A stretch of 64,000 nt of DNA from Chryseobacterium tructae (GTDB lineage: Bacteria > Bacteroidota > Bacteroidia > Flavobacteriales > Weeksellaceae): NCBI RefSeq assembly GCF_030409875.1, contig NZ_JAUFQR010000001.1, positions 3,782,001-3,846,000 on the forward strand, in the 5' to 3' direction. The position numbers and the translations under genes are program-made. Shown here one piece after another: positions 1 to 64,000 of the stretch (the stretch's first letter is position 1; the number at the start of each line of letters is the position of its first letter). Below the pieces are notes generated by a model. That model was given only the letters and a program-made list of their open reading frames with translations. It was not told the origin of the DNA and ran no database searches.

Positions 1-72
1 AATATATGGTCAGTCTATGATCCGCGAAGTGCTAGCAGTTTTATGGGAATCAACTATGAAGAGAAAAAATAA
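1..72 (+). CDS. C-terminal end of an upstream gene (partial)
   Basis: The first 72 bases read as an open frame ending in TAA; the last residues are SSFMGINYEEKK. The start lies outside the window. The fragment is too short to assign a family. It ends 30 bases before the next start codon on the same strand, so the two genes may be co-transcribed. Confidence 0.55.
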   Translation, partial: NIWSVYDPRSASSFMGINYEEKK

Positions 73-102
73 TTAATAACTATAAAAAACAAAAGATTAA
101 CT

Positions 103-639
103 ATGTGTCGATATGCCATGATGGTTTATAAATGTCATTATGCCTGTTTCAACTGTCAGAAAACGTTCAAACGTCGTGTTTTAAAAGATGTAGACAGAGA
201 TGCTCAGAAATCCGTGGAAGCCAAGTGTCCCGAATGTGGGAATCTTATGGCGAATATGGGTCTTGACTTTGAATCGCCGGCAAAAAATGATCATAAACAA
301 TGGGCACATATCCGCAATCTATATACAGTAGGAATTACCTTTCACTCTTGTGGATGTTCCGGACCCGGATATATTCCGCAGGATCGTAAAGCCATTATCT
401 CTTATTTTGAAAAAATCCGTGCAGAATATATGCATTCCCTGGTGTATTGGAGATACCGTATAGAACCGGAAACAAAGAGGGAACGTGAAATTGAATATCA
501 ACAAAATCGTTCCAAGCTCTGGGCGGTGAGCAAAAATGCATTCAAGCAAACAGTAAGCAATCAGGAGGGAATCAATTACTGGATCAGTAAGATCAAAGAG
601 GTTGAGGAACGTCTTAGCCTTATAAAAGATACAAAATAG
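103..639 (+). CDS. Zinc-ribbon protein of unknown function
   Basis: 178 residues. Two cysteine pairs near the N-terminus (CFNC near residue 16 and CPEC near 42) form a likely four-cysteine zinc ribbon, followed by HSCGCSGPGY near residue 81. The C-terminal part is charged and helical, with a likely coiled-coil end. There is no signal peptide, so it is probably cytoplasmic. The family is not recognised beyond the ribbon; nucleic-acid or protein binding is only a guess. Its last codons, from about base 599, are part of the 202-bp unit repeated downstream, so copies of its 3' end recur at 2053 and 2255. Confidence 0.7.
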   Translation: MCRYAMMVYKCHYACFNCQKTFKRRVLKDVDRDAQKSVEAKCPECGNLMANMGLDFESPAKNDHKQWAHIRNLYTVGITFHSCGCSGPGYIPQDRKAIISYFEKIRAEYMHSLVYWRYRIEPETKREREIEYQQNRSKLWAVSKNAFKQTVSNQEGINYWISKIKEVEERLSLIKDTK

Positions 640-754
640 CCTATTTTTTTAACCACAAAAGTCACAAAAGAGTTATAAATACTTACATTTTTTAAGTGTA
701 AAGCTTCATGCATAAAAGAACACTAAAGTTCTAAAAGTGAATATTCTATGTGCC
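599..754 (+). repeat. First copy of a 202-bp tandem repeat, left part
   Basis: This stretch, starting in the 3' end of the zinc-ribbon gene, recurs nearly unchanged at 2053 and 2255. It includes AACCACAAAAGTCACAAAAG. The right part of this copy resumes at 2006, so the IS110 element sits inside it. A more diverged relative lies near 40131. Confidence 0.85.
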
Positions 755-795
755 CTTTAGTTTGTAAAAAGAAATTAAGTTTACAAAATAAAAGC

Positions 796-945
796 ATTCA
801 CAAGAAACAGGGTGAACCATTATGTGTCCAAGGATTCGAGGCCTATACATAGATTATGAACCCTGTTTCTTTGAGAATAAGGTCATTATAGAAATTTAGG
901 TTCGAGACCTATTATCAAGGGCTTAGACACGATTCTCAATGTGAA
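796..945 (+). ncRNA. Candidate bridge RNA of the IS110 element
   Basis: Two stem-loops lie in tandem. The first has a 12-bp perfect stem (802-813 with 860-871). The second has stem TGAGAAT/ATTCTCA (872-878 with 932-938). Loop 1 holds TATGTGTCC (821-829), which matches left-flank TATGTGCCC (747-755) at 8 of 9 bases, and ACATAG (847-852), complementary to right-flank CTATGT (2006-2011). Loop 2 holds ATAGAAAT (888-895), identical to the element's right end (1998-2005), and AAGGGC (917-922), complementary to GCCCTT at the left junction (752-757). This is the target-loop/donor-loop arrangement known for IS110 bridge RNAs. RNA boundaries are estimates. Confidence 0.6.
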
Positions 946-1026
946 TGATAACCTCAAAAAAAGTTATGAGACAAAAAGTACGTTATCGGCATTGATATTT
1001 CCAAATCAAAATTAGATTGTGCTATA

Positions 1027-2001
1027 ATGGATTCTGAGTATAAGATCCAATGTGAGCAGATCATTCCCAACACAGAGAAAGGAATATCTTCATTTTTGAA
1101 AGGTATTTTAAAGCTTCTGAAAATAACCAAAGAAGACCTTTTGATTTGCTGCGAAAATACTGGAATTTATAACCGACCATTAGAGAAGTTTTGTTCAAAA
1201 TCAGAGTATCTGCTTTGGGTGGAACATCCTGTTAAAATCAAAAAAGCAGCCAGTGATTTAAGAGGAAAAGATGATCGAAAAGATGCCAGAAGAATTGCAG
1301 AATACGCTGTTCGCTATCACGATAAAATAATGCCTTATGAGGAATCAGAGGAAGTTATACAACGAATGAACGTGCTGGCTAAATCCCGTGATACTTTACT
1401 ATTGCAAAAAACGGCTTTGGAAAATCAATTAAGGGAAGCCAAAAGTCACGATGTGTATGTGTTTAAGCTATTGACCCAAGCCTTTTCAAAAACGCTGAAA
1501 ACTCTTACCACATCTATAAAAACAATAGAAAATCAGCTTTCAGAACTTATGGAAATCCAAGATGAGATTAAGAAAAACAAAGAACTTTTGATTTCCATTC
1601 CTGGAATCGGAACTCAATGTGCTCTTAATTTGATCATCATTACCAATAACTTCAAATCGTTTGATAATGCTAAACACCTTGCTTGTTATGCAGGAGTTGT
1701 TCCGTTCAAAAATCAATCAGGAACCATCGTAAAAAAAGAACGTGTATCGAAAATGGCGAATCAAAAACTGAAAAAGCTGCTTCATTTATCTGCCATGGCA
1801 AGTATACGAGCAGACAAGGAATTAAAGACCTATTTTCTGAGAAAAGTAGAAGAGGGTAAAAATAAAATGAGTGTTCTTAATGCTATAAGAAACAAATTAG
1901 TACATCGAATAATGGCCGTAATCAAACGAAAACAGCCATTTTTTCCAAAAGAAGAATTTTTATCAATAAAAAACACTTATAATACTTGCTTATTAACATA
2001 G
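1027..2001 (+). CDS. IS110-family transposase, N-terminus out of frame
   Basis: This is a DEDD-type recombinase. Visible motifs are ENTGIY near residue 44, KDDRKDARRIA near 80-90 (DxxD), and a C-terminal transposase-20 domain with PGIG near residue 190 and ACYAGVVP near 220. The usual N-terminal strand YVIGIDISK, carrying the first catalytic aspartate, is encoded at 979-1005 in the same frame as this ORF. However, no ATG, GTG or TTG precedes it after the stop at 967. An ATG at 966 starts MRQK in another frame and would join perfectly if one base were removed near 975-979. The gene is therefore inactive, error-containing, or needs a +1 shift. Confidence 0.85.
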   Translation: MDSEYKIQCEQIIPNTEKGISSFLKGILKLLKITKEDLLICCENTGIYNRPLEKFCSKSEYLLWVEHPVKIKKAASDLRGKDDRKDARRIAEYAVRYHDKIMPYEESEEVIQRMNVLAKSRDTLLLQKTALENQLREAKSHDVYVFKLLTQAFSKTLKTLTTSIKTIENQLSELMEIQDEIKKNKELLISIPGIGTQCALNLIIITNNFKSFDNAKHLACYAGVVPFKNQSGTIVKKERVSKMANQKLKKLLHLSAMASIRADKELKTYFLRKVEEGKNKMSVLNAIRNKLVHRIMAVIKRKQPFFPKEEFLSIKNTYNTCLLT

Positions 2002-2005
2002 AAAT

Positions 2006-2455
2006 CTATGTGGTGAAAATAAAGATTCTTATTTTACCTTCTCTAGTTTGGGAGGTTGAGGAACGTCTTAACCTTATTAAAGATACAAAATAGCTTATTT
2101 TTTTAACCACAAAAGTCACAAAAGAGTTATAAATACTTACATTTTTTAAGTGTAAAGCTTCATGCATAAAAGAACACTAAAGTTCTAAAAGTGAACATCC
2201 TATGTACCTATGTGGTGAAAATAAAGATTCTTATTTTACCTTCTCTAGTTTGGGAGGTTGAGGAACGTCTTAACCTTATTAAAGATATAAAATAGCTTAT
2301 TTTTTTAACCACAAAAGTCACAAAAGAGTTATAAATACTTACATTTCTTAAGTGTAAAGCTTCATGCATAAAAGAACACTAAAGTTCTAAAAGTGAACAT
2401 CCTATGGACCTATGGGCTGAAAATTAAAATTCTTATTTTGCTTTCTCCAGTTTTA
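2006..2455 (+). repeat. Remaining copies of the 202-bp tandem repeat
   Basis: Contains the end of copy 1 (2006-2052), all of copy 2 (2053-2254) and copy 3 (from 2255 into the 3' end of the following minus-strand gene). Each unit begins with the last codons of the zinc-ribbon gene and ends with a copy of the last codons of the minus-strand gene. The whole intergenic spacer between the two convergent genes has thus been triplicated. No other gene is seen here. Confidence 0.85.
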
Positions 2456-3083
2456 AAAGCCTTTTAAAATCATCTTTTAAACTTTTATCCTGTTCTGCCA
2501 TATAATCTCCACTGAAGGGAGCTCCACAGTCCTGGCTATCTACAATATGCAGCAATGATCCGTTTTCAAAATAGTTTCTGGTTTCCGTAATCTCCGATTT
2601 TTTCAAATCAAAAGCTTCCGTATCATTGTTTTCCTTCATTACCTTTTCGTTGTAGAAAAGCGGACGATTGTATTTATAATTTTTTTCAAAAACAAAAGAT
2701 AGCTTACCATTTAAGAGATAATATTCTACCAGAACCTGACCCATTTCTCCGTAATGTCTCGCCATCACCTTTTCCAGACGTTTATTTTTATAATAATAAG
2801 CAGCTTCTCCCCCTTCGGCCGATTCACCTTCAATATCTTTCTTTTTAATAGCAGTCCATTGGGTGATTGAATTGATTCGCTTAAAATTAGCCTGAATAGG
2901 TTTCAAACGGTCTTTCAAATATTCATTAGCTTGAATATCTTCTTCATTATGGCTTTCTTTAATTCTGATAGTATCCTGCTGGATTACTGAAAATACTACC
3001 ATCTTAGGGGGACAATTTCCAGCATATCCCAAGTGGAAGGTTATCAATAGTATAAAAAGACTTTGTAAATATTTATTTTTCAT
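2433..3083 (-). CDS. Exported protein of unknown function
   Basis: 216 residues from the preferred start at 3083, where an N-terminal signal peptide (MKNKYLQSLFILLITF) begins; an upstream in-frame ATG at 3134 would bury it. The mature part is hydrophilic, with an EGGEAAYYYKNKRLEKV segment and several short beta-prone stretches. No family is recognised. Two cysteines in the mature protein could form a disulfide. Its 3' end overlaps the third copy of the 202-bp repeat. Confidence 0.65.
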   Translation of the reverse strand: MKNKYLQSLFILLITFHLGYAGNCPPKMVVFSVIQQDTIRIKESHNEEDIQANEYLKDRLKPIQANFKRINSITQWTAIKKKDIEGESAEGGEAAYYYKNKRLEKVMARHYGEMGQVLVEYYLLNGKLSFVFEKNYKYNRPLFYNEKVMKENNDTEAFDLKKSEITETRNYFENGSLLHIVDSQDCGAPFSGDYMAEQDKSLKDDFKRLLKLEKAK

Positions 3084-3282
3084 AGCATTTAGATCTTGTG
3101 TTAAGTGATGACAAGCTGTATTCCTGCCGGACATTTTTACAAAATTAATAAATCTTCTTTTGGGTTTACATCAAAATCTCGGTATTCTCTTGTCGTAGTT
3201 TTACTACAATTTTTAAAATTTAACCTTAAAAATGAATTTCAAATTTAGTTTTTTAATAGTTTTATGGTATAATTCACTTACG

Positions 3283-4308
3283 ATGGAAATTGGTTTTTTA
3301 GAATATAAGGTTCGAAATGGAGATTCCCTGACCTCCATTGCTTCCCGGTTGGGTATTACCGGAGAAGATCTCAAGTCATTTCACAATTCCCATTGTCAAA
3401 AAATGGATAGAATCTGGTTTGATAATTTAAATGAGGTGAAAAGTGTTTTTGTTCCGCTTCATATTCAAACTGAAAAACAGAAGGATCAGAAAAGAAAAGA
3501 GATTCTTCCTCATTCTCAGATCTCGGATTCGTTTTTAGCAAAAGCATATAAAGTCTCCGAAACTTTTGAAAGTCCGTTTCAAACTTCTTTAACAGTAGAT
3601 TACGATGTAAATCTTGAGGTTCATAAAGACAGAAACACGACTCATTATAAAGTATCGTACAGCCAAGATCACTTCATCACTAATGGAAATCTTCCGGATG
3701 ATAAAATGAGTGATCTTTCTATTTCCTGTATGAAAAGCATTATGCCTATTGATTTTGTTCTCAATGAACAAGGTAAAATCATAGGGTTCGCAGACCATAA
3801 AAAGATCATTACAACATTTACTGATCAACGTAAAGATCTTGATGAATTCTTCATTGGAGAATTCTCTAAAACATATCTGGATACTTTTGAAAAAAATATT
3901 GCTGAAGAACCGTTTTTTCTGCAACAATTTCAGGGTACCCTACTCTTTCAAACCTTATTTCCTAAAATGGATTGGTTTCATAAGAATGCTGATTGGACAG
4001 AATCATTTTACTTTTTACAAAACTCCTTTTCTGTACAATGTCACATGGAAATCGAGCAAAAAGATGAGGATCAAGATCATATTACAACCGTTTTAACGGG
4101 AAACAGTACAGAATTTTACAGTTTACAGGAATTAAAGACCGGAACAAAATATAATGTACCTATTGAAGATCATGTTACAGGACATATCATTATTGAATAC
4201 ACCACTCATAAGAAAAATAAAAGCCTTCTTCAAGCCTCAGCCAGCACCAAACTTTGGCGTGGAGAAGAATTCATTCAGCAACACACTATCACCATAACAC
4301 AAGGATAA
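3283..4308 (+). CDS. LysM-domain protein of an effector locus
   Basis: 341 residues from the ATG at 3283; an in-frame ATG at 3232 would add 17 residues. An N-terminal LysM-like module (YKVRNGDSLTSIASRLGI) is followed by a long mixed region with no recognised domain. It overlaps the operon logic of the next gene, which starts one base after this stop and also begins with LysM. LysM modules occur in peptidoglycan-binding proteins and in baseplate or spike-associated proteins of contractile injection systems. No T6SS or eCIS structural gene is in the window, so a delivery role is inferred only from the neighbours. Confidence 0.75.
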   Translation: MEIGFLEYKVRNGDSLTSIASRLGITGEDLKSFHNSHCQKMDRIWFDNLNEVKSVFVPLHIQTEKQKDQKRKEILPHSQISDSFLAKAYKVSETFESPFQTSLTVDYDVNLEVHKDRNTTHYKVSYSQDHFITNGNLPDDKMSDLSISCMKSIMPIDFVLNEQGKIIGFADHKKIITTFTDQRKDLDEFFIGEFSKTYLDTFEKNIAEEPFFLQQFQGTLLFQTLFPKMDWFHKNADWTESFYFLQNSFSVQCHMEIEQKDEDQDHITTVLTGNSTEFYSLQELKTGTKYNVPIEDHVTGHIIIEYTTHKKNKSLLQASASTKLWRGEEFIQQHTITITQG

Positions 4309-4309
4309 T

Positions 4310-5155
4310 ATGAAAAATTATGTCATACAGCAGGGCGACACCTTCAGCTCGCTGGCTCAGCAATTTAAGCTGAAAAACGAAGGTATTTTAAAGACTTATC
4401 ACAATCTCCACTGCTCAGAGGAGGATATTATGCAGGAACCTGTTCCCGGAAAGAAAATCATCATTCCGGACGATCCGCAGCTTATGGCTGAAGAAGCAAG
4501 CTCACCTTCCACTCCTATGGATTCTTCTCAGGAAGAAACAACCAATGAAGGAACAGCGGAAGACTCTCCTTCAGATCAGTCAGCCTCTGAAAACCAATCC
4601 TCTGAAAAAAGCGAGGAAAAACAAGAGAAAGAAAAAAAAGAAAATAAGGACGGTGGCGGCAGTTCAGGTCCCCACGAAGGAAAATATTTTGTCATACAGA
4701 AAGGAACCGTACAATGTAATCAGGGTTTCAAGTTTCCTAAGTTCAAGGTAACCAGCCACCAGAAGCATTATTGGAATGACAAGGAAGGGCAGGCAGATTA
4801 TCTTGCCGCAACAGAAGATGATCTACAATTCGATCCTCCTGCACAGCCTTTTGGGCAATGTAAGCTTAAACCGACTTCCGGAGGATATCTTCCTTGCGCT
4901 TATGCGGCTGCAGGAAAATGGCAAAAACCTTATGAAAAAGTAAAGGTTATGGGAAAGAGCTGCCTGACAGAAATATCTGAACTAATGTGCGCCACAGGTG
5001 GTAAAATAACGATCTTAAAACACGGCCAGCAAAGCGAAGCAGGTAAAAACCAGGTCAATAAAGCAGACACAAAGGAACAGCAGGTGTATAATCCTGTTGT
5101 CAATTTTGACCAATTCAAAGCAGAAACTGATGAACAGGAGGCAGAAGCCTGGTAA
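4310..5155 (+). CDS. LysM and DUF4280 (PAAR-like) spike protein
   Basis: 281 residues. N-terminal LysM-like module (YVIQQGDTFSSLAQQF), then an acidic low-complexity linker rich in Ser, Glu and Lys (about 65-120), then a DUF4280/PAAR-like domain (about 125-245). The latter is supported by KYFVIQKGTVQCNQGF, KSCLTEISELMCATGGKI and spaced cysteines. PAAR-like proteins cap the spike of contractile injection machines and link effectors to it. The gene sits between a LysM protein and a cell-wall hydrolase, which fits an effector-loading role. Start codon lies one base after the preceding stop. Confidence 0.8.
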   Translation: MKNYVIQQGDTFSSLAQQFKLKNEGILKTYHNLHCSEEDIMQEPVPGKKIIIPDDPQLMAEEASSPSTPMDSSQEETTNEGTAEDSPSDQSASENQSSEKSEEKQEKEKKENKDGGGSSGPHEGKYFVIQKGTVQCNQGFKFPKFKVTSHQKHYWNDKEGQADYLAATEDDLQFDPPAQPFGQCKLKPTSGGYLPCAYAAAGKWQKPYEKVKVMGKSCLTEISELMCATGGKITILKHGQQSEAGKNQVNKADTKEQQVYNPVVNFDQFKAETDEQEAEAW

Positions 5156-5172
5156 CTAAAAAACTAAAGATC

Positions 5173-7872
5173 ATGGCAAAAAAAGGCGTTTCAAGAATCA
5201 CCGGAAATACATCTCCTAAAACAGGAGAAAAAGCATTGTATAAAGTCACGGAATGGTATCCCAATACTCCGGCTAATGAACGAAAAGAATCCCTTGTTAC
5301 CTGGGAATTGTTCAGAAAAAGAGCGGATGGAAAATTTACCTCCACAAATATCAAGAAAAAAGTGGGCGAATTTACTTTTGGTAAAGATGCCTGGCAGTAC
5401 ACTTACAGAGTTGAAGGCTATCTGGACAGACCTGAAGGTAAAGATCCTATGTCTATTATTGTACAGCCCCAAAAGAATGAACAGCAGCCTTCAGCTGAAA
5501 AAAATATTCTGGATGTAAAACTTACTTTTCAGGATGGTACTCCGGTTAATAAAAAATTAAGTTACCAGGATCGTCTCTGGGCAATAGCTAAATGCAAAGG
5601 TATGGAAGGCGAACATATTATTTTCACGCTCTGGGAAGATGATGAAAAAGGTGATGGCCACAATAAAAAGAATCAATCTATCGTAAAATCGCCTCCTGTC
5701 CTGGTAGACAGTCAGGGCAATGCCCGCTGGAATTTTGCATTGCTCAGCACTTATATTGCTATTGCCAATCAAAGGGAAGACGATAAAAAGCAGCATGAAT
5801 ATTATATTACCGCAGAGTACAATGGGAAATTAAAAGCCTCAGATAACGCCAATGCTAATAATCCTGAGTATAAAGCTCCTCCTGCCCCACCTAAAAAGCC
5901 AGCAGGAGGTACTAATGGGACATCACAGCCAAAACCCGCTCCACCTAAGCCCCAACCCAATTCCCCAAAAGGTTCTACAAGACCTCATTCGCCTAATAAC
6001 CAGCCGGATAAAAAGGGAGTTATCACCCTAGTAAAACTGACCGATAAAAATGGGAAAGAATTTACTAAAAATCCTAAATTTGGAGAAACCATCATCGTTC
6101 ATATAGAGTCTAAAAACCTTAAAGACAAAAAATACACCCTTAATATATGGGAACATGACACGATTGGAAAAGATGACCTTTTATATAGCCATGAACATAC
6201 GTTCTTAGGGGATAAAATAAATCTTTCCATGCCCTTAACTGCCGCCATGCAAAAAACCGGAGAAATAGGAAATGATCCTAAAAATCCGGATAGCGGAGAA
6301 TATTGGAAGGGAGGACAACAGGAAATCTTCGCAGAAGTTATTTATATAGACATCTCTGCCAAATCAAAAATTATTGATGTGGGGATTATAGAAACTCCCA
6401 AGCCGCAGAATAATGGGAAAACGGCGACTGGGGTGAAGAATGAGCCGAAGCCAGATGCTAAGTCAGGAGGATGTCCTAATTGTGAAAAAGACATAACCTT
6501 AGAACAGATTAAATCTATATGTGTAAGCAAAAAAAATAAAAATGGTGTAGAAATTTGCCTTGTCCAAGATGATTCGCTTATTAAAGCTGCCTTACCTTTT
6601 CTAAATAGCTATAGAAAAAAAGCTGACATAAATACTTGTATAACAAAAGCTCATTTTATTGCTCAAATTTGTCAAGAAACCAAGTTTTATGATTTGCAAG
6701 AAGCTTTTAGATACAAAAACCCTGAAAGAATGAGATCATTATTTTATTCTTATTTTAAGCAGTTTGGTAGTTTAGAAAAACAAAATGCAGAAGCTAAAAG
6801 ACTTTCAGACTTATCTCTAGATTCCAAAAATTGGAAAACTGTAGCAAATGCAATTTATGGAAAAACCCATCCAAATGGAAAAAATAATACTGATAAAGAT
6901 GATGGTTGGAGATATAGTGGAAAAGGGTTCAAACAAGTTACTTGGAGAGATAATTATTTAAACCTACAGAAAACAGCAAAAAATATTTTTGGAAAGAGTG
7001 TTACATGGTTAGATGGTAATAATCCATATAAATTGGTAAATTCTTCTGAAGACTCTATGCTATCTGCATTAGCATTTTGGAAGCGTGGTAACATTAGTAG
7101 TAAAGCAACTGAAATAAGCGATAAAGCAGTTACAAATGTAACTGCTTTAGTAAACCCTGCCTTGCTAGGTTTGGATGAAAGAAAAAGATACTTTAAAAAA
7201 GCTGTTGAAATTCTTCAAGTGGATAAATGTAAACCTAAAGGAAAAATTAATAACAGTAATGAAGATGGAACTGTTGTTGTTGTATCTGGTACAGATACAA
7301 AAGTAGAAAGCGACGCTTTCAAACCCAAAGAATATTCTTGGGTAATGTATAAAACAAGTGTATACAAAAATATGAGTTTAAGCACATATAATAATCTAGA
7401 AAAAAGCAATAAATTGCCTGAAGCTGATTATGTGACTTACTTAAGTAGAGATACACATCAAACTTCTACAAGTAAAGGAAAAATTCTAAAACATTCGGAT
7501 AAAAGATTTGGTACTTATAATGAAATTCCTCCTGGAGAGTATTATCTTGTACCAGGTGTTTCTGGCCAAAAATATAAAATATATGTAATTGATTCTGAAA
7601 ATAAATCTGCTGCTGCTGAAAATGGTATTGATGGGCCTGATGGTTCACGAGGAGGCGTAGCCTTACACCACTATACTCCACGTTTTTCAGTCGGATGTTT
7701 TACATTTAATTCAGGAAATGATACAACTCCTGTTCAGAAACTTATTGATAATTTATCAGATTTACCTATAAATGATAAAAAACCTGTACGTTTTATTGTA
7801 AAAGAAAGAAAAGTAAAAGAGTCTACTTGGAATAATTCCGACTTTGGAACTAAAAAATGGACAGGAACTTAA
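5173..7872 (+). CDS. Multidomain GH19-type cell-wall hydrolase, probable injected effector
   Basis: 899 residues without a signal peptide, consistent with export by an injection system. Residues 1-400 hold about three beta-rich Ig-like repeats separated by a Pro/Lys linker (near 235-280). A CPNC motif near residue 435 precedes a GH19 chitinase/lysozyme-like domain (about 440-690), seen in AHFIAQICQETKFYD (candidate catalytic Glu) and DGWRYSGKGFKQVTWRDNY. The C-terminal part (about 720-899) contains IPPGEYYLVPG and HHYTPRFSVGCFTF, resembling the His...SxGC site of L,D-transpeptidase-like or DUF5675-like domains. From about base 6470 the DNA becomes more AT-rich, like the lipoprotein array downstream, which suggests a swapped C-terminal toxin. 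Confidence 0.8.
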   Translation: MAKKGVSRITGNTSPKTGEKALYKVTEWYPNTPANERKESLVTWELFRKRADGKFTSTNIKKKVGEFTFGKDAWQYTYRVEGYLDRPEGKDPMSIIVQPQKNEQQPSAEKNILDVKLTFQDGTPVNKKLSYQDRLWAIAKCKGMEGEHIIFTLWEDDEKGDGHNKKNQSIVKSPPVLVDSQGNARWNFALLSTYIAIANQREDDKKQHEYYITAEYNGKLKASDNANANNPEYKAPPAPPKKPAGGTNGTSQPKPAPPKPQPNSPKGSTRPHSPNNQPDKKGVITLVKLTDKNGKEFTKNPKFGETIIVHIESKNLKDKKYTLNIWEHDTIGKDDLLYSHEHTFLGDKINLSMPLTAAMQKTGEIGNDPKNPDSGEYWKGGQQEIFAEVIYIDISAKSKIIDVGIIETPKPQNNGKTATGVKNEPKPDAKSGGCPNCEKDITLEQIKSICVSKKNKNGVEICLVQDDSLIKAALPFLNSYRKKADINTCITKAHFIAQICQETKFYDLQEAFRYKNPERMRSLFYSYFKQFGSLEKQNAEAKRLSDLSLDSKNWKTVANAIYGKTHPNGKNNTDKDDGWRYSGKGFKQVTWRDNYLNLQKTAKNIFGKSVTWLDGNNPYKLVNSSEDSMLSALAFWKRGNISSKATEISDKAVTNVTALVNPALLGLDERKRYFKKAVEILQVDKCKPKGKINNSNEDGTVVVVSGTDTKVESDAFKPKEYSWVMYKTSVYKNMSLSTYNNLEKSNKLPEADYVTYLSRDTHQTSTSKGKILKHSDKRFGTYNEIPPGEYYLVPGVSGQKYKIYVIDSENKSAAAENGIDGPDGSRGGVALHHYTPRFSVGCFTFNSGNDTTPVQKLIDNLSDLPINDKKPVRFIVKERKVKESTWNNSDFGTKKWTGT

Positions 7873-7882
7873 AAATGAAAAA

Positions 7883-9034
7883 ATGAAAAATCTTACACCT
7901 TACATCTTAGTTGGTTTCTCTCTGTTCATATCATGTAATGGACAGGAAAATAAATCACAAAAAAATAAAGAAACAAAAAACAAAGAAATGAACTCTTTAA
8001 AAAACGCTCCATACAATATTACAGATGATGGAGATGGAACAAAATCAAACTATGATGATCTATCTCCTGAATTTATAAAGACAGAAAAAAGAATATTAGA
8101 CCAAAGAAAATTTCAATTTCCGGATGAAAACACTTTCAATCACAAGATTGCAGAAGTATTTTCCATTAATTTAAAAGAATATTCAAATCCTATTATTGCC
8201 TTACGTCTTTCAATGTTTCCTGAAGTGGCTATTAGAAAAGATCAATTTATCTTCATTCAGGATGCCAATGCCAATGAACCTGAATTTATAAATCCTGATT
8301 TATTATATCACTTTAATTCCTATGTATTTTATAATACACCTGTCTCTTATATCTGGTTACAGTCTAATAGTCCCAATCTTCTATATGATTTAGTCGTTCA
8401 TTACGGGTATAATAAAGATAAAAAACTTGTAGAATCAATATTTAAAAAATTTGATTTTAATAGCCTTTCTGAGATGGAAGAATTAATCTTTAGCGACTCC
8501 GGTACTCATAAAAAATTAAAAAAACAAATATTTGATGATATAGAAACCATCATCTATAAAGGTAAAGTTGAAGATTTTTCTTATGCAAAAGAGGGAAATG
8601 GATATCTTAGAATAGGTGAAATTATCAATACAATTTCGGCTTCACCTAAAGAATATGATGAACCAGAACAAACAATTTCTTATTTATTTGAGCGAGAACT
8701 AAGAGTGGGAATTCAAGGTGATATTGAAAGTTATCTGAATAAAAATCCACAATATCAATCAAATTTGGAAAAAAACAATTTCTATGATTTACCTACTTTA
8801 AAAAAATATGTAAAATACATCTATCAAAAGGAAAGTAATGTCATCTTTACAGTACAAGACGCTGATGGGTATACTAACCTCAGAAAGGATAAAAACTCTT
8901 CTTCTCAAATCCTACAAAAAATAAACACAGGTGAACAGATTGATGTATTAGATCAAAGTGGAGACTGGTGGTTAGTCGTATCAAAAGAAGGAAAAAAGGG
9001 ATATGTTCACAAAAGTAGAATAAAATCTGAATAA
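7883..9034 (+). CDS. Lipoprotein with C-terminal SH3 domain, family A, candidate immunity protein
   Basis: 383 residues from the ATG at 7883, ten bases after the effector stop; the frame also opens at 7844 inside the effector. Signal peptide and lipobox are visible (LVGFSLFISC). The central helical region carries the family A signatures YDLVVHYGYNKDKK and LEKNNFYDLPTLKKYV. A bacterial SH3 domain fills the last 60 residues (GYTNLRKDKNSSSQILQKI, then WWLV and GYVHKSRIK). The mature N-terminus lacks an acidic surface-export signal, so a periplasm-facing anchor is likely. Position directly after a wall-degrading effector suggests cognate immunity; that is inference. Related to 12211, 17674 and the broken copy at 15159. 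Confidence 0.75.
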   Translation: MKNLTPYILVGFSLFISCNGQENKSQKNKETKNKEMNSLKNAPYNITDDGDGTKSNYDDLSPEFIKTEKRILDQRKFQFPDENTFNHKIAEVFSINLKEYSNPIIALRLSMFPEVAIRKDQFIFIQDANANEPEFINPDLLYHFNSYVFYNTPVSYIWLQSNSPNLLYDLVVHYGYNKDKKLVESIFKKFDFNSLSEMEELIFSDSGTHKKLKKQIFDDIETIIYKGKVEDFSYAKEGNGYLRIGEIINTISASPKEYDEPEQTISYLFERELRVGIQGDIESYLNKNPQYQSNLEKNNFYDLPTLKKYVKYIYQKESNVIFTVQDADGYTNLRKDKNSSSQILQKINTGEQIDVLDQSGDWWLVVSKEGKKGYVHKSRIKSE

Positions 9035-9047
9035 ATATGCTAATCAA

Positions 9048-9671
9048 ATGATGAAAACCCTGTCCTTACTTTTCGCCTCCATTTTACTTTCTTGCAATAA
9101 ACAAGAAAGTAAAATGGAGGGTAGAAAAGAAAACTCTATAAATCATAATTCTTTAAAAGCACAAGATACCTTAGTATCATCGAAACCTGATAGTAAAACT
9201 GCAGAGTCAACAGGTAGCAGTTCAGTCAACAGCCAATATGTTTCCCTTCCTTTTGATTATGAAAAATATAAGAAGACTTGTATTCAGGAAGGCTCACTGG
9301 ACTGTTCAAAAATGTATCCTGTTTTAGGTCAATCAGAATCTGCTCGAATAATTAAGATTATGGGTATTACAGAAGCCAGCCCAGAATCTATTTTTCAAAT
9401 ACAACCCGTATCTGGAAGTAATATCGATATATATGTCCTGAACTTTGAAGGGGACTCTAATTCACAAGAAATTGTTTCAGTATACAATAATAAAGTGGTT
9501 AGTCGTCAATCAATCGGTTATGCAATGCCTGAAGAGGATACCTATGAAGCATTTATCATCAATACTGATATGACTATTGACATCTATGAAATCAGTTTTG
9601 CAGACAGTTCAAAAAAGAAAAAAAGAGAGAAATATAAGATATTAGCTAATGGTAATATTTCAAAAATATAA
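9048..9671 (+). CDS. Lipoprotein of the immunity-like array
   Basis: 207 residues; the start is either of two adjacent ATGs (9048 or 9051). Lipobox ASILLSC. The first 45 residues are almost identical to those of the gene at 13579, while the mature domains differ. The mature domain (LPFDYEKYKK, then GSNIDIYVLNFEGDS) resembles the C-terminal half of the lipoprotein at 14278. This gene has no counterpart in the second copy of the duplicated block. Function unknown; candidate immunity protein by context. Confidence 0.7.
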   Translation: MMKTLSLLFASILLSCNKQESKMEGRKENSINHNSLKAQDTLVSSKPDSKTAESTGSSSVNSQYVSLPFDYEKYKKTCIQEGSLDCSKMYPVLGQSESARIIKIMGITEASPESIFQIQPVSGSNIDIYVLNFEGDSNSQEIVSVYNNKVVSRQSIGYAMPEEDTYEAFIINTDMTIDIYEISFADSSKKKKREKYKILANGNISKI

Positions 9672-9726
9672 ACAGAAATATTATAAGAAATGTTGAAAGT
9701 AAAAATTCTATTCTTATCCTTGATAG

Positions 9727-9864
9727 AATACTGTCACAGTACTCTCTACTCGGGTAGTAGCTTGGCTAAATTATGCTGATGCAAAATATTATTATAATCT
9801 TATGAATAGTCAATCCAAAGATATGCCCAGAGTTCCACAAAGAGTTAAAGACAGAATGAAATAA
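9727..9864 (+). pseudogene. Remnant 3' end of a lost gene
   Basis: An open frame without a usable start runs from just after a stop at 9724 to a TAA at 9862. It encodes a plausible protein tail, with WLNYADAKYYYNLM in the middle and ending VPQRVKDRMK. Shorter versions of the same tail (QRVKDRMK or RVKDRMK) precede the lipoprotein genes at 11247, 12211, 14278 and 17674. I read it as the scar of a gene, perhaps an effector, that once lay upstream of each immunity-like gene. The family is not recognised. Confidence 0.45.
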
Positions 9865-9881
9865 AAACCAAAACACAAATG
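9841..9881 (+). repeat. Cassette leader repeat, copy 1
   Basis: About 41 bases (AGAGTTAAAGACAGAATGAA, then an A-rich stretch and CAAAACACAA) ending at the start codon of the lipoprotein at 9879. The same leader precedes four other lipoproteins of the array and continues into near-identical signal-peptide codons. It is a likely homologous-recombination joint. Confidence 0.8.
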
Positions 9882-10514
9882 AAAAACTTTTTAATCCTAG
9901 TACTCTTTATTTCAATTTCATGTTCAAGGGATAAGAAAAAAAATGAATACAACGAAATACAAAATATGAGTACTAATTCATCCATAGACAACCGTGGTAA
10001 AGAGGTTAATGATAAACATCCTCAATTATCAAAATTAGATCAGCTTATTCAATCAAAAAGTGTTACTGACAGTCTTATTTTGAATAAAGAATGTGACTTA
10101 AACATGGATACTATTAAAGATAAAATACTTGTTTTTACTCCCCGAAAGGCAGATGAAGAAAATAGTTTTTCAACAATCTATGTTCTAATTTATAAGAAAA
10201 ATGGGGAATTTACTGAGTATAGCAATAGCAAAATTATAAACTCATACAATCCTAATTCTTACGCCGAAGGATTCCGTGATATGGCCATTAAAAATAATTA
10301 TTTTACTGTAGAAGAGAATATTTCATCACAACCTATACAAAATAAGTATACCACATTCATTTTTGATAAAAAAAACAACTCTATTTATTTACATAAATTG
10401 GGATTTTCAACAATATATCCTGATGCAGATCAAGATAAGGATGTAGTATATTCCACTAAAGATTTTGGCATGAATACCTTCGAGAATTATAATTCAGAAA
10501 CAATAAAATACTAA
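9879..10514 (+). CDS. Lipoprotein, family B, candidate immunity protein
   Basis: 211 residues with lipobox LFISISC. Family B is defined by a C-terminal half with AIKNNYFTVEE, YTTFIFDKKNNSIYLHK and STKDFGMNTFENY; the genes at 13579 and 18841 and the broken copy at 16307 share it. It is followed 14 bases later by the lipoprotein at 10529, and both genes recur together at 16307-17563. Acts at the membrane as a lipoprotein; the immunity role is inferred from the location only. Confidence 0.7.
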   Translation: MKNFLILVLFISISCSRDKKKNEYNEIQNMSTNSSIDNRGKEVNDKHPQLSKLDQLIQSKSVTDSLILNKECDLNMDTIKDKILVFTPRKADEENSFSTIYVLIYKKNGEFTEYSNSKIINSYNPNSYAEGFRDMAIKNNYFTVEENISSQPIQNKYTTFIFDKKNNSIYLHKLGFSTIYPDADQDKDVVYSTKDFGMNTFENYNSETIKY

Positions 10515-10528
10515 TATTTCGAATAAAT

Positions 10529-11137
10529 ATGAAAAAAATATATAATTCATCTGCTTTATTACTGGCAATATTGGTGAGTGTTTGCTGCAAAAAAACAGTT
10601 GATAATTCAGCAAAAAATGCTGTGCACAATAAAAATTATTTTTCTGGAGACTCCATTCTTGCAAGTCCAAATTACTTCAATTCTCTGAAGAACAAAAAAG
10701 GAGACTTGGTCTTACAACAACAAAATGAAGAATATCTAAAAAAATATACATTATCAGAAAATAATGAATCCTATTTTCCTTTAAAAGATAATGTTTCCAT
10801 TAAACTCATAAAAGAAAAACAACCTGATAGAAGTATAGTAAAAGTAAACCTCTTTACTTACGTCAACAATAAAAAAACTGACTCAATACAATTTTACAGA
10901 AATATTTCAGGAGATGGTTTCGACAATTACAATTGTCTGTCCTATTTTAATGCAAATACAAATAAAATCTGGCAAATAAAGTATTTCCCCTTAAATCCTT
11001 TAAGAGGAAATTCAGCAGGCATTGTTTCTTACACAGAAAACAGCATAAGTGCTGATGGTACAATCAAATCTGATTCTCTACATTATCTGGACGAGTCTTT
11101 AGATGTTGAAATGGAGAAATATAATCTTTATTATTAA
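10529..11137 (+). CDS. Lipoprotein, family C, candidate immunity protein
   Basis: 202 residues with lipobox LVSVCC. Mature part includes NVSIKLIKEKQPDRSIVK and IWQIKYFPLNPLRGNS. It is nearly identical to the product at 16955 (a few per cent substitutions by eye), marking a recent block duplication. No known domain recognised. Confidence 0.7.
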   Translation: MKKIYNSSALLLAILVSVCCKKTVDNSAKNAVHNKNYFSGDSILASPNYFNSLKNKKGDLVLQQQNEEYLKKYTLSENNESYFPLKDNVSIKLIKEKQPDRSIVKVNLFTYVNNKKTDSIQFYRNISGDGFDNYNCLSYFNANTNKIWQIKYFPLNPLRGNSAGIVSYTENSISADGTIKSDSLHYLDESLDVEMEKYNLYY

Positions 11138-11208
11138 ACGCCATAATAAGCATATATCAAGTATACTTTCATCGAGAGTCAATTACAAGATATGTCCGGA
11201 GTAACAAT

Positions 11209-11249
11209 AGAGTTAAAGACAGAATGAAGTAAAAACCAAAACACAAATG
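11209..11249 (+). repeat. Cassette leader repeat, copy 2
   Basis: Same leader as at 9841, ending at the ATG at 11247. The upstream bases also resemble the remnant coding tail but have lost the frame by a small deletion. Confidence 0.8.
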
Positions 11250-12089
11250 AAAAACTTTTTAATCCTAGTACTCTTTATTTCAATTTCATGCTCAAGGGAT
11301 AAGAAAAAAGATTTATCTAAGACCTTATCCGAAGTTGGCGTATCTCAGGTTCAAAGTAAAATTCCAGATTTTTTGTCAATAGACGAATCATATGTTGGTA
11401 AAGAAATCATTCATTCAGCTAGGGAAAAACTTATACAAACATATAAAAAATCATTAGAAAGAGATTTTGAAAGGCCTTATATGTGGGATGCACTTCTACC
11501 AGATAATGAAAATCTTATAAAAATTTATACTTATAAAAAATATATTATCAATAACCAAAATTTTAATTCATACTGTGTTAAAATAAAATATGAGGATGCT
11601 AGTTATGAAGCTATTTTACTTACAACAGATAATTTAGACACAAATAATAGTGATAATTCTTCAATTATTGTCTATGAAAATCTAATCTCTGAAGAACTTT
11701 ACAAAAGATATTCAAAAATTGATAATGCTAATATTCTAAATATAGTTTTACAGAAAAATAAAAAGGAATATAACCATTTTCAATACTTAATATCTGAAAA
11801 TAGGTTTTTAGATTACTTTACAAACGAAGAAAAGCAACTAAACAAAAATTGGGGAGAGCATGAAGATAACACTTATGAATACCAAATAAAAGGGAATATA
11901 AAAAATCATTTAAAAAATGGGCATTGGGAAGAAAAAAGATATTCTTTTGAATATAATAAATCTATATGGATGGACGGTGAATATAATAACGGTATTAGAA
12001 ATAAAGAGTGGAATATTTCTCCAGAAGGGCCAGTTGAAAAAATAGATGTTTATAACAATGGAATTATAGTTAAAACATTTACTCCATAA
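11247..12089 (+). CDS. Lipoprotein of the immunity-like array with MORN-like tail
   Basis: 280 residues. The first 21 residues are identical to those of the protein at 9879 (lipobox LFISISC, then SRDKKK), after which the sequence is unrelated. Near the C-terminus, NGHWEEKRYSFEYNKSIWMDGEYNNGIRNKEW resembles a degenerate MORN-type repeat (shown here only to describe it; key residues are the G-x-W/Y spacing). Very AT-rich. Function unknown; the identical leader and divergent body show leader sharing across the array. Confidence 0.65.
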   Translation: MKNFLILVLFISISCSRDKKKDLSKTLSEVGVSQVQSKIPDFLSIDESYVGKEIIHSAREKLIQTYKKSLERDFERPYMWDALLPDNENLIKIYTYKKYIINNQNFNSYCVKIKYEDASYEAILLTTDNLDTNNSDNSSIIVYENLISEELYKRYSKIDNANILNIVLQKNKKEYNHFQYLISENRFLDYFTNEEKQLNKNWGEHEDNTYEYQIKGNIKNHLKNGHWEEKRYSFEYNKSIWMDGEYNNGIRNKEWNISPEGPVEKIDVYNNGIIVKTFTP

Positions 12090-12172
12090 ATATATTTTTA
12101 AAAAAACTAAATATTCTTCATCTTATTTTAATAAAATGTAACGTAAAGTTGGAAAGTTTACCAGTGTCGTTA

Positions 12173-12213
12173 AGAGTTAAAGACAGAATGAAGTAAAAAC
12201 CAAAACACAAATG
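12173..12213 (+). repeat. Cassette leader repeat, copy 3
   Basis: Same leader as at 9841, ending at the ATG at 12211; RVKDRMK and its stop codon are still readable just upstream of the start. Confidence 0.8.
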
Positions 12214-13437
12214 AGAAACTTTTTAATCCTAATACTCTTTACTTCAATTTCATGCTCAGATAAACAAAAAAAGGAAACAAATGAAATTATAACAGTATCC
12301 CAATGCCTTCAACCTCAGCTTCAGGCAGGTTTCTCAGCAGAAAAAAGTGAAACAGATTATCCTAACTACACATACGGTCAAACAGATCTTGATTGTGCAG
12401 TACCAATATTAGAATCAGAATTAATTAAAAAGGGCTACAAATCTCCGTCTAATGAGGAGTTTTCACAAAAAGTACTTGATATTTTCAAAAGAAAGATAGA
12501 CTATAGCATTGATAGTAAATACGTTTACTTAGATGGCAAAAATTCCTGTAACAAATCAATTGCTTATAATAGAAACACTGACGATGAAATGGAACCAACG
12601 TCTTATTATTTAATTAAAAATAATAGATTTATTACTGAACTATTTGCAATTCCAGAAATTATCGATTATTCAACTGCATTTCCAGAAACTAAAAGCTTTG
12701 AGGATAAAGTTAACAATATTCAAAATGATGTACATATTACAAAATGGAATGAAGACAAAAATTTATCCCAAAAACGTTTCGAAAATATAAATAAACTAGT
12801 AGCCCGGAATAAGTATTTATTCAATAACAGTAAAGCCGATCTTGCATGGCTTTTAGCTAATGACAAAGAATTTCTAAGAAAACTAGTAGTTACTTTTGGT
12901 TATGATAAAGAACAAAAAATTAATAAGCAAGTCATAAATGACTTATATAAATCATATACACAATCAGGGCAGATTTGGTATGGAGCAAAATTAGGAGAAG
13001 TATTTTTCACCAAGGATTGTCAAGGAAAATTACAAACTCAAGAAGGTTTGTTAAATTATGTTTCTCAAAACACAAACGAGAATGATGATCGATTTATATA
13101 CGCGTTAAGTAACTACATAGTTTACTTATTTAAAGAAGATAAAGATGGGATATTTTCAGAAGCCCCTTCAAAAAAATTCACACTTGAAGAAAAAGCAAAA
13201 ATAGTAGCTTACGTAGCAAATATAGAAAGTCCAGCATTTTACAAATACAAACCTTTAAATAGTAATTCTGCATGGCGAAATGCGGGCACTTCGTTGTACA
13301 ATATTACCGCTGCTCATCCAGAAATATTAAAAATAATAGAAAAAAATAACTACTATGGTTTAACCGCTTTGAAGGAAGTTATAAATAGTACCCAATTTGA
13401 AGAAGAAGCACCTATTACAAACCAATCTGGAGAATAA
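12211..13437 (+). CDS. Lipoprotein, family A without SH3 domain
   Basis: 408 residues with lipobox LFTSISC. Family A signatures: SNEEFSQKVLDIF, NKYLFNNSKADLAWLLAND, LVVTFGYDKEQKI and EKNNYYGLTALKEVI. It aligns with 17674 along most of its length and more distantly with 7883, but ends without an SH3 domain. Candidate immunity protein for a relative of the upstream effector; this is contextual inference. Confidence 0.7.
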   Translation: MRNFLILILFTSISCSDKQKKETNEIITVSQCLQPQLQAGFSAEKSETDYPNYTYGQTDLDCAVPILESELIKKGYKSPSNEEFSQKVLDIFKRKIDYSIDSKYVYLDGKNSCNKSIAYNRNTDDEMEPTSYYLIKNNRFITELFAIPEIIDYSTAFPETKSFEDKVNNIQNDVHITKWNEDKNLSQKRFENINKLVARNKYLFNNSKADLAWLLANDKEFLRKLVVTFGYDKEQKINKQVINDLYKSYTQSGQIWYGAKLGEVFFTKDCQGKLQTQEGLLNYVSQNTNENDDRFIYALSNYIVYLFKEDKDGIFSEAPSKKFTLEEKAKIVAYVANIESPAFYKYKPLNSNSAWRNAGTSLYNITAAHPEILKIIEKNNYYGLTALKEVINSTQFEEEAPITNQSGE

Positions 13438-13578
13438 CAAGATATTCATTCAATAATATCAAAATGAGGGGTAAGGGCTTATTTTCAAACATTTAAATAG
13501 AACAATTCATGTAAAGGATAAACTATTCCATATTTTCAAAAAGCATAATAATAAAAATTAAATTGACACCAACAACAC

Positions 13579-14145
13579 ATGATGAAAACCCTTTCCTTAC
13601 TTTTCGCCTTCATTTTACTTTCTTGTAGTGGACCAGAAAGTAAAATGGAGAGTAGAAAAGAAAACTCTATAAATCATAATTCTTTAAAACCCCAAGATAC
13701 TTTAATAGCCCGTAAAACTGTTAATAATATTACTGAAAGACCAAATAGTCCTCATAAAATATATAAAAATGAGCTTTTTTCAATTAATTCTGATCGGGAT
13801 GGTATAATTGAAGTAACACTTAATAAAATAAATAAAAAACTTACTAATACAAAAGTTTTAGAAGGCAATGCAAATTGTCCAGATATTAGTCTTGATAACA
13901 TTGCATTAAAAAATAATTATTTTACTATCGAAAAATACAATTGTACGGATAAATTTTATCTGAAAGAATACATCACATTCAAATTTGATAAAGACCTTCT
14001 TCTGCATAAATATAGTATAGAATTTACCGATAGGCATGATCCGGATAAAAGTATACCTAATAAAAATTATACTTCTAAAGATTTCGGAAATGTTAAGTTT
14101 GAAAATGTTGATCGTGAATTTTTAATAAACTTATTAAATAAATAG
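13579..14145 (+). CDS. Lipoprotein, family B
   Basis: 188 residues; two adjacent ATGs (13579 and 13582). The leader and first 45 residues match 9048, while the C-terminal half matches family B (LKNNYFTIEKYN, YITFKFDKDLLLHKY, TSKDFGNVKFENV). It is thus a chimera of a 9048-type front and a 9879-type body. Function unknown. Confidence 0.65.
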   Translation: MMKTLSLLFAFILLSCSGPESKMESRKENSINHNSLKPQDTLIARKTVNNITERPNSPHKIYKNELFSINSDRDGIIEVTLNKINKKLTNTKVLEGNANCPDISLDNIALKNNYFTIEKYNCTDKFYLKEYITFKFDKDLLLHKYSIEFTDRHDPDKSIPNKNYTSKDFGNVKFENVDREFLINLLNK

Positions 14146-14238
14146 TGTTAAACATTAACAAATCTAAGTCGGAAAAAAGAATTAAAAATTGAAAACTATA
14201 TTTTTTGTTGAAAATTAAGATTTTACAGCCCCACATCA

Positions 14239-14280
14239 AGAGTTAAAGACAGAATGAAGTAAAAACATAAAACACAAATG
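14239..14280 (+). repeat. Cassette leader repeat, copy 4
   Basis: Same leader as at 9841 with one extra base in the A-rich part, ending at the ATG at 14278. Confidence 0.75.
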
Positions 14281-15147
14281 AAAAACTTATTAATTCTACT
14301 AAGCTTTATCATCACTTCATGCTCGGGAAAACAAAAAGAAGAGCTTCTTCTTTTTCCTGGTTCATGGCATTGGAGATCGGAAGACAAAAGTCAAGAATTT
14401 ACCATTAAAATTCAAAGAATCACTAAAGATTCTTTATTTGCAAAATATTGTGCAGTATATAACAATGGACAAAAACTTGACTGTGATTTTGAACAAAATA
14501 TCAATATAAAAGCAATTTTCAATAAAGATAAAAATGCTTATGTTGGAGAATTTCATAGTTTTTTCAATTCTGGAAAAGGAACATGTCTTATAAAAATAAT
14601 AGATAAAAATCTAAATTGGGAAATTATAAAAGCACCCCATGGAGAATATTATGCTCCTACTAAATGTATTTTAAAGAAAGAAAATAAAATTGAATCCAAA
14701 AGCAATCCTGAAGCTAAAAAGCCTGAGCAAGTAAACAACAGTATTCCAATATCTACTGTATTACCATTGGATTATAAAAATTTAAGTGACAAAATTAAAT
14801 TAGAAACTTCCTCTGATAGCAATATCAAAAACTTATTTAAACAAAAGTATCAACTTAATGTAGATGCAATGGCACAACTTCCTTCAAAAGGAAATTTTGA
14901 TTTGTATATTATCAATAATATGAGTGGAGACAGTGACTTACTGTATCTTATTACATTAAAAGAAGGAAAATTAATCGATGGGCTCGAAGTCGGTAATAGC
15001 AATGGTGATAGTGATGAAACAACTGTATTTTCCATTAATGAAAAATATGAAATATCCATTTATTTTGAAAATAATAACAAAAGGAAATTAATTGCATTAT
15101 ATTCTTTAAATGATATGGGAAATTTCAATAAACAGAAAGCTCATTAA
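14278..15147 (+). CDS. Two-part lipoprotein of the immunity-like array
   Basis: 289 residues with lipobox SFIITSC. The N-terminal half (GSWHWRSEDKSQEFTIKI and following) resembles the beta-rich GSWHAI segment of the protein at 20676. The C-terminal half (LPLDYKNLSD, then GNFDLYIINNMSGDSD) resembles the body of the protein at 9048. It therefore looks like a fusion of two units seen separately elsewhere in the array. Role unknown. Confidence 0.65.
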   Translation: MKNLLILLSFIITSCSGKQKEELLLFPGSWHWRSEDKSQEFTIKIQRITKDSLFAKYCAVYNNGQKLDCDFEQNINIKAIFNKDKNAYVGEFHSFFNSGKGTCLIKIIDKNLNWEIIKAPHGEYYAPTKCILKKENKIESKSNPEAKKPEQVNNSIPISTVLPLDYKNLSDKIKLETSSDSNIKNLFKQKYQLNVDAMAQLPSKGNFDLYIINNMSGDSDLLYLITLKEGKLIDGLEVGNSNGDSDETTVFSINEKYEISIYFENNNKRKLIALYSLNDMGNFNKQKAH

Positions 15148-15158
15148 CCAAAGAAACA

Positions 15159-16293
15159 ATGAAAAGAATTTCTTTACTTTTTATTATCGTTTTACTTTCT
15201 TGCAATAAACAAGAAAGTAAAGGTCATTTACGGAATAACAAAGAAATAACCTCTTTAAAAAACGCTCCATATAATATTACAGATGAAGGAGATGGAACAA
15301 AATCAAACTATGACGATCTATCTCCTGAATTTATAAAGACAGAAAAAAAAAATATTAGACCAAAGAAAATATCAATTTCCGGATGAACATACTTTCAATC
15401 AAAAGGTTGCAGAAGTCTTTTCTATTAATTTAAAAGAATATTCAAATCCTATTATTGCCTTACGCCTTTCAATGTTTCCTGAAGTGGCTATTAGGAAAGA
15501 TCAATTTATCTTCATTCAGGATGCCAATGCCAATGAACCTGAATTTATAAATCCTGATTTATTATATCACTTTAATTCCTATGTATTTTATAATACACCT
15601 GTCTCTTATATCTGGTTACAGTCTAATAGTCCCAATCTTCTCTATGATTTAGTCGTTCATTACGGGTATAATAAAGATAAAAAACTTGTAGAATCAATAT
15701 TTAAAAAATTTGATTTTAATAGCCTTTCTGAAATGGAAGAATTAATCTTTAGAGACTCTGGTACTCATAAAAAATTAAAAAAACAAATATTTGACGATAT
15801 AGAAACCATCATCTATAAAGGTAAAGTTGAAGATTTTTCTTATGCAAAAGAGGGAAATGGATATCTTAGATTAGGTGAAATTATCAATACAATTTCAGCT
15901 TCACCAAAAGAATATGATCAGCCAGAACAGACAATATCTTATTTATTTGAGCGAGAACTAAGAGTGGGAATCCAAGGTGATATTGAAAATTATCTGAATA
16001 AAAATTCACAATATCAATCAAATCTGGAAAAGAACAATTTCTATGATTTACCTACTTTAAAAAAATATGTAAAATATATCTATCAAAAGGAAAGTAATGC
16101 CATCTTTACAGTACAGGACGCTGATGGGTATACTAACCTCAGAAAGGATAAGAACTCTTCTTCTCAAATCCTACAAAAAATAAATACGGGTGAACAGATT
16201 GATGTATTAGATCAAAGTGGAGACTGGTGGTTAGTCCTATCAAAAGAAGGAAAAAAGGGATATGTTCACAAAAGTAGAATAAAGATTGAATAA
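15159..16293 (+). pseudogene. Frameshifted second copy of the family A SH3 lipoprotein
   Basis: Nearly identical to the gene at 7883 except for its leader, which resembles that of 9048. One extra base in a run of ten A's near 15348-15357 (the intact gene has A6-G-A2 there) shifts the frame. Translation from 15159 stops at 15386, and the rest is open from about 15390 to 16293 including the SH3 domain. It could be a pseudogene, a phase-variable gene, or a sequencing error in the homopolymer. Confidence 0.75.
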
Positions 16294-16306
16294 ATATATT
16301 AACACA

Positions 16307-16940
16307 ATGATGAAAAACTTTTTAATCCTAATACTCTTTATTTCAATTTCATGCTCAAGGGATAAGAAAAAAAATGAACACAACGAAATACAAAATATCA
16401 GTACTAATCCATCCATAGACAACCGTGGTAAAGAGGTTGATGATAAACATGCTCAATTATCAAAATTAGATCAGCTTATTCAATCAAAAAGTATTACTGA
16501 CAGCCTTATTTTGAATAAAGAATGTGACTTAAACATGGATACTATTAAAGACAAAATACTTGTTTTTACTCCCCGAAAGGCAGATGAAGAAAATAGTTTT
16601 TCAACAATCTATGTTCTAATTTATAAGAAAAATGAGGAATTTACTGAGTATAGCAATAGCAAAATTATAAACTCATACAATCCTAATTCTTACGCCGAAG
16701 GATTCCGTGATATAGCCATTAAAAATAATTATTTTACCGTAGAAGAGAATATTTCATCACAACCTATACAAAATAAGTATACCACATTCATTTTTTTGAT
16801 ACAACTCTATTTATTTACATAAATTGGGATTTTCAACAATATATCCTGATGCAGATCAAGATAAGGATGTAGTATATTCCACTAAAGATTTTGGCATGAA
16901 TACCTTCGAGAATTATAATTCAGAAACAATAAAATACTAA
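16307..16940 (+). pseudogene. Truncated second copy of the family B lipoprotein
   Basis: Copy of the gene at 9879 whose frame breaks near 16795. The T-run has grown by two bases and seven A's are missing, giving a stop at 16820 and 171-172 residues from the ATG at 16307. The original tail remains readable out of frame up to the TAA at 16938. The start is a fusion (MMKNFL) of the 9048-type and 9879-type starts. The multi-base change makes a simple sequencing error less likely than at 15350. Confidence 0.75.
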
Positions 16941-16954
16941 TATTTCGAATAAAT

Positions 16955-17563
16955 ATGAAAAAAATATATAGTTCATCTGCTTTACTACTGATGATATTAG
17001 TGAGTGTTTGTTGTAAAAAAACAGTGGATAATTCATCAAAAAATGCTGGGCACAATAAAAATTATTTTTCTGGAGACTCCATTCTTGCAAGTCCAAATTA
17101 CTTCAATTCTCTGAAGAACAAAAAAGGAGACTTGATCTTACAACAACAAAATGAAGAATATCTAAAAAAATATACATTATCAGAAAATAATGAGTCCTAT
17201 TTTCCTTTAAAAGATAATGTTTCCATTAAACTCATAAAAGAAAAACAAGCTGATAGAAGTATAGTAAAAGTAAACCTCTTTACTTACGTCAACAATAAAA
17301 AAACAGATTCAATACAATTTTACAGAAATATTTCAGGAGAAGGTTTTGGAAACTACAACTGTCTGTCTTATTTTAATGCAAAGACAAATAAAATCTGGCA
17401 AATAAAGTATTTCCCCTTAAATCCTTTAAGAGGAAATTCAGCAGGCATTGTTTCTTACACAGAAAACAGCATAAGTGCTGATGGTGTAATCAAATCTGAT
17501 TCTCTACATTATCTGGATGAGTCTTTAGATGTTGAAATGGAGAAATATAATCTTTATTATTAA
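16955..17563 (+). CDS. Lipoprotein, family C, second copy
   Basis: 202 residues, nearly identical to 10529 and intact. Substitutions are scattered over the whole length. Lipobox LVSVCC. It follows the broken family B copy in the same order as in the first block. Confidence 0.7.
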   Translation: MKKIYSSSALLLMILVSVCCKKTVDNSSKNAGHNKNYFSGDSILASPNYFNSLKNKKGDLILQQQNEEYLKKYTLSENNESYFPLKDNVSIKLIKEKQADRSIVKVNLFTYVNNKKTDSIQFYRNISGEGFGNYNCLSYFNAKTNKIWQIKYFPLNPLRGNSAGIVSYTENSISADGVIKSDSLHYLDESLDVEMEKYNLYY

Positions 17564-17635
17564 ATACCATGATAAGCATATATCAAATATACTTTCATCG
17601 AAAGTTAATTAAATGATATGTCTGGAGTAACACAA

Positions 17636-17676
17636 AGAGTTAAAGACAGAATGAAGTAAAAACCAAAACACAAATG
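17636..17676 (+). repeat. Cassette leader repeat, copy 5
   Basis: Same leader as at 9841, ending at the ATG at 17674. Just upstream the remnant coding tail is in frame as DMSGVTQRVKDRMK and stop, the best preserved after 9727-9864. Confidence 0.8.
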
Positions 17677-18816
17677 AGAAACTTTTTAATCCTACTCATC
17701 TTTATTTCAATTTCATGTTCAAGGGATAAGAAAAAAGATGAACACAATGAAATACAAAATATGAGTACTAATCAAGTAAAAAATATTTTTGATAAACAAG
17801 CCTATTTGGAAAATGAAGAAACTGAAGACAACTATACTTTATCGAAAACAGACTTGGATGTACTTTCAGATTTGATTAGTAAAGATTTAAAAAGCAAAGG
17901 TTATGAAGAACCATCTAATGAAGTTTTTTCACAAAAAATAAACTCTATTTTTGGTTTGAATAGCAAATGTATCCAGCATGAACAAATTGACACAAGATAT
18001 ATTGTATATCATGGTAATCTTTTAGACGGATCACAAAATACATTAACACATAATTTATTTGAATCCTCTGCTGAAACGGGAAATATATTTTTCGATCAAA
18101 AAAATAAATTATTGACCCCTTTTATGTTGTTAAAAAATATTGTCACAATCAATGGACAAAACTATTCTACTCATATTCCTCAAAACATTATAGCTCAAAA
18201 CAAATACTTGTTCAATAACAGTAAAGCCGACCTAGCGTGGCTATTAGCTAATGACAAAGAATTTTTAAAAACATTACTGGTAACTTTTGGTTATGATAAA
18301 GAGGAAAAAATAAATGAATTTACACTCAACGAACTTTATGAAGAATATTCTAAGGAGACACCAGAATCTACTCAAAAAATAGGATATCTTTTATTTGTAA
18401 AAAATTGTGATGGTAAACTAAACATTAGAAAAAACGTACTCAAATATATTGAGAAAAGTACTTCTAAAAATAATGACAAATATGTTTCCGCTTTATCAAA
18501 ATATGTGATTGCTATATTGTATAATGATGATCTCAAATCTCAGTTTTCAGCGGAAGAGAAAGCTGAAATTGTTGCCTATATTTCAAATATTGAAATTCCA
18601 GCATTGAATAAATATAAAGGTCAAAGTACAGACTCTTGGAATTCTCAAGCCTCTACTCTTTTCTATGTGCAAAGTACAAATGCATTGAATCATCCTGAAG
18701 TATTAGATATCCTTAAAAAACACAATTATTTTGGATTTCCATTTTTGAAAAAATATATTGAAAGTGGAGAATTACAAGAAGAAAACCCTTCTACTCCACA
18801 AGATGATGAACAATAA
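17674..18816 (+). CDS. Lipoprotein, family A without SH3 domain
   Basis: 380 residues with lipobox IFISISC. The leader is of the 9879 type (SRDKKKDEHNEIQNMSTN). The body is family A: SNEVFSQKINSIF, NKYLFNNSKADLAWLLAND, LLVTFGYDKEEKI, KHNYFGFPFLKKYI. Paralogue of 12211. Candidate immunity protein by location. Confidence 0.7.
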   Translation: MRNFLILLIFISISCSRDKKKDEHNEIQNMSTNQVKNIFDKQAYLENEETEDNYTLSKTDLDVLSDLISKDLKSKGYEEPSNEVFSQKINSIFGLNSKCIQHEQIDTRYIVYHGNLLDGSQNTLTHNLFESSAETGNIFFDQKNKLLTPFMLLKNIVTINGQNYSTHIPQNIIAQNKYLFNNSKADLAWLLANDKEFLKTLLVTFGYDKEEKINEFTLNELYEEYSKETPESTQKIGYLLFVKNCDGKLNIRKNVLKYIEKSTSKNNDKYVSALSKYVIAILYNDDLKSQFSAEEKAEIVAYISNIEIPALNKYKGQSTDSWNSQASTLFYVQSTNALNHPEVLDILKKHNYFGFPFLKKYIESGELQEENPSTPQDDEQ

Positions 18817-18840
18817 GCTCAATAATTAGAATAAAAGCAC

Positions 18841-19485
18841 ATGATGAAATATTATTTAATCTTACTCATCTCTATTTTAGTTTCTTGCTCAGACAAGCAG
18901 AAAGAGAAATCTATCTCCTCTCCTGATACATTGCATTTAAGATCGGAAGACAAAAGTGCTCAGTCAACGAAAGTTGAAGAAACAAAACAATCTGAAATTG
19001 AAAAAGACACAGGCTATTCAATGATCACTCAAAAGCAAGCCGATATCAACCAAGACGGAAAACCTGATCAAATAACAGTGTATGGTACGGAATGGAATAA
19101 AGAAATTAAACCCACAGATTCTAGGCTTTTCAGGGTCGTTGTAATAGTAAGCAATGATAAAAATAAGTTGATAACTTTAACCAATGACAGCATCATCAGA
19201 CCCTATTATCCTGAAAATGTTGCTGTCGGCTTTTCTGATCTTAAAATTAAAAATAATTACTTTACTATTGAACAATCTAACGGAGGTGGTGGTATTATTG
19301 AAACAGGTTTTACGACCTTTAAATATGATAAAACTAAAAAAGGAATTTACCTACACAAATACACAACCTTGACCAGTGAAATGTCGTCTGGAGATGAAAA
19401 AGAATATAAAACAGAACTGACTACAAAAGATTTCGGAGTTATTCCGTTCGAGAGCTTCAATGTTAAAACAATCAACTATAAATAG
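18841..19485 (+). CDS. Lipoprotein, family B, with a DxNxDG motif
   Basis: 214 residues; adjacent ATGs at 18841 and 18844. Lipobox ISILVSC. DINQDGKPDQITVY looks like a calcium-binding loop of the FG-GAP/EF-hand type. The family B C-terminus follows (KIKNNYFTIEQS, TTFKYDKTKKGIYLHKY, TTKDFGVIPFESF). The segment LHLRSEDKSAQ after the lipobox resembles the 14278 protein, another sign of mixing between array members. Confidence 0.7.
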   Translation: MMKYYLILLISILVSCSDKQKEKSISSPDTLHLRSEDKSAQSTKVEETKQSEIEKDTGYSMITQKQADINQDGKPDQITVYGTEWNKEIKPTDSRLFRVVVIVSNDKNKLITLTNDSIIRPYYPENVAVGFSDLKIKNNYFTIEQSNGGGGIIETGFTTFKYDKTKKGIYLHKYTTLTSEMSSGDEKEYKTELTTKDFGVIPFESFNVKTINYK

Positions 19486-19539
19486 TATCTTTTTAAAATC
19501 AAAAAACTCATCATTCAATATTTTAAAAGTACATATTAG

Positions 19540-20274
19540 ATGAAACCCATACTCTCCATTCTCCTTTTCCTAATCAGTATCTCCTACCTTTCACAGAACA
19601 AGAAAAATTATGAAGCGAAGATCCATGTATTGCAACAGTCATTTTCCAATAGGAAAGAAAAGGATTTTCTGGATAGCTTTCCAAAGGATTTTATCTCCTT
19701 TACATCAATATTTGGATGGGATGATGACTTAGACAAAGCTGAACCTCTTTATCATGATTCCAATGCTTATATTGAATATTGGTTTTCCCTGTTACAAAAA
19801 CCACAATACAAACATCATGAAGTTTCTATCGTCACCATTTCAAAAAACGGAAAATGGGAAGCGGATGCCGTCAACTATTTTAAAATAAAGAGTATAGAAT
19901 ATATTAAAATCAATAAAAAATTTAGTCTGATTAATGCCTTATCAAAAAAGGATGCAGAACAGGTACTTCCCTTTTTATTGGATTCACCTCATCCTAAGTT
20001 TGACAGTCTACTGATCTACAATCTTACCCCTGAAAAACAGAAAATTGCAAAAGAATTTTTATCAAAAAATGCTTATGATAAAAGCTATTACATCCAGGAT
20101 ACTGACGGCTATACCAATCTGAGAAAAGGAAAAAGCACAACATCTCAAACCCTCCAAAAAATAAACACGGGCGAAACTATTGAAGTCTTAGATCAAAATG
20201 GAAATTGGTGGCTGGTCATTTCTAAAGAAGGAAAAAAGGGATATGTTCATAAAAGCAGGATACAATCCAGATAA
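19540..20274 (+). CDS. Exported SH3-domain protein
   Basis: 244 residues with an N-terminal signal peptide (ILSILLFLISISYLS) but no clear lipobox cysteine. The last 60 residues are an SH3 domain nearly identical to that of 7883 (GYTNLRKGKSTTSQTLQKI, NWWLVISKEGKKGYVHKS). The N-terminal 170 residues are a different domain, not recognised. So the same SH3 module is attached to a new N-terminal part. Confidence 0.7.
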   Translation: MKPILSILLFLISISYLSQNKKNYEAKIHVLQQSFSNRKEKDFLDSFPKDFISFTSIFGWDDDLDKAEPLYHDSNAYIEYWFSLLQKPQYKHHEVSIVTISKNGKWEADAVNYFKIKSIEYIKINKKFSLINALSKKDAEQVLPFLLDSPHPKFDSLLIYNLTPEKQKIAKEFLSKNAYDKSYYIQDTDGYTNLRKGKSTTSQTLQKINTGETIEVLDQNGNWWLVISKEGKKGYVHKSRIQSR

Positions 20275-20402
20275 ACATGTTTTAGGAAAGCTAACGACTT
20301 GATGGAAACATCTTAAACTTAAATTCATGTTATGATCTTTCAGTGAAAAAATCCCCATAAACAGTGAAGACTCTAAACACAATAAAGAGGTATATTCACC
20401 CC

Positions 20403-20655
20403 ATGAAAAAGATGATTCCATTTTGTTTTTTACTGCTGATAATGGGATGTACAAAAACAACTGAAACCCATACAAACGAACCCGTACCTCCGGCTACATC
20501 TTCCAAAAAAAGGTGGAACATAGCCCTGTGGAGGCAAATCAATCAACGGCAGAACTTCAGGATGATAACATCGATTTTATGGAGAAACCACATTTATCCT
20601 TGTCCCTAAAATCGGAACCGAAAAATGGTATACCCAACAAAATAAGTACAGATAG
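20403..20655 (+). pseudogene. Degenerate lipoprotein gene with two frameshifts
   Basis: Starts as a lipoprotein (MKKMIPFCFLLLIMGC). After a run of seven A's near 20507 the sensible reading moves to another frame (VEHSPVEANQSTAELQDDN). Near 20580 it moves again (GETTFILVPKIGTEKW) and reaches a stop at 20653. Short apparent ORFs in this stretch are fragments of the one decayed gene. Confidence 0.6.
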
Positions 20656-20675
20656 ACCTTTGAAAACACGTTCCT

Positions 20676-21191
20676 ATGAAGATAAAAAAAGAGGCACTTT
20701 TACTCACCATGTTAAGTGTGATTTCCTGTAACAGATCCGTGGAAAATAAGCCTTTGACACTGAAGGAAAAAATCAATACCCGTGATAGTGTGGCTGTTCA
20801 GGGATATTTCCATCAGTTGGCTAATCATCTTATTAAAGATACGATCCGTGGAAGCTGGCATGCAATAAAGACAAATCAATATGAAGTATTCGAAATTAAG
20901 TTAGAAAACATTAAAAATAGTGACAGTATAAAAGGAACCTACCAATTTACTACAGAAGGAAAGTCAGAGGAAGGAATAATTTCCGGAGTGATAACGGCTG
21001 GAAGTATAATAGCAGAACTTTACACCCCACATCCCAATGCTCATAAAATAAAAGCAAAACTTTCAAACTGGGATAAAAAATACAATACCATGTGGTGGCA
21101 GCTACAATCCTCCGAGCAGCCTCCCATTCCTGAGGTATGCCTTTTCTACAGAGATACTCGACACCAACCAAAAGACATATTTCTTAGATAA
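20676..21191 (+). CDS. Lipoprotein of unknown function
   Basis: 171 residues with lipobox MLSVISC. The beta-rich core (GSWHAIKTNQYEVFEIKL, GTYQFTTEGKSEEG, NTMWWQLQSSEQPP) suggests a small barrel-like domain and resembles the first half of the 14278 protein. It is less AT-rich than the array upstream. Confidence 0.65.
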   Translation: MKIKKEALLLTMLSVISCNRSVENKPLTLKEKINTRDSVAVQGYFHQLANHLIKDTIRGSWHAIKTNQYEVFEIKLENIKNSDSIKGTYQFTTEGKSEEGIISGVITAGSIIAELYTPHPNAHKIKAKLSNWDKKYNTMWWQLQSSEQPPIPEVCLFYRDTRHQPKDIFLR

Positions 21192-21229
21192 TACTCAATA
21201 ATTAATTATATAAATAAACTCTTTATACA

Positions 21230-21709
21230 ATGAAAAAGATAAGCTTCATCGCTCTTACCCTATTAATAGTTACAGGCTGTAAAAACGATTCCAAACAAGC
21301 CGTACATGAAACAGAACCCATAAAGAAAGACAGTATTGTTGCAAAAGCTCCTGCCGCAGAAAAACCTGTTGAAGAAAGTAAAGAAATTCCTACATTAAAA
21401 GAATGTACAGAAAAAACGGTTGAATATGAAACGCAACTGGAATGTATTTTCCCTAAAAGCAAAATGGAAGATATTTACCAGAGAACCATCAAGGAAAAAG
21501 AAGTGGAAAAAGCTGAACTTCTCCTTTCAGAACTGCCTAAACAAAGCAGTGAAAAGGAAATTCATCAGGATGGACTGGAAACCATCAGCTACAAAGTATC
21601 TCCCCACAAAGTTGAAATTGAATTCAATTTTGCAGGCGGTGTAACCACCCTTGAACTGGAACAGAAAGGAGAAAATGTAAAAAGGACCATCATCCACAGC
21701 GCTGATTAG
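21230..21709 (+). CDS. Lipoprotein of unknown function
   Basis: 159 residues. Lipobox LLIVTGC, then a Lys/Glu/Pro-rich spacer of about 50 residues and a small domain (TLKECTEKTVEYETQLECIF through GGVTTLELEQKGENV). Two cysteines in the mature part may pair. Fourteen bases separate it from the next lipoprotein gene. Confidence 0.65.
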   Translation: MKKISFIALTLLIVTGCKNDSKQAVHETEPIKKDSIVAKAPAAEKPVEESKEIPTLKECTEKTVEYETQLECIFPKSKMEDIYQRTIKEKEVEKAELLLSELPKQSSEKEIHQDGLETISYKVSPHKVEIEFNFAGGVTTLELEQKGENVKRTIIHSAD

Positions 21710-21723
21710 GTAAATTCAATACG

Positions 21724-22167
21724 ATGAAAAAAGCACTTCTTATCCTTACTGCTCTCAGTATCATTTCTTGTAAAAGCCTGCCGGAAGAATCTTCAAAAGA
21801 TTCCGGAGCTCCCCTTCATAAACAGTGGAAAGGAGACTATTCTATCTCTCATGATTTTGGAAAACTGGACGAAAATGCAGAAATGACATTGGATTATGGT
21901 CTCAGTATCACCAAAGACAGCTGTACTTTTTGGGGACTTGGCTACAAAACGTTTTTTACAGACGTTTGCAACATCACTGGAAATGAAAAACAGATTACTG
22001 TAAAATACATTAAACAGATTGAAGGTAACCCAATGAGTAACCACGCTCCTACTGACACTTTAGCAGTTGTTTTTCGAAAAGATGGAAAATATTTTCTCCA
22101 AAGCAAAGTGGTTCCCAATAAGGATTGGCAGTACAATACCTCAATTCATGTTAAAAAGAAATCATAA
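21724..22167 (+). CDS. Lipoprotein of unknown function
   Basis: 147 residues with lipobox TALSIISC. The core has QWKGDYSISHDF, YGLSITKDSCTFWGLGY and KYFLQSKVV, a beta-strand pattern that may be related to the 20676 and 14278 N-terminal domain. Last member of the lipoprotein array. Confidence 0.65.
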   Translation: MKKALLILTALSIISCKSLPEESSKDSGAPLHKQWKGDYSISHDFGKLDENAEMTLDYGLSITKDSCTFWGLGYKTFFTDVCNITGNEKQITVKYIKQIEGNPMSNHAPTDTLAVVFRKDGKYFLQSKVVPNKDWQYNTSIHVKKKS

Positions 22168-22207
22168 AAAGTAATCAACTTTGAAAAATATTTTATAATT
22201 TCGCTTT

Positions 22208-22264
22208 GTGAATTTCAACAACGGAACATATTATTATAGAATTTTTAACTCAGATCTGGGATAG
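22208..22264 (+). CDS. Possible tyrA leader peptide with three Tyr codons
   Basis: A short frame from GTG at 22208 to TAG at 22262 would encode 18 residues, including a TYYYRIF stretch: three consecutive Tyr codons and two Phe codons. It is followed by a strong terminator hairpin and then tyrA, the arrangement of transcription attenuation by an aromatic amino acid leader. Weak point: there is no ATG and the promoter position is unclear. Confidence 0.45.
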   Translation: MNFNNGTYYYRIFNSDLG

Positions 22265-22287
22265 GGATTCTTATGAACATAACTTAA

Positions 22288-22315
22288 AACCTCGTCCTAG
22301 GACGAGGTTTTTTTA
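22288..22315 (+). terminator. Terminator hairpin, probable tyrA attenuator
   Basis: A 22-base perfect palindrome (AACCTCGTCC, TA, GGACGAGGTT) is followed by a T-run and lies 20 bases before the tyrA start. It either ends the lipoprotein transcript or acts as the attenuator for tyrA. No convincing antiterminator was found by eye. Confidence 0.75.
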
Positions 22316-22334
22316 TTTTAAAAAATTTAAAAAG

Positions 22335-23177
22335 ATGAAAATAAGTATTATTGGAGTAGGACTCATCGGAGGTTCAATGGCTTTGAAATTAAGAGAAAAA
22401 AACATCGCCAGCTTCATCTACGGAATCGATAACAGCAAACAACATATCACCGAGGCTTTAGATTTAAAAATAATTGATGCCGAGGCAGATCTGGAACAGG
22501 GAGTTAAGGACTCAGACCTCATCATTCTTGCCATTCCTGTAGATGCTGCCAGAAAATTATTGCCAAATGTTCTGGATCTTGTTTCAGATCATCAGACGGT
22601 TATGGATGCTGGCTCTACTAAAGGAGGAATTGTAGGTGCGGTTAAAAACCATCCAAAACGTTCAAGATTTGTAGCCTTTCACCCCATGTGGGGTACTGAA
22701 AACAATGGGCCGAAATCTGCCATTGCGGAAAGTTTCTCTGGCAAAGCCGGAGTGATCTGCAACAAAGAAGAATCTGCAGAAGATGCATTGAATGTCGTTG
22801 AAAATATCGTGAGTGCTCTTGAGATGCATACCATCTATATGAATGCAGAAGATCATGATATCCATACAGCCTACATTTCCCACATCTCTCACATTACCTC
22901 CTATGCCCTTGCTAATACCGTTCTGGAAAAGGAACGTGAAGAAGAAACCATCTTCCAGCTTGCCAGTTCCGGATTCTCCAGTACAGTGCGTCTGGCAAAA
23001 TCCCATCCTGAAATGTGGGTTCCGATCTTTAAACAAAACAAGGAAAATGTATTGGATGTACTGAATGAACATATTACTCAGCTCAGAAAATTCAAATCGG
23101 CTTTAGAAAAAGAAAACTATGAATACCTGGAAGAGCTGATTACCAATGCTAATAGGATCAGAGGAATTTTAAGATAA
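22335..23177 (+). CDS. tyrA: Prephenate dehydrogenase
   Basis: 280 residues. N-terminal NAD-binding Rossmann motif (IIGVGLIGGSMAL), then ILAIPVDAAR and DAGSTKGGIV, and the substrate-site segment FVAFHPMWGTENNGP near residue 115, followed by a helical dimerisation domain with SSGFSSTVRLAKSHPEMW. Converts prephenate to 4-hydroxyphenylpyruvate in tyrosine synthesis, in the cytoplasm. It is monofunctional, with no chorismate mutase or ACT domain. The upstream leader and hairpin suggest control by tyrosine/phenylalanine supply. Confidence 0.92.
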   Translation: MKISIIGVGLIGGSMALKLREKNIASFIYGIDNSKQHITEALDLKIIDAEADLEQGVKDSDLIILAIPVDAARKLLPNVLDLVSDHQTVMDAGSTKGGIVGAVKNHPKRSRFVAFHPMWGTENNGPKSAIAESFSGKAGVICNKEESAEDALNVVENIVSALEMHTIYMNAEDHDIHTAYISHISHITSYALANTVLEKEREEETIFQLASSGFSSTVRLAKSHPEMWVPIFKQNKENVLDVLNEHITQLRKFKSALEKENYEYLEELITNANRIRGILR

Positions 23178-23223
23178 AAAGATTGTATCAGTTTTGTTTT
23201 AAAAACATGAGATATTCAAGAGC

Positions 23224-23264
23224 AAAAGCCATAAAACCTTAGTCGTAAAGTTTTATGGCTTTTG
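23224..23264 (+). terminator. Terminator of tyrA
   Basis: AAAAGCCATAAAAC and its reverse complement flank a 12-base loop, ending in TTTT. It is A/T-flanked on both sides and may also serve the convergent gene. Confidence 0.75.
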
Positions 23265-23323
23265 TTATTTAGAACTCTCTAGAAAGCAGCCTTCATGATG
23301 ATAAAAGTTCATTCTTTCCTGTT

Positions 23324-24001
23324 TTAAAATTTCATCATCATTCCAAAACCATTTCTGTCATTAAGCACATAATAATCAGGTTTAAACTTTCTGGCATCAG
23401 CAGTACTGTAATCATTGATCGCATTTTTCATTTGTGAATGTCCCACCAATTTAAGCACCACACCAGCACCAGCACCTATCAGTCCAATAATAAGTGGAAC
23501 AGAAGAACCACTGTTTTCTCCATTTTTCAATCCGCTAGTCGTATCCGTGTCCGACTTTGATAGATTCAATATTCCTCCAATCACAAAACAAGCTGCACCA
23601 CCTGCAACAAGAGCTGTTCCAATGTTATTTACAGTTCTTCCTTTACTATATTGTGTATTATTGGTTTGAATCAGGTACTCTTTAATCTCTTTTTTAGAAG
23701 TCAGTTTAGGAGCTTCAGTATTTTTAACAGCCCCGGCAAGGTTTTCTTCAGATACATTTCCTATGACAGCCTTCCCATCTTCCTGGATTCCTTTTATAGA
23801 ATTGTCATAAAGAAACTCCTCTGCTCCATTCTGAACATTGGTATAGGTTACTTTTCCCTTGCTATAAGCTAATTTAGTATACAATATCCTCTGATTATCC
23901 TGGGTAATAATGATCCCTTTTGCTGAAGATTCCGGAATGTTGATCTGCGAATATGCAGCCAAAGAAGATACCACAAACAGAAGTGTTAAGACTTTTCTCA
24001 T
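23324..24001 (-). CDS. Exported/membrane protein of unknown function
   Basis: 225 residues with a signal peptide (MRKVLTLLFVVSSLAAYSQ). The mature part begins with a small beta domain (GIIITQDNQRILYTKLAY). It then has two glycine-rich hydrophobic segments, near residues 127-147 and 167-188 (GTALVAGGAACFVIGGIL and VPLIIGLIGAGAGVVLKL), typical of membrane spans or glycine-zipper helices. No known family recognised. Confidence 0.7.
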   Translation of the reverse strand: MRKVLTLLFVVSSLAAYSQINIPESSAKGIIITQDNQRILYTKLAYSKGKVTYTNVQNGAEEFLYDNSIKGIQEDGKAVIGNVSEENLAGAVKNTEAPKLTSKKEIKEYLIQTNNTQYSKGRTVNNIGTALVAGGAACFVIGGILNLSKSDTDTTSGLKNGENSGSSVPLIIGLIGAGAGVVLKLVGHSQMKNAINDYSTADARKFKPDYYVLNDRNGFGMMMKF

Positions 24002-24169
24002 GTTAAATAGTTTTCGGCAAAAGTATTTGATTTTGTTCTAATAGCCAACGCTCTTATCCATCTTAGCAATAATTTAATATACAATTTATTTCATTTAATT
24101 TTTAATAAAATTAAAAATTATTTTAACTTTATTAAAAAAAGTATTACTTTAGTAAAAAAAATAAATTCA

Positions 24170-24442
24170 ATGAAGTTACCAATAGTTTGTCCAAGCTGTG
24201 ATAGCACTCTTAATGTAAGCCAGATGAAATGCCCAAGTTGTAAAACTGAGGTAAGTGGAGATTATGAACTTCCTGTTCTTCTTAAGCTCAATCGTGATGA
24301 GCAGGAATTTGTACTCAATTTTTTCCTGTCTAGTGGAAGCATTAAAGAAATGGCAAAACAAGCAGGTCTCTCCTATCCAACCATGAGAAATAAAATGGAT
24401 GATCTGATCACAAAGGTGGAACAATTGAAAAGCGAACTATAA
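24170..24442 (+). CDS. DUF2089-family zinc-ribbon/HTH protein
   Basis: 90 residues. Two cysteine pairs (CPSCDS and CPSCKT) form a zinc ribbon. A helix-turn-helix-like segment follows (SGSIKEMAKQAGLSYPTMRNKMDDLI), which is the DUF2089 layout and suggests a transcriptional regulator. It leads a three-gene run with the membrane protein at 24469 and the serine hydrolase at 25057, and probably regulates them. Confidence 0.85.
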   Translation: MKLPIVCPSCDSTLNVSQMKCPSCKTEVSGDYELPVLLKLNRDEQEFVLNFFLSSGSIKEMAKQAGLSYPTMRNKMDDLITKVEQLKSEL

Positions 24443-24468
24443 ATAATAACCTGTAAACTCAATGCATA

Positions 24469-25050
24469 ATGAACTGGAAAACCATTTTTAATCCGTTTGA
24501 AAGATTTGATGAAAAACTACTTCTCCTTATCGGAGTTCTGGCAGTCATTCTCTCCATTATTGCTGGATATGCTACAGGCAGTACTTTCACCAGTATATAC
24601 AGAATCAGCTCTGTGGAAAATGCGTCATTTCATACCATTGTAATCTCTACCTTATTAAGCTTTATAACAGCTATCGCGGTTCTTTTTATTTTAGGCAAAA
24701 CTCTAAATAGTAAAACAAGAATCATTGATATTGTCAATACCGTCTTAATCTCTCAAATTGTACTCATCCTTTTCCAATGCCTCGGAAAAATATCATCCAT
24801 TAAGCTGGCTGGAAAAAATGTCATCAAGTACCAGTCTGATCCTTCAGGAGTATTTCCCTTTCTGGATTTTATGATTATGATTTGCATGATGGTTCTTTCC
24901 ATTACCACATTGATCTATAGCATTACTCTTTTTTATAATGGATTTAAAACAGCAACCAATATTAAAAAATGGCAGCATATTGTACTCTTTTGTATTGTTT
25001 CATTGATCAGCACTTTAGCCTGCCAAATTCTCATTAATAAAATCATTTAA
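24469..25050 (+). CDS. Yip1-like integral membrane protein
   Basis: 193 residues with about five hydrophobic spans (near 17-37, 60-80, 92-110, 130-155 and 168-188). The overall pattern fits the Yip1/DUF1282 type often paired with DUF2089 regulators. Only 6 bases separate it from the serine hydrolase gene, so it is likely co-transcribed. Role unknown. Confidence 0.7.
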   Translation: MNWKTIFNPFERFDEKLLLLIGVLAVILSIIAGYATGSTFTSIYRISSVENASFHTIVISTLLSFITAIAVLFILGKTLNSKTRIIDIVNTVLISQIVLILFQCLGKISSIKLAGKNVIKYQSDPSGVFPFLDFMIMICMMVLSITTLIYSITLFYNGFKTATNIKKWQHIVLFCIVSLISTLACQILINKII

Positions 25051-25056
25051 AATACT

Positions 25057-26709
25057 ATGAAAATCAAACTATTATTCGTGCTGGCATGCCTGGCACAGCT
25101 TTGTCACGCCCAAATTGAAGGAACCTGGAATGGTGAATTAGACACTCAGTCCATGAAATTGCCTGTTATTTTTAAAATATCAAAAAATACAAAAGGGTAT
25201 ACGACTACCTTAATAAGCCCCAAACAGAGTCCTAAAGAAATCCCTACAGATAAAACAGATTTCAGTAATAATGAACTCAGCCTGGAAATAGAAAGCATCA
25301 ATGCAGGATATAAAGGGATCTATAAAACAGATCATTTTGAAGGAAATTTTATTCAGAATGGCAAAAATATGGTACTTAACCTTTACAGAGAAAGCAAACC
25401 TGAGAGTACTGATATTCCTTATCTCAACGGAAAAGCCATCAATACACAAAAGATTGATGATTTCTTAAACTATATGGTTCAGAATAACAAAGAAATCGGA
25501 AGTATAGCCATCTTCAGAAACGGCGTGTCCATTTATAAAAGAAACTTTGGCCAGAATCTTCTGCCCGCAAACACAACTTACGATCAAAACACAGGTTATC
25601 AGATAGGTTCTATCAGTAAATTGATAACAGCTGTAATGCTTTTACAGCTTATAGAAAAGGGAAAACTAAATCTTGCCGATCCTCTTTCCAAATTCTATCC
25701 TGAAATTCCCAATGCTAAAAACATCACCATTCAAACCATGCTGAACCATACCAGCGGATTGGGAGATTATGTAGGCGAATCTATAAAAGACAACTGGCTT
25801 CTTGGAAAAGCCGTAGGTGATAAAGCCATTATCGAAGTTATCAAAAAAGAGGGTGTAAAATCTAAGCCTGGAGAAAAATTCAGATATTCTAACTCAGCTT
25901 ATTTTCTATTAAGCAGAATACTGGAAAAGATCCATAACAAGCCCTATAATGAAATTTTAAAGGAAAATATTTTGGAAAAAGCCTCAATGCCGAACACCTT
26001 TTCTGTACTTGATAATCCAAAGAATATTTTTAAATCATATGAATTTAAAAAGGATACCTGGACAGAAGTAAAAGATTTTGATTTTCATAATTGTATCGGT
26101 TTGGGAGATATCACCTCTACCCCTGAAGACCTGAATAACTTTATTAATGCGTTATTCGACGGTACATTTATAAAGAAAGAAACGGTTGACATGATGATTT
26201 CCAATCCGAAAGAAAAACTATTTGGGTTGGGAATTATCAAAATGCCATTTTACAATATCTTATCCTACGGGCATGGAGGTACCACAACAGGAAGCCATTC
26301 TATAGTATCCTTTGAGCCTACAGAACAGTTATCCTATGCAGTAACCATCAACGGAAAGAATTTCTCTCAAAACAGCTTCTATATCGGTATTATGAATCTG
26401 ATATACGGAAGAGATTATCAATATCCGGTATTTAATAACGCTAAAATTCCTGTTGCTGATCTTGAAAAATATGTAGGTGATTATACCTCAAAAGATATTA
26501 GTCTAGGATTAAAGATATTGATTAAAGATGATGCTTTATATGCTCAGGGCAACAGCCAACCGGAATTTCCACTCACTGCAGTAGAAAAAGATCAGTTCAC
26601 CTTTGAAAAAGCAGGTCTAAAAATATCTTTCATGCCTGACAATAAAGAGCTTAAATTGACACAAGGCGGAAAAACCTATTTATTCAATAAGAAGATTTCT
26701 ACCCAATAG
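25057..26709 (+). CDS. Serine hydrolase of the class C beta-lactamase family
   Basis: 550 residues with a signal peptide (IKLLFVLACLAQLCHA). An N-terminal lipocalin-like region (to about 120) precedes a beta-lactamase/transpeptidase-like domain: SISK (SxxK nucleophile, near residue 185), YSN (near 275) and HGGTTTG (near 408). A C-terminal beta domain follows. Probably a periplasmic or exported esterase or D-Ala-D-Ala peptidase; beta-lactam hydrolysis cannot be judged from sequence. Last gene of the DUF2089-led run. Confidence 0.85.
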   Translation: MKIKLLFVLACLAQLCHAQIEGTWNGELDTQSMKLPVIFKISKNTKGYTTTLISPKQSPKEIPTDKTDFSNNELSLEIESINAGYKGIYKTDHFEGNFIQNGKNMVLNLYRESKPESTDIPYLNGKAINTQKIDDFLNYMVQNNKEIGSIAIFRNGVSIYKRNFGQNLLPANTTYDQNTGYQIGSISKLITAVMLLQLIEKGKLNLADPLSKFYPEIPNAKNITIQTMLNHTSGLGDYVGESIKDNWLLGKAVGDKAIIEVIKKEGVKSKPGEKFRYSNSAYFLLSRILEKIHNKPYNEILKENILEKASMPNTFSVLDNPKNIFKSYEFKKDTWTEVKDFDFHNCIGLGDITSTPEDLNNFINALFDGTFIKKETVDMMISNPKEKLFGLGIIKMPFYNILSYGHGGTTTGSHSIVSFEPTEQLSYAVTINGKNFSQNSFYIGIMNLIYGRDYQYPVFNNAKIPVADLEKYVGDYTSKDISLGLKILIKDDALYAQGNSQPEFPLTAVEKDQFTFEKAGLKISFMPDNKELKLTQGGKTYLFNKKISTQ

Positions 26710-26739
26710 TTCCTCACTGATATCACAGTGGAAAATGTA

Positions 26740-26800
26740 ATTATTCCTGGTGGCAAAAATTCTTAGAATTTTTGAGGGGCAATTCCACCACACTACAAAA
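26740..26800 (+). repeat. Dispersed intergenic palindrome, copy 1
   Basis: CAAAAATTCTTAGAATTTTTG flanked by GGTGG and AGGGG-type blocks. A relative with the same central palindrome and flanks lies near 40270. It resembles a REP-type element. Confidence 0.6.
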
Positions 26801-26814
26801 TAACATCCAAAAAC

Positions 26815-26848
26815 AAAAAATCCTTAGACAATAATCTAAGGATTTTTA
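26815..26848. terminator. Bidirectional terminator
   Basis: AAAATCCTTAGA and its complement TCTAAGGATTTT around a 6-base loop, with A and T runs outside. It lies between the convergent serine hydrolase and serine dehydratase genes. Confidence 0.85.
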
Positions 26849-26869
26849 TATGGTAAATATTATTTTAAA

Positions 26870-28288
26870 CTAGCATTCCGGAACATTCACCGCAATAGCC
26901 AAGCCTCCTTCAGAAGTTTCTTTAAAGCGGTCGCTCATAGAAAGAGCCGTTTCCCACATGGTTTGAATGACTTCATCCAAAGTCACTTTTGCTTTGGTAG
27001 GATCACTTTCCAATGCGATATTGGCTGCTGTGATAGCCTTCATTGCTCCCATTGTATTTCTTTCAATACATGGAATCTGCACAAGTCCTCTGATAGGATC
27101 ACAAGTTAAGCCAAGGTGATGCTCCATAGCAATTTCTGCTGCCATTAAAACCTGTCCTACACTTCCACCTAAGATTTCAGTAAGTCCTGCAGCTGCCATC
27201 GCAGATGAAACCCCTATTTCAGCCTGACAACCTCCCATTGCTGCAGAGATCGTAGCATTTTTCTTAAATAGGGTTCCGATTTCTCCCGCAACTAATAAGA
27301 AACGGATAATATCATCATCACTGATAGAGTCTGTAAAAGCCTGAGAATACATCAGAACAGCCGGAATTACACCACTTGCTCCATTGGTAGGTGCTGTAAT
27401 AATTCTTCCAAAGCTGGCGTTCTCTTCATTCACGGCCAATGCAAAGCAGGCAATCCATTTATTGATATTGGTAAAGTTTTCTTCGGCATCAACAACCTGC
27501 TGAAACCATTCATCTTTATTTTTATAGATTTTATCTCCTAGTAATTTTCTATTAATTCCGGCTGCTCTTCTGGTTACATTTAATCCACCGGGAAGAATAC
27601 CTTCTTTATTTACACCTTTGTAAATACATTCTTTGATTTGCTGCCAGATATAAAGCGCTTCTTGTCTTGTCTCTTCCTGAGTTCTCCAGCTTTCTTCATT
27701 AATAAAAATAAGATCAGAAACCTTACTAAGTCCTAGTTTCTCACAGTATTTTGCAATATCTGAAGCTTTATGACAAGGGTATATCGTACGTACACATTGT
27801 TTTTGAATGGAATTTTTTTCCTGGCTGGCAATAAAACCGCCGCCTACAGAATAGAAATCCTGAACAAGCTCTGTTCCATCTTCAAAAACCGCTCTGAAGA
27901 TCATTCCATTCGGATGGAAATCAAGAGATTTCTTCATATTAAGAATCAAATGATGCCCATAAATAAACGGAATTACCTTCTCACCACCCAGAGTAATGGT
28001 TTGAGTACTTTTTATATAATCTATTTTCTGGTCAATTTTTGTAGTATCAATCGTTTTATAATCTTCACCGTTCAGACCCAGCATTCCTGCGATATCTGTT
28101 CCGTGGCCGATTCCCGTTTTGGCCAATGAGCCAAAAAATTCAAGAAAAACTTCTTTAACTTCTTCTATTGATCTTTCTCTTTTTATAATTCTGATAAATG
28201 CAGATGCAGCATTCCATGGCCCCATCGTATGCGAACTGGACGGGCCTATCCCTACTTTAATAATCTCAAAAACCGATATTGATTCCAT
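26870..28288 (-). CDS. sdaA: L-serine ammonia-lyase (serine dehydratase)
   Basis: 472 residues from the ATG at 28288; the frame opens at 28345 but the family start is MESISVFEIIKVGIGPSSSHTMG. It is the fused beta-alpha form of the iron-sulfur enzyme. The N-terminal beta domain carries GPSSSHTMGP. The alpha domain carries GCQAEIGVSSAMAAAGL and LTCDPIRGLVQIPC, whose cysteines ligate the [4Fe-4S] cluster. It deaminates L-serine to pyruvate and ammonia in the cytoplasm. Divergent from the Crp-type regulator at 28474. Confidence 0.93.
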   Translation of the reverse strand: MESISVFEIIKVGIGPSSSHTMGPWNAASAFIRIIKRERSIEEVKEVFLEFFGSLAKTGIGHGTDIAGMLGLNGEDYKTIDTTKIDQKIDYIKSTQTITLGGEKVIPFIYGHHLILNMKKSLDFHPNGMIFRAVFEDGTELVQDFYSVGGGFIASQEKNSIQKQCVRTIYPCHKASDIAKYCEKLGLSKVSDLIFINEESWRTQEETRQEALYIWQQIKECIYKGVNKEGILPGGLNVTRRAAGINRKLLGDKIYKNKDEWFQQVVDAEENFTNINKWIACFALAVNEENASFGRIITAPTNGASGVIPAVLMYSQAFTDSISDDDIIRFLLVAGEIGTLFKKNATISAAMGGCQAEIGVSSAMAAAGLTEILGGSVGQVLMAAEIAMEHHLGLTCDPIRGLVQIPCIERNTMGAMKAITAANIALESDPTKAKVTLDEVIQTMWETALSMSDRFKETSEGGLAIAVNVPEC

Positions 28289-28473
28289 AAATGATTCTTC
28301 ATTTTCCTCAAAGCAAAGATACAGGATAAATCTTATAATAAGCATAGTAAAATCTCACAATTAATAGCCCTTCATCATGAATATAATAAATGGTTAACCT
28401 GTATTTTTGTAAATTAGCCAATATCTTTTATCTGTTTCATCTCCATAACCAAATTCCCTTTAAATTATTTTGA

Positions 28474-29052
28474 ATGGAAACATTAATTAAGAGCATTACA
28501 CAGCATGTTCCGCTTACTCCGGAAGAGATTTCCCTTTGTAAGAGTTACTGGACAGAGAGAACGTTGGAAAAAGGGGATTTCCTTTTAAGAAACGGAGAAA
28601 TCTGCCGACACGACAGCTATATTGTTTCAGGCATTTTAAAGGCTTTTTGCATCAATACTGAAAATGGAAATGAAGAGATACTCTTTTTAGCTATTGACCA
28701 TTGGTGGGCTACCGATATCTCCAGTTTTTCTAAACAGAAAGCATCTATTTATAATATACAGGCTATTGAAAAGACAACTCTTCTGCAGATCAATCAGTCC
28801 TCCTTTCAAAAAATGCTGGAAAAAATTCCCTCTTTGGAAAAATACTTCAGAATCATTTTAGAAGGTTACTTAGGAACTCTTGAGAAGAGAATTGTTTTTA
28901 ACCACATGCTTAAGGCGGAACAGAGATATTATGATTTTCTGGAAACCTATCCGGATATCGCCTCCAGAGTTCCACAATATTTAATAGCATCCTATTTAGG
29001 AGTATCTGCGGAATTTATAAGCAGGATCAGGAAAAAAAATAAATCCTCTTGA
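28474..29052 (+). CDS. Crp/Fnr-family transcriptional regulator
   Basis: 192 residues. N-terminal cyclic-nucleotide-binding-like beta barrel (GDFLLRNGEICRHDSYIVSGIL, DHWWATDISSF), a dimerisation helix, and a short C-terminal helix-turn-helix (PQYLIASYLGVSAEFISRIRKK). Arginine contacts typical of cAMP binding are not evident. It sits 60 bases before the azoreductase gene, a common target arrangement in flavobacteria, so local control is plausible. Confidence 0.85.
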   Translation: METLIKSITQHVPLTPEEISLCKSYWTERTLEKGDFLLRNGEICRHDSYIVSGILKAFCINTENGNEEILFLAIDHWWATDISSFSKQKASIYNIQAIEKTTLLQINQSSFQKMLEKIPSLEKYFRIILEGYLGTLEKRIVFNHMLKAEQRYYDFLETYPDIASRVPQYLIASYLGVSAEFISRIRKKNKSS

Positions 29053-29112
29053 ACTAGATCAATTTTTCTCTAATGATTAATCAGGAATTTTGTTGTTATA
29101 AAATCATAACAA

Positions 29113-29736
29113 ATGAAAATACTGATTATCAATGCTAGCGTAAGAAGCGAAAAATCTTACAGCAGAAAACTAACCCAGCTTTTTGTTGAAAACCGGAAAA
29201 CCAAATATCCTTCCGATATATTCACTTACAGGGAAACTGGAATTGACACCATCCCCAATATTGATGAACATTGGATTGCCGGAGCCTTTAAAAAACCATC
29301 AGACAGAACAGAAGAAAACAGAAAAGCTTTACAACTAAGTGATGAACTGGTAAAGGAGCTTAAAGAACATGATATGTATGTTATTGGCGCCCCAATGTAC
29401 AATTGGTCTATTCCTGGAGGATTAAAAGCCTATATTGATCAGGTCATGAGAATTAATGAAACCTGGAAATTCAGATCCGGCATTCCTGATGGTGATTATG
29501 TAGGGCTTCTTGAAAACAAAAAAGCATTTATATTATCAAGTCGTGGCGACACCGGATATGGCGAAAATGAAAAAAACGGACATATTAATTTTCAGACGAC
29601 TTATCTAAAACATATCTTAGGAATCATGGGAGTTACAGATACGACTGTCTTTTCACTGGATAACGAAGAATTTGGTGGTGAGATCTTTGAAAACTCAAAA
29701 AATGAGATCTTCAATACAATTCATTCTATCACATAA
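29113..29736 (+). CDS. FMN-dependent NADH-azoreductase-like flavoprotein
   Basis: 207 residues, flavodoxin-2 fold. LIINASVRSEKSYSRKL is the N-terminal phosphate-binding loop; APMYNWSIPGGLKAYIDQVMR (about 93-113) is the azoreductase FMN signature; SSRGDTGYG follows near residue 140. Reduces quinones or azo dyes with NAD(P)H in the cytoplasm. Follows a Crp-type regulator and ends with its own terminator. Confidence 0.88.
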   Translation: MKILIINASVRSEKSYSRKLTQLFVENRKTKYPSDIFTYRETGIDTIPNIDEHWIAGAFKKPSDRTEENRKALQLSDELVKELKEHDMYVIGAPMYNWSIPGGLKAYIDQVMRINETWKFRSGIPDGDYVGLLENKKAFILSSRGDTGYGENEKNGHINFQTTYLKHILGIMGVTDTTVFSLDNEEFGGEIFENSKNEIFNTIHSIT

Positions 29737-29753
29737 TATGATATTTTTCAATT

Positions 29754-29782
29754 AGAGCCTTCTGAAAAGGCTCTATTTTTTA
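29754..29782. terminator. Terminator after the azoreductase gene
   Basis: AGAGCCTT, four-base loop, AAGGCTCT, then a T-run; an A-poor left side makes it mainly a plus-strand terminator, although it also lies at the end of the convergent transporter gene. Confidence 0.8.
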
Positions 29783-29786
29783 TTCA

Positions 29787-31130
29787 TCAATTAAAGCGCT
29801 CCTGATGTTGGGAAAGATCAAGTCCCATATTTTCAGATTCCTCCGAAACTCTTAATGTAATGATCGCATTGGTAAGTTTATACAACAACAAAGATCCTAG
29901 AAAAGTAAACGCAGACACCAGAAATAATGCAGCCAAATGATGAAGGAATACCTCAACGCCACCATGAAGAAGACTTGCTTTTTCACCATGAGCAAAAATG
30001 GCCGTCAAAATCATACCCATAATCCCTCCTACTCCATGGCAGGCAAAAACATCCAAAGTATCATCTATCTTATTTAAAGCTTTCCAATTCACCATCAGAT
30101 TAGAAACAATCGCAGAAATAAACCCAATGAAAAGGCTCTCCTGAATACTTACAAATCCACATCCGGGGGTAATGGCCACAAGCCCTACCACCGCACCAAT
30201 ACAAGCTCCCAAAGCAGATATACTCCTCCCGTTGATCCTATCAAAAAATATCCAGGTCATCATGGCAGAAGCAGAAGCAATGGTGGTAGTTCCAAAAGCA
30301 GTTGCTGCAGAAGCAGAAGCACTTAAAGCAGATCCGGCATTAAACCCAAACCATCCAAACCACAGCATTCCTGTACCCAAAAGCACATAGGGAATATTAG
30401 AGGGTTCATGATGTGGATTTTTTCGTTTTCCCAATACCAAAGCTCCAGCAAGTGCTGCAAAGCCTGCACTCATGTGTACTACAGTTCCACCGGCAAAATC
30501 TTTCACTCCAAAATACTTATTTAGAAGGCCGTCAGGATGCCATACCATGTGACAAAGCGGAGTATAAATACAGATACTGAACAGAACAATGAATAAAAGA
30601 TAAGAAATGAAACGAACCCTCTCTGCAAAAGATCCGGTAATAATCGCAGGAGTAATAACGGCAAATTTCATCTGGAATAAAGCAAACAAAATAAAAGGAA
30701 TAGTGGGAGCCATCATGCTATGCGGCAGATTTCTTACTCCATTAAAAAAAGGATAGCTTAAAGGATTTCCAATAATTCCATAATGTTTCCCGGCAATAGT
30801 AATTCCCAAAGATTCACCAAAGGATAATGAAAAACCAACCACCACCCAAACCATAGAAATAACACCTAAAGCAATAAAACTCTGTAACATGGTAGAAATT
30901 ACATTCTTTCTGCCTACCATTCCTCCATAAAAAAAAGATAATCCTGGAGTCATCAGCAATACAAGTCCTGCGGCAGCCAAAATCCAAGCTACATCAGCTC
31001 CTACAATTTTATCTTCAGTTAAAAATACTCCCTTATCAGCAATATCTGTAACCGGATTCCAGAACAAACCTCCAATAGCCACCAATGCAATAAGAGCGAA
31101 TGAAACGATCCATTTTAATCCTATTTTCAT
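29787..31130 (-). CDS. amt: Ammonium transporter
   Basis: 447 residues from the second Met (31130), where an N-terminal hydrophobic segment (IVSFALIALVAIGGLFW) begins; an in-frame ATG lies at 31151. About eleven transmembrane helices follow. Family signatures include DVAWILAAAGLVLLMTPGLSFFYGGMV and the twin pore histidines in CHMVWHPDG and HGVGGIMG. It imports ammonium across the inner membrane. No glnK gene is adjacent. Confidence 0.93.
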   Translation of the reverse strand: MKIGLKWIVSFALIALVAIGGLFWNPVTDIADKGVFLTEDKIVGADVAWILAAAGLVLLMTPGLSFFYGGMVGRKNVISTMLQSFIALGVISMVWVVVGFSLSFGESLGITIAGKHYGIIGNPLSYPFFNGVRNLPHSMMAPTIPFILFALFQMKFAVITPAIITGSFAERVRFISYLLFIVLFSICIYTPLCHMVWHPDGLLNKYFGVKDFAGGTVVHMSAGFAALAGALVLGKRKNPHHEPSNIPYVLLGTGMLWFGWFGFNAGSALSASASAATAFGTTTIASASAMMTWIFFDRINGRSISALGACIGAVVGLVAITPGCGFVSIQESLFIGFISAIVSNLMVNWKALNKIDDTLDVFACHGVGGIMGMILTAIFAHGEKASLLHGGVEVFLHHLAALFLVSAFTFLGSLLLYKLTNAIITLRVSEESENMGLDLSQHQERFN

Positions 31131-31211
31131 GAAATTTATATTTAACCCCATTAAAATTACATATAAATATCATAAAAAAGCCATTTATTCATCAATAACC
31201 CCCATTAAAAA

Positions 31212-31880
31212 CTATTCATCTAATAACATTATTGTTTTTTCACTGAATATTTCATTTAAAATTTTAGAAACCTCTTTGGCTTTAGTAGCCGGAAACAAAT
31301 GGGTTCCGCCTTTAATTATATAGTCAGGTTTTGAATTCCGGATGGGAAAAACAATATCCTTATCTCCCAAAATCTGAATCACTTTTGTATTTTCTTCAAA
31401 CTTCCATTCAGCCACTTTTTCTACAGACCATTTCAGATAATATGGGTCTTTTACTCTGAAATACTGAAGAAGCCTTGGATTTTTAGGATCAAACAATTTT
31501 CTGAGTACCGCATATACATTGGCAGCCTTAGCATTGAATAGTCCAACAGGCAGTATTCGTGGGATTTTAGTAACCTCTCCCGTCTTGATAAATCTGGATT
31601 TTTCTTTATCAGATTTAATGCTTCCCAGAATTACTACTTTTTCAGCTGGTTTCAGACGATTGATCTCTTGCACCATAATTCCTCCAAAAGAATATCCTAA
31701 CAGACAAAATGGCTCCGAGGCATCAACTTTCTCCGCCATTCTTTCAACATAGCTATGAAAAGGTTCATTTTTTTGTGGAATGAGCCAGTCTATAAAAATT
31801 AGTTCATAATCTTTGGGAAACTGTAATCTTTCAAGTACCTTAAAGTCTGCTCCAAGACCGCTTACAATGTAAATTTTCAT
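31212..31880 (-). CDS. Alpha/beta-hydrolase
   Basis: 222 residues with no signal peptide. Oxyanion-hole region near the N-terminus (VSGLGADFKVLERL), nucleophile elbow GYSFGG near residue 63, and a late GGTHLFP (catalytic His) preceded by GDKDIVFP (acid). It is compact compared with typical hydrolases. Substrate unknown. The 81 bases to amt contain no promoter that I can name. Confidence 0.8.
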   Translation of the reverse strand: MKIYIVSGLGADFKVLERLQFPKDYELIFIDWLIPQKNEPFHSYVERMAEKVDASEPFCLLGYSFGGIMVQEINRLKPAEKVVILGSIKSDKEKSRFIKTGEVTKIPRILPVGLFNAKAANVYAVLRKLFDPKNPRLLQYFRVKDPYYLKWSVEKVAEWKFEENTKVIQILGDKDIVFPIRNSKPDYIIKGGTHLFPATKAKEVSKILNEIFSEKTIMLLDE

Positions 31881-32070
31881 ACTACTAATTTATAAAAAAT
31901 GCGGAAAAATCACGATTTAGATTTTAAAAATTTGAATGACGGATATTCCCTTATTTTAAAACCATTTTTGAAAACAAATTTAGGTATACACTGTACCTTT
32001 AAACAATGTGTAGATATTTTCAAAATAATAAAAGAGCTTAATCTATACTTTCCCCAATCGCCCACAAAAA

Positions 32071-32098
32071 AAGCAGCTCCTAAGAACTGCTATTTTTA
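32071..32098. terminator. Terminator before the first YceI gene
   Basis: AGCAGcTC and GAactGCT arms with A- and T-rich flanks, just beyond the stop of the minus-strand YceI gene. The 190 bases between it and the alpha/beta-hydrolase gene hold only a weak overlapping frame. Confidence 0.65.
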
Positions 32099-32114
32099 TC
32101 AACATTATTTAATT

Positions 32115-32741
32115 TTATTTCTTCTTTACAGGAACTTTATTTTCATTATCCAGCTTTTCAGTAGACACTTTAAACTGAATATCCATTTCGTTCTTGATGA
32201 AGTAATCTTTCAGAGAAGATTGGTAGAATACTTTAAAGTCTCTTCTGTTTAAAGAGAACTTCGCAGATTCAATTACTGTAGTAAACTGAGTAACGTATAC
32301 GTTTGCAGGGAAAGTAATCGTTTTTCTCACTCCTTTAAGGGTAAGATCTCCATATACGGTAGAGTTATACTCACTGTTTGCTAAAGGAATAATCTTAGTC
32401 AAATGGAATTTAGCAACCGGGAATTTCTTCACTTCAAAGAAGTTCGTACTTTTCAGGTCATTGGTAAGTTTGATCTGATCCTCATCAGAAACATCACCCG
32501 CCATCATACTTCTCATATCGATGATGAACTCACCATCCACCAATACTGTATGATCGAAGTTGAATTTTCCACTTTTTAATTTTATCGTTCCTGAATGGGA
32601 GGAAGCCTCAGTTTTTACAACCTTATATCCCCACCACCTGATCTCTGATGAAGTCACTTTCGAAACCTTATCAAATTTTCTTTGGGCAGAAACAAATGAT
32701 ATGCTTGCGCACACCATAGCAAACAATAGTAATCTTTTCAT
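32115..32741 (-). CDS. YceI-family protein
   Basis: 208 residues with a signal peptide (LLLFAMVCASISFVSAQ). YceI lipocalin-like signatures: SEIRWWGYKVVKTEASSHSG at the front and GDLTLKGVRKTITFP in the middle. YceI proteins are periplasmic beta-barrels that bind long isoprenoid-like lipids. Its tail (ENKVPVKKK) is longer than that of the paralogue at 32820. The two genes are separated by a terminator, so they are transcribed apart. Confidence 0.88.
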   Translation of the reverse strand: MKRLLLFAMVCASISFVSAQRKFDKVSKVTSSEIRWWGYKVVKTEASSHSGTIKLKSGKFNFDHTVLVDGEFIIDMRSMMAGDVSDEDQIKLTNDLKSTNFFEVKKFPVAKFHLTKIIPLANSEYNSTVYGDLTLKGVRKTITFPANVYVTQFTTVIESAKFSLNRRDFKVFYQSSLKDYFIKNEMDIQFKVSTEKLDNENKVPVKKK

Positions 32742-32770
32742 TCTTTTTTATTTACAATTCAACAAAAATA

Positions 32771-32798
32771 AAAAAAAGTGTAGAACTTCTACACTTTT
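32771..32798. terminator. Terminator between the two YceI genes
   Basis: Perfect AAAGTGTAGAA/TTCTACACTTT inverted repeat with flanking A and T runs. Confidence 0.8.
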
Positions 32799-32819
32799 AA
32801 TAATCTTTTTTTGATTAAT

Positions 32820-33386
32820 TTATTGAGCAGTTACCTTTACTACCATATCGATATCATCTTTCACAAAAACATCCTGCATTGTAGATTTATAAGCAACATC
32901 AAATTTCTGTCTGTCGAAAGAGAATTTATTAGATACTAAACTTACGACTCCTTTGCTGTAAGAAATTTTAGCTGGGAAAGTAACCGCATTTGTTTTTCCT
33001 TTCAAAGTAAGGTTTCCAGTTACTAAAGAGTTGTAAACTTTATCATTGTTTTTCTTTACACCAGTAATTTTGAAAGCAGCAGTAGGGAATTTTTCAACTT
33101 CAAAGAAGTCACCATTCTTAAGGTGTCCGTTTAATTTTTGCTGATATTCTCCTGTAAGGTCAGTAGCGTTGATAGAAGTCATATCCAACACGAAGCTTCC
33201 TCCTACAAGCTGGTTCCCTTTCATTACCATATCACCTGATTTTACTTTCACAGTTCCATCATGAGAACTTGCTTCAGATTTCGCAACTTTATATCCCCAC
33301 CAGTGAACATCAGATGCTACTACTTTTTTAGATTGTCCAAATGCCAAACCACCAGCTAATACTGCTAATAAAAATATTTTTTTCAT
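32820..33386 (-). CDS. YceI-family protein
   Basis: 188 residues with a signal peptide (KKIFLLAVLAGGLAFG). The same signatures as its neighbour: SDVHWWGYKVAKSEASSHDG and GNLTLKGKTNAVTFPAKI. The two proteins are clear paralogues from a tandem duplication. Periplasmic lipid-binding barrel by family. A TACCTTTG box on the minus strand lies 31 bases upstream. Confidence 0.88.
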   Translation of the reverse strand: MKKIFLLAVLAGGLAFGQSKKVVASDVHWWGYKVAKSEASSHDGTVKVKSGDMVMKGNQLVGGSFVLDMTSINATDLTGEYQQKLNGHLKNGDFFEVEKFPTAAFKITGVKKNNDKVYNSLVTGNLTLKGKTNAVTFPAKISYSKGVVSLVSNKFSFDRQKFDVAYKSTMQDVFVKDDIDMVVKVTAQ

Positions 33387-33416
33387 TGTTTAGAATTATT
33401 TTAATTAAGTTTAGCA

Positions 33417-33424
33417 CAAAGGTA
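33417..33424 (-). promoter_or_regulatory. -7 promoter box of the YceI gene at 32820
   Basis: TACCTTTG on the minus strand, an exact match to the flavobacterial TAnnTTTG -7 element, about 31 bases before the start codon. No clear -33 box seen. Confidence 0.55.
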
Positions 33425-33498
33425 GCCATCTTATTTGATAGATTTCATTGATGTATATCAAGATTCTCAATTATTTTTATGAATAATATCAGCCCATA

Positions 33499-33531
33499 AA
33501 AAAACTCCGAATTTCTTCGGAGCTCTCTTTT
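33499..33531. terminator. Terminator of glucokinase gene
   Basis: CTCCGAA, four bases, TTCGGAG with A-run and T-run on the two sides; overlaps the end of the minus-strand gene. Confidence 0.75.
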
Positions 33532-34579
33532 ATTCTTGATAGTAGGCCGTATAAAGTGCCATACCCTTTAATGCTGTGTGATTTTGCTTGACCAGATAGA
33601 TTGGAATATTCTTAAGCATTCCCTCCATTTTATCACTGATCTTGAATTTTTCGTAGAATTTATCTTTATCTATATATTCTCTTACCATCTGCGGAATATC
33701 TCCTGCAATTAGTAATCCTCCTATCGCTTTTACCTTTAATGTCAAGTTATTGGCTTCTCTTGCCAGGAACTCAAGGAAAGTATCCAAAGCAATTCTGCAG
33801 ATCAATACATTATCTTCTACTGCAGCCTTGTAAAGTTCTTCAACAAAATTACCATTAGTAAGACGTTCTCCTAGCCATTCAGGCTCCGGGTGTCTTTTTA
33901 CATCTCTTAAGAAACGGTAAATATTAAATAATCCTGATTTGGATAGTACATTTTCCCAGCTTACAATCCCATAGATATTATTAAGGAACTGATAGAACTC
34001 AACTTCTACATTTGTTCTTGGTGAAAATTCAGAATGCCCGCCTTCTGTTGCGAAAGGTCTTAAGTTTTTCCCGTCAAAGAAATATCCGGCTTCTCCTAGT
34101 CCATTTCCTGGAGCAAGGATTGCTACATTTCCTTTTTCAAGATGACCACTGGTATAAATAGCTTCAAGATCATCATCTTCAAGAAGAGCCATTCCATAAG
34201 CTGAAGCCTCTAGGTCATTTAGCATTTCTACTTTTTCAAACCCGAAATCTCTTTTATATTCTTCAACATCTAAGTTCCAGCCCAATCTTGCAGGACTACT
34301 CTTTCCGTCAATTACAGGGCCTGGCACTGCCATTCCCAGACGTTTTACATTTTCCAGTTGATTATCCTGAATAAACTTCTTTAAGATATCGTTAAAGGAA
34401 GCATACTCTTTAGTAGCATATGTATTTTGTAATTTAATCTCAAGACCTCCGTTACCGGAAACAAAATAGCCTAAGATTGTCATATCTTCACGGAGGCTTG
34501 CCCCAATGATAGAAACATTATCATTATTACTGTTCTCTACTCCTGGTAAATAAAGTGGAAATTTTGGATTCAGAATCAT
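33530..34579 (-). CDS. glk: Glucokinase
   Basis: 349 residues from the ATG at 34579, chosen because the -7 box lies 16 bases upstream of it; the frame is open to 34648. Actin-like ATPase fold of the bacterial glucokinase family: AVPGPVIDGKSS, MLNDLEASAYG (catalytic Asp region), APGNGLGEAGYF and ATEGGHSEFSPR. It phosphorylates glucose with ATP in the cytoplasm. The N-terminal DxGGT-type phosphate loop is degenerate (IIGASLRED), so activity is likely but not certain. Confidence 0.85.
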   Translation of the reverse strand: MILNPKFPLYLPGVENSNNDNVSIIGASLREDMTILGYFVSGNGGLEIKLQNTYATKEYASFNDILKKFIQDNQLENVKRLGMAVPGPVIDGKSSPARLGWNLDVEEYKRDFGFEKVEMLNDLEASAYGMALLEDDDLEAIYTSGHLEKGNVAILAPGNGLGEAGYFFDGKNLRPFATEGGHSEFSPRTNVEVEFYQFLNNIYGIVSWENVLSKSGLFNIYRFLRDVKRHPEPEWLGERLTNGNFVEELYKAAVEDNVLICRIALDTFLEFLAREANNLTLKVKAIGGLLIAGDIPQMVREYIDKDKFYEKFKISDKMEGMLKNIPIYLVKQNHTALKGMALYTAYYQE

Positions 34580-34594
34580 AACCTCAAATTTTAC

Positions 34595-34602
34595 CAAATA
34601 TA
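34595..34602 (-). promoter_or_regulatory. -7 promoter box of glk
   Basis: TATATTTG on the minus strand, an exact TAnnTTTG match 16 bases before the ATG at 34579. Confidence 0.5.
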
Positions 34603-34695
34603 ATAATTGTTTTCGTAAATCCTGCACAGAACCAAAAAACCTTTCCACTTTCGTGAAAAGGTTTTGGTTAATAATTGTTTATATATTAAATCTAA

Positions 34696-35259
34696 CTACT
34701 TTCCTAATGGAATATTATAACCGAACCCTACTCCGATATTCCCCACATTATAGTCCTGACCAGCTAAATCTCCTTTAGTTCCTACAAAAACCTTCTGGTA
34801 TTGTACGAAGAAGTTCCAGTCTCTGTTGTGGTATCCGATCTCAGGCTTAAGGTAGAAACCACCGTTTGCTCTTTCAACATTCGTGTTAGAAGCTACAGTT
34901 TTGTCCCCAACTAAAAATCCGTACCCTAAGTCAGCTCCGAAATAGAAACCTGTTTGTTTAGGATAAATTCTTACTAAAGCAGCTACAGGAACTACCCCTA
35001 CATCATTATTTTTATAACCGTTGTTATCTTTACCAAAATAGTGAGTATATCCTGTTGCGATACCTAGTCCAAATCCAGGAGTGATCAGGTTTTGATAAGC
35101 CACATCCACTCCTACTGCAGCAGAAAGGTTATCTGCGGGAACTGCTAAACCAACATTTGCGCCCACTTTGATCATGTTATTCATTTTTGAACTTTGTGCG
35201 CTTGCTATACCTGCTGTTAAAATCCCAGCTAGCAAAATTGCTTGTTTAAACATTTTCAT
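34696..35259 (-). CDS. Outer-membrane beta-barrel protein
   Basis: 187 residues with signal peptide (ILLAGILTAGIASAQ). Alternating hydrophobic strands with aromatic girdles (GFGLGIATGYTHYFG, GFYFGADLGYGFLVG, NIGVGFGYNIPLGK) suggest an eight-stranded OmpA/OmpW-like barrel. Function unknown. The 270-base upstream gap is very AT-rich; nothing else was identified in it. Confidence 0.8.
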   Translation of the reverse strand: MKMFKQAILLAGILTAGIASAQSSKMNNMIKVGANVGLAVPADNLSAAVGVDVAYQNLITPGFGLGIATGYTHYFGKDNNGYKNNDVGVVPVAALVRIYPKQTGFYFGADLGYGFLVGDKTVASNTNVERANGGFYLKPEIGYHNRDWNFFVQYQKVFVGTKGDLAGQDYNVGNIGVGFGYNIPLGK

Positions 35260-35533
35260 AACTCTAATTTTTAAATTTTACTAAACAAGAGGATGTAAAA
35301 ATCGTGCCAAGGAAGGCTATAGCTTTAATTTTAACACTCAAACAAGCCATAAAACAATGAATATCAATATCTTATTTTTAACAAAATTTAAATGTTTGTT
35401 TAACAAAAATTATAAAAAAAGTATCTTAAAAAGTGAATTAAGAGATAAAAAAATTTAGAAAGAGTCATGGAAATGTAAATTCTTTAATTTACACTTCTGC
35501 TCTCCAATTTAATGATATGCCTCAAGCAAAATT

Positions 35534-36874
35534 TTATCGGAATTTTAGATCATATTTACTTTTATCTAAAAATAGTAGAGGATTATCCATTTCTATCATT
35601 TCTTCTATCGCTTTTTCTTTGTCAAAAGCATTTTTATAATAGGCTTCAGCGATCTTATACCCTATTCTATATCCCAAATCTCCTGGTCTGTCTTTACTAC
35701 TGGCAGCATTAAATAACCAATTTTGCAGATTGGTTGTACATAGTTCATTCTTCATTTCCATCCATAATTGCTTTTCGTTGGTATTGGCATAAAGAGCAGC
35801 TCTGCTTTTAACTTCCTCTGTTCGGTTCATCATCAGTTTTTCCGAAATATAGCTCGCAACGCCCTCTTTTATTACACTCTCTAATAAGCTACATTTGCAG
35901 GCATCTTTACGTATAGGCACCTGCTGCGTATGAATATATTCGTGGACAACGGTTTCTTTTACATAATCAATTACATCATTCTGATTGGAACGGGAAACAA
36001 TATCGGCTTTTAAATTTTCATTTGTTATTTCAGAAATATCACTGTTCTTATCTCCGGCAAACATTTCAACCCCAATTAACAGATAGTGACCTGATATGGT
36101 TCCCCCTGTAGATACTGGTCCGATAGTAAAAGCTATTTTGGCCGGTTTACTCTTGGCATATAATCTGGTAAAATCAGAAATAATAGAGTTAAATTTTTCT
36201 GATTTTGAAAGGCTTACCGTATTACCTCTGATGCTCTCATAGTATTTCTTATATTTTTTGATTCTTTCGACAAAAAACTCAGCGGAGAAGTATCTTACTT
36301 TCTGAAATTCCTTTAATCCATTAGTACCACGATCCAAATAATATTTCTGAATGATGTCAACACTGTCTTGATTAGACTTGCTGTATTTCAATTTATCATA
36401 AGCTTCCCAAAAATGCTGAATATCAATTGTTGTTATATCTTTTAAATTTTCTGTTTTTACTTCTTCAGACTTCTTGGTTCGCCATTCAATATCCGATTTG
36501 CCTAGTGTTCTTATATTTATTTTTACAATTCCATTGGAAACCAATTTTGGAGAAACTGACTTAATATTAATTCTATATTCTTCATTTTTTTCCGGAGTAT
36601 ATTCCAATTTATCATATCCTTTATTTCCATCAGCAACGTCTGTTGAGGCAATCTTTTGATTGTCGGAATTGTACAGATTTATTTCAATATCAATATTTTC
36701 CTGGTACACTTTTATGATGTAAGTTTTCCCTTTTTCAAAAGGAAGAGTATAATTAAGATCTTCTTTACCGTCGAATGCAATGATTTGATCATTCAATTTG
36801 AATGTATTTTTCTGCCCGAATAACAAGGAGGGAAGAGCAAAAAAAATCAAAAATAATACAATCAGTTTATTCAT
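35534..36874 (-). CDS. Exported HExxH protein, probable metalloprotease-like
   Basis: 446 residues from the ATG at 36874, where a signal peptide begins (NKLIVLFLIFFALPSLLFGQ). The first 120 residues form a beta-sandwich reminiscent of a pre-peptidase domain (FEKGKTYIIKVYQ, EYRINIKSV). Then comes a helical catalytic-like domain with VVHEYIHTQQVP near residue 318 and ESVIKEGVASYISE about 25 residues later, the HExxH...E zinc-ligand pattern seen in DUF2268/GldB-like proteins. Predicted periplasmic. The substrate is unknown. Confidence 0.7.
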   Translation of the reverse strand: MNKLIVLFLIFFALPSLLFGQKNTFKLNDQIIAFDGKEDLNYTLPFEKGKTYIIKVYQENIDIEINLYNSDNQKIASTDVADGNKGYDKLEYTPEKNEEYRINIKSVSPKLVSNGIVKINIRTLGKSDIEWRTKKSEEVKTENLKDITTIDIQHFWEAYDKLKYSKSNQDSVDIIQKYYLDRGTNGLKEFQKVRYFSAEFFVERIKKYKKYYESIRGNTVSLSKSEKFNSIISDFTRLYAKSKPAKIAFTIGPVSTGGTISGHYLLIGVEMFAGDKNSDISEITNENLKADIVSRSNQNDVIDYVKETVVHEYIHTQQVPIRKDACKCSLLESVIKEGVASYISEKLMMNRTEEVKSRAALYANTNEKQLWMEMKNELCTTNLQNWLFNAASSKDRPGDLGYRIGYKIAEAYYKNAFDKEKAIEEMIEMDNPLLFLDKSKYDLKFR

Positions 36875-37130
36875 ATTCTTTTTATCATAAGACAATTGAA
36901 GAGATCATCTTATTACAAAAAACACAGCAAAAAAATAATTTATTATAAAATAAGAATATCAACTCTGCATTTTTGACAAAATTCAAATGGTTGTTTAACA
37001 ATTTTTATAAAAAACTGAATTTAAAATATGAAAGAAGATAAAAAATAGAATAATTCAGCTTATTGATATAAAGGAAATTTAAATATTGTAAACGCTAAGA
37101 CTCTAAGATTTTATTAGGATTACGTATATT
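36875..37130. other. AT-rich intergenic stretch
   Basis: No gene is supported here. The sequence is very AT-rich, with short poly-A and poly-T runs; the divergent promoters of the HExxH gene are expected here, but no clear box stands out. Confidence 0.5.
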
Positions 37131-37312
37131 TTATGGCGCAAGAAAATCAAAGATTTTCAGCAAATGAACAGTTTTATTTTTTGCCACGGATACACGAATA
37201 ACCTTATTCTATGCGACTATGTGGTTTTAAAAATACTTTAACTTTAACCACATCGTAACATAGAATTTATTTGTAAATAAAATAATTCGTGCATCCGTGG
37301 CGATTAAAAAAC
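37131..37312. repeat. Dispersed inverted-repeat element, copy 1
   Basis: TTGCCACGGATACACGAATA and its near complement (ATTCGTGCATCCGTGGC) face each other about 80 bases apart. They are preceded by GCGCAAGAAAATCAAAG. The whole arrangement recurs in inverted orientation at 59820-59965. No gene lies inside. Probably a non-autonomous element or structured repeat. Confidence 0.65.
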
Positions 37313-37524
37313 AATTTCAAATATCTGCGTAATCAGCAATATCTGAGAGAGATTCTCACCATAATCAATTGTATTGAAGATAAAATCCTAACACCTTGGT
37401 GTTTCCCAATAATCCTATTATGTACACTTATTACTCATTACGTGTTATAATATTAACAAACCTTAACCCGTTATCATTTTAACCTTTTTTATTCAAACAC
37501 ATCAAAAAAATAAATGCTTTCACC

Positions 37525-38904
37525 ATGGCTGATTCATTATTAAAAAACAAGCATCTTCTTTGGCGCGCAGGCTTTGGAGTTGGAATTAATCAAATTGCTG
37601 ATTTGAAAAATAAAAACACAAAAACGCTGATTAATGAATTATTTAAAGAAGAAAGCTTTACAGAGATTAACTACGAGACACCGGATATAGCTCCTGCTGC
37701 TGACTATATGAACAGTAGTGCACCTGCTGACCAGAAAAAGGAAATGCAGCGAGTCAATAGAATACAGAACGAAGAATTGAATCTCAATTTTCTGGATAAA
37801 ATGGTGAACAGTAAAGAACAGATGAGAGAAAAGATGGCTTTTTTCTGGCATGGGCATTTTGCTTCAAGAGTGGTCAATCCAAAGTTCAATAGGCAGCTGT
37901 TAAATACTATCCGGAAAAATGCATTGGGAAATTTCAAGGATCTGCTTTTTGAAGTAAGTCAGTCTCCGGCTATGCTCAACTTCTTAAATAACCAGCAAAA
38001 TAAAAAAGATCATCCGAATGAAAATTTTGCCCGTGAAGTCATGGAACTTTTTACTATGGGAAGAGGAAATTACACGGAAAATGATGTAAGAGAAGGAGCC
38101 AGAGCCTTTACAGGATGGAGCTATGATAAAGACGGAGGTTTTAAGGAAAGAAAGAATCAGCATGACGAAAACACGAAAACTTTTCTTGGAAAAACAGGTA
38201 ATTTTGATGGAAATGATGCTTTAAACATTATTCTGGAACAGAAGGCAACAGCCCAATTTATTACAACGAAAATTTATAAATTTTTTGTCAATGAAAATAT
38301 TGACAAAGACATTGTCAATAAGCTCAGTGCCAGTTTTTATAACTCTGGGTATGATATTAAGAAACTCATGACAGACCTCTTTTCAAGTTCATGGTTTTAT
38401 GATCAGAAAAATATAGGAAACAGGATAAAATCTCCTATCGAACTAATGGCCGGGATGATGCGGATATTGCCAATGCATATTCAGAATCCTGAAAACCTCA
38501 TCGTATACCAAAAACTGTTAGGTCAAATGCTTCTCTATCCGCCAAATGTGGCTGGCTGGCCTAATGGAAGATCCTGGATAGACAGCTCTACGCTGATGTT
38601 GAGACTTCAAGTTCCCCAAATATGGTCTGGTCTCCGGCCACTGGAATACAGTCCACGACAAGACGACGATATTGATATGGGAATGAAATCACGGGAAACA
38701 GCTTTGAATAAAAGTTTTAAAAACCCTAATATCTCCATAGACTGGGATCGTGTGGATCAAATTTTTGCCCATAAAAACTGTGAAGATTATTTGATTCAAA
38801 ATCCACAAAGTCTGGATATGAATACAGTCAATAGCTTTTCTGATAAAAGTACAAAAATGACCATTATCAATCTGATGTCAACCCCAGAATATCAATTAAT
38901 GTAA
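37525..38904 (+). CDS. DUF1800-domain protein
   Basis: 459 residues, all within the DUF1800 family: LLWRAGFGVGINQI at the front, MAFFWHGHFASRV near residue 110, NENFAREVMELFTMGRGNYTE near 167, EGARAFTGWSY near 190 and KSPIELMAGMMRIL near 310. It has no obvious signal peptide. The 26-base spacing to a DUF1501 gene is the usual pairing in many bacteria. Biochemical function is not established. Confidence 0.92.
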   Translation: MADSLLKNKHLLWRAGFGVGINQIADLKNKNTKTLINELFKEESFTEINYETPDIAPAADYMNSSAPADQKKEMQRVNRIQNEELNLNFLDKMVNSKEQMREKMAFFWHGHFASRVVNPKFNRQLLNTIRKNALGNFKDLLFEVSQSPAMLNFLNNQQNKKDHPNENFAREVMELFTMGRGNYTENDVREGARAFTGWSYDKDGGFKERKNQHDENTKTFLGKTGNFDGNDALNIILEQKATAQFITTKIYKFFVNENIDKDIVNKLSASFYNSGYDIKKLMTDLFSSSWFYDQKNIGNRIKSPIELMAGMMRILPMHIQNPENLIVYQKLLGQMLLYPPNVAGWPNGRSWIDSSTLMLRLQVPQIWSGLRPLEYSPRQDDDIDMGMKSRETALNKSFKNPNISIDWDRVDQIFAHKNCEDYLIQNPQSLDMNTVNSFSDKSTKMTIINLMSTPEYQLM

Positions 38905-38929
38905 GACCTTCACCTAAATCCAACACATT

Positions 38930-40114
38930 ATGTTAATCAAAAGAAGAGAATTCCTCAAAATAAGTTCGCTGGCAACTGCTTCTCTGTTAATGCCTAACTT
39001 TCTAAAGGCAATGACACTGGATGAAGCTTTGACTCCTAATCAGAATATTTTGGTTGTTTTACAGTTTACAGGTGGTAATGACGGCCTAAATACGATTATT
39101 CCCGCAAAAAATGATATTTATTTCAGAGAAAGGAAAACACTTGCCATCCTAGATTCTTTGTCTCTGACGGATGAAGCCGGAATTAATCCTTCCCTATCCT
39201 ACTTTAAAGAGCTCTTTGATAATGGCGAGCTTTCCGTCATGAACAACGTCGGATATCCAAATCCCGATAAATCCCATTTCAGAAGCATGGATATCTGGCA
39301 ATCAGCGAGCAGAAGTGATGAGTTTTTGGATACCGGATGGCTGGGACGCTTTCTGGATGAAGAATGCTACCGATGTGAGCACCCCACTCAGGCTCTCGAA
39401 GTAGATGACATGCTTAGTCTTGCCTTAAAAGGAGAAAACAATAAAGCATTTGCTTTTAAAGATCCTAAAAGACTCTACCAAACCAGCCAAGAGAAATACT
39501 TTCAATCTCTTTATGATCACCATCATGATGATGAAACAGTTTCATATCTCTATCAGACTTTAGGTTCTACCATCAATAATGCGGGCTATATCTTTGATAA
39601 AAGCAAAGCGAAAAAAACAGAACAAACTTATCCTAATTCTCAATTGGGAAAGGATTTTAAAACAGTAGCCTCATTAATCAAATCGGATATTAACACTCAA
39701 GTTTACTATCTTTCTATCGGGAGTTTTGATACCCATGTGAACCAAAATGACAGACAAAAAAAGCTATTTAGTGATATTAATGAAGCTGTAAAATCGTTTG
39801 TGGCTGATATGAAAAGCAATGGTTTATTCAACAATATTCTTTTGATGACCTTTTCTGAATTTGGGCGACGCGTAGCTCAAAATGCAAGCAACGGAACGGA
39901 TCATGGAACAGCCAACCAAATGTTCTTCATTGGTGGAAATCTTAAAAAGAAAGGATTACTGAACAGCCTTCCCAATTTACAGAATCTAAATGAAGGTGAC
40001 CTGATCTACACCGAAGATTTCAGAAAAGTATATGCTACTATTTTGAAAAACTGGCTGCAAGCTGATTCTTCCAAGGTTTTGGGCTGGAAAAACGGGGTTT
40101 ATGATTTTATATAA
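38930..40114 (+). CDS. DUF1501-domain protein (sulfatase-like superfamily)
   Basis: 394 residues. Twin-arginine-like signal (KRREFLKISSLATASLLMPN). DUF1501 signatures: LVVLQFTGGNDGLNTIIP, NVGYPNPDKSHFRSMDIWQS near residue 110, YLSIGSFDTHVNQNDRQ and MTFSEFGRRVAQNASNGTDHGTA near 308. Likely exported by Tat. Operon partner of the DUF1800 gene; the pair is thought to act together, but the substrate is unknown. Confidence 0.92.
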   Translation: MLIKRREFLKISSLATASLLMPNFLKAMTLDEALTPNQNILVVLQFTGGNDGLNTIIPAKNDIYFRERKTLAILDSLSLTDEAGINPSLSYFKELFDNGELSVMNNVGYPNPDKSHFRSMDIWQSASRSDEFLDTGWLGRFLDEECYRCEHPTQALEVDDMLSLALKGENNKAFAFKDPKRLYQTSQEKYFQSLYDHHHDDETVSYLYQTLGSTINNAGYIFDKSKAKKTEQTYPNSQLGKDFKTVASLIKSDINTQVYYLSIGSFDTHVNQNDRQKKLFSDINEAVKSFVADMKSNGLFNNILLMTFSEFGRRVAQNASNGTDHGTANQMFFIGGNLKKKGLLNSLPNLQNLNEGDLIYTEDFRKVYATILKNWLQADSSKVLGWKNGVYDFI

Positions 40115-40130
40115 CTCAACCGGATTTCTT

Positions 40131-40220
40131 TAACCATAAAAGGCACAAAAGTTTTATAACACTTCAGTTTTTTAAGCGACAAGCTTTATGTCTGACAAGT
40201 ACACTTCAGTTTTTGAAAAT
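40131..40220 (+). repeat. Diverged relative of the repeat seen at 650
   Basis: AACCATAAAAGGCACAAAAG and the following bases align, with many changes, to the spacer unit at 650, 2107 and 2309. It shows that the triplicated segment belongs to a dispersed family. Confidence 0.55.
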
Positions 40221-40254
40221 CTAAGATTTTCTTGAGTACTATGATCAATATTCC

Positions 40255-40330
40255 AGTTGAAGGACTGTACATTCCCCTATTCCGGAGGGGTGTCAAAAAT
40301 TCAAAGAATTTTGACGGGGTGGTTATTAAC
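40255..40330 (+). repeat. Dispersed intergenic palindrome, copy 2
   Basis: CCGGAGGGGTG, TCAAAAATTCAAAGAATTTTGA and CGGGGTGG: same layout as the element near 26740. Confidence 0.6.
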
Positions 40331-40373
40331 GACGCTATACTCATTCGTGCAAAACTCTGCTTAGCATCACAAA

Positions 40374-40408
40374 AAAAGAGACCGTCCAATATAATGACAG
40401 TCTCTTTT
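40374..40408. terminator. Terminator between DUF1501 and the small minus-strand gene
   Basis: AAAGAGAC-GTC and GAC-GTCTCTTT arms with short loop and A/T flanks, placed between convergent genes. Confidence 0.7.
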
Positions 40409-40439
40409 CGATAATTTTAAATGTAAACTACTTTTGCGT

Positions 40440-40577
40440 TTATGCAGTAATCTGCTTAGGTTCATTCTCTTTCTGATCTACCTTTTTGTCAAGTTTTTCA
40501 GATATTTTTTTAACGATATACTCTATCGCAATAGGTGCTATAATGGCAATAAGTGCTTTAAATATTCTTGATTTCAT
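40440..40577 (-). CDS. Small protein with one hydrophobic helix
   Basis: 45 residues. A hydrophobic segment (IFKALIAIIAPIAIEYIV) is followed by a charged amphipathic tail (KKISEKLDKKVDQKENEP). It has a clear ATG, a clean stop and a terminator downstream. No family is recognised. It could be a small membrane-associated protein; an unannotated toxin-like peptide is possible but unsupported. Confidence 0.5.
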   Translation of the reverse strand: MKSRIFKALIAIIAPIAIEYIVKKISEKLDKKVDQKENEPKQITA

Positions 40578-40702
40578 AGTGTGATTTTGTACCTAAACAC
40601 TACAATTTCCAAGCCAAGATAAAAGCTCGGAAAAAAATAATCAATATTTACCTCTAAAACACTGTATTTATATCGCTGTTTTTACTATTAATTCTGAATA
40701 AA

Positions 40703-41722
40703 CTACTTTTCATCAGGAATAATCAGCTCCTGATAATTTTTATTTCCAGCCTTGAATTTTTCTTCCATCCTTACTCGTAGTCTTCTTGGTTTATGGACAA
40801 TAAGAGAATCTCCAAAACCTAACAGCAACCTTTCCAATTCAAAATTGATTTGAACACAGATTTTAAAAAGGGTTCCCTCATTCGTTTCATCGATCACTTC
40901 CTGACTTTTATGCAAGGGTTTTGTTTTAATATAAGGAGCATTGGCTGAATCTACAAAGAATACAACATTTCTGGGAACCATAGATTCCGCAACAGTAACC
41001 CCCACAATATCCTTGAAGTATTCGTCACCATCCAGTTCCTTATCAATGTATGGAAGACTTTCGTCTGCTTCAATACTTTCCATTCTGTCCAAAGCCAGAT
41101 TGTACATCTTTTGCTTGTGTAAACAGATCAGAAACCACCGGTTATTAAATTCCTTCAGCAGTTGCGGATGAACTGTATATACACTTGATTCCCTTGCCGT
41201 AAAGCTTTTGTACAAAATTTTCAGTACCTTTTTATTGAGAATACTTTCATATAGGATATCAATATGTTCTAATCCTTTCAGTTGTTCATTTTTATCCAGA
41301 TGAATAATTGATTTCTGGTTGGTAGAATGAATGGAGTCTTCCAGTTTCTGAATAACACCATTCATCTCTTTAAACATAGAAAAATCTTTGAACTGTTTCA
41401 GGATCTGAACTGCGTTGTTCATTGCTTTCAGGTCACTTTCGTTCACTGAAATATTATGAATGCTGTAATCCGGATCACTGTAACGGTAATATTTTCTCTC
41501 ATACACCTCAATAGGTGCTTCATAACCAAACTTTTCACTCCGCATATTCTGAAGATCCAGCTGAATGGTTCTTTTGCTTACATAAGATTCTTTGCCTTCA
41601 AATTCAAATAATGCTTCGGAACATTCATCAATAAGATCTTCCAAAGTATACTTCCTGTATTTATTTTTGAGGCATTTATCTAATGTTTTATAGCGGATGA
41701 GAGCATTTTTATTAGATGACAT
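40703..41722 (-). CDS. WYL-domain transcriptional regulator
   Basis: 339 residues. N-terminal winged HTH (TLEDLIDECSEALFEFEG, then SKRTIQLDLQNMRSEKFGYEAPI), central WYL domain (ILYKSFTARESSVYTVHPQLLKEFNNRWFLIC) and a C-terminal extension with FELERLLLGFGDSLIVHKPRRLR. WYL regulators sense small ligands or nucleic acids. It lies 23 bases after the HopJ gene on the same strand and diverges from rtcB, so it may control rtcB in place of the sigma54-dependent RtcR found in other bacteria (inference). Confidence 0.88.
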   Translation of the reverse strand: MSSNKNALIRYKTLDKCLKNKYRKYTLEDLIDECSEALFEFEGKESYVSKRTIQLDLQNMRSEKFGYEAPIEVYERKYYRYSDPDYSIHNISVNESDLKAMNNAVQILKQFKDFSMFKEMNGVIQKLEDSIHSTNQKSIIHLDKNEQLKGLEHIDILYESILNKKVLKILYKSFTARESSVYTVHPQLLKEFNNRWFLICLHKQKMYNLALDRMESIEADESLPYIDKELDGDEYFKDIVGVTVAESMVPRNVVFFVDSANAPYIKTKPLHKSQEVIDETNEGTLFKICVQINFELERLLLGFGDSLIVHKPRRLRVRMEEKFKAGNKNYQELIIPDEK

Positions 41723-41745
41723 GATTATTATTTTTGGCTAAAAAT

Positions 41746-42081
41746 CTATTTTTCGGTCAATGGATTTCCCTCAAAGATCAATCCGTCCCATCCGAATTCC
41801 ATGAAGTTTCTGATATTCTGATGATCTGTCCCGTCAGGATTTTTAAGAACTTCTTCTCTGTAAAATTCCCCAAAAAGCGGAAGGGTTTCTTCTTTGGTTA
41901 GCCCATGGTAAGAAGCAAAACCGAATATTTTGCATGAACCGTTATTCTGCCCTTCTTCATTTCTTGTATTCCCATTTTTGAATGCGGTAGGAGTAAAATT
42001 GTAATTTGCATCAATATAGGCTATCACATCAGGGAATTGAATCGTTTCGGGAAAATGTTTTAATTGTTCTAATAATATCAT
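41746..42081 (-). CDS. HopJ-family protein
   Basis: 111 residues covering the HopJ family: FPDVIAYIDANYNFTPTAFKNG, NGSCKIFGFASYHGLTKEETL and HQNIRNFMEFGWDGLIFEG. Despite the name, such proteins are widespread in bacteria without type III secretion and their role is unknown. It precedes the WYL regulator and shares the divergent promoter region with rtcB. Confidence 0.85.
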   Translation of the reverse strand: MILLEQLKHFPETIQFPDVIAYIDANYNFTPTAFKNGNTRNEEGQNNGSCKIFGFASYHGLTKEETLPLFGEFYREEVLKNPDGTDHQNIRNFMEFGWDGLIFEGNPLTEK

Positions 42082-42095
42082 AGTTGTAAGTTTAA

Positions 42096-43628
<1,533 letters not shown>

Positions 43629-43654
43629 TTCCTTATTTAATATGACTCAATATA

Positions 43655-43735
43655 AACCTTATAGGTTTTAGAAACCTATAAGGTTGTTAAAAAACTAATA
43701 ACCAAGCCTTACAGGATAAAACCTGTAAGGTACAT
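43655..43735. repeat. Two perfect palindromes after rtcB
   Basis: AACCTTATAGGTTT with its complement around TAG (about 43657-43687), then CCTTACAGG with CCTGTAAGG around six bases (about 43710-43733). Neither has a strong T-run, so they are more like dispersed REP-type hairpins or mRNA stabilisers than terminators. Confidence 0.65.
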
Positions 43736-43757
43736 GAAAACTTTTTTCATAACGGCA

Positions 43758-43867
43758 GGGGCAGTAGCTCAGATGGTAGAGCAACAAAATTACTTTTCGC
43801 TGCAGGCAAATAAAGTTCCTATGAATTCCAATTGTGGGTCACAGGTTCGAGTCCTGTCTGCTCCTCA
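43758..43867 (+). ncRNA. tRNA-like RNA with a 52-base anticodon-arm region
   Basis: Acceptor stem GGGGCAG (43758-43764) pairs with CTGCTCC (43858-43864). D-stem GCTC (43767-43770) pairs with GAGC (43779-43782) around an AGATGGTAGA-type loop. The T-arm is ACAGG-TTCGAGT-CCTGT (43841-43857). The anticodon arm, normally 17 bases, spans 43784-43835: ACAA/TTGT outside, then an inner hairpin ACTTT/AAAGT (43792-43796 with 43812-43816) followed by TCCTAT. No conventional 7-base anticodon loop exists and no CCA is encoded. It is either a tRNA with an insertion, a tRNA mimic, or a pseudo-tRNA; it lies between rtcB and an unknown gene. Confidence 0.7.
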
Positions 43868-44010
43868 ATATAATTTCAGGCAAAGAAAGTTCCTATATTT
43901 CCCTATTTACTTTCCGCCTTTTTTACAAATCATAAGGCAAAGGGAGTTCCTATATATTTGGTCATTACTCCCCGCTTTATAAAACTATAGGTAAAAGGAG
44001 TTCCTATAAC
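43868..44010 (+). ncRNA. Repeated hairpins ending in AGTTCCTAT
   Basis: Three units follow the tRNA-like element, each with GGCAAA (or GGTAAA), then an AGTTCCTAT box (43888-43896, 43945-43953, 43999-44007). A fourth box is inside the tRNA-like arm (43814-43822). Two downstream units fold: ACTTTC with GGGAGT (43909-43914 with 43942-43947) plus GCC/GGC across an AAA bulge, and ACTCC with GGAGT (43967-43971 with 43997-44001). Paired positions change together among units, which supports an RNA structure. The first downstream unit lacks its own 5' arm. Confidence 0.6.
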
Positions 44011-44061
44011 ACTTCACTTTTAATGAACTTACTCCTCACTTATTTTTTTAAAATTAGAACA

Positions 44062-45495
44062 ATGAAAACATTACAATTATTCAATGCTGTATTGGCCAAA
44101 GAATCAAATGCAGAGCCATTTATTTCTAATGACGGTTTTATTATTGAACCTGATGCAGTTTGGGCAAAAAAAGACATCATCTCCTATTATTCAAAAGAAA
44201 AACTGAATGGAAATGATTTGAATAAAACGTTCCATAAATCCTGGGAAAAAATAAAGAATACTTCCAGAATTGACTTGTTTTTTGAACAGATCCAACACTA
44301 TATTTCAACCTATGGAAGTGATTTCCAGAGCGAGATCTATATTCCTCAAGAAATATTGAATGTTCCTGATACCAAGTTGATCTTTAAGGTCATAAAAGCT
44401 TATACCGTAGAAGAAATGCATGAAAAATGCCTTTCTCTTCTACAATCCGGAATCGCTTTGAAAGAAGAAACGATTGATGATCTGCTGTATATTCTGCATA
44501 CGGAACTGGAATATGATTTTACAGGAAAAGAAAATATCAGAAATAAGGAAGCCATTATAAAAATAGCTGATCGATATGATGCTTACCCTGAAAATCCTGT
44601 TGAATTTTTCCGTTATGTGATCTATAAGACAACCCAAACGACATTATTAATCAAAAATGATGAATTAATTGGTTTAATTAAGCAAAGTAAATTCAACCCA
44701 ACGTATCTGTTTGAAAGCTTTGGGGTGGAAAGACTGGCAGAAATTTTCAACAGATTTAAACCGTTATTCCTTGCTTATAAAAACAAGGCTCCGAAAGCGA
44801 TTAATAAGATCTCAAAGTTATCTAAGGTCAATCATAAGCCATTAGTATCCAACCCATTGAACAATGCTACAAATACATTACTGGAAAACAGTGATTGGCA
44901 TTGGCTGGAAAATGCGACACCGTTTGCATTATTTAAAGCATTATCAGCGTGTTACTCAAGAATGTATGGTCAGGATACTTTTGTCTACAGAATCAGAAAC
45001 GGGAAATCGTGGGTTAAAAAAGGTAAAGAAACTGATGTGAATCAATTCAACTATGAGTTTATTTTAGACTTTCTGAAACTGAAGTATGAACATATTTCCG
45101 GAAAGAAATTCTATTTCCCTAAGAATATAGAGTTTGCTCTTCCAACTTCTGAAAAAATGTTTGTTGGAAATATTCCTACCGGAACCCGTTTTTATGGTGA
45201 TAGATTAGCTGTTGGTGTCTATTGGGAAGATCAATGGGGTGCTCGTGACCTGGATCTTTCAGGATTAAATATCGCTGGAAAAATAGGTTGGAATGCAGCT
45301 TATAATTATGCTGACGGACAATTGATGTATTCAGGAGATATGACTTCTGCTCCTAATGGTGCTGTTGAATATCTTTACGCCAATAAAGGCCTGAGTACTC
45401 CAACACTTGTGATGAACAATGTTTCAGCGGAGACGCCAACTGTGGATATAAAATCGTTATTGGAAAAGGAGATAACATTTCCTACGGCTATATGA
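44062..45495 (+). CDS. RtcB-linked protein of unknown family, TerD-like motif at its end
   Basis: 477 residues from the ATG at 44062; an in-frame ATG at 44023 adds 13. Largely helical to residue 290, then a mixed domain. Near residues 390-450, ARDLDLSGL and YSGDMTSAPNGAVEYLYA resemble the DLDLS...SGD pattern of TerD-type domains (by eye only). The last 15 residues look unnatural. One base missing in the A-run at 45451 would replace them with KIVIGKGDNISYGYMMNPNQ and fuse this frame to the next ORF, giving one protein of about 585 residues. I do not recognise TROVE/Ro60 features. Location after rtcB and the tRNA-like RNA suggests an RNA-related role. Confidence 0.7.
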   Translation: MKTLQLFNAVLAKESNAEPFISNDGFIIEPDAVWAKKDIISYYSKEKLNGNDLNKTFHKSWEKIKNTSRIDLFFEQIQHYISTYGSDFQSEIYIPQEILNVPDTKLIFKVIKAYTVEEMHEKCLSLLQSGIALKEETIDDLLYILHTELEYDFTGKENIRNKEAIIKIADRYDAYPENPVEFFRYVIYKTTQTTLLIKNDELIGLIKQSKFNPTYLFESFGVERLAEIFNRFKPLFLAYKNKAPKAINKISKLSKVNHKPLVSNPLNNATNTLLENSDWHWLENATPFALFKALSACYSRMYGQDTFVYRIRNGKSWVKKGKETDVNQFNYEFILDFLKLKYEHISGKKFYFPKNIEFALPTSEKMFVGNIPTGTRFYGDRLAVGVYWEDQWGARDLDLSGLNIAGKIGWNAAYNYADGQLMYSGDMTSAPNGAVEYLYANKGLSTPTLVMNNVSAETPTVDIKSLLEKEITFPTAI

Positions 45496-45815
45496 TGAAT
45501 CCTAACCAACTCTTTGCAGAAGCCAGATGTAATTCTGTGCAGAAGCAAATGATTCTGGGAATGCTGCTGCCAAAAAACGAAAAACAATGTTTCGTACTGT
45601 TGAATTTCGGAGCAGGTCATTCTCATGTTTCTGGAAATACGGAAGTATCTATGATGGCCACCAGTGCATTGTATCAGCAATGGTATGAAGCAATGTCCTT
45701 CAATGAGCTTATCAAAGAGCTTGGAGGAGAAATTACTACAGAAAAAGCGGAAGCTGATTTTGATTTTTCTCTGGAAAGCCTGGAAAAAGATAGCTTTATA
45801 AAAGTCTTTAAATAA
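45492..45815 (+). CDS. C-terminal part of the RtcB-linked protein, out of frame
   Basis: 107 residues. The first ATG overlaps the preceding stop, but the same frame is open upstream to about 45441 and reads naturally as IVIGKGDNISYGYMMN. It is therefore better seen as the displaced C-terminus of the 44062 protein than as a separate translationally coupled gene. Ends with KDSFIKVFK and a terminator directly after. Features: NPNQLFAEARCNSVQKQMIL and LLNFGAGHSHVSG. Confidence 0.6.
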   Translation: MMNPNQLFAEARCNSVQKQMILGMLLPKNEKQCFVLLNFGAGHSHVSGNTEVSMMATSALYQQWYEAMSFNELIKELGGEITTEKAEADFDFSLESLEKDSFIKVFK

Positions 45816-45852
45816 AAATGCGCTGTTCAAAAATTTTGAATGGCGCTTTTGA
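45815..45852. terminator. Terminator of the rtcB-linked operon
   Basis: GCGC-TGTTCAAAA and TTTTGAA-TGGCGC arms with A-run before and T-run after, immediately behind the stop codon. Confidence 0.75.
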
Positions 45853-45922
45853 TTTTAGCAGATGATTTTATCTCTCGCAAATTTTGCAGATAACGTAGAT
45901 TTATTTTTAAATTAAGGGTCAA

Positions 45923-46461
45923 TTATACATTTACTTTTTTGATGGAAAAATAATCCTCTTTAGCTTCAATAATCACTTTCTTTCCATAATCAATCTGAAT
46001 ATTGAACATGTTTTCTAATGGAAATTGTAGTACATTTTGAAGAATAAGGCGAATTACACCTGCATGAGCAATAATCAGAACTTTTTGAATGTCTTTTTTA
46101 ATAATCAGTTCATTCCAGAAGTGAAATACCCGAGTCTGCATTTCAATAAGACTTTCACCACCTGAAGCTTTTACATTAATGAAATCTTTATACCACGGAT
46201 CGATTTCCACTTCTGATATCTCCGTCCATTTCTTCAGTTCCCAGTCTCCGAAATTCATTTCCCGAAGTCTTTCATCAGTTGAATAATTAAACTTAAAATG
46301 TTCTGCTAAAAGACAGCATCGCTGTGCCGGACTTGAAATGACAAGCTCAAAATCTTCATCCAGATTCAGGTTTTCAAAATCTTTCTGATACTCTTTCCGT
46401 AAAGGTATTTCGGCAAACCCATAGCAAAGATTTTCCGGATTATCTACGGCAGTATGACGAA

Positions 46462-46477
<16 letters not shown>
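45923..46477 (-). CDS. cobC: Alpha-ribazole phosphatase / histidine phosphatase family
   Basis: 184 residues from the ATG at 46477; the longer frame to 46537 lies inside cobS. Histidine-phosphatase signature at the very start (IHLIRHTAVDNP, phosphate-accepting His) and IIAHAGVIRLIL near residue 137. REMNFGDWE is typical of CobC. It removes the 5'-phosphate in assembly of the cobalamin lower ligand. Overlaps the end of cobS by 16 bases, an operon arrangement. Confidence 0.85.
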
Positions 46478-48266
<1,789 letters not shown>

Positions 48267-48442
48267 TTAAATAGAGAAAGTGCAATATTAGTGAAATAAG
48301 GGGTATTTTGGGTCATGGATTAAGGATGGATTAGAGAGAAAATAGATAATAGACGAAGAGATGAGAGACATACATCCCGGATTTTAGATATTGAGCCTAT
48401 TAATGCCCGCCAACCTTAAACTTAGCACTCCCGAACACTCCT

Positions 48443-48490
48443 ACTCTAAAACTCTCAAACTCTCAAATTCTCAAATTCTACCACTCAAAA
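48443..48490. repeat. Octamer tandem repeat, array 1
   Basis: Six consecutive units of eight bases related to ACTCTCAA (ACTCTAAA, ACTCTCAA twice, ATTCTCAA, ATTCTACC, ACTCAAAA), in the gap between divergent cobT and rlaP. A longer array of a similar octamer lies at 51104. A 23-base block near 48342-48364 recurs inverted near 52495-52517. Confidence 0.7.
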
Positions 48491-48501
48491 ACACTACGTA
48501 A

Positions 48502-49299
<798 letters not shown>

Positions 49300-49308
49300 A
49301 AAAATAAA

Positions 49309-49923
49309 ATGAAAATATTTAATTTTTTCAAAAAGAAGGACACTCAGATTCCTCAAAAAGAAATTAAAAAAACAATTTTTCAAGAGGAAGAAGTACATGA
49401 ATTTGTTGAAAGAAGCCAATTCTTAAAAGAAGAAATGGGACTTGAAGTTCCTTTATCGGTCATTGAAACTTTCAAAAGGTATAATCTTCCAAAACACAAT
49501 TATTATAGCATTTTTTGGCATGTGGATGATGATAGCTTTATCATTTTTTATACGGAAGCTTTCATTGAATTAGTTGTTTGCCGATACAAAGATATTTATG
49601 GAGACGATGTAGATTTAACTGAATTATCAGAACAGCTCAATGAAGCCATTTATGAGTATCGTATGAAAGAGAAATGTTTTGACAGAACAAATCCCGATTT
49701 TGAGTTCATCAATGCATGTTATGAAGAGTTCAGAAAGTCCGGGCAAGAATTGATTATCACTATGGATCTTGGACATTATGATCATCTGGTTCTCAATCAT
49801 GAAGAAAAAGGCAATGTGGCAAATTGTATATCATCTTATCAAACAACAAGAGGAATACAGTATAAAGTTCTTACACAATTTAGGACTTTGCAAGAAGTTC
49901 TCAGAGAGACCTTAAAAGAGTAG
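49309..49923 (+). CDS. Protein of unknown function
   Basis: 204 residues, hydrophilic, no signal peptide. It begins with a basic KIFNFFKKKD stretch, then acidic helical segments (TIFQEEEVHEFVERSQFLKEE) and SIFWHVDDDSFIIFYTEAF. No family recognised. Ten bases after rlaP, so probably co-transcribed with it and with the broken second nucleotidyltransferase gene. Confidence 0.65.
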   Translation: MKIFNFFKKKDTQIPQKEIKKTIFQEEEVHEFVERSQFLKEEMGLEVPLSVIETFKRYNLPKHNYYSIFWHVDDDSFIIFYTEAFIELVVCRYKDIYGDDVDLTELSEQLNEAIYEYRMKEKCFDRTNPDFEFINACYEEFRKSGQELIITMDLGHYDHLVLNHEEKGNVANCISSYQTTRGIQYKVLTQFRTLQEVLRETLKE

Positions 49924-49985
49924 AAACAATAAATCTATTAAAAATCTCAGTTTATGAACCAGAAAACATATTCATCAGACATCGT

Positions 49986-51054
49986 ATGACCATCCAAGAC
50001 CTAAAAAATAAAAACCTCCTCCTCTTCGAAGCCATCTCCGGAAGCCGGGCTTTTGGGCTGGCAACGGAAACTTCAGATACGGATATCCGTGGAGTGTATT
50101 ACCTGCCAAAGGAAGATTTCTTTGGGCTGAACTACATTCCACAGATCTCCAATGAGACGAATGATATTACTTATTATGAAATTGGAAGGTTTGTGGAACT
50201 TTGCAAAAGAATAACCCTAATATTCTGGAGGTTTTGGCAAGTCCTGAAGATTGTATTCTGTGCAAACATCCGTTGATGGATTTGCTGAAACTGGAAGATT
50301 TTCTTTCTAAGCTATGCAAAGATACCTTTGCAGGATATGCCATTTCCCAGATTAAAAAAGCAAAAGGCCTCAACAAAAAGATCCTGAACCCTATCGACAA
50401 GGAGAGGAAATCGGTTCTTGACTTCTGTTTTATTCTGGATGGACAAGGTTCTGTTCCTCTGAAAAAATGGCTATTGGAAAATGAAAAAGTTCAGGAGAAA
50501 TGTGGATTAACGGCTATTGATCATACCAAAGGACTGTTTGCTTTATTCTACGATGATTCCCAAATATTGGGTTATAAAGGAATTATCCAGCATGAAGAAG
50601 CCAATCAGGTTTCGGTATCCTCTGTTCCAAAGAATGAAAAGCCTGATGCTTACCTATTCTGCAACCTGGATGCCTACTCCACTTACTGTAAAGATTACAG
50701 AGAGTATTGGAATGGGTAGATGAACGCAATGAAGATCGGTATAACGTTAACAAAACGCATGGGCAGAACTATGACAGCAAAAATATGATGCACACCATCC
50801 GTCTATTGCAGTCATGCGAACAGATCTTCACCACCCAAACCCTTCAGATCCGTGTAGAAAACCGGGATGAATTGCTGGATATCAAAGCCGGAAACAGGTC
50901 ATACGAAGCAATGATGCAAAAAGCTGAAGATCTGATTAGCTCCATAGAGTATCATTATTCTATCTCTGATCTTCTCAGTTCTCCGGATTTGGAGAAAACA
51001 ACCAAAATCCTGATCGAAATAAGAGAAAAACTATACAGGGATCATAAACAATAA
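49986..51054 (+). pseudogene. RlaP-like nucleotidyltransferase broken by two frameshifts
   Basis: Frame 1 (49986 to about 50205) holds the core EAISGSRAFGLATETSDTDIRG. At 50205-50210 a missing A moves reading to a second frame (KNNPNILEVLASPEDCIL) that runs to a stop at 50717. Near 50706 a missing G moves it to a third frame (EWVDERNEDRYNVNK) ending at 51052. Repairing both gives one protein of about 355 residues with PF10127 features and a helical tail. Two single-base deletions could be decay or assembly error. Confidence 0.75.
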
Positions 51055-51103
51055 GTAATAAATAATGAGTAATAATAGTGGGAAACTACAACAGTAACCT
51101 CCC

Positions 51104-51187
51104 ACTCTAATACTCTAATACTCTAATACTCTAATACTCTAAAACTCTAGCACTCTAGCACCCTAGCACCCTAGCACCCTAGCACCC
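51104..51187. repeat. Octamer tandem repeat, array 2
   Basis: About ten units of eight bases drifting from ACTCTAAT (four copies) through ACTCTAAA and ACTCTAGC (two) to ACCCTAGC (three) and a partial ACCC. It lies between the convergent broken nucleotidyltransferase and TfoX-like genes. Confidence 0.8.
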
Positions 51188-51191
51188 AAAC

Positions 51192-51536
51192 CTACTTCTT
51201 CTTGGAAGCCTTGGCAATTGGGTTATACTCCAGGCAGATCTTCATCCAATATTCAAAATCTTCCGGTTTCTGAAAGCCTATAGGTTCTACATAGCAATAT
51301 TCCTTTAACTGCTTTCCTCTCATAATCATGGGAAGAAAACCTGTTTTTTCTGCTACTTCTTCTTCCTTTTCGGGATTGTAGCGGCACATCAGATTGTCAT
51401 GACTGATATTAATACACATTTTATCATTCACAAGAAATGCCAATCCGCCAAACATTTTCTTTTCCTCGATTTTAATATCATCCACATTAGAAAGCCATTC
51501 ACGAACTCTGTCTGCTACTTCAATATTGTAAGCCAT
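51192..51536 (-). CDS. TfoX N-terminal-domain protein
   Basis: 114 residues. The TfoX/Sxy N-terminal domain is recognisable by KKMFGGLAFLVNDKMCINIS and MRGKQLKEYCYVEP. It lacks the C-terminal TfoX domain, as do many short homologues. Such proteins are thought to be regulators, but a competence role in this lineage is not established. Basic tail KASKKK. Confidence 0.85.
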   Translation of the reverse strand: MAYNIEVADRVREWLSNVDDIKIEEKKMFGGLAFLVNDKMCINISHDNLMCRYNPEKEEEVAEKTGFLPMIMRGKQLKEYCYVEPIGFQKPEDFEYWMKICLEYNPIAKASKKK

Positions 51537-51628
51537 GATGATTATATTTTATCTTAAAGATAAGGATTAATACAATTCAGTTTCCTTTGCGATTATATTT
51601 AAAAATAAAATTTTATTTAAATTAATTA

Positions 51629-51657
51629 TTGTTTTACGATAATTAATTATACATTTG
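51629..51657 (+). promoter_or_regulatory. Promoter of the DUF2975/HTH operon
   Basis: TTG at 51629-51631, 18 bases, TACATTTG at 51650-51657: a good flavobacterial -33/-7 pair, with the ATG at 51681 about 24 bases later. Confidence 0.65.
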
Positions 51658-51680
51658 CAATACTAATTAATGATCGTGAT

Positions 51681-52196
51681 ATGAATCAGACCAAAATCAT
51701 TTCCCGTATTTTATTTTATATCTGTACACTTTTATCAGCCGGATATTTAATAACCATGCTGTATGCTGTGCTCTGCCTTACAACCGGTTTTTCTGTGATC
51801 CCTTACGGCAATGGCCAGTATCTTCATATCAATTATCCGTTTACAGAACAGCCATTTCTGAATATAGAAGATCATTATCCCTATATTATTTTTTCATTCC
51901 TGCTGGTTTTAATTTCCTATGGAATTTTTTTCTGGTTTTCAGCAAAAGTTTTCAAGGTATTTTTCCAGCCAAAGCTTTTTACAAAGGAACATATCCTGCA
52001 ACTTAAGAGATTTTATCTGTATAATATTTTCATCCCACTTCCACTGGTTATTATCGCGAGTTTCTTTGTGGAAGTAGAAAGTATCATATGGGGACTGGTG
52101 TTTATTCACTTTATGCTTGGAATTTTCTGTCTGTTTCTTGCAAATATCTTTAAGCAAGGACTACATTTGCAAAACGAACAAGACCTATTTATTTAA
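51681..52196 (+). CDS. DUF2975-family membrane protein
   Basis: 171 residues with four transmembrane segments (about 10-32, 58-80, 108-130 and 135-157), matching DUF2975. Function unknown. It is followed two bases later by a small HTH regulator, a conserved pairing in many bacteria. Confidence 0.85.
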   Translation: MNQTKIISRILFYICTLLSAGYLITMLYAVLCLTTGFSVIPYGNGQYLHINYPFTEQPFLNIEDHYPYIIFSFLLVLISYGIFFWFSAKVFKVFFQPKLFTKEHILQLKRFYLYNIFIPLPLVIIASFFVEVESIIWGLVFIHFMLGIFCLFLANIFKQGLHLQNEQDLFI

Positions 52197-52198
52197 AA

Positions 52199-52402
52199 AT
52201 GCCAATTATAGTCAACTTAGATGTCATGTTAGCCAAAAGAAAAATGCAGAGTAAAGAATTGGCAGAAAAACTGGGAATTACTCCCGTCAACCTTTCCATT
52301 CTTAAAACTGGAAAAGCCAAAGGCGTTCGTTTTGATACTCTGGAAGCCATCTGCAAAATCTTAGAATGCCAACCGGGAGATATTCTCGAGTTTAAAGAAT
52401 AA
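52199..52402 (+). CDS. Small HTH regulator (Cro/C1, YozG-like)
   Basis: 67 residues forming one helix-turn-helix domain: MLAKRKMQSKELAEKLGITP, SILKTGKAKGVRFDTLEAIC and CQPGDILEF. Likely autoregulates the DUF2975 operon; partner gene directly upstream. Confidence 0.88.
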   Translation: MPIIVNLDVMLAKRKMQSKELAEKLGITPVNLSILKTGKAKGVRFDTLEAICKILECQPGDILEFKE

Positions 52403-52596
52403 AACTTTATCAATTAAGGTTCATAATTCGAGATGTAAAGGTTGTGAGACTTTGATCATTCGATCTGGGTTTCTTTATTCAGCCTTTCCATCCCTCATCT
52501 CTTCGTCTATTATCTAGACGTATCCGGTCTTAATACTCAACCTAACAGTAGTCCTCAACAGGATTACCTATTCTTCTATTCCCCAAACACAACACT

Positions 52597-53466
52597 ATGA
52601 ATACTTTATTAATCAACAACCTTAATCTTACTTACAATGGTTTTCAAGCCATTAATAACATTTCCTTAGAGATCAACAATGGAATGTTCGGACTTTTAGG
52701 CCCCAATGGAGCCGGAAAATCATCCCTAATGAAAACAATTGTAGGATTGCAAAGCCCAACTTCGGGAAGTATTATTTTTAATGATATTGACATTGTTAAA
52801 AATCCGGAATATATCAAACAAAATCTGGGATTTCTGCCTCAGGATTTTGGCGTATATCCTAAAGTTTCAGCCTATGATCTTTTAGAACACATTGCTGTAC
52901 TGAAAGGAATTTCAGATAAAACACATCGTAAAAATCAGATCTTAAATCTGTTAGAAAAAGTAAATCTTTTAGATTTTCAGAACAAAGAAGTTCATACGTT
53001 TTCCGGTGGGATGAAACAGCGTTTTGGAGTCGCTCAGGCACTCTTGGGAAATCCTAAAATTATTATTGTAGATGAGCCCACAGCAGGATTGGATCCGGAA
53101 GAAAGAAACCGCTTCAACATTCTGCTCAACGAAATTAGCCAGGAAGTCATCGTCATTCTCTCTACCCACCTCGTGGAAGATGTGAGAAACCTTTGCTCGG
53201 AAATAGCTATTATGAACCATGGAGAGATTCTCAGAAAAGGCGTACCTCAAAAACTCATGACCGAACTAGAAAATAAAATCTGGTCAAAATCTTTCGAAAA
53301 AAATGAAACGGAAAGCCAATATTCAAAGCATGAAGTCATCAGCAGACAATTGATAGAAAGAAAACTTCATCTTACTGTTTTTGCTGAAGAACCATCTTTA
53401 GATTTTACTCCTGTAACTCCTTTACTAGAGCATTTTTACTTTTATACTTTAACTCAAAAACCTTAA
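52597..53466 (+). CDS. ABC transporter ATP-binding protein
   Basis: 289 residues. Walker A LLGPNGAGKSSLMK near residue 34, signature FSGGMKQRFGVAQALLG near 133, Walker B IIIVDEPTAGLDP near 153, H-loop STHLVEDV near 192. A C-terminal extension of about 70 residues follows. It energises the permease/peptidase fusion encoded two bases downstream. Cargo unknown. Confidence 0.92.
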   Translation: MNTLLINNLNLTYNGFQAINNISLEINNGMFGLLGPNGAGKSSLMKTIVGLQSPTSGSIIFNDIDIVKNPEYIKQNLGFLPQDFGVYPKVSAYDLLEHIAVLKGISDKTHRKNQILNLLEKVNLLDFQNKEVHTFSGGMKQRFGVAQALLGNPKIIIVDEPTAGLDPEERNRFNILLNEISQEVIVILSTHLVEDVRNLCSEIAIMNHGEILRKGVPQKLMTELENKIWSKSFEKNETESQYSKHEVISRQLIERKLHLTVFAEEPSLDFTPVTPLLEHFYFYTLTQKP

Positions 53467-53468
53467 TC

Positions 53469-56400
53469 ATGAATGCCCTACTATCCTTTGAAATCCAACG
53501 CAACACAAAGCATTGGCTTACCTATCTTATTGCCATAATTCTGATATTTTCAGGTATTTTTTGTGGCAACCAATTCAACCTTTCTGTAGGAGAAGGAATC
53601 TATCTAAATTCACCTTATACGATTGGGTTTATGATTGGCATGCTAAGCCTTTCTATCATATTTTTAGCAACAATTTTTGCTTTACAAATTTTATTTAAAG
53701 AGCGAGATTCAAAGTTTGATATCATGTTGTTTTCATATCCGCTTTCCAAAGAGACTTATCTAAAGGGTAAATTCCTGATCTATTTTTCACAAACCTTTTT
53801 AAGTTTTTCTTTTTTAATACTCGGATTTATAGTCGGCCAAAACGTTCGTTCAGGAAGTGAAATGCAGCCTGATTTCAACTTGGAGTATTACCTCTACCCT
53901 TTACTGATTTTTGGACTGGTCAATAGCCTTTTAGTCTGTAGTTTTCTTTTTCTGCTTTCAATGGTTATCAGAAAAAAACTTTTAGTGGTAGTAGGCGGGT
54001 TGATGCTTTATGTTTTCTATATGATTATTTTACTGTTTTCCAATTCTCCCTTTATGGCAGGAAGTCTGCCACAATCATTAGAAGCTCAGCAATTTTCAGC
54101 CATAGTCGATCCTTTCGGATTATCTTCTTTTTTTCAGCAATCCAGACTATTAACTGCAACACAGAAAAATACACATATTACCTCTTTTACAGGCTATTTG
54201 CTATTGAACCGAGTCTTTTATCTGATCTTATCAGCTGGATTTTGGATTCTTTGTCTGAAACAATTTTCCTTTTCTAATATTTCAGGACAAAAACTAAAAA
54301 AGGCACCTTTAAAAACCGACGATCAGCCAAGGGCTTTCAAATCTGAATATGCTGCCGTACTACCTGATTATGGAAGATCATCTTTAGTACAATCAATACT
54401 ATCCTTTGCAAAAATTGATTCCATTTATTTATTCAAAAGTATTACTGTTCCTGCCGTTTCCATACTCCTCATATTTTCTGTAGGAATGGAAATGTATGCT
54501 GAAATTGAAAAAGGAATTCGTATTCCTCAAAAATATGCCAGTTCGGGACTTATGGCTACCACCATTTCAGAAAATTTTCACTTGTTAGGCTTATTTATTG
54601 TCGCTTATTTTCTCAATGATTTGTATTGGAGATCCCGTTCATCGGGCTTTTTTCTCATTGAGAATAGTACTTCTTTTTCCAAAAATAAATTAGCCGGACA
54701 TTTTCTCTCCATCAGTATTCTCTTATTTTTCTTTACAGGGATTTTAATTCTTGAAGGAATTATTTTTCAGGCTGCCTATCATTACTTTCATATTGATTGG
54801 AATGCCTATCTCGCAGTTTTTCTTTTCAATACATTTCCTTTGCTCTTATTTTCTGGTTTTATTTTACTGATCAATGACAGACTCCCTCATAAATTTGTGG
54901 CACTCGGACTCTCTGTTTTTGCTGTTCTCATCCTTGCGAGCCCGGTTTCAAGTAAGACTCTTTCTTACCCTCTTCTTAGAATATTCTCAGATTTTAAAGG
55001 CAGCTACAGTGATTTTAACGGGTATGGAAGTTATACAAAAGCTATTGGAGAAAGGCTTTTATTTGGAACTGGAATAATAGCTTTTTTATGGACAATTAAT
55101 GAATGGGTAAAGCATAAAAAATTCAGCCTTACAATCTCTATATTCTCTATTATTTTACTCATTTTCGGAACCACAGCCGGCAGTCACTTTATAACAGGTT
55201 ATGTTTCTAAAGATCATGAAACAGAAATTCTAAATTCTGTTCAATATGAAAAATATTTTCTAAAGTATGAAAACATCCCGCAGCCTGACATTACAGATGT
55301 TAAGACAGAAATACAATTGAACCCCATTGAAAATTCCTATGTGATCATCGGGACTTATATCCTGAAAAATCAAACTGAAAAATCCATCCATAAAATCCTA
55401 ATCAATTTCCATCCTGACCTGAAATTGGAATCTGCTATTTTTAAAACTGAGACTGAAATAATCCGTCTCAATCACAATACGCCTGAAGTTTCATTAAAAA
55501 ATGCTTTACAACCCAATGATACTGCTGTTTTACATTTTAAAATATCTTATCAATGGTATCCCGTCAATGGCCATCAGTCTTTCAATGCTATTATACAAAA
55601 TGGTTCATTCATGAGAATTAGCAGGTACTATCCTACCATTGGCTATCAAAAAGATGATGAAATTCAGGATCAGCATACTCGAAATCAATATCAACTTGGA
55701 AAACGAGATGCGCTGAAAAGACCTGAAGCTCCTGAGGTATTGAAAAAAGATTTTATTAATCTGGATATGATTATTTCAACTCAACAGAATCAAACTGCTA
55801 TAGGAACCGGAGATCTTGTCAAAAAATGGAAAAGCTCAGGCCGGAATTACTTCCAATATAAAGCAGAAAATATTCCTTTCCGTTTTGCTGTTTCTTCCGC
55901 TGAATATGAGGTAAAAAGTATCCGTTATAAAGGAATTAATGTAAATGTATTCTATCATAAAAGTCATTTTGAAAATGTAGATCATCTCCTTAAAAATGCT
56001 CAGCTTACTTTGGATTACTGCCAGCGAAATTATGGGCGATATCCCTTTAAAAGCATCAATTTCACCGAAATATCCTCTTTTACCAAAGGCTTTGCGGCTA
56101 CAGCTTATCCTTCTGCCATCTTCATGCCTGAAGATATGGTTTTTCATGCCAATATTCATGCTGATCAAAAACAGGATGTTATCAATGAACTGGCCGGACA
56201 CGAGCTTTCCCATCTATGGTGGGGAAACAGCCAAATAGATCCTGATTATAGAGAAGGTTCGGTAATGCTTACAGAAACGCTGGCCATGTATACGGAAATG
56301 ATGCTCTACAAGCAGATGCATGGAAATGTAAAAATGAAAGAAAGGCTACAAGTACACCAGCAAATTTATGATAATGAAAAAGGGCTTTCTGAAGATCTTC

Positions 56401-56636
56401 CTATCTACAGAGCGACAGGAGATGTTCCTCATATTTCTTATTCTAAAGGAGCTGTGGCTATGGTGCAATTAAGTGAGATTCTTGGTGAAGATAAAGTAAA
56501 TACTGCATTAAAGAATTTTCTGTATCATAATCCATATCCTAAAAAACCCACTTCAATGGATCTGCTCAACGAATTTTATAAGGTCACCCCATCTGATAAA
56601 AAACTACAAATCGATCAGTTATTTAAAAATAAATGA
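53469..56636 (+). CDS. ABC permease fused to an M1-family aminopeptidase domain
   Basis: 1055 residues. The N-terminal 560 residues hold about twelve transmembrane helices in ABC-2 style, including IILIFSGIFCGNQF and a QILFKERDSKFD loop. The C-terminal part is an M1 metallopeptidase-like domain: HELSHLWWGN near residue 911 (HExxH) and ETLAMYTEM 18 residues later supply the three zinc ligands. The GxMEN motif is altered (FAATAYPSAIFMPED), so the substrate preference may differ. Predicted inner-membrane protein with the peptidase in the periplasm. Works with the ATPase upstream. Confidence 0.88.
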   Translation: MNALLSFEIQRNTKHWLTYLIAIILIFSGIFCGNQFNLSVGEGIYLNSPYTIGFMIGMLSLSIIFLATIFALQILFKERDSKFDIMLFSYPLSKETYLKGKFLIYFSQTFLSFSFLILGFIVGQNVRSGSEMQPDFNLEYYLYPLLIFGLVNSLLVCSFLFLLSMVIRKKLLVVVGGLMLYVFYMIILLFSNSPFMAGSLPQSLEAQQFSAIVDPFGLSSFFQQSRLLTATQKNTHITSFTGYLLLNRVFYLILSAGFWILCLKQFSFSNISGQKLKKAPLKTDDQPRAFKSEYAAVLPDYGRSSLVQSILSFAKIDSIYLFKSITVPAVSILLIFSVGMEMYAEIEKGIRIPQKYASSGLMATTISENFHLLGLFIVAYFLNDLYWRSRSSGFFLIENSTSFSKNKLAGHFLSISILLFFFTGILILEGIIFQAAYHYFHIDWNAYLAVFLFNTFPLLLFSGFILLINDRLPHKFVALGLSVFAVLILASPVSSKTLSYPLLRIFSDFKGSYSDFNGYGSYTKAIGERLLFGTGIIAFLWTINEWVKHKKFSLTISIFSIILLIFGTTAGSHFITGYVSKDHETEILNSVQYEKYFLKYENIPQPDITDVKTEIQLNPIENSYVIIGTYILKNQTEKSIHKILINFHPDLKLESAIFKTETEIIRLNHNTPEVSLKNALQPNDTAVLHFKISYQWYPVNGHQSFNAIIQNGSFMRISRYYPTIGYQKDDEIQDQHTRNQYQLGKRDALKRPEAPEVLKKDFINLDMIISTQQNQTAIGTGDLVKKWKSSGRNYFQYKAENIPFRFAVSSAEYEVKSIRYKGINVNVFYHKSHFENVDHLLKNAQLTLDYCQRNYGRYPFKSINFTEISSFTKGFAATAYPSAIFMPEDMVFHANIHADQKQDVINELAGHELSHLWWGNSQIDPDYREGSVMLTETLAMYTEMMLYKQMHGNVKMKERLQVHQQIYDNEKGLSEDLPIYRATGDVPHISYSKGAVAMVQLSEILGEDKVNTALKNFLYHNPYPKKPTSMDLLNEFYKVTPSDKKLQIDQLFKNK

Positions 56637-56672
56637 TCATCAATAATTTAATGTAAAATGCTTCTATGAAAG

Positions 56673-56709
56673 TAAAAATGCCAAATCCAATCTCAGATTT
56701 GGCATTTTT
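56673..56709. terminator. Terminator after the ABC-M1 operon
   Basis: AAAAATGCCAAATC and its complement around an eight-base loop, with a T-run. Confidence 0.85.
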
Positions 56710-56764
56710 AATAAAATTATTTTTCAGGGAGTTGTAACAAAATAAATATTGCCTCAACAAATTA

Positions 56765-56793
56765 ATTGATATATCAATAATTGATAAATCATT
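56765..56793. promoter_or_regulatory. Palindromic operator before the marR-type gene
   Basis: ATTGATATATCAAT (56765-56778) is a perfect 14-base palindrome, directly followed by TTGATAAATCA, an imperfect second copy. The start codon of the MarR regulator is 28 bases beyond the first site, so autoregulation is likely. Confidence 0.55.
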
Positions 56794-56806
56794 TTAATAT
56801 CAAAAT

Positions 56807-57247
56807 ATGGAAAAATTAAATTCAATCATATTCTACAATATAGACAAAGCCATCAGAGCCTATAGAAACTATGCACAACGTCAACTGAAAGCTAATGGTT
56901 TTACCATAACCATTGATCAGTGGCTTATCATCAAAGCTATTCTGGAAAACCCGGGAATTACCCAGAATGAAATTGGTGATCTTGTTTTTAAGGACAATGC
57001 GTCTGTGACGAGAATTATTGATTTAATGGTAAAATCCGAATATATCATAAGACATATTCATCCTGATGACCGCAGAAAAACCAATCTGGAAGTAACAGAT
57101 TCCGGAAAGAAGGTGATCAAAAAGGTTCAGAATATTGTTGAAAACAACCGTGAGATTGCTTTAAAAGGGGTTTCAAAGGAAGAACTAGAAATGATGTATT
57201 CAGCTTTACTGAAAATTTCAGAAAACTGTCTAACTTCTAAAACATAA
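56807..57247 (+). CDS. MarR-family transcriptional regulator
   Basis: 146 residues. Winged HTH: ITIDQWLIIKAILENPGITQNEIGDLVFKDNASVTRIID (key features: recognition helix NASVTRIIDLM) and wing HIHPDDRRKTNLEVTDSGKK. C-terminal helices for dimerisation. Lies 5 bases before a TonB-dependent receptor gene and behind a palindromic site; probably represses both genes. Ligand unknown. Confidence 0.9.
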   Translation: MEKLNSIIFYNIDKAIRAYRNYAQRQLKANGFTITIDQWLIIKAILENPGITQNEIGDLVFKDNASVTRIIDLMVKSEYIIRHIHPDDRRKTNLEVTDSGKKVIKKVQNIVENNREIALKGVSKEELEMMYSALLKISENCLTSKT

Positions 57248-57252
57248 ACACT

Positions 57253-59667
57253 ATGACCAGAATATTTTCACTCATTTTACTCTGGATACTGATGCTTTTC
57301 ACCAGCTTTCTATCAGCGCAGACTATGCAGAGTTTTTCCTTATCAGGAAGCATTCAATCCGACAAAGCGGAACAAATGGAGATCAATCTTTTGGGCGCTG
57401 ATCATAAATTGATTAAGACAGAGATAGCAGATCCCAAGGGAAAATTCGGGTTCAGCGATCTTAAAGGCGGAACCTACCATCTAAAAATCAACAGAAACGG
57501 ATCTGAGGTATATCATTCTGATCCTATTTCATTGTCTGACAATAAGATTCTTCCTTCTATTGATCTTAACATAAAATCCATTGAAGGGGTAACGATTACC
57601 AAATCCAAACCCATGATCGAAAGACAGGATGGAAAAATGATCATGAATGTAGAAAACAGCATTGCCAGCACAGGAAATTCTGCCTTTGAAGTTTTAGAGA
57701 AAGCACCAGGAATCAGTATTGACAATAATGATAATATCAGCCTCCGTGGAAAGGGAAATCTCCTGATTCAGATTGATGGTAAAAATACACCCATGACCGG
57801 AAGTGATCTGGCCAATTATCTTAAAGGAATTCCTTCATCAACAATTGATAAAATAGAATTCATTACCAACCCATCATCAAAATATGATGCAGCAGGTTCT
57901 TCTATTATTAATATTAAACTTAAAAAGGAGCAGAGAAAAGGAACAAACGGAAGTATTTCCACTTCTTTGGGAACAGGGAAATATGTAAAAAACAATAATA
58001 GCTTCAGCATCAATCACAGAAATAAAAAAATCAATATTTTTGGAAACTACAGCTTTGCCTATAGAGAAGCTTATAACGGTTTGGTACTGGATCGTAATTT
58101 CTATGAGAACAACAATTTCAAGAAAGCTTATATTCAGGACAACTATCTAAAATTCAAGTTCAATAGTCATGTAGTCAAAGCAGGAATGGATTATTTTCTG
58201 AATGATAAAAATGTTCTGGGATTTTCTGTAGGGTTGGTTTCGAACAAGTTCAATATTAACGGGGATAATTCCAACCTCACATTAGGCAGTAATCGTCTTC
58301 CGGAAAGCACATTTACAACCGTAAATACTTCCAATGACCGCTGGACTAATCTTTCATTCAATCTTAACCATAAATATACTATTGATTCTCTGGGTTCAGA
58401 AATCTCTACAGATTTTGATTACATTCATTATGCAAATTCTTCGTTACAAAGCTTTGATACCAGAACCCATGAAATTGATACCGGAACCAATAGTCTGGAT
58501 ATTATAAAGGGAGATATGGATGGGAAGCTAAACATCTATTCCTTAAAATCAGATCTGACCAAGAATTTTAAAAACGAATGGAAACTGGAAGCAGGAATTA
58601 AATCCAGTTTTGTAAAAACAGATAATGATCTAAAATTTTTCAATGCCAATTCAGGTACATTGATCCCTGATCTTTCCAAAACCAATCATTTTATTTATGA
58701 AGAAAATATCAATGCGGTGTATGGAAATGTTTCTAAAAAATGGGAGAAATTTAAGGCTACAGCTGGTTTAAGAATGGAAAACACCAATGTAAAAGGAACA
58801 CAGCTTACGACCAATCAAATCAACAAAAGAGACTATACACAATTGTTTCCAAGTGCCGTTTTTTCTTATGATCTGACTGATAAAAGTAATCTTGAAATCA
58901 ATTTCAGCAGAAGAATTACAAGACCCAGCTACAATCAGCTGAATCCATTTAAGTTTTATCTTGACCCCACTACTCTAAGGGCTGGAAATCCAGACTTGAA
59001 TGCACAAACCACCATGAATTACGAACTGACATACAGCCTTAGCAATAAATATTTTGCTACATTAAGCTACAGCAAAACATCCAACAATATTACAGACATC
59101 CTTAAACCTGTAATCGAAAACGGACAAGTAGTAACCGTACAAACTATTGAAAACCTAGACTCCGTATCTTATTTTGGCCTATACCTCATTGCTCCTGTAA
59201 AAGTGACTCAATGGTGGGATATGAATAACAGTGCCAATTTCTACTACGGTTCCTACACAGGAAATGTCTCCGGAACACAGATCAACAATAAAGGAAATTT
59301 CACATTCAATATCAACAATATCAATTCATTCAAATTAGGAAACGGATTTACCGCAGAACTAACAGCCAACTATAAAGCAAGGGAAATATATGCCTATTTG
59401 AATGCAAGCCCCAATTGGTATCTAAATGTTGGTGCCCAGAAGAAGTTTAAAAACAACAGTACCCTGAAACTCTCTTTCACAGATATGTTCTTTACAAGTA
59501 ATCTAAAAGGACAGACCGTTTATAATGATTATTTAGAAAACTTTGCTGTAAAAAGAGACACACGGGTAGTAACGCTTTCTTATACTTACAATTTTGGTTC
59601 TTCAAAAAATGGACAACCGAGAAAAACGGGTGGTGCTGATGATCTTAAACAGAGAGTGGGAAGTTAA
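57253..59667 (+). CDS. TonB-dependent receptor-like outer-membrane protein (PF14905 type)
   Basis: 804 residues with a signal peptide (SLILLWILMLFTSFLSAQ). An N-terminal carboxypeptidase-regulatory-like beta domain (SIQSDKAEQMEINLLGAD, about 25-115) precedes a plug domain (IASTGNSAFEVLEKAPGISIDNNDNISLRGKG, key motif VLEKAPGISID). The outer-membrane beta-barrel family domain follows to the end (RRITRPSYNQLNPF). The final strand ends YTYNFG plus a 20-residue basic tail. Cargo unknown. Controlled together with the MarR gene. Confidence 0.88.
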   Translation: MTRIFSLILLWILMLFTSFLSAQTMQSFSLSGSIQSDKAEQMEINLLGADHKLIKTEIADPKGKFGFSDLKGGTYHLKINRNGSEVYHSDPISLSDNKILPSIDLNIKSIEGVTITKSKPMIERQDGKMIMNVENSIASTGNSAFEVLEKAPGISIDNNDNISLRGKGNLLIQIDGKNTPMTGSDLANYLKGIPSSTIDKIEFITNPSSKYDAAGSSIINIKLKKEQRKGTNGSISTSLGTGKYVKNNNSFSINHRNKKINIFGNYSFAYREAYNGLVLDRNFYENNNFKKAYIQDNYLKFKFNSHVVKAGMDYFLNDKNVLGFSVGLVSNKFNINGDNSNLTLGSNRLPESTFTTVNTSNDRWTNLSFNLNHKYTIDSLGSEISTDFDYIHYANSSLQSFDTRTHEIDTGTNSLDIIKGDMDGKLNIYSLKSDLTKNFKNEWKLEAGIKSSFVKTDNDLKFFNANSGTLIPDLSKTNHFIYEENINAVYGNVSKKWEKFKATAGLRMENTNVKGTQLTTNQINKRDYTQLFPSAVFSYDLTDKSNLEINFSRRITRPSYNQLNPFKFYLDPTTLRAGNPDLNAQTTMNYELTYSLSNKYFATLSYSKTSNNITDILKPVIENGQVVTVQTIENLDSVSYFGLYLIAPVKVTQWWDMNNSANFYYGSYTGNVSGTQINNKGNFTFNINNINSFKLGNGFTAELTANYKAREIYAYLNASPNWYLNVGAQKKFKNNSTLKLSFTDMFFTSNLKGQTVYNDYLENFAVKRDTRVVTLSYTYNFGSSKNGQPRKTGGADDLKQRVGS

Positions 59668-59819
59668 ATTCTGTTCAGTTGTTGGATACACGCTAAGGCG
59701 TAAGGAATTTTATAACTTTACTATGTTCTTAAGGCGAAGATTTTAGCTGTGATACAATTGAATGTTGTAGATCTCTTGCTGATTTTGCAGATGACGCAGA
59801 TGATGATAGGTGTGTACAA
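59668..59819. other. Intergenic stretch with repeat fragments
   Basis: No gene supported. GCTGATTTTGCAGATGACGC near 59778 resembles TCGCAAATTTTGCAGATAAC near 45873 and, inverted, a block near 37320. These look like members of a dispersed intergenic family. Confidence 0.45.
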
Positions 59820-59965
59820 AATCTATATTTTATTTTGCCACGAATGCACGAATAAATTATTTAGATACAGTTTATAAGTAAAAAATAATTTGTGCATTCG
59901 TGGCAAAATAAAACAGCATCCTTGCTGAGAATCTTTGATTCTCTTGCGCCTTAAAAACATCATTC
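59820..59965. repeat. Dispersed inverted-repeat element, copy 2
   Basis: TTTTGCCACGAATGCACGAA faces TTGTGCATTCGTGGCAAAA about 50 bases away, followed by GAGAATCTTTGATTCTCTTG. Inverted relative of 37131-37312. Confidence 0.65.
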
Positions 59966-60033
59966 TATTTAAAAACTTTGCGGCTTTGCATTTTCCAGCA
60001 AGTATAAAAAAACATAAACCATCTGAAAACAAG

Positions 60034-60058
60034 AAATCCCTCAAAATTGAGGGATTTC
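60034..60058. terminator. Terminator of pnp
   Basis: AAATCCCTC/GAGGGATTT hairpin just beyond the pnp stop on the minus strand. Confidence 0.8.
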
Positions 60059-60078
60059 TATATATTTAAGAATCATTC

Positions 60079-62376
60079 TTAAGCTTCTGTAGAAGGAGTT
60101 TGATCTTCAGCTGGTTTTTCAGCTTGTGGTCTATCTTGTCCTTCAGGTCTTCTTTGCCCTTCCGGTCTTCTTTGTCCATCTGGTCTACCTTGTCCTTCAG
60201 GTCTTCTTTGGCCTTCTGGTCTTCCTTGCCCTTCTGGTCTACCTTGTCCTTCTGGTCTTGGAGGTCTTGGTAAAAGAACTTTACGGGAAAGCTTCATTTT
60301 CTTACGGTCATCATAACCCATAAATTTCACTTCTACTTCATCACCTTCAGCATAAGGAACTTTATCTAAACGAGCCCATTCAATTTCAGAAATGTGAAGA
60401 AGTCCTTCTGTTCCTTTAGCAATCGCAACGAAAGCACCGAAATCCATTACTTTCACAACTTTTCCATTGTAAACCTCTCCTACAACCGGTACAAAAGTAA
60501 TTTCGTTAATTCTTGCAACAGCAGCATTGATTTTCTCTCTGTCTGTTCCTGCAATCTCGATACGTCCGATTTCACCAATTTCTTCAATAGCAATAACGGT
60601 GTCCGTATCTTTCTGCATCTGCTGAATGATTTTTCCTCCAGGCCCGATTACAGCACCAATGAAGTCTTTAGCGATCTCCATTACTACCATCTTCGGAGCG
60701 TGTGGTTTCACATCTGCTCTTGGCTCAGAAATAGTTTCAGTGATTTTATTTAAGATGTGTAATCTTCCGTCTCTAGCCTGCATCAAAGCTTTTTCCATGA
60801 TATCCATAGAAAGACCCTGAATTTTGATATCCATCTGACAAGCAGTGATACCATCTGCAGTACCTGTTACTTTGAAGTCCATATCTCCAAGGTGATCCTC
60901 ATCTCCTAAGATATCAGAAAGTACAGTGAATTTACCAGATTTTGCATCGGTGATCAATCCCATTGCAATACCTGAAACCGGTTTTGTAATCTTAACTCCG
61001 GCATCCATTAATGCTAATGTTCCTGCGCAAACTGTTGCCATTGAAGACGAACCGTTTGATTCAAGGATATCAGAAACAATTCTGATAGTATATGGATTTT
61101 CTTCAGGAATAACTGCCTGTAATGCTCTTTGAGCAAGGTTTCCATGTCCTACTTCTCTTCTTGAAGTACCTCTTAAAGGTCTTGCTTCACCTGTTGAGAA
61201 TGGAGGGAAGTTATAATGTAGGAAGAATTTTTCGTCATGTTGCGTGATTACGCTGTCTACCATGTTTGCATCTTTTACAGAACCTAAAGTTACTGCTGTT
61301 AAAGATTGAGTTTCACCTCTTGTAAACACTGCAGAACCGTGAGCTCCCGGAAGGTAGTCAATTTCTGACCAGATCGGACGGATCGTTTGAGGATCACGAC
61401 CATCAAGACGGATATTGTCTTCAAGGATCATCTGACGCATTGCTTCTTTTTCTACATCATGATAATATACTTTTACGAAAGGAGTTACTCTTTCCAATTC
61501 TTCTGCATCTTCAGCATATTGAGCAAGGAATTCTTCACGAACTGCTTTGAATTTGTCTCCTCTCTCTTCTTTACCAGATGGAGTTCTTGCTACTTCATAT
61601 ACTTTATCGTAAGTTTCTTTCCAAACTTTTTCACGAATTTCTTCGTCGTGATTTTCGTGAGAATATTCTCTCTTAGGGAAAGCCTTACCTACTTTTTCTG
61701 CTAGTCTCTCCTGAGCTTCAATTTGCTTTTTAATTTCAGCATGACCAAAATTAATAGCTTCTAACATTTCCTGCTCAGAAATTTCTTTCATTTCTCCTTC
61801 TACCATTACGATGGAGTCTTTAGTAGCTCCAACCATAATATCCAATTCAGAATTTTTCAATTCTTCATAACTTGGGTTGATAGAAAGTTGTCCGTCAAAT
61901 CTTACCACTCTTACTTCAGACATAGGTCCGTTGAAAGGAATATCGGTAATAGCAATAGCTGCCGAAGCTGCTAAACCAGCTAAATCATCAGGAATTGTTT
62001 TTCCGTCATAAGAAATTAGAGAAATCATCACCTGAACTTCAGCGTGGAAATCTTCAGGGAAAAGCGGACGTAGTACTCTGTCTACTAAACGCATTGTTAA
62101 AATTTCCTGATCTGAAGGTCTTGCTTCTCTACGGAAGAAGTTTCCAGGAATTCTTCCACCTGCATAGAATTTTTCTCTATAATCTACTGTTAATGGTAAA
62201 AAATCTACACCAGGATTTGCTTCTTTATTGGCTACAACAGTTGCTAAAAGCATTGTTCCACCCATTTTTACTACCACAGATCCATCAGCCTGCTTAGCCA
62301 ACTTTCCTGTTTCAATAGTGATTTCTCTGCCATCAGCAAGAGTAATCAGCTCTGTAAACGCTTGAGGTATACTCAT
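60079..62376 (-). CDS. pnp: Polyribonucleotide nucleotidyltransferase with repetitive tail
   Basis: 765 residues, longer than the usual 700-710. Two RNase PH domains (about 10-215 and 325-545) flank a helical linker; [16 protein letters not shown] and [14 protein letters not shown] are typical. A KH domain ([15 protein letters not shown] near 570) and an S1 domain ([20 protein letters not shown] near 630) follow. The last 60 residues are seven six-residue repeats of the [12 protein letters not shown] type, then an acidic end. Phosphorolytic 3'-5' exonuclease and polymerase of RNA decay. Preceded by a good -7 box. Confidence 0.95.
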
Positions 62377-62442
62377 AAATTTGTCTTCTTAATACTCCGT
62401 ATTGAGTATGAATTAATATTTAAACTCTTTAAATTTCGTGTG

Positions 62443-62450
62443 CAAAGGTA
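62443..62450 (-). promoter_or_regulatory. -7 promoter box of pnp
   Basis: TACCTTTG on the minus strand, exact TAnnTTTG match, about 67 bases before the pnp start. Confidence 0.55.
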
Positions 62451-62811
62451 CTATATAATAATGATATATTAAATTTTTCAATTGCATAAATAGGTTCTCA
62501 AAATACAAAATTTTGGCTATCAGTTTTATGAAAGTCTCAAAAATTAACATTAATCAGTCAAACACCCTTATTATTTCTAAAAATAAAATACAATTTTTCA
62601 CAATATTGCATTGAAAGATCCTAGTGTTTTTGTATTATTGTCTCAAAAAATGAAAATAACATTTTAATCAGATAAAATGTATCCATTTCATTATAAAAAC
62701 TATTGAAAGAATTGCAAAATCATAGGGTGATTCCTATATTTGCCCTACTTCACCAAATACAATGCTGTAGACAAAAAGCCAAGGAAGATATTTTCCTGAC
62801 ACAATAAATAA
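62451..62811. other. AT-rich intergenic region between divergent pnp and MFS genes
   Basis: No gene, RNA or repeat could be supported. Promoters of both flanking genes should lie here. CCTATATTTGCCCTAC near 62730-62746 contains TATATTTG, a -7-like box for the transporter gene. Confidence 0.45.
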
Positions 62812-62817
62812 ATGTTT

Positions 62818-64000
62818 ATGAATAAAGAAGTACAAACGAAAAGCAGGAATTATACGGTTCCATTGATTACCATCACCCTGCTATTTTTTATGTGGGGATT
62901 TATCACCTGCATGAATGATATCCTGATCCCCTATCTGAAACAACTTTTTAAGCTTACCTTTTTTGAATCCATGCTGGTACAGTTTTGTTTCTTCGGAGCT
63001 TACTTTATCGGATCTTTAATCTATTTTCTGATTTCCATTTCTAAAGGAGATCCTATCAACAAAGTAGGATACAAAAAAGGAATTTTGTTCGGAATCGGTT
63101 TAGCCGCATTAGGTTGCATCCTCTTCTATCCGGCAGCAACATTCTCTTACTATCCTTTATTCCTGGGAGCTTTATTTATTTTAGGACTAGGCTTTACGGT
63201 ATTACAGATCACGGCCAATGCTTATGTTTCATTACTGGGTTCAGAAGAATCTGCTTCCAGCCGATTAAATATGACCCAGGCTTTCAATGCATTCGGAACA
63301 ACGATTGCACCGGTATTGGGTGGACATTTAATTTTTGAATTATTTTCTGAGCCGGACGGAACTTTCAGTGCGGTTGCCACCAGAATCCCATATTTGATCT
63401 TTGCGGCGATTCTTCTCCTGGTAGGATTATTAATTTCAAGAGTAAAACTACCTTCATTTCAAACAGAAACCGAAGAAACCGTACAGGGTTGGGGAGCATT
63501 AAAGTACAGCCATCTAAAATTCGGAGTTTTTGCCATGTTTTGCTATGTAGGTGGTGAGGTTGCAGTAGGAAGTTTCATCATCAGCTTTCTTGAAGAAACC
63601 ATGAAATTCAATGAAGCAATCAGTAAAAATTATCTTTCTTTATACTGGGGAGGTGCCATGATCGGGCGTTTCTTAGGAGCAATTTCATTAAACCAGTCTA
63701 TTAGCCAGTCTAAAAAGGCAATTTTTATGCTAGGGGCTGCTGCGCTGGTTTTCCTTGTAATTTTCAGCATTGTAAACCTTACTTTTGACCAAATCAGCTT
63801 TTTCTTGGTATTTATCTTGCTGAATTTCGTAGCATTTTTTGTGGGTAAAGCCGCTCCGGCAAGAACATTATCCATTTTTGCAGCCATTAACGTTATTTTA
63901 TTGATTTCAACAATGGTTAACCATGGAGAAATAGCAATGTACAGTGTGTTAGGAATCGGGATTTTCAATTCAATCATGTTCTCTAACATTTATACTTTGG
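62818..64000 (+). CDS. Sugar MFS transporter, glucose/galactose or fucose type (partial)
   Basis: At least 394 residues, running off the window. Start at 62818, or the in-frame ATG at 62812. About eleven transmembrane segments are visible. Family signatures of the FucP/GluP group: LFFMWGFITCMNDILIPYLK in the first helix, then FFGAYFIGSLIYF, LGLGFTVLQITANAYVSLLG and RLNMTQAFNAFGTTIAPVLGG. Proton-coupled sugar uptake across the inner membrane is likely; the precise sugar cannot be told. Confidence 0.9.
   Translation, partial: MNKEVQTKSRNYTVPLITITLLFFMWGFITCMNDILIPYLKQLFKLTFFESMLVQFCFFGAYFIGSLIYFLISISKGDPINKVGYKKGILFGIGLAALGCILFYPAATFSYYPLFLGALFILGLGFTVLQITANAYVSLLGSEESASSRLNMTQAFNAFGTTIAPVLGGHLIFELFSEPDGTFSAVATRIPYLIFAAILLLVGLLISRVKLPSFQTETEETVQGWGALKYSHLKFGVFAMFCYVGGEVAVGSFIISFLEETMKFNEAISKNYLSLYWGGAMIGRFLGAISLNQSISQSKKAIFMLGAAALVFLVIFSIVNLTFDQISFFLVFILLNFVAFFVGKAAPARTLSIFAAINVILLISTMVNHGEIAMYSVLGIGIFNSIMFSNIYTL

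Follow-up and report, generated by a model that had tools for sequence, protein, structure and literature searches.

The window (the whole stretch of DNA analysed here, 64,000 nt of a Chryseobacterium tructae contig) contains an rtcB-like RNA ligase gene followed by a tRNA-like RNA, three hairpins with a common box, and the gene of an uncharacterised protein, called DP below. This arrangement raises the question of what the RNA elements are and which protein they serve; a preliminary description of the locus had taken RtcB as the partner of the RNA. The features concerned are listed by their positions in the window. R1 denotes a covariance model of the leader hairpin, built from 51 hairpins including the three of the window.

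40703..41722, minus strand: WYL-domain protein gene (PF13280, E 6.1e-11)
42189..42205, plus strand: inverted repeat ACGCAA-N5-TTGCGC followed by TTACTTTG, predicted operator/promoter of rtcB
42234..43628, plus strand: rtcB-like RNA ligase gene (PF01139, E 4.2e-34)
43758..43865, plus strand: tRNA-like RNA, 108 nt (Rfam RF00005; homologue covariation), with acceptor stem 43758-43764/43858-43864, D arm 43767-43782, T arm 43841-43857 and 3' base 43865
43792..43822, plus strand: permuted motif replacing the anticodon arm, ACTTTTCGC (3' strand, 43792-43800) before GGCAAATAAAGTTCCTAT (5' strand, 43805-43822)
43876..43921, plus strand: leader hairpin 1, GGC-AAA-GAAAGT-TCCTAT...ACTTTC-C-GCC (R1 E 6.4e-10, R1 model member)
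43933..43979, plus strand: leader hairpin 2, GGC-AAA-GGGAGT-TCCTAT...ACTCCC-C-GCT (R1 E 2.8e-11, R1 model member)
43987..44043, plus strand: leader hairpin 3, GGT-AAA-AGGAGT-TCCTAT...ACTCCT-C-ACT (R1 E 1.1e-11, R1 model member)
44062..45815, plus strand: DP gene, encoding the predicted RNA-binding partner, directly downstream of the hairpins
48496..48512, plus strand: similar inverted repeat upstream of rlaP
48541..49299, plus strand: gene of RlaP, RNA repair nucleotidyltransferase family (PF10127, E 1.8e-71)

Two RlaP-family matches are present downstream of DP, the second one being partial. Two palindromic hairpins (43655-43685 and about 43700-43731), terminator-like or repeat elements, lie between rtcB and the tRNA-like RNA.

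The RNA at 43758-43865 scores 48.9 bits with the Rfam tRNA model (gathering score 29; E 2e-07). RF00005 was the sole family to reach gathering in the window, other matches in 43600-44080 being weak (best E 0.15), and ARAGORN called no tRNA within the window. Counted on the sequence, the anticodon arm has 52 nt, compared with 17 in a tRNA, and contains no 5+7+5 anticodon stem-loop. The 5' and 3' ends of the RNA pair as an acceptor stem, hence its topology is not that of a circularly permuted tRNA. The preliminary description had reported intact acceptor, D and T arms, the 52-nt arm and four AGTTCCTAT boxes starting at 43814, 43888, 43945 and 43999; these coordinates hold on the sequence.

Comparison with relatives was based on 82 leaders, comprising 80 DP loci (kept of 126 relatives), the window and L043. 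The tRNA-like RNA was found in 66 of the 82 by an anchor rule using no pairing, and in 62 by a stricter rule. Among 64 distinct tRNA-like sequences (without L043), the D-to-T stem spacing is 48-70 nt, compared with about 23 in tRNA. In the 42 included in the tRNA-like alignment, the acceptor, D and T stems are paired in 97.6, 100, and 97.6% of cells, respectively, and the acceptor stem shows changes on both sides at six of its seven pairs. The GG and TTCGA loops of tRNA are conserved in the tRNA-likes; damaged stems occur in a few of them, e.g., L117 and L128. At four loci (L134, L137 in its second copy, L142, and L144) the motif is followed by a retained anticodon-like stem-loop (e.g., GATTCATAATC), an arrangement resembling an insertion of the motif into the anticodon stem.

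The box is part of a two-strand motif, which in the leader hairpins follows the consensus GRY - A.A - about six pairs ending in GU - UCCUAU - loop - UAC - complement - C - complement of GRY. The corresponding pattern GGYAAANRRAGTTCCTAT is matched perfectly at exactly four places of the 5.6-Mb genome, and all four belong to this locus. The tRNA-like RNA carries the same two strands in reverse order, ACUUUUCGC preceding GGCAAAUAAAGUUCCUAU with a short loop between them. This makes the duplex circularly permuted, being closed at the UCCUAU end in the leader hairpins and at the GRY end in the tRNA-like copy, where the UCCUAU end faces the tRNA body. This permutation is also seen in relatives, with 68 permuted units distributed across 66 of the 82 DP leaders. 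The earlier view that one hairpin-plus-box recurs in the tRNA-like RNA and downstream of it was thus correct for the box, which is shared, but not for the hairpin, as the strand order is reversed in the tRNA-like RNA.

Leader units were found in all 82 DP leaders, 230 in total (three in 55 leaders, two in 20, four in six, and one in a single leader); one leader unit, in L145, was left unassigned by the parse. In 80 of the 82 leaders the final unit ends 13-30 nt before the ATG, mostly at about 20 nt. In the window, the paired part of hairpin 3 ends at 44040, 21 nt upstream of the DP start codon, which lies 18 nt past the hairpin stretch 43876-44043. The conserved pairs are local (GAAAGT/ACTTTC, GGGAGT/ACTCCC, and AGGAGT/ACTCCT), and across leaders local strands form 1003 of 1036 pairs vs. 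910 for neighbouring ones. Of the co-varying stem pairs proposed initially, ACTTTC/GGGAGT has to be dropped, as it joins two neighbouring hairpins. In 12 of the 82 leaders (12 of 230 units) a hairpin loop contains a T-arm mimic of the GGTTCGA type, compared with 195 such T-arms in 2.1 million strand-bases of the same loci. These leaders (L132-L135, L137-L139, L142-L144, L148, and L149) come from Flavobacteriales outside Chryseobacterium, and the mimics hint that DP or a helper may also read the tRNA elbow.

Single-sequence folding of a 283-nt stretch gave a mixed fold with a slight advantage over chance (z -2.08, matched by 7 of 200 shuffles), and therefore comparative evidence was used. Both alignments, of 42 tRNA-likes and of 51 hairpins, were built without structure; the 51 hairpins were taken from 75 distinct leader units, counted without L043, L132, and loops over 36 nt. 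A2 was made without L132, which has a stop in its translation; L092, L127, and L131 are also broken. In the tRNA-like alignment, 98.2% of cells are paired vs. 89.9 ± 0.4 in shuffles, with a covariation score of 0.281 vs. 0.119 ± 0.007; the respective values for the hairpin alignment are 94.7% vs. 77.8 ± 1.0 and 0.559 vs. 0.251 ± 0.015. Among the five measures, further pair types were not above shuffles in either alignment, nor were pairs changed on both sides in the hairpin alignment. The shuffles do not preserve relatedness, but the slid-partner control does, and it scores at most 0.073 for the tRNA-likes and 0.187 for the hairpins. RNAalifold independently predicts an identical hairpin structure, and single hairpin positions show AU, UA, and CG or GC. 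The seven variable pairs were also counted in distinct units: 572 of 616 form in 88 leader units vs. 476.0 ± 5.7 with the 3' strands shuffled (maximum of 2000 shuffles 499), and 269 of 301 in 43 permuted units vs. 255.6 ± 2.6 (maximum 264). As judged by sequence comparison, covariation supports both the tRNA-like RNA and the leader hairpins. These results agree with the initial suggestions that the RNA structure is under selection and that the RNA is a tRNA mimic, its tRNA score being accompanied by conserved acceptor, D, and T stems. That reading had been made dependent on relatives conserving the structure beside rtcB, and this conservation proved to be strong.

To which gene the motif belongs can be seen from loci where rtcB and DP occur separately. 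The comparison covered 41 rtcB loci, 13 with DP and 28 without; 40 of them were chosen for spread, not at random. A box within 1 kb behind rtcB was found at 13/13 loci with DP and at 0/28 without it, lone boxes lying kilobases away in some of the latter. The tRNA-like anchors were present behind rtcB at 11 of the 13 loci with DP and at three of the 28 without; these three are L033 and L071, which have a TROVE gene, and L039, which has a gene for a 746-aa protein. Conversely, leader units are present at six DP loci with no rtcB in the flank examined (L139, L140, L141, L144, L146, and L147). R1 and DP were each searched in 395 Bacteroidota genomes, including the window's own genome and genus, the two draws being taken as identical from equal tallies. 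R1 matched eight genomes, namely all seven with DP and G695. All 22 matches in the seven DP genomes lie within 400 nt upstream of DP; G695 has one weak lone match (E 2.1e-4), with no DP in the locus examined. In the window's own genome the three hairpins have E < 1e-9 and the next match 1.1 (150 scored of 10099 first-look candidates). Since R1 matches and boxes follow DP, with or without rtcB, the leader hairpins appear to serve DP, in cis. At L061, DP is absent behind rtcB and a remnant of the last leader hairpin is kept, a trace of module loss. At L072, a piece resembling a tRNA 3' half (anticodon TCT by eye) directly adjoins the stop codon of rtcB and may be an integration scar.

The DP frame is broken in the window assembly (44062-45495, 490 aa, and 45492-45815, 107 aa), while in relatives the gene is a single frame of about 584 aa; the frameshift is perhaps an assembly error or decay. 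No Pfam or NCBIfam family was assigned to DP. It is predicted to combine a helical N-terminal region with a C-terminal TerD fold; the available part of one paper suggests that TerD domains sense nucleotide derivatives (PMC7159879). A fold search with the N-terminal part gave no clear match, and a PDB sequence search with DP gave weak short matches (best E 0.049). DP was also considered as a TROVE protein. This has no sequence support: two full-length DPs had no match to Pfam TROVE at E up to 1, compared with 9.3e-10 for the Ro60 protein of L033, and DP compared with the TROVE profile gave E 0.27. One DP query found at least 2002 relatives at E ≤ 0.001 among the matches listed.

A putative regulon surrounds this module. 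The repeat ACGCAA-N5-TTGCGY with TTACTTTG downstream occurs before rtcB and rlaP in the window (one base off at rlaP) and, again one base off, before the TROVE gene of the same genome. At up to one mismatch, seven such places were found in this genome, associated with rtcB, rlaP, TROVE, and a few other genes. Elsewhere, e.g., at L141, L140, and L033, a similar repeat immediately precedes either the tRNA-like RNA or the leader of DP. From these matches, rtcB, rlaP, and TROVE are predicted to share one operator. The WYL gene is divergent to rtcB, and its product would be the natural candidate regulator of the repeat. The TROVE/Ro60 gene of this genome (C1:4447059-4447805) is split, with an open frame of 323 aa and the same operator in front. 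The DP and TROVE frames of this genome are both broken, perhaps through assembly errors, so that the full proteins may not be made from the window itself.

The data are probably best explained by DP binding both its leader, thereby repressing its own translation, and the tRNA mimic, forming a Y-RNA-like particle within an RNA-repair regulon. DP would recognise the motif (GU-UCCUAU and the A.A/C internal loop) at any place where both strands come together. In its free state DP would shut off its own message, its binding at the last hairpin hindering ribosome entry. Once released by tRNA-processing enzymes, the tRNA-like RNA would compete for DP, take it up, and deliver it to tRNA-handling members of the repair regulon (RtcB, RlaP, or a nuclease), to which it would present its tRNA-shaped arms. 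Under tRNA damage, with the regulon switched on, the mimic would cause more DP to be made and would tether or gate enzymes of repair or decay; a signal input might come from the TerD domain of DP. Consistent with an autogenous leader, a repeated structured site is present near the protein's own start codon (82/82), and a permuted copy in a separate RNA (66/82).

The reading of the preliminary description, in which anticodon nucleases cut the replaced arm, RtcB re-joins it, and the RNA is a decoy, damage sensor, or substrate, seems unlikely, although rtcB is situated directly upstream at most Chryseobacterium loci with DP, RlaP and WYL genes are nearby, and rtcBA of Salmonella is induced by tRNA fragments according to the available text of PMC7790460. 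The motif tracks DP, not rtcB, the units being found in 82/82 DP leaders and the boxes behind 0/28 rtcB genes without DP, so that the choice of RtcB as partner is not upheld; moreover, most leader hairpins are not tRNA-like yet bear the same boxes, and in Salmonella, according to the same text, no fragments were detected of YrlA, itself tRNA-like. The analysis yielded no sign that the RNA is cleaved at its boxes. It is also rather improbable that the leader hairpins are tandem terminator-like transcription attenuators and the tRNA-like RNA is a mere processing signal separating rtcB from the DP message. T-rich stretches do follow the hairpins in the window and in many Chryseobacterium relatives, but several hairpins in the leaders of Tenacibaculum (L132), Winogradskyella (L134), and Roseivirga (L140) lack a T-run; the conserved TCCTAT loop and the A.A/C internal-loop bases are not needed for termination, and a processing signal alone leaves the motif shared with the tRNA-like RNA unexplained.

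A structured leader close to the start codon could also be an RNA thermometer or a ligand riboswitch for DP, acting without protein binding. We consider this very improbable, arguing that mostly two to four copies of a small motif, together with one permuted copy placed separately in the tRNA-like RNA, suit a protein site better than a ligand pocket. Hardly any weight can be given to the insert being an intron-like piece whose removal, with RtcB as ligase, yields a working tRNA. The anticodon-like stem-loop that four loci (L134, L137 with its second copy, L142, and L144) have after the motif is in line with it, but in L112, L117, L120-L122, L124, L136, L141, and L151 the sequence outside the motif is too short (by eye) to form a 17-nt anticodon arm, the leader copies are not introns, and no close parent was found among 64 ARAGORN predictions on 30 stretches of the window's own genome (best summed score 34/56).

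Binding of the motif by DP is further suggested by loci with the same layout and other proteins. At L039, an RtcB gene is followed by a tRNA-like RNA and the gene of the 746-aa protein, a family with a weak Prok-RING_4 match and a C-terminus resembling that of DP. The protein was found in 10 of 296 genomes of the order, all in one genus, and has at least 3876 relatives at E ≤ 0.01 among the matches listed, Flavobacterium johnsoniae being represented there. All ten of these loci (L252-L261) have the tRNA-like RNA and hairpins, with conserved strands GGTCAA and TTACTTC; RtcB homologues (29-31% identity) were found in three of these ten short loci. Leader units are present in all 11 loci, L039 included, and form 228 of 272 pairs vs. 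166.7 ± 8.3 in shuffles (maximum of 1000 shuffles 192). Permuted copies occur inside the tRNA-like RNA in 10 of the 11, and their 75 of 80 pairs vs. 71.7 ± 1.3 (maximum 76) are not distinctive. The match between DP and the 746-aa family is collinear and weak (hhalign E 0.0038, probability 8.7), too weak for common descent to be claimed.

At L033 and L071, a TROVE/Ro60 gene (PF05731 E 9.3e-10 in L033) is associated with GTTACTTCG both in the tRNA-like RNA and in a leader hairpin (by eye). The tRNA-like RNA carries ACACUUU...AAAGUUACUUCG and the leader hairpin AAGGUUACUUCG...ACACCUU, again permuted, as identified by eye. In L033 (4280-4550) and L071 the tRNA-like RNA and the TROVE gene are located between two RlaP genes. 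No TROVE gene with both tRNA anchors upstream was found in 20 other loci, nor in the 11 inspected of a further 14, so that the Ro60 case is that of L033 and L071. The best argument for the role of the downstream protein is that different proteins are accompanied by different boxes on a constant tRNA scaffold, and thus the downstream protein likely reads the box. Tentatively, the loci may represent a general class of self-mimicking RNA-repair operons, in which DP, the 746-aa RING-4/TerD-like family, and some Ro60 proteins each have their own two-strand site, placed once in the anticodon position of the tRNA mimic and repeated, permuted, in their own message, so that damage or processing of the mimic would set the amount of repair protein.

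Two uncharacterised protein families (DP and the 746-aa family) are thereby given a specific candidate RNA partner that can be tested, and the results suggest that in bacterial RNA repair the Ro60/Y-RNA theme has parallels with other proteins. The analysis points to two structured RNA families that Rfam does not list as such. One motif naturally circularly permuted within one locus offers a ready test of a protein reading a duplex regardless of chain order, and culturable flavobacteria would allow the role of Y RNAs in RNA-repair operons to be tested. No earlier description of this layout was found in the titles and abstract starts of the open-licence literature; one may exist in Burroughs and Aravind (2016), reportedly a work on RNA-repair systems.

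Some properties of the locus recall known systems. With tRNA genes it has in common the acceptor, D, and T arms and the GG and TTCGA loops, but the tRNA-like RNA has no anticodon arm. Other TerD domain proteins differ from DP, where the TerD fold is predicted to be joined to a helical N-terminal region and occurs in an RNA-repair setting. Autogenous control by RNA mimicry is known from ribosomal protein leaders. As there, the leader here would copy a site that the gene product is thought to bind elsewhere; here, however, several copies are present, in circular permutation with respect to the tRNA-like RNA, and repression is inferred. A tRNA-like operator is described for thrS in the available part of PMC8394870. 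The closest parallel is YrlA with Ro60/Rsr in the rsr-yrlBA-rtcBA operon, where, according to the accessible text of two papers (PMC8394870, PMC7790460), a tRNA-mimicking small RNA beside rtcB likewise has a protein-binding stem on a tRNA-like body. According to the available part of PMC11472068, the superposition of Y RNA on tRNA involves a circular permutation, while the RNA described here is open at the acceptor; the partner of Y RNA is a TROVE protein, while DP has no TROVE match by sequence; and leader mimic arrays are not mentioned for Y RNA in the accessible parts of these sources. The preliminary description had already drawn the parallel with the Y RNAs of rtcB operons, and it is retained here as an apparently functional one: the locus adds a new variation to the Ro60/Y-RNA theme, with an RNA that Rfam matches only as tRNA.
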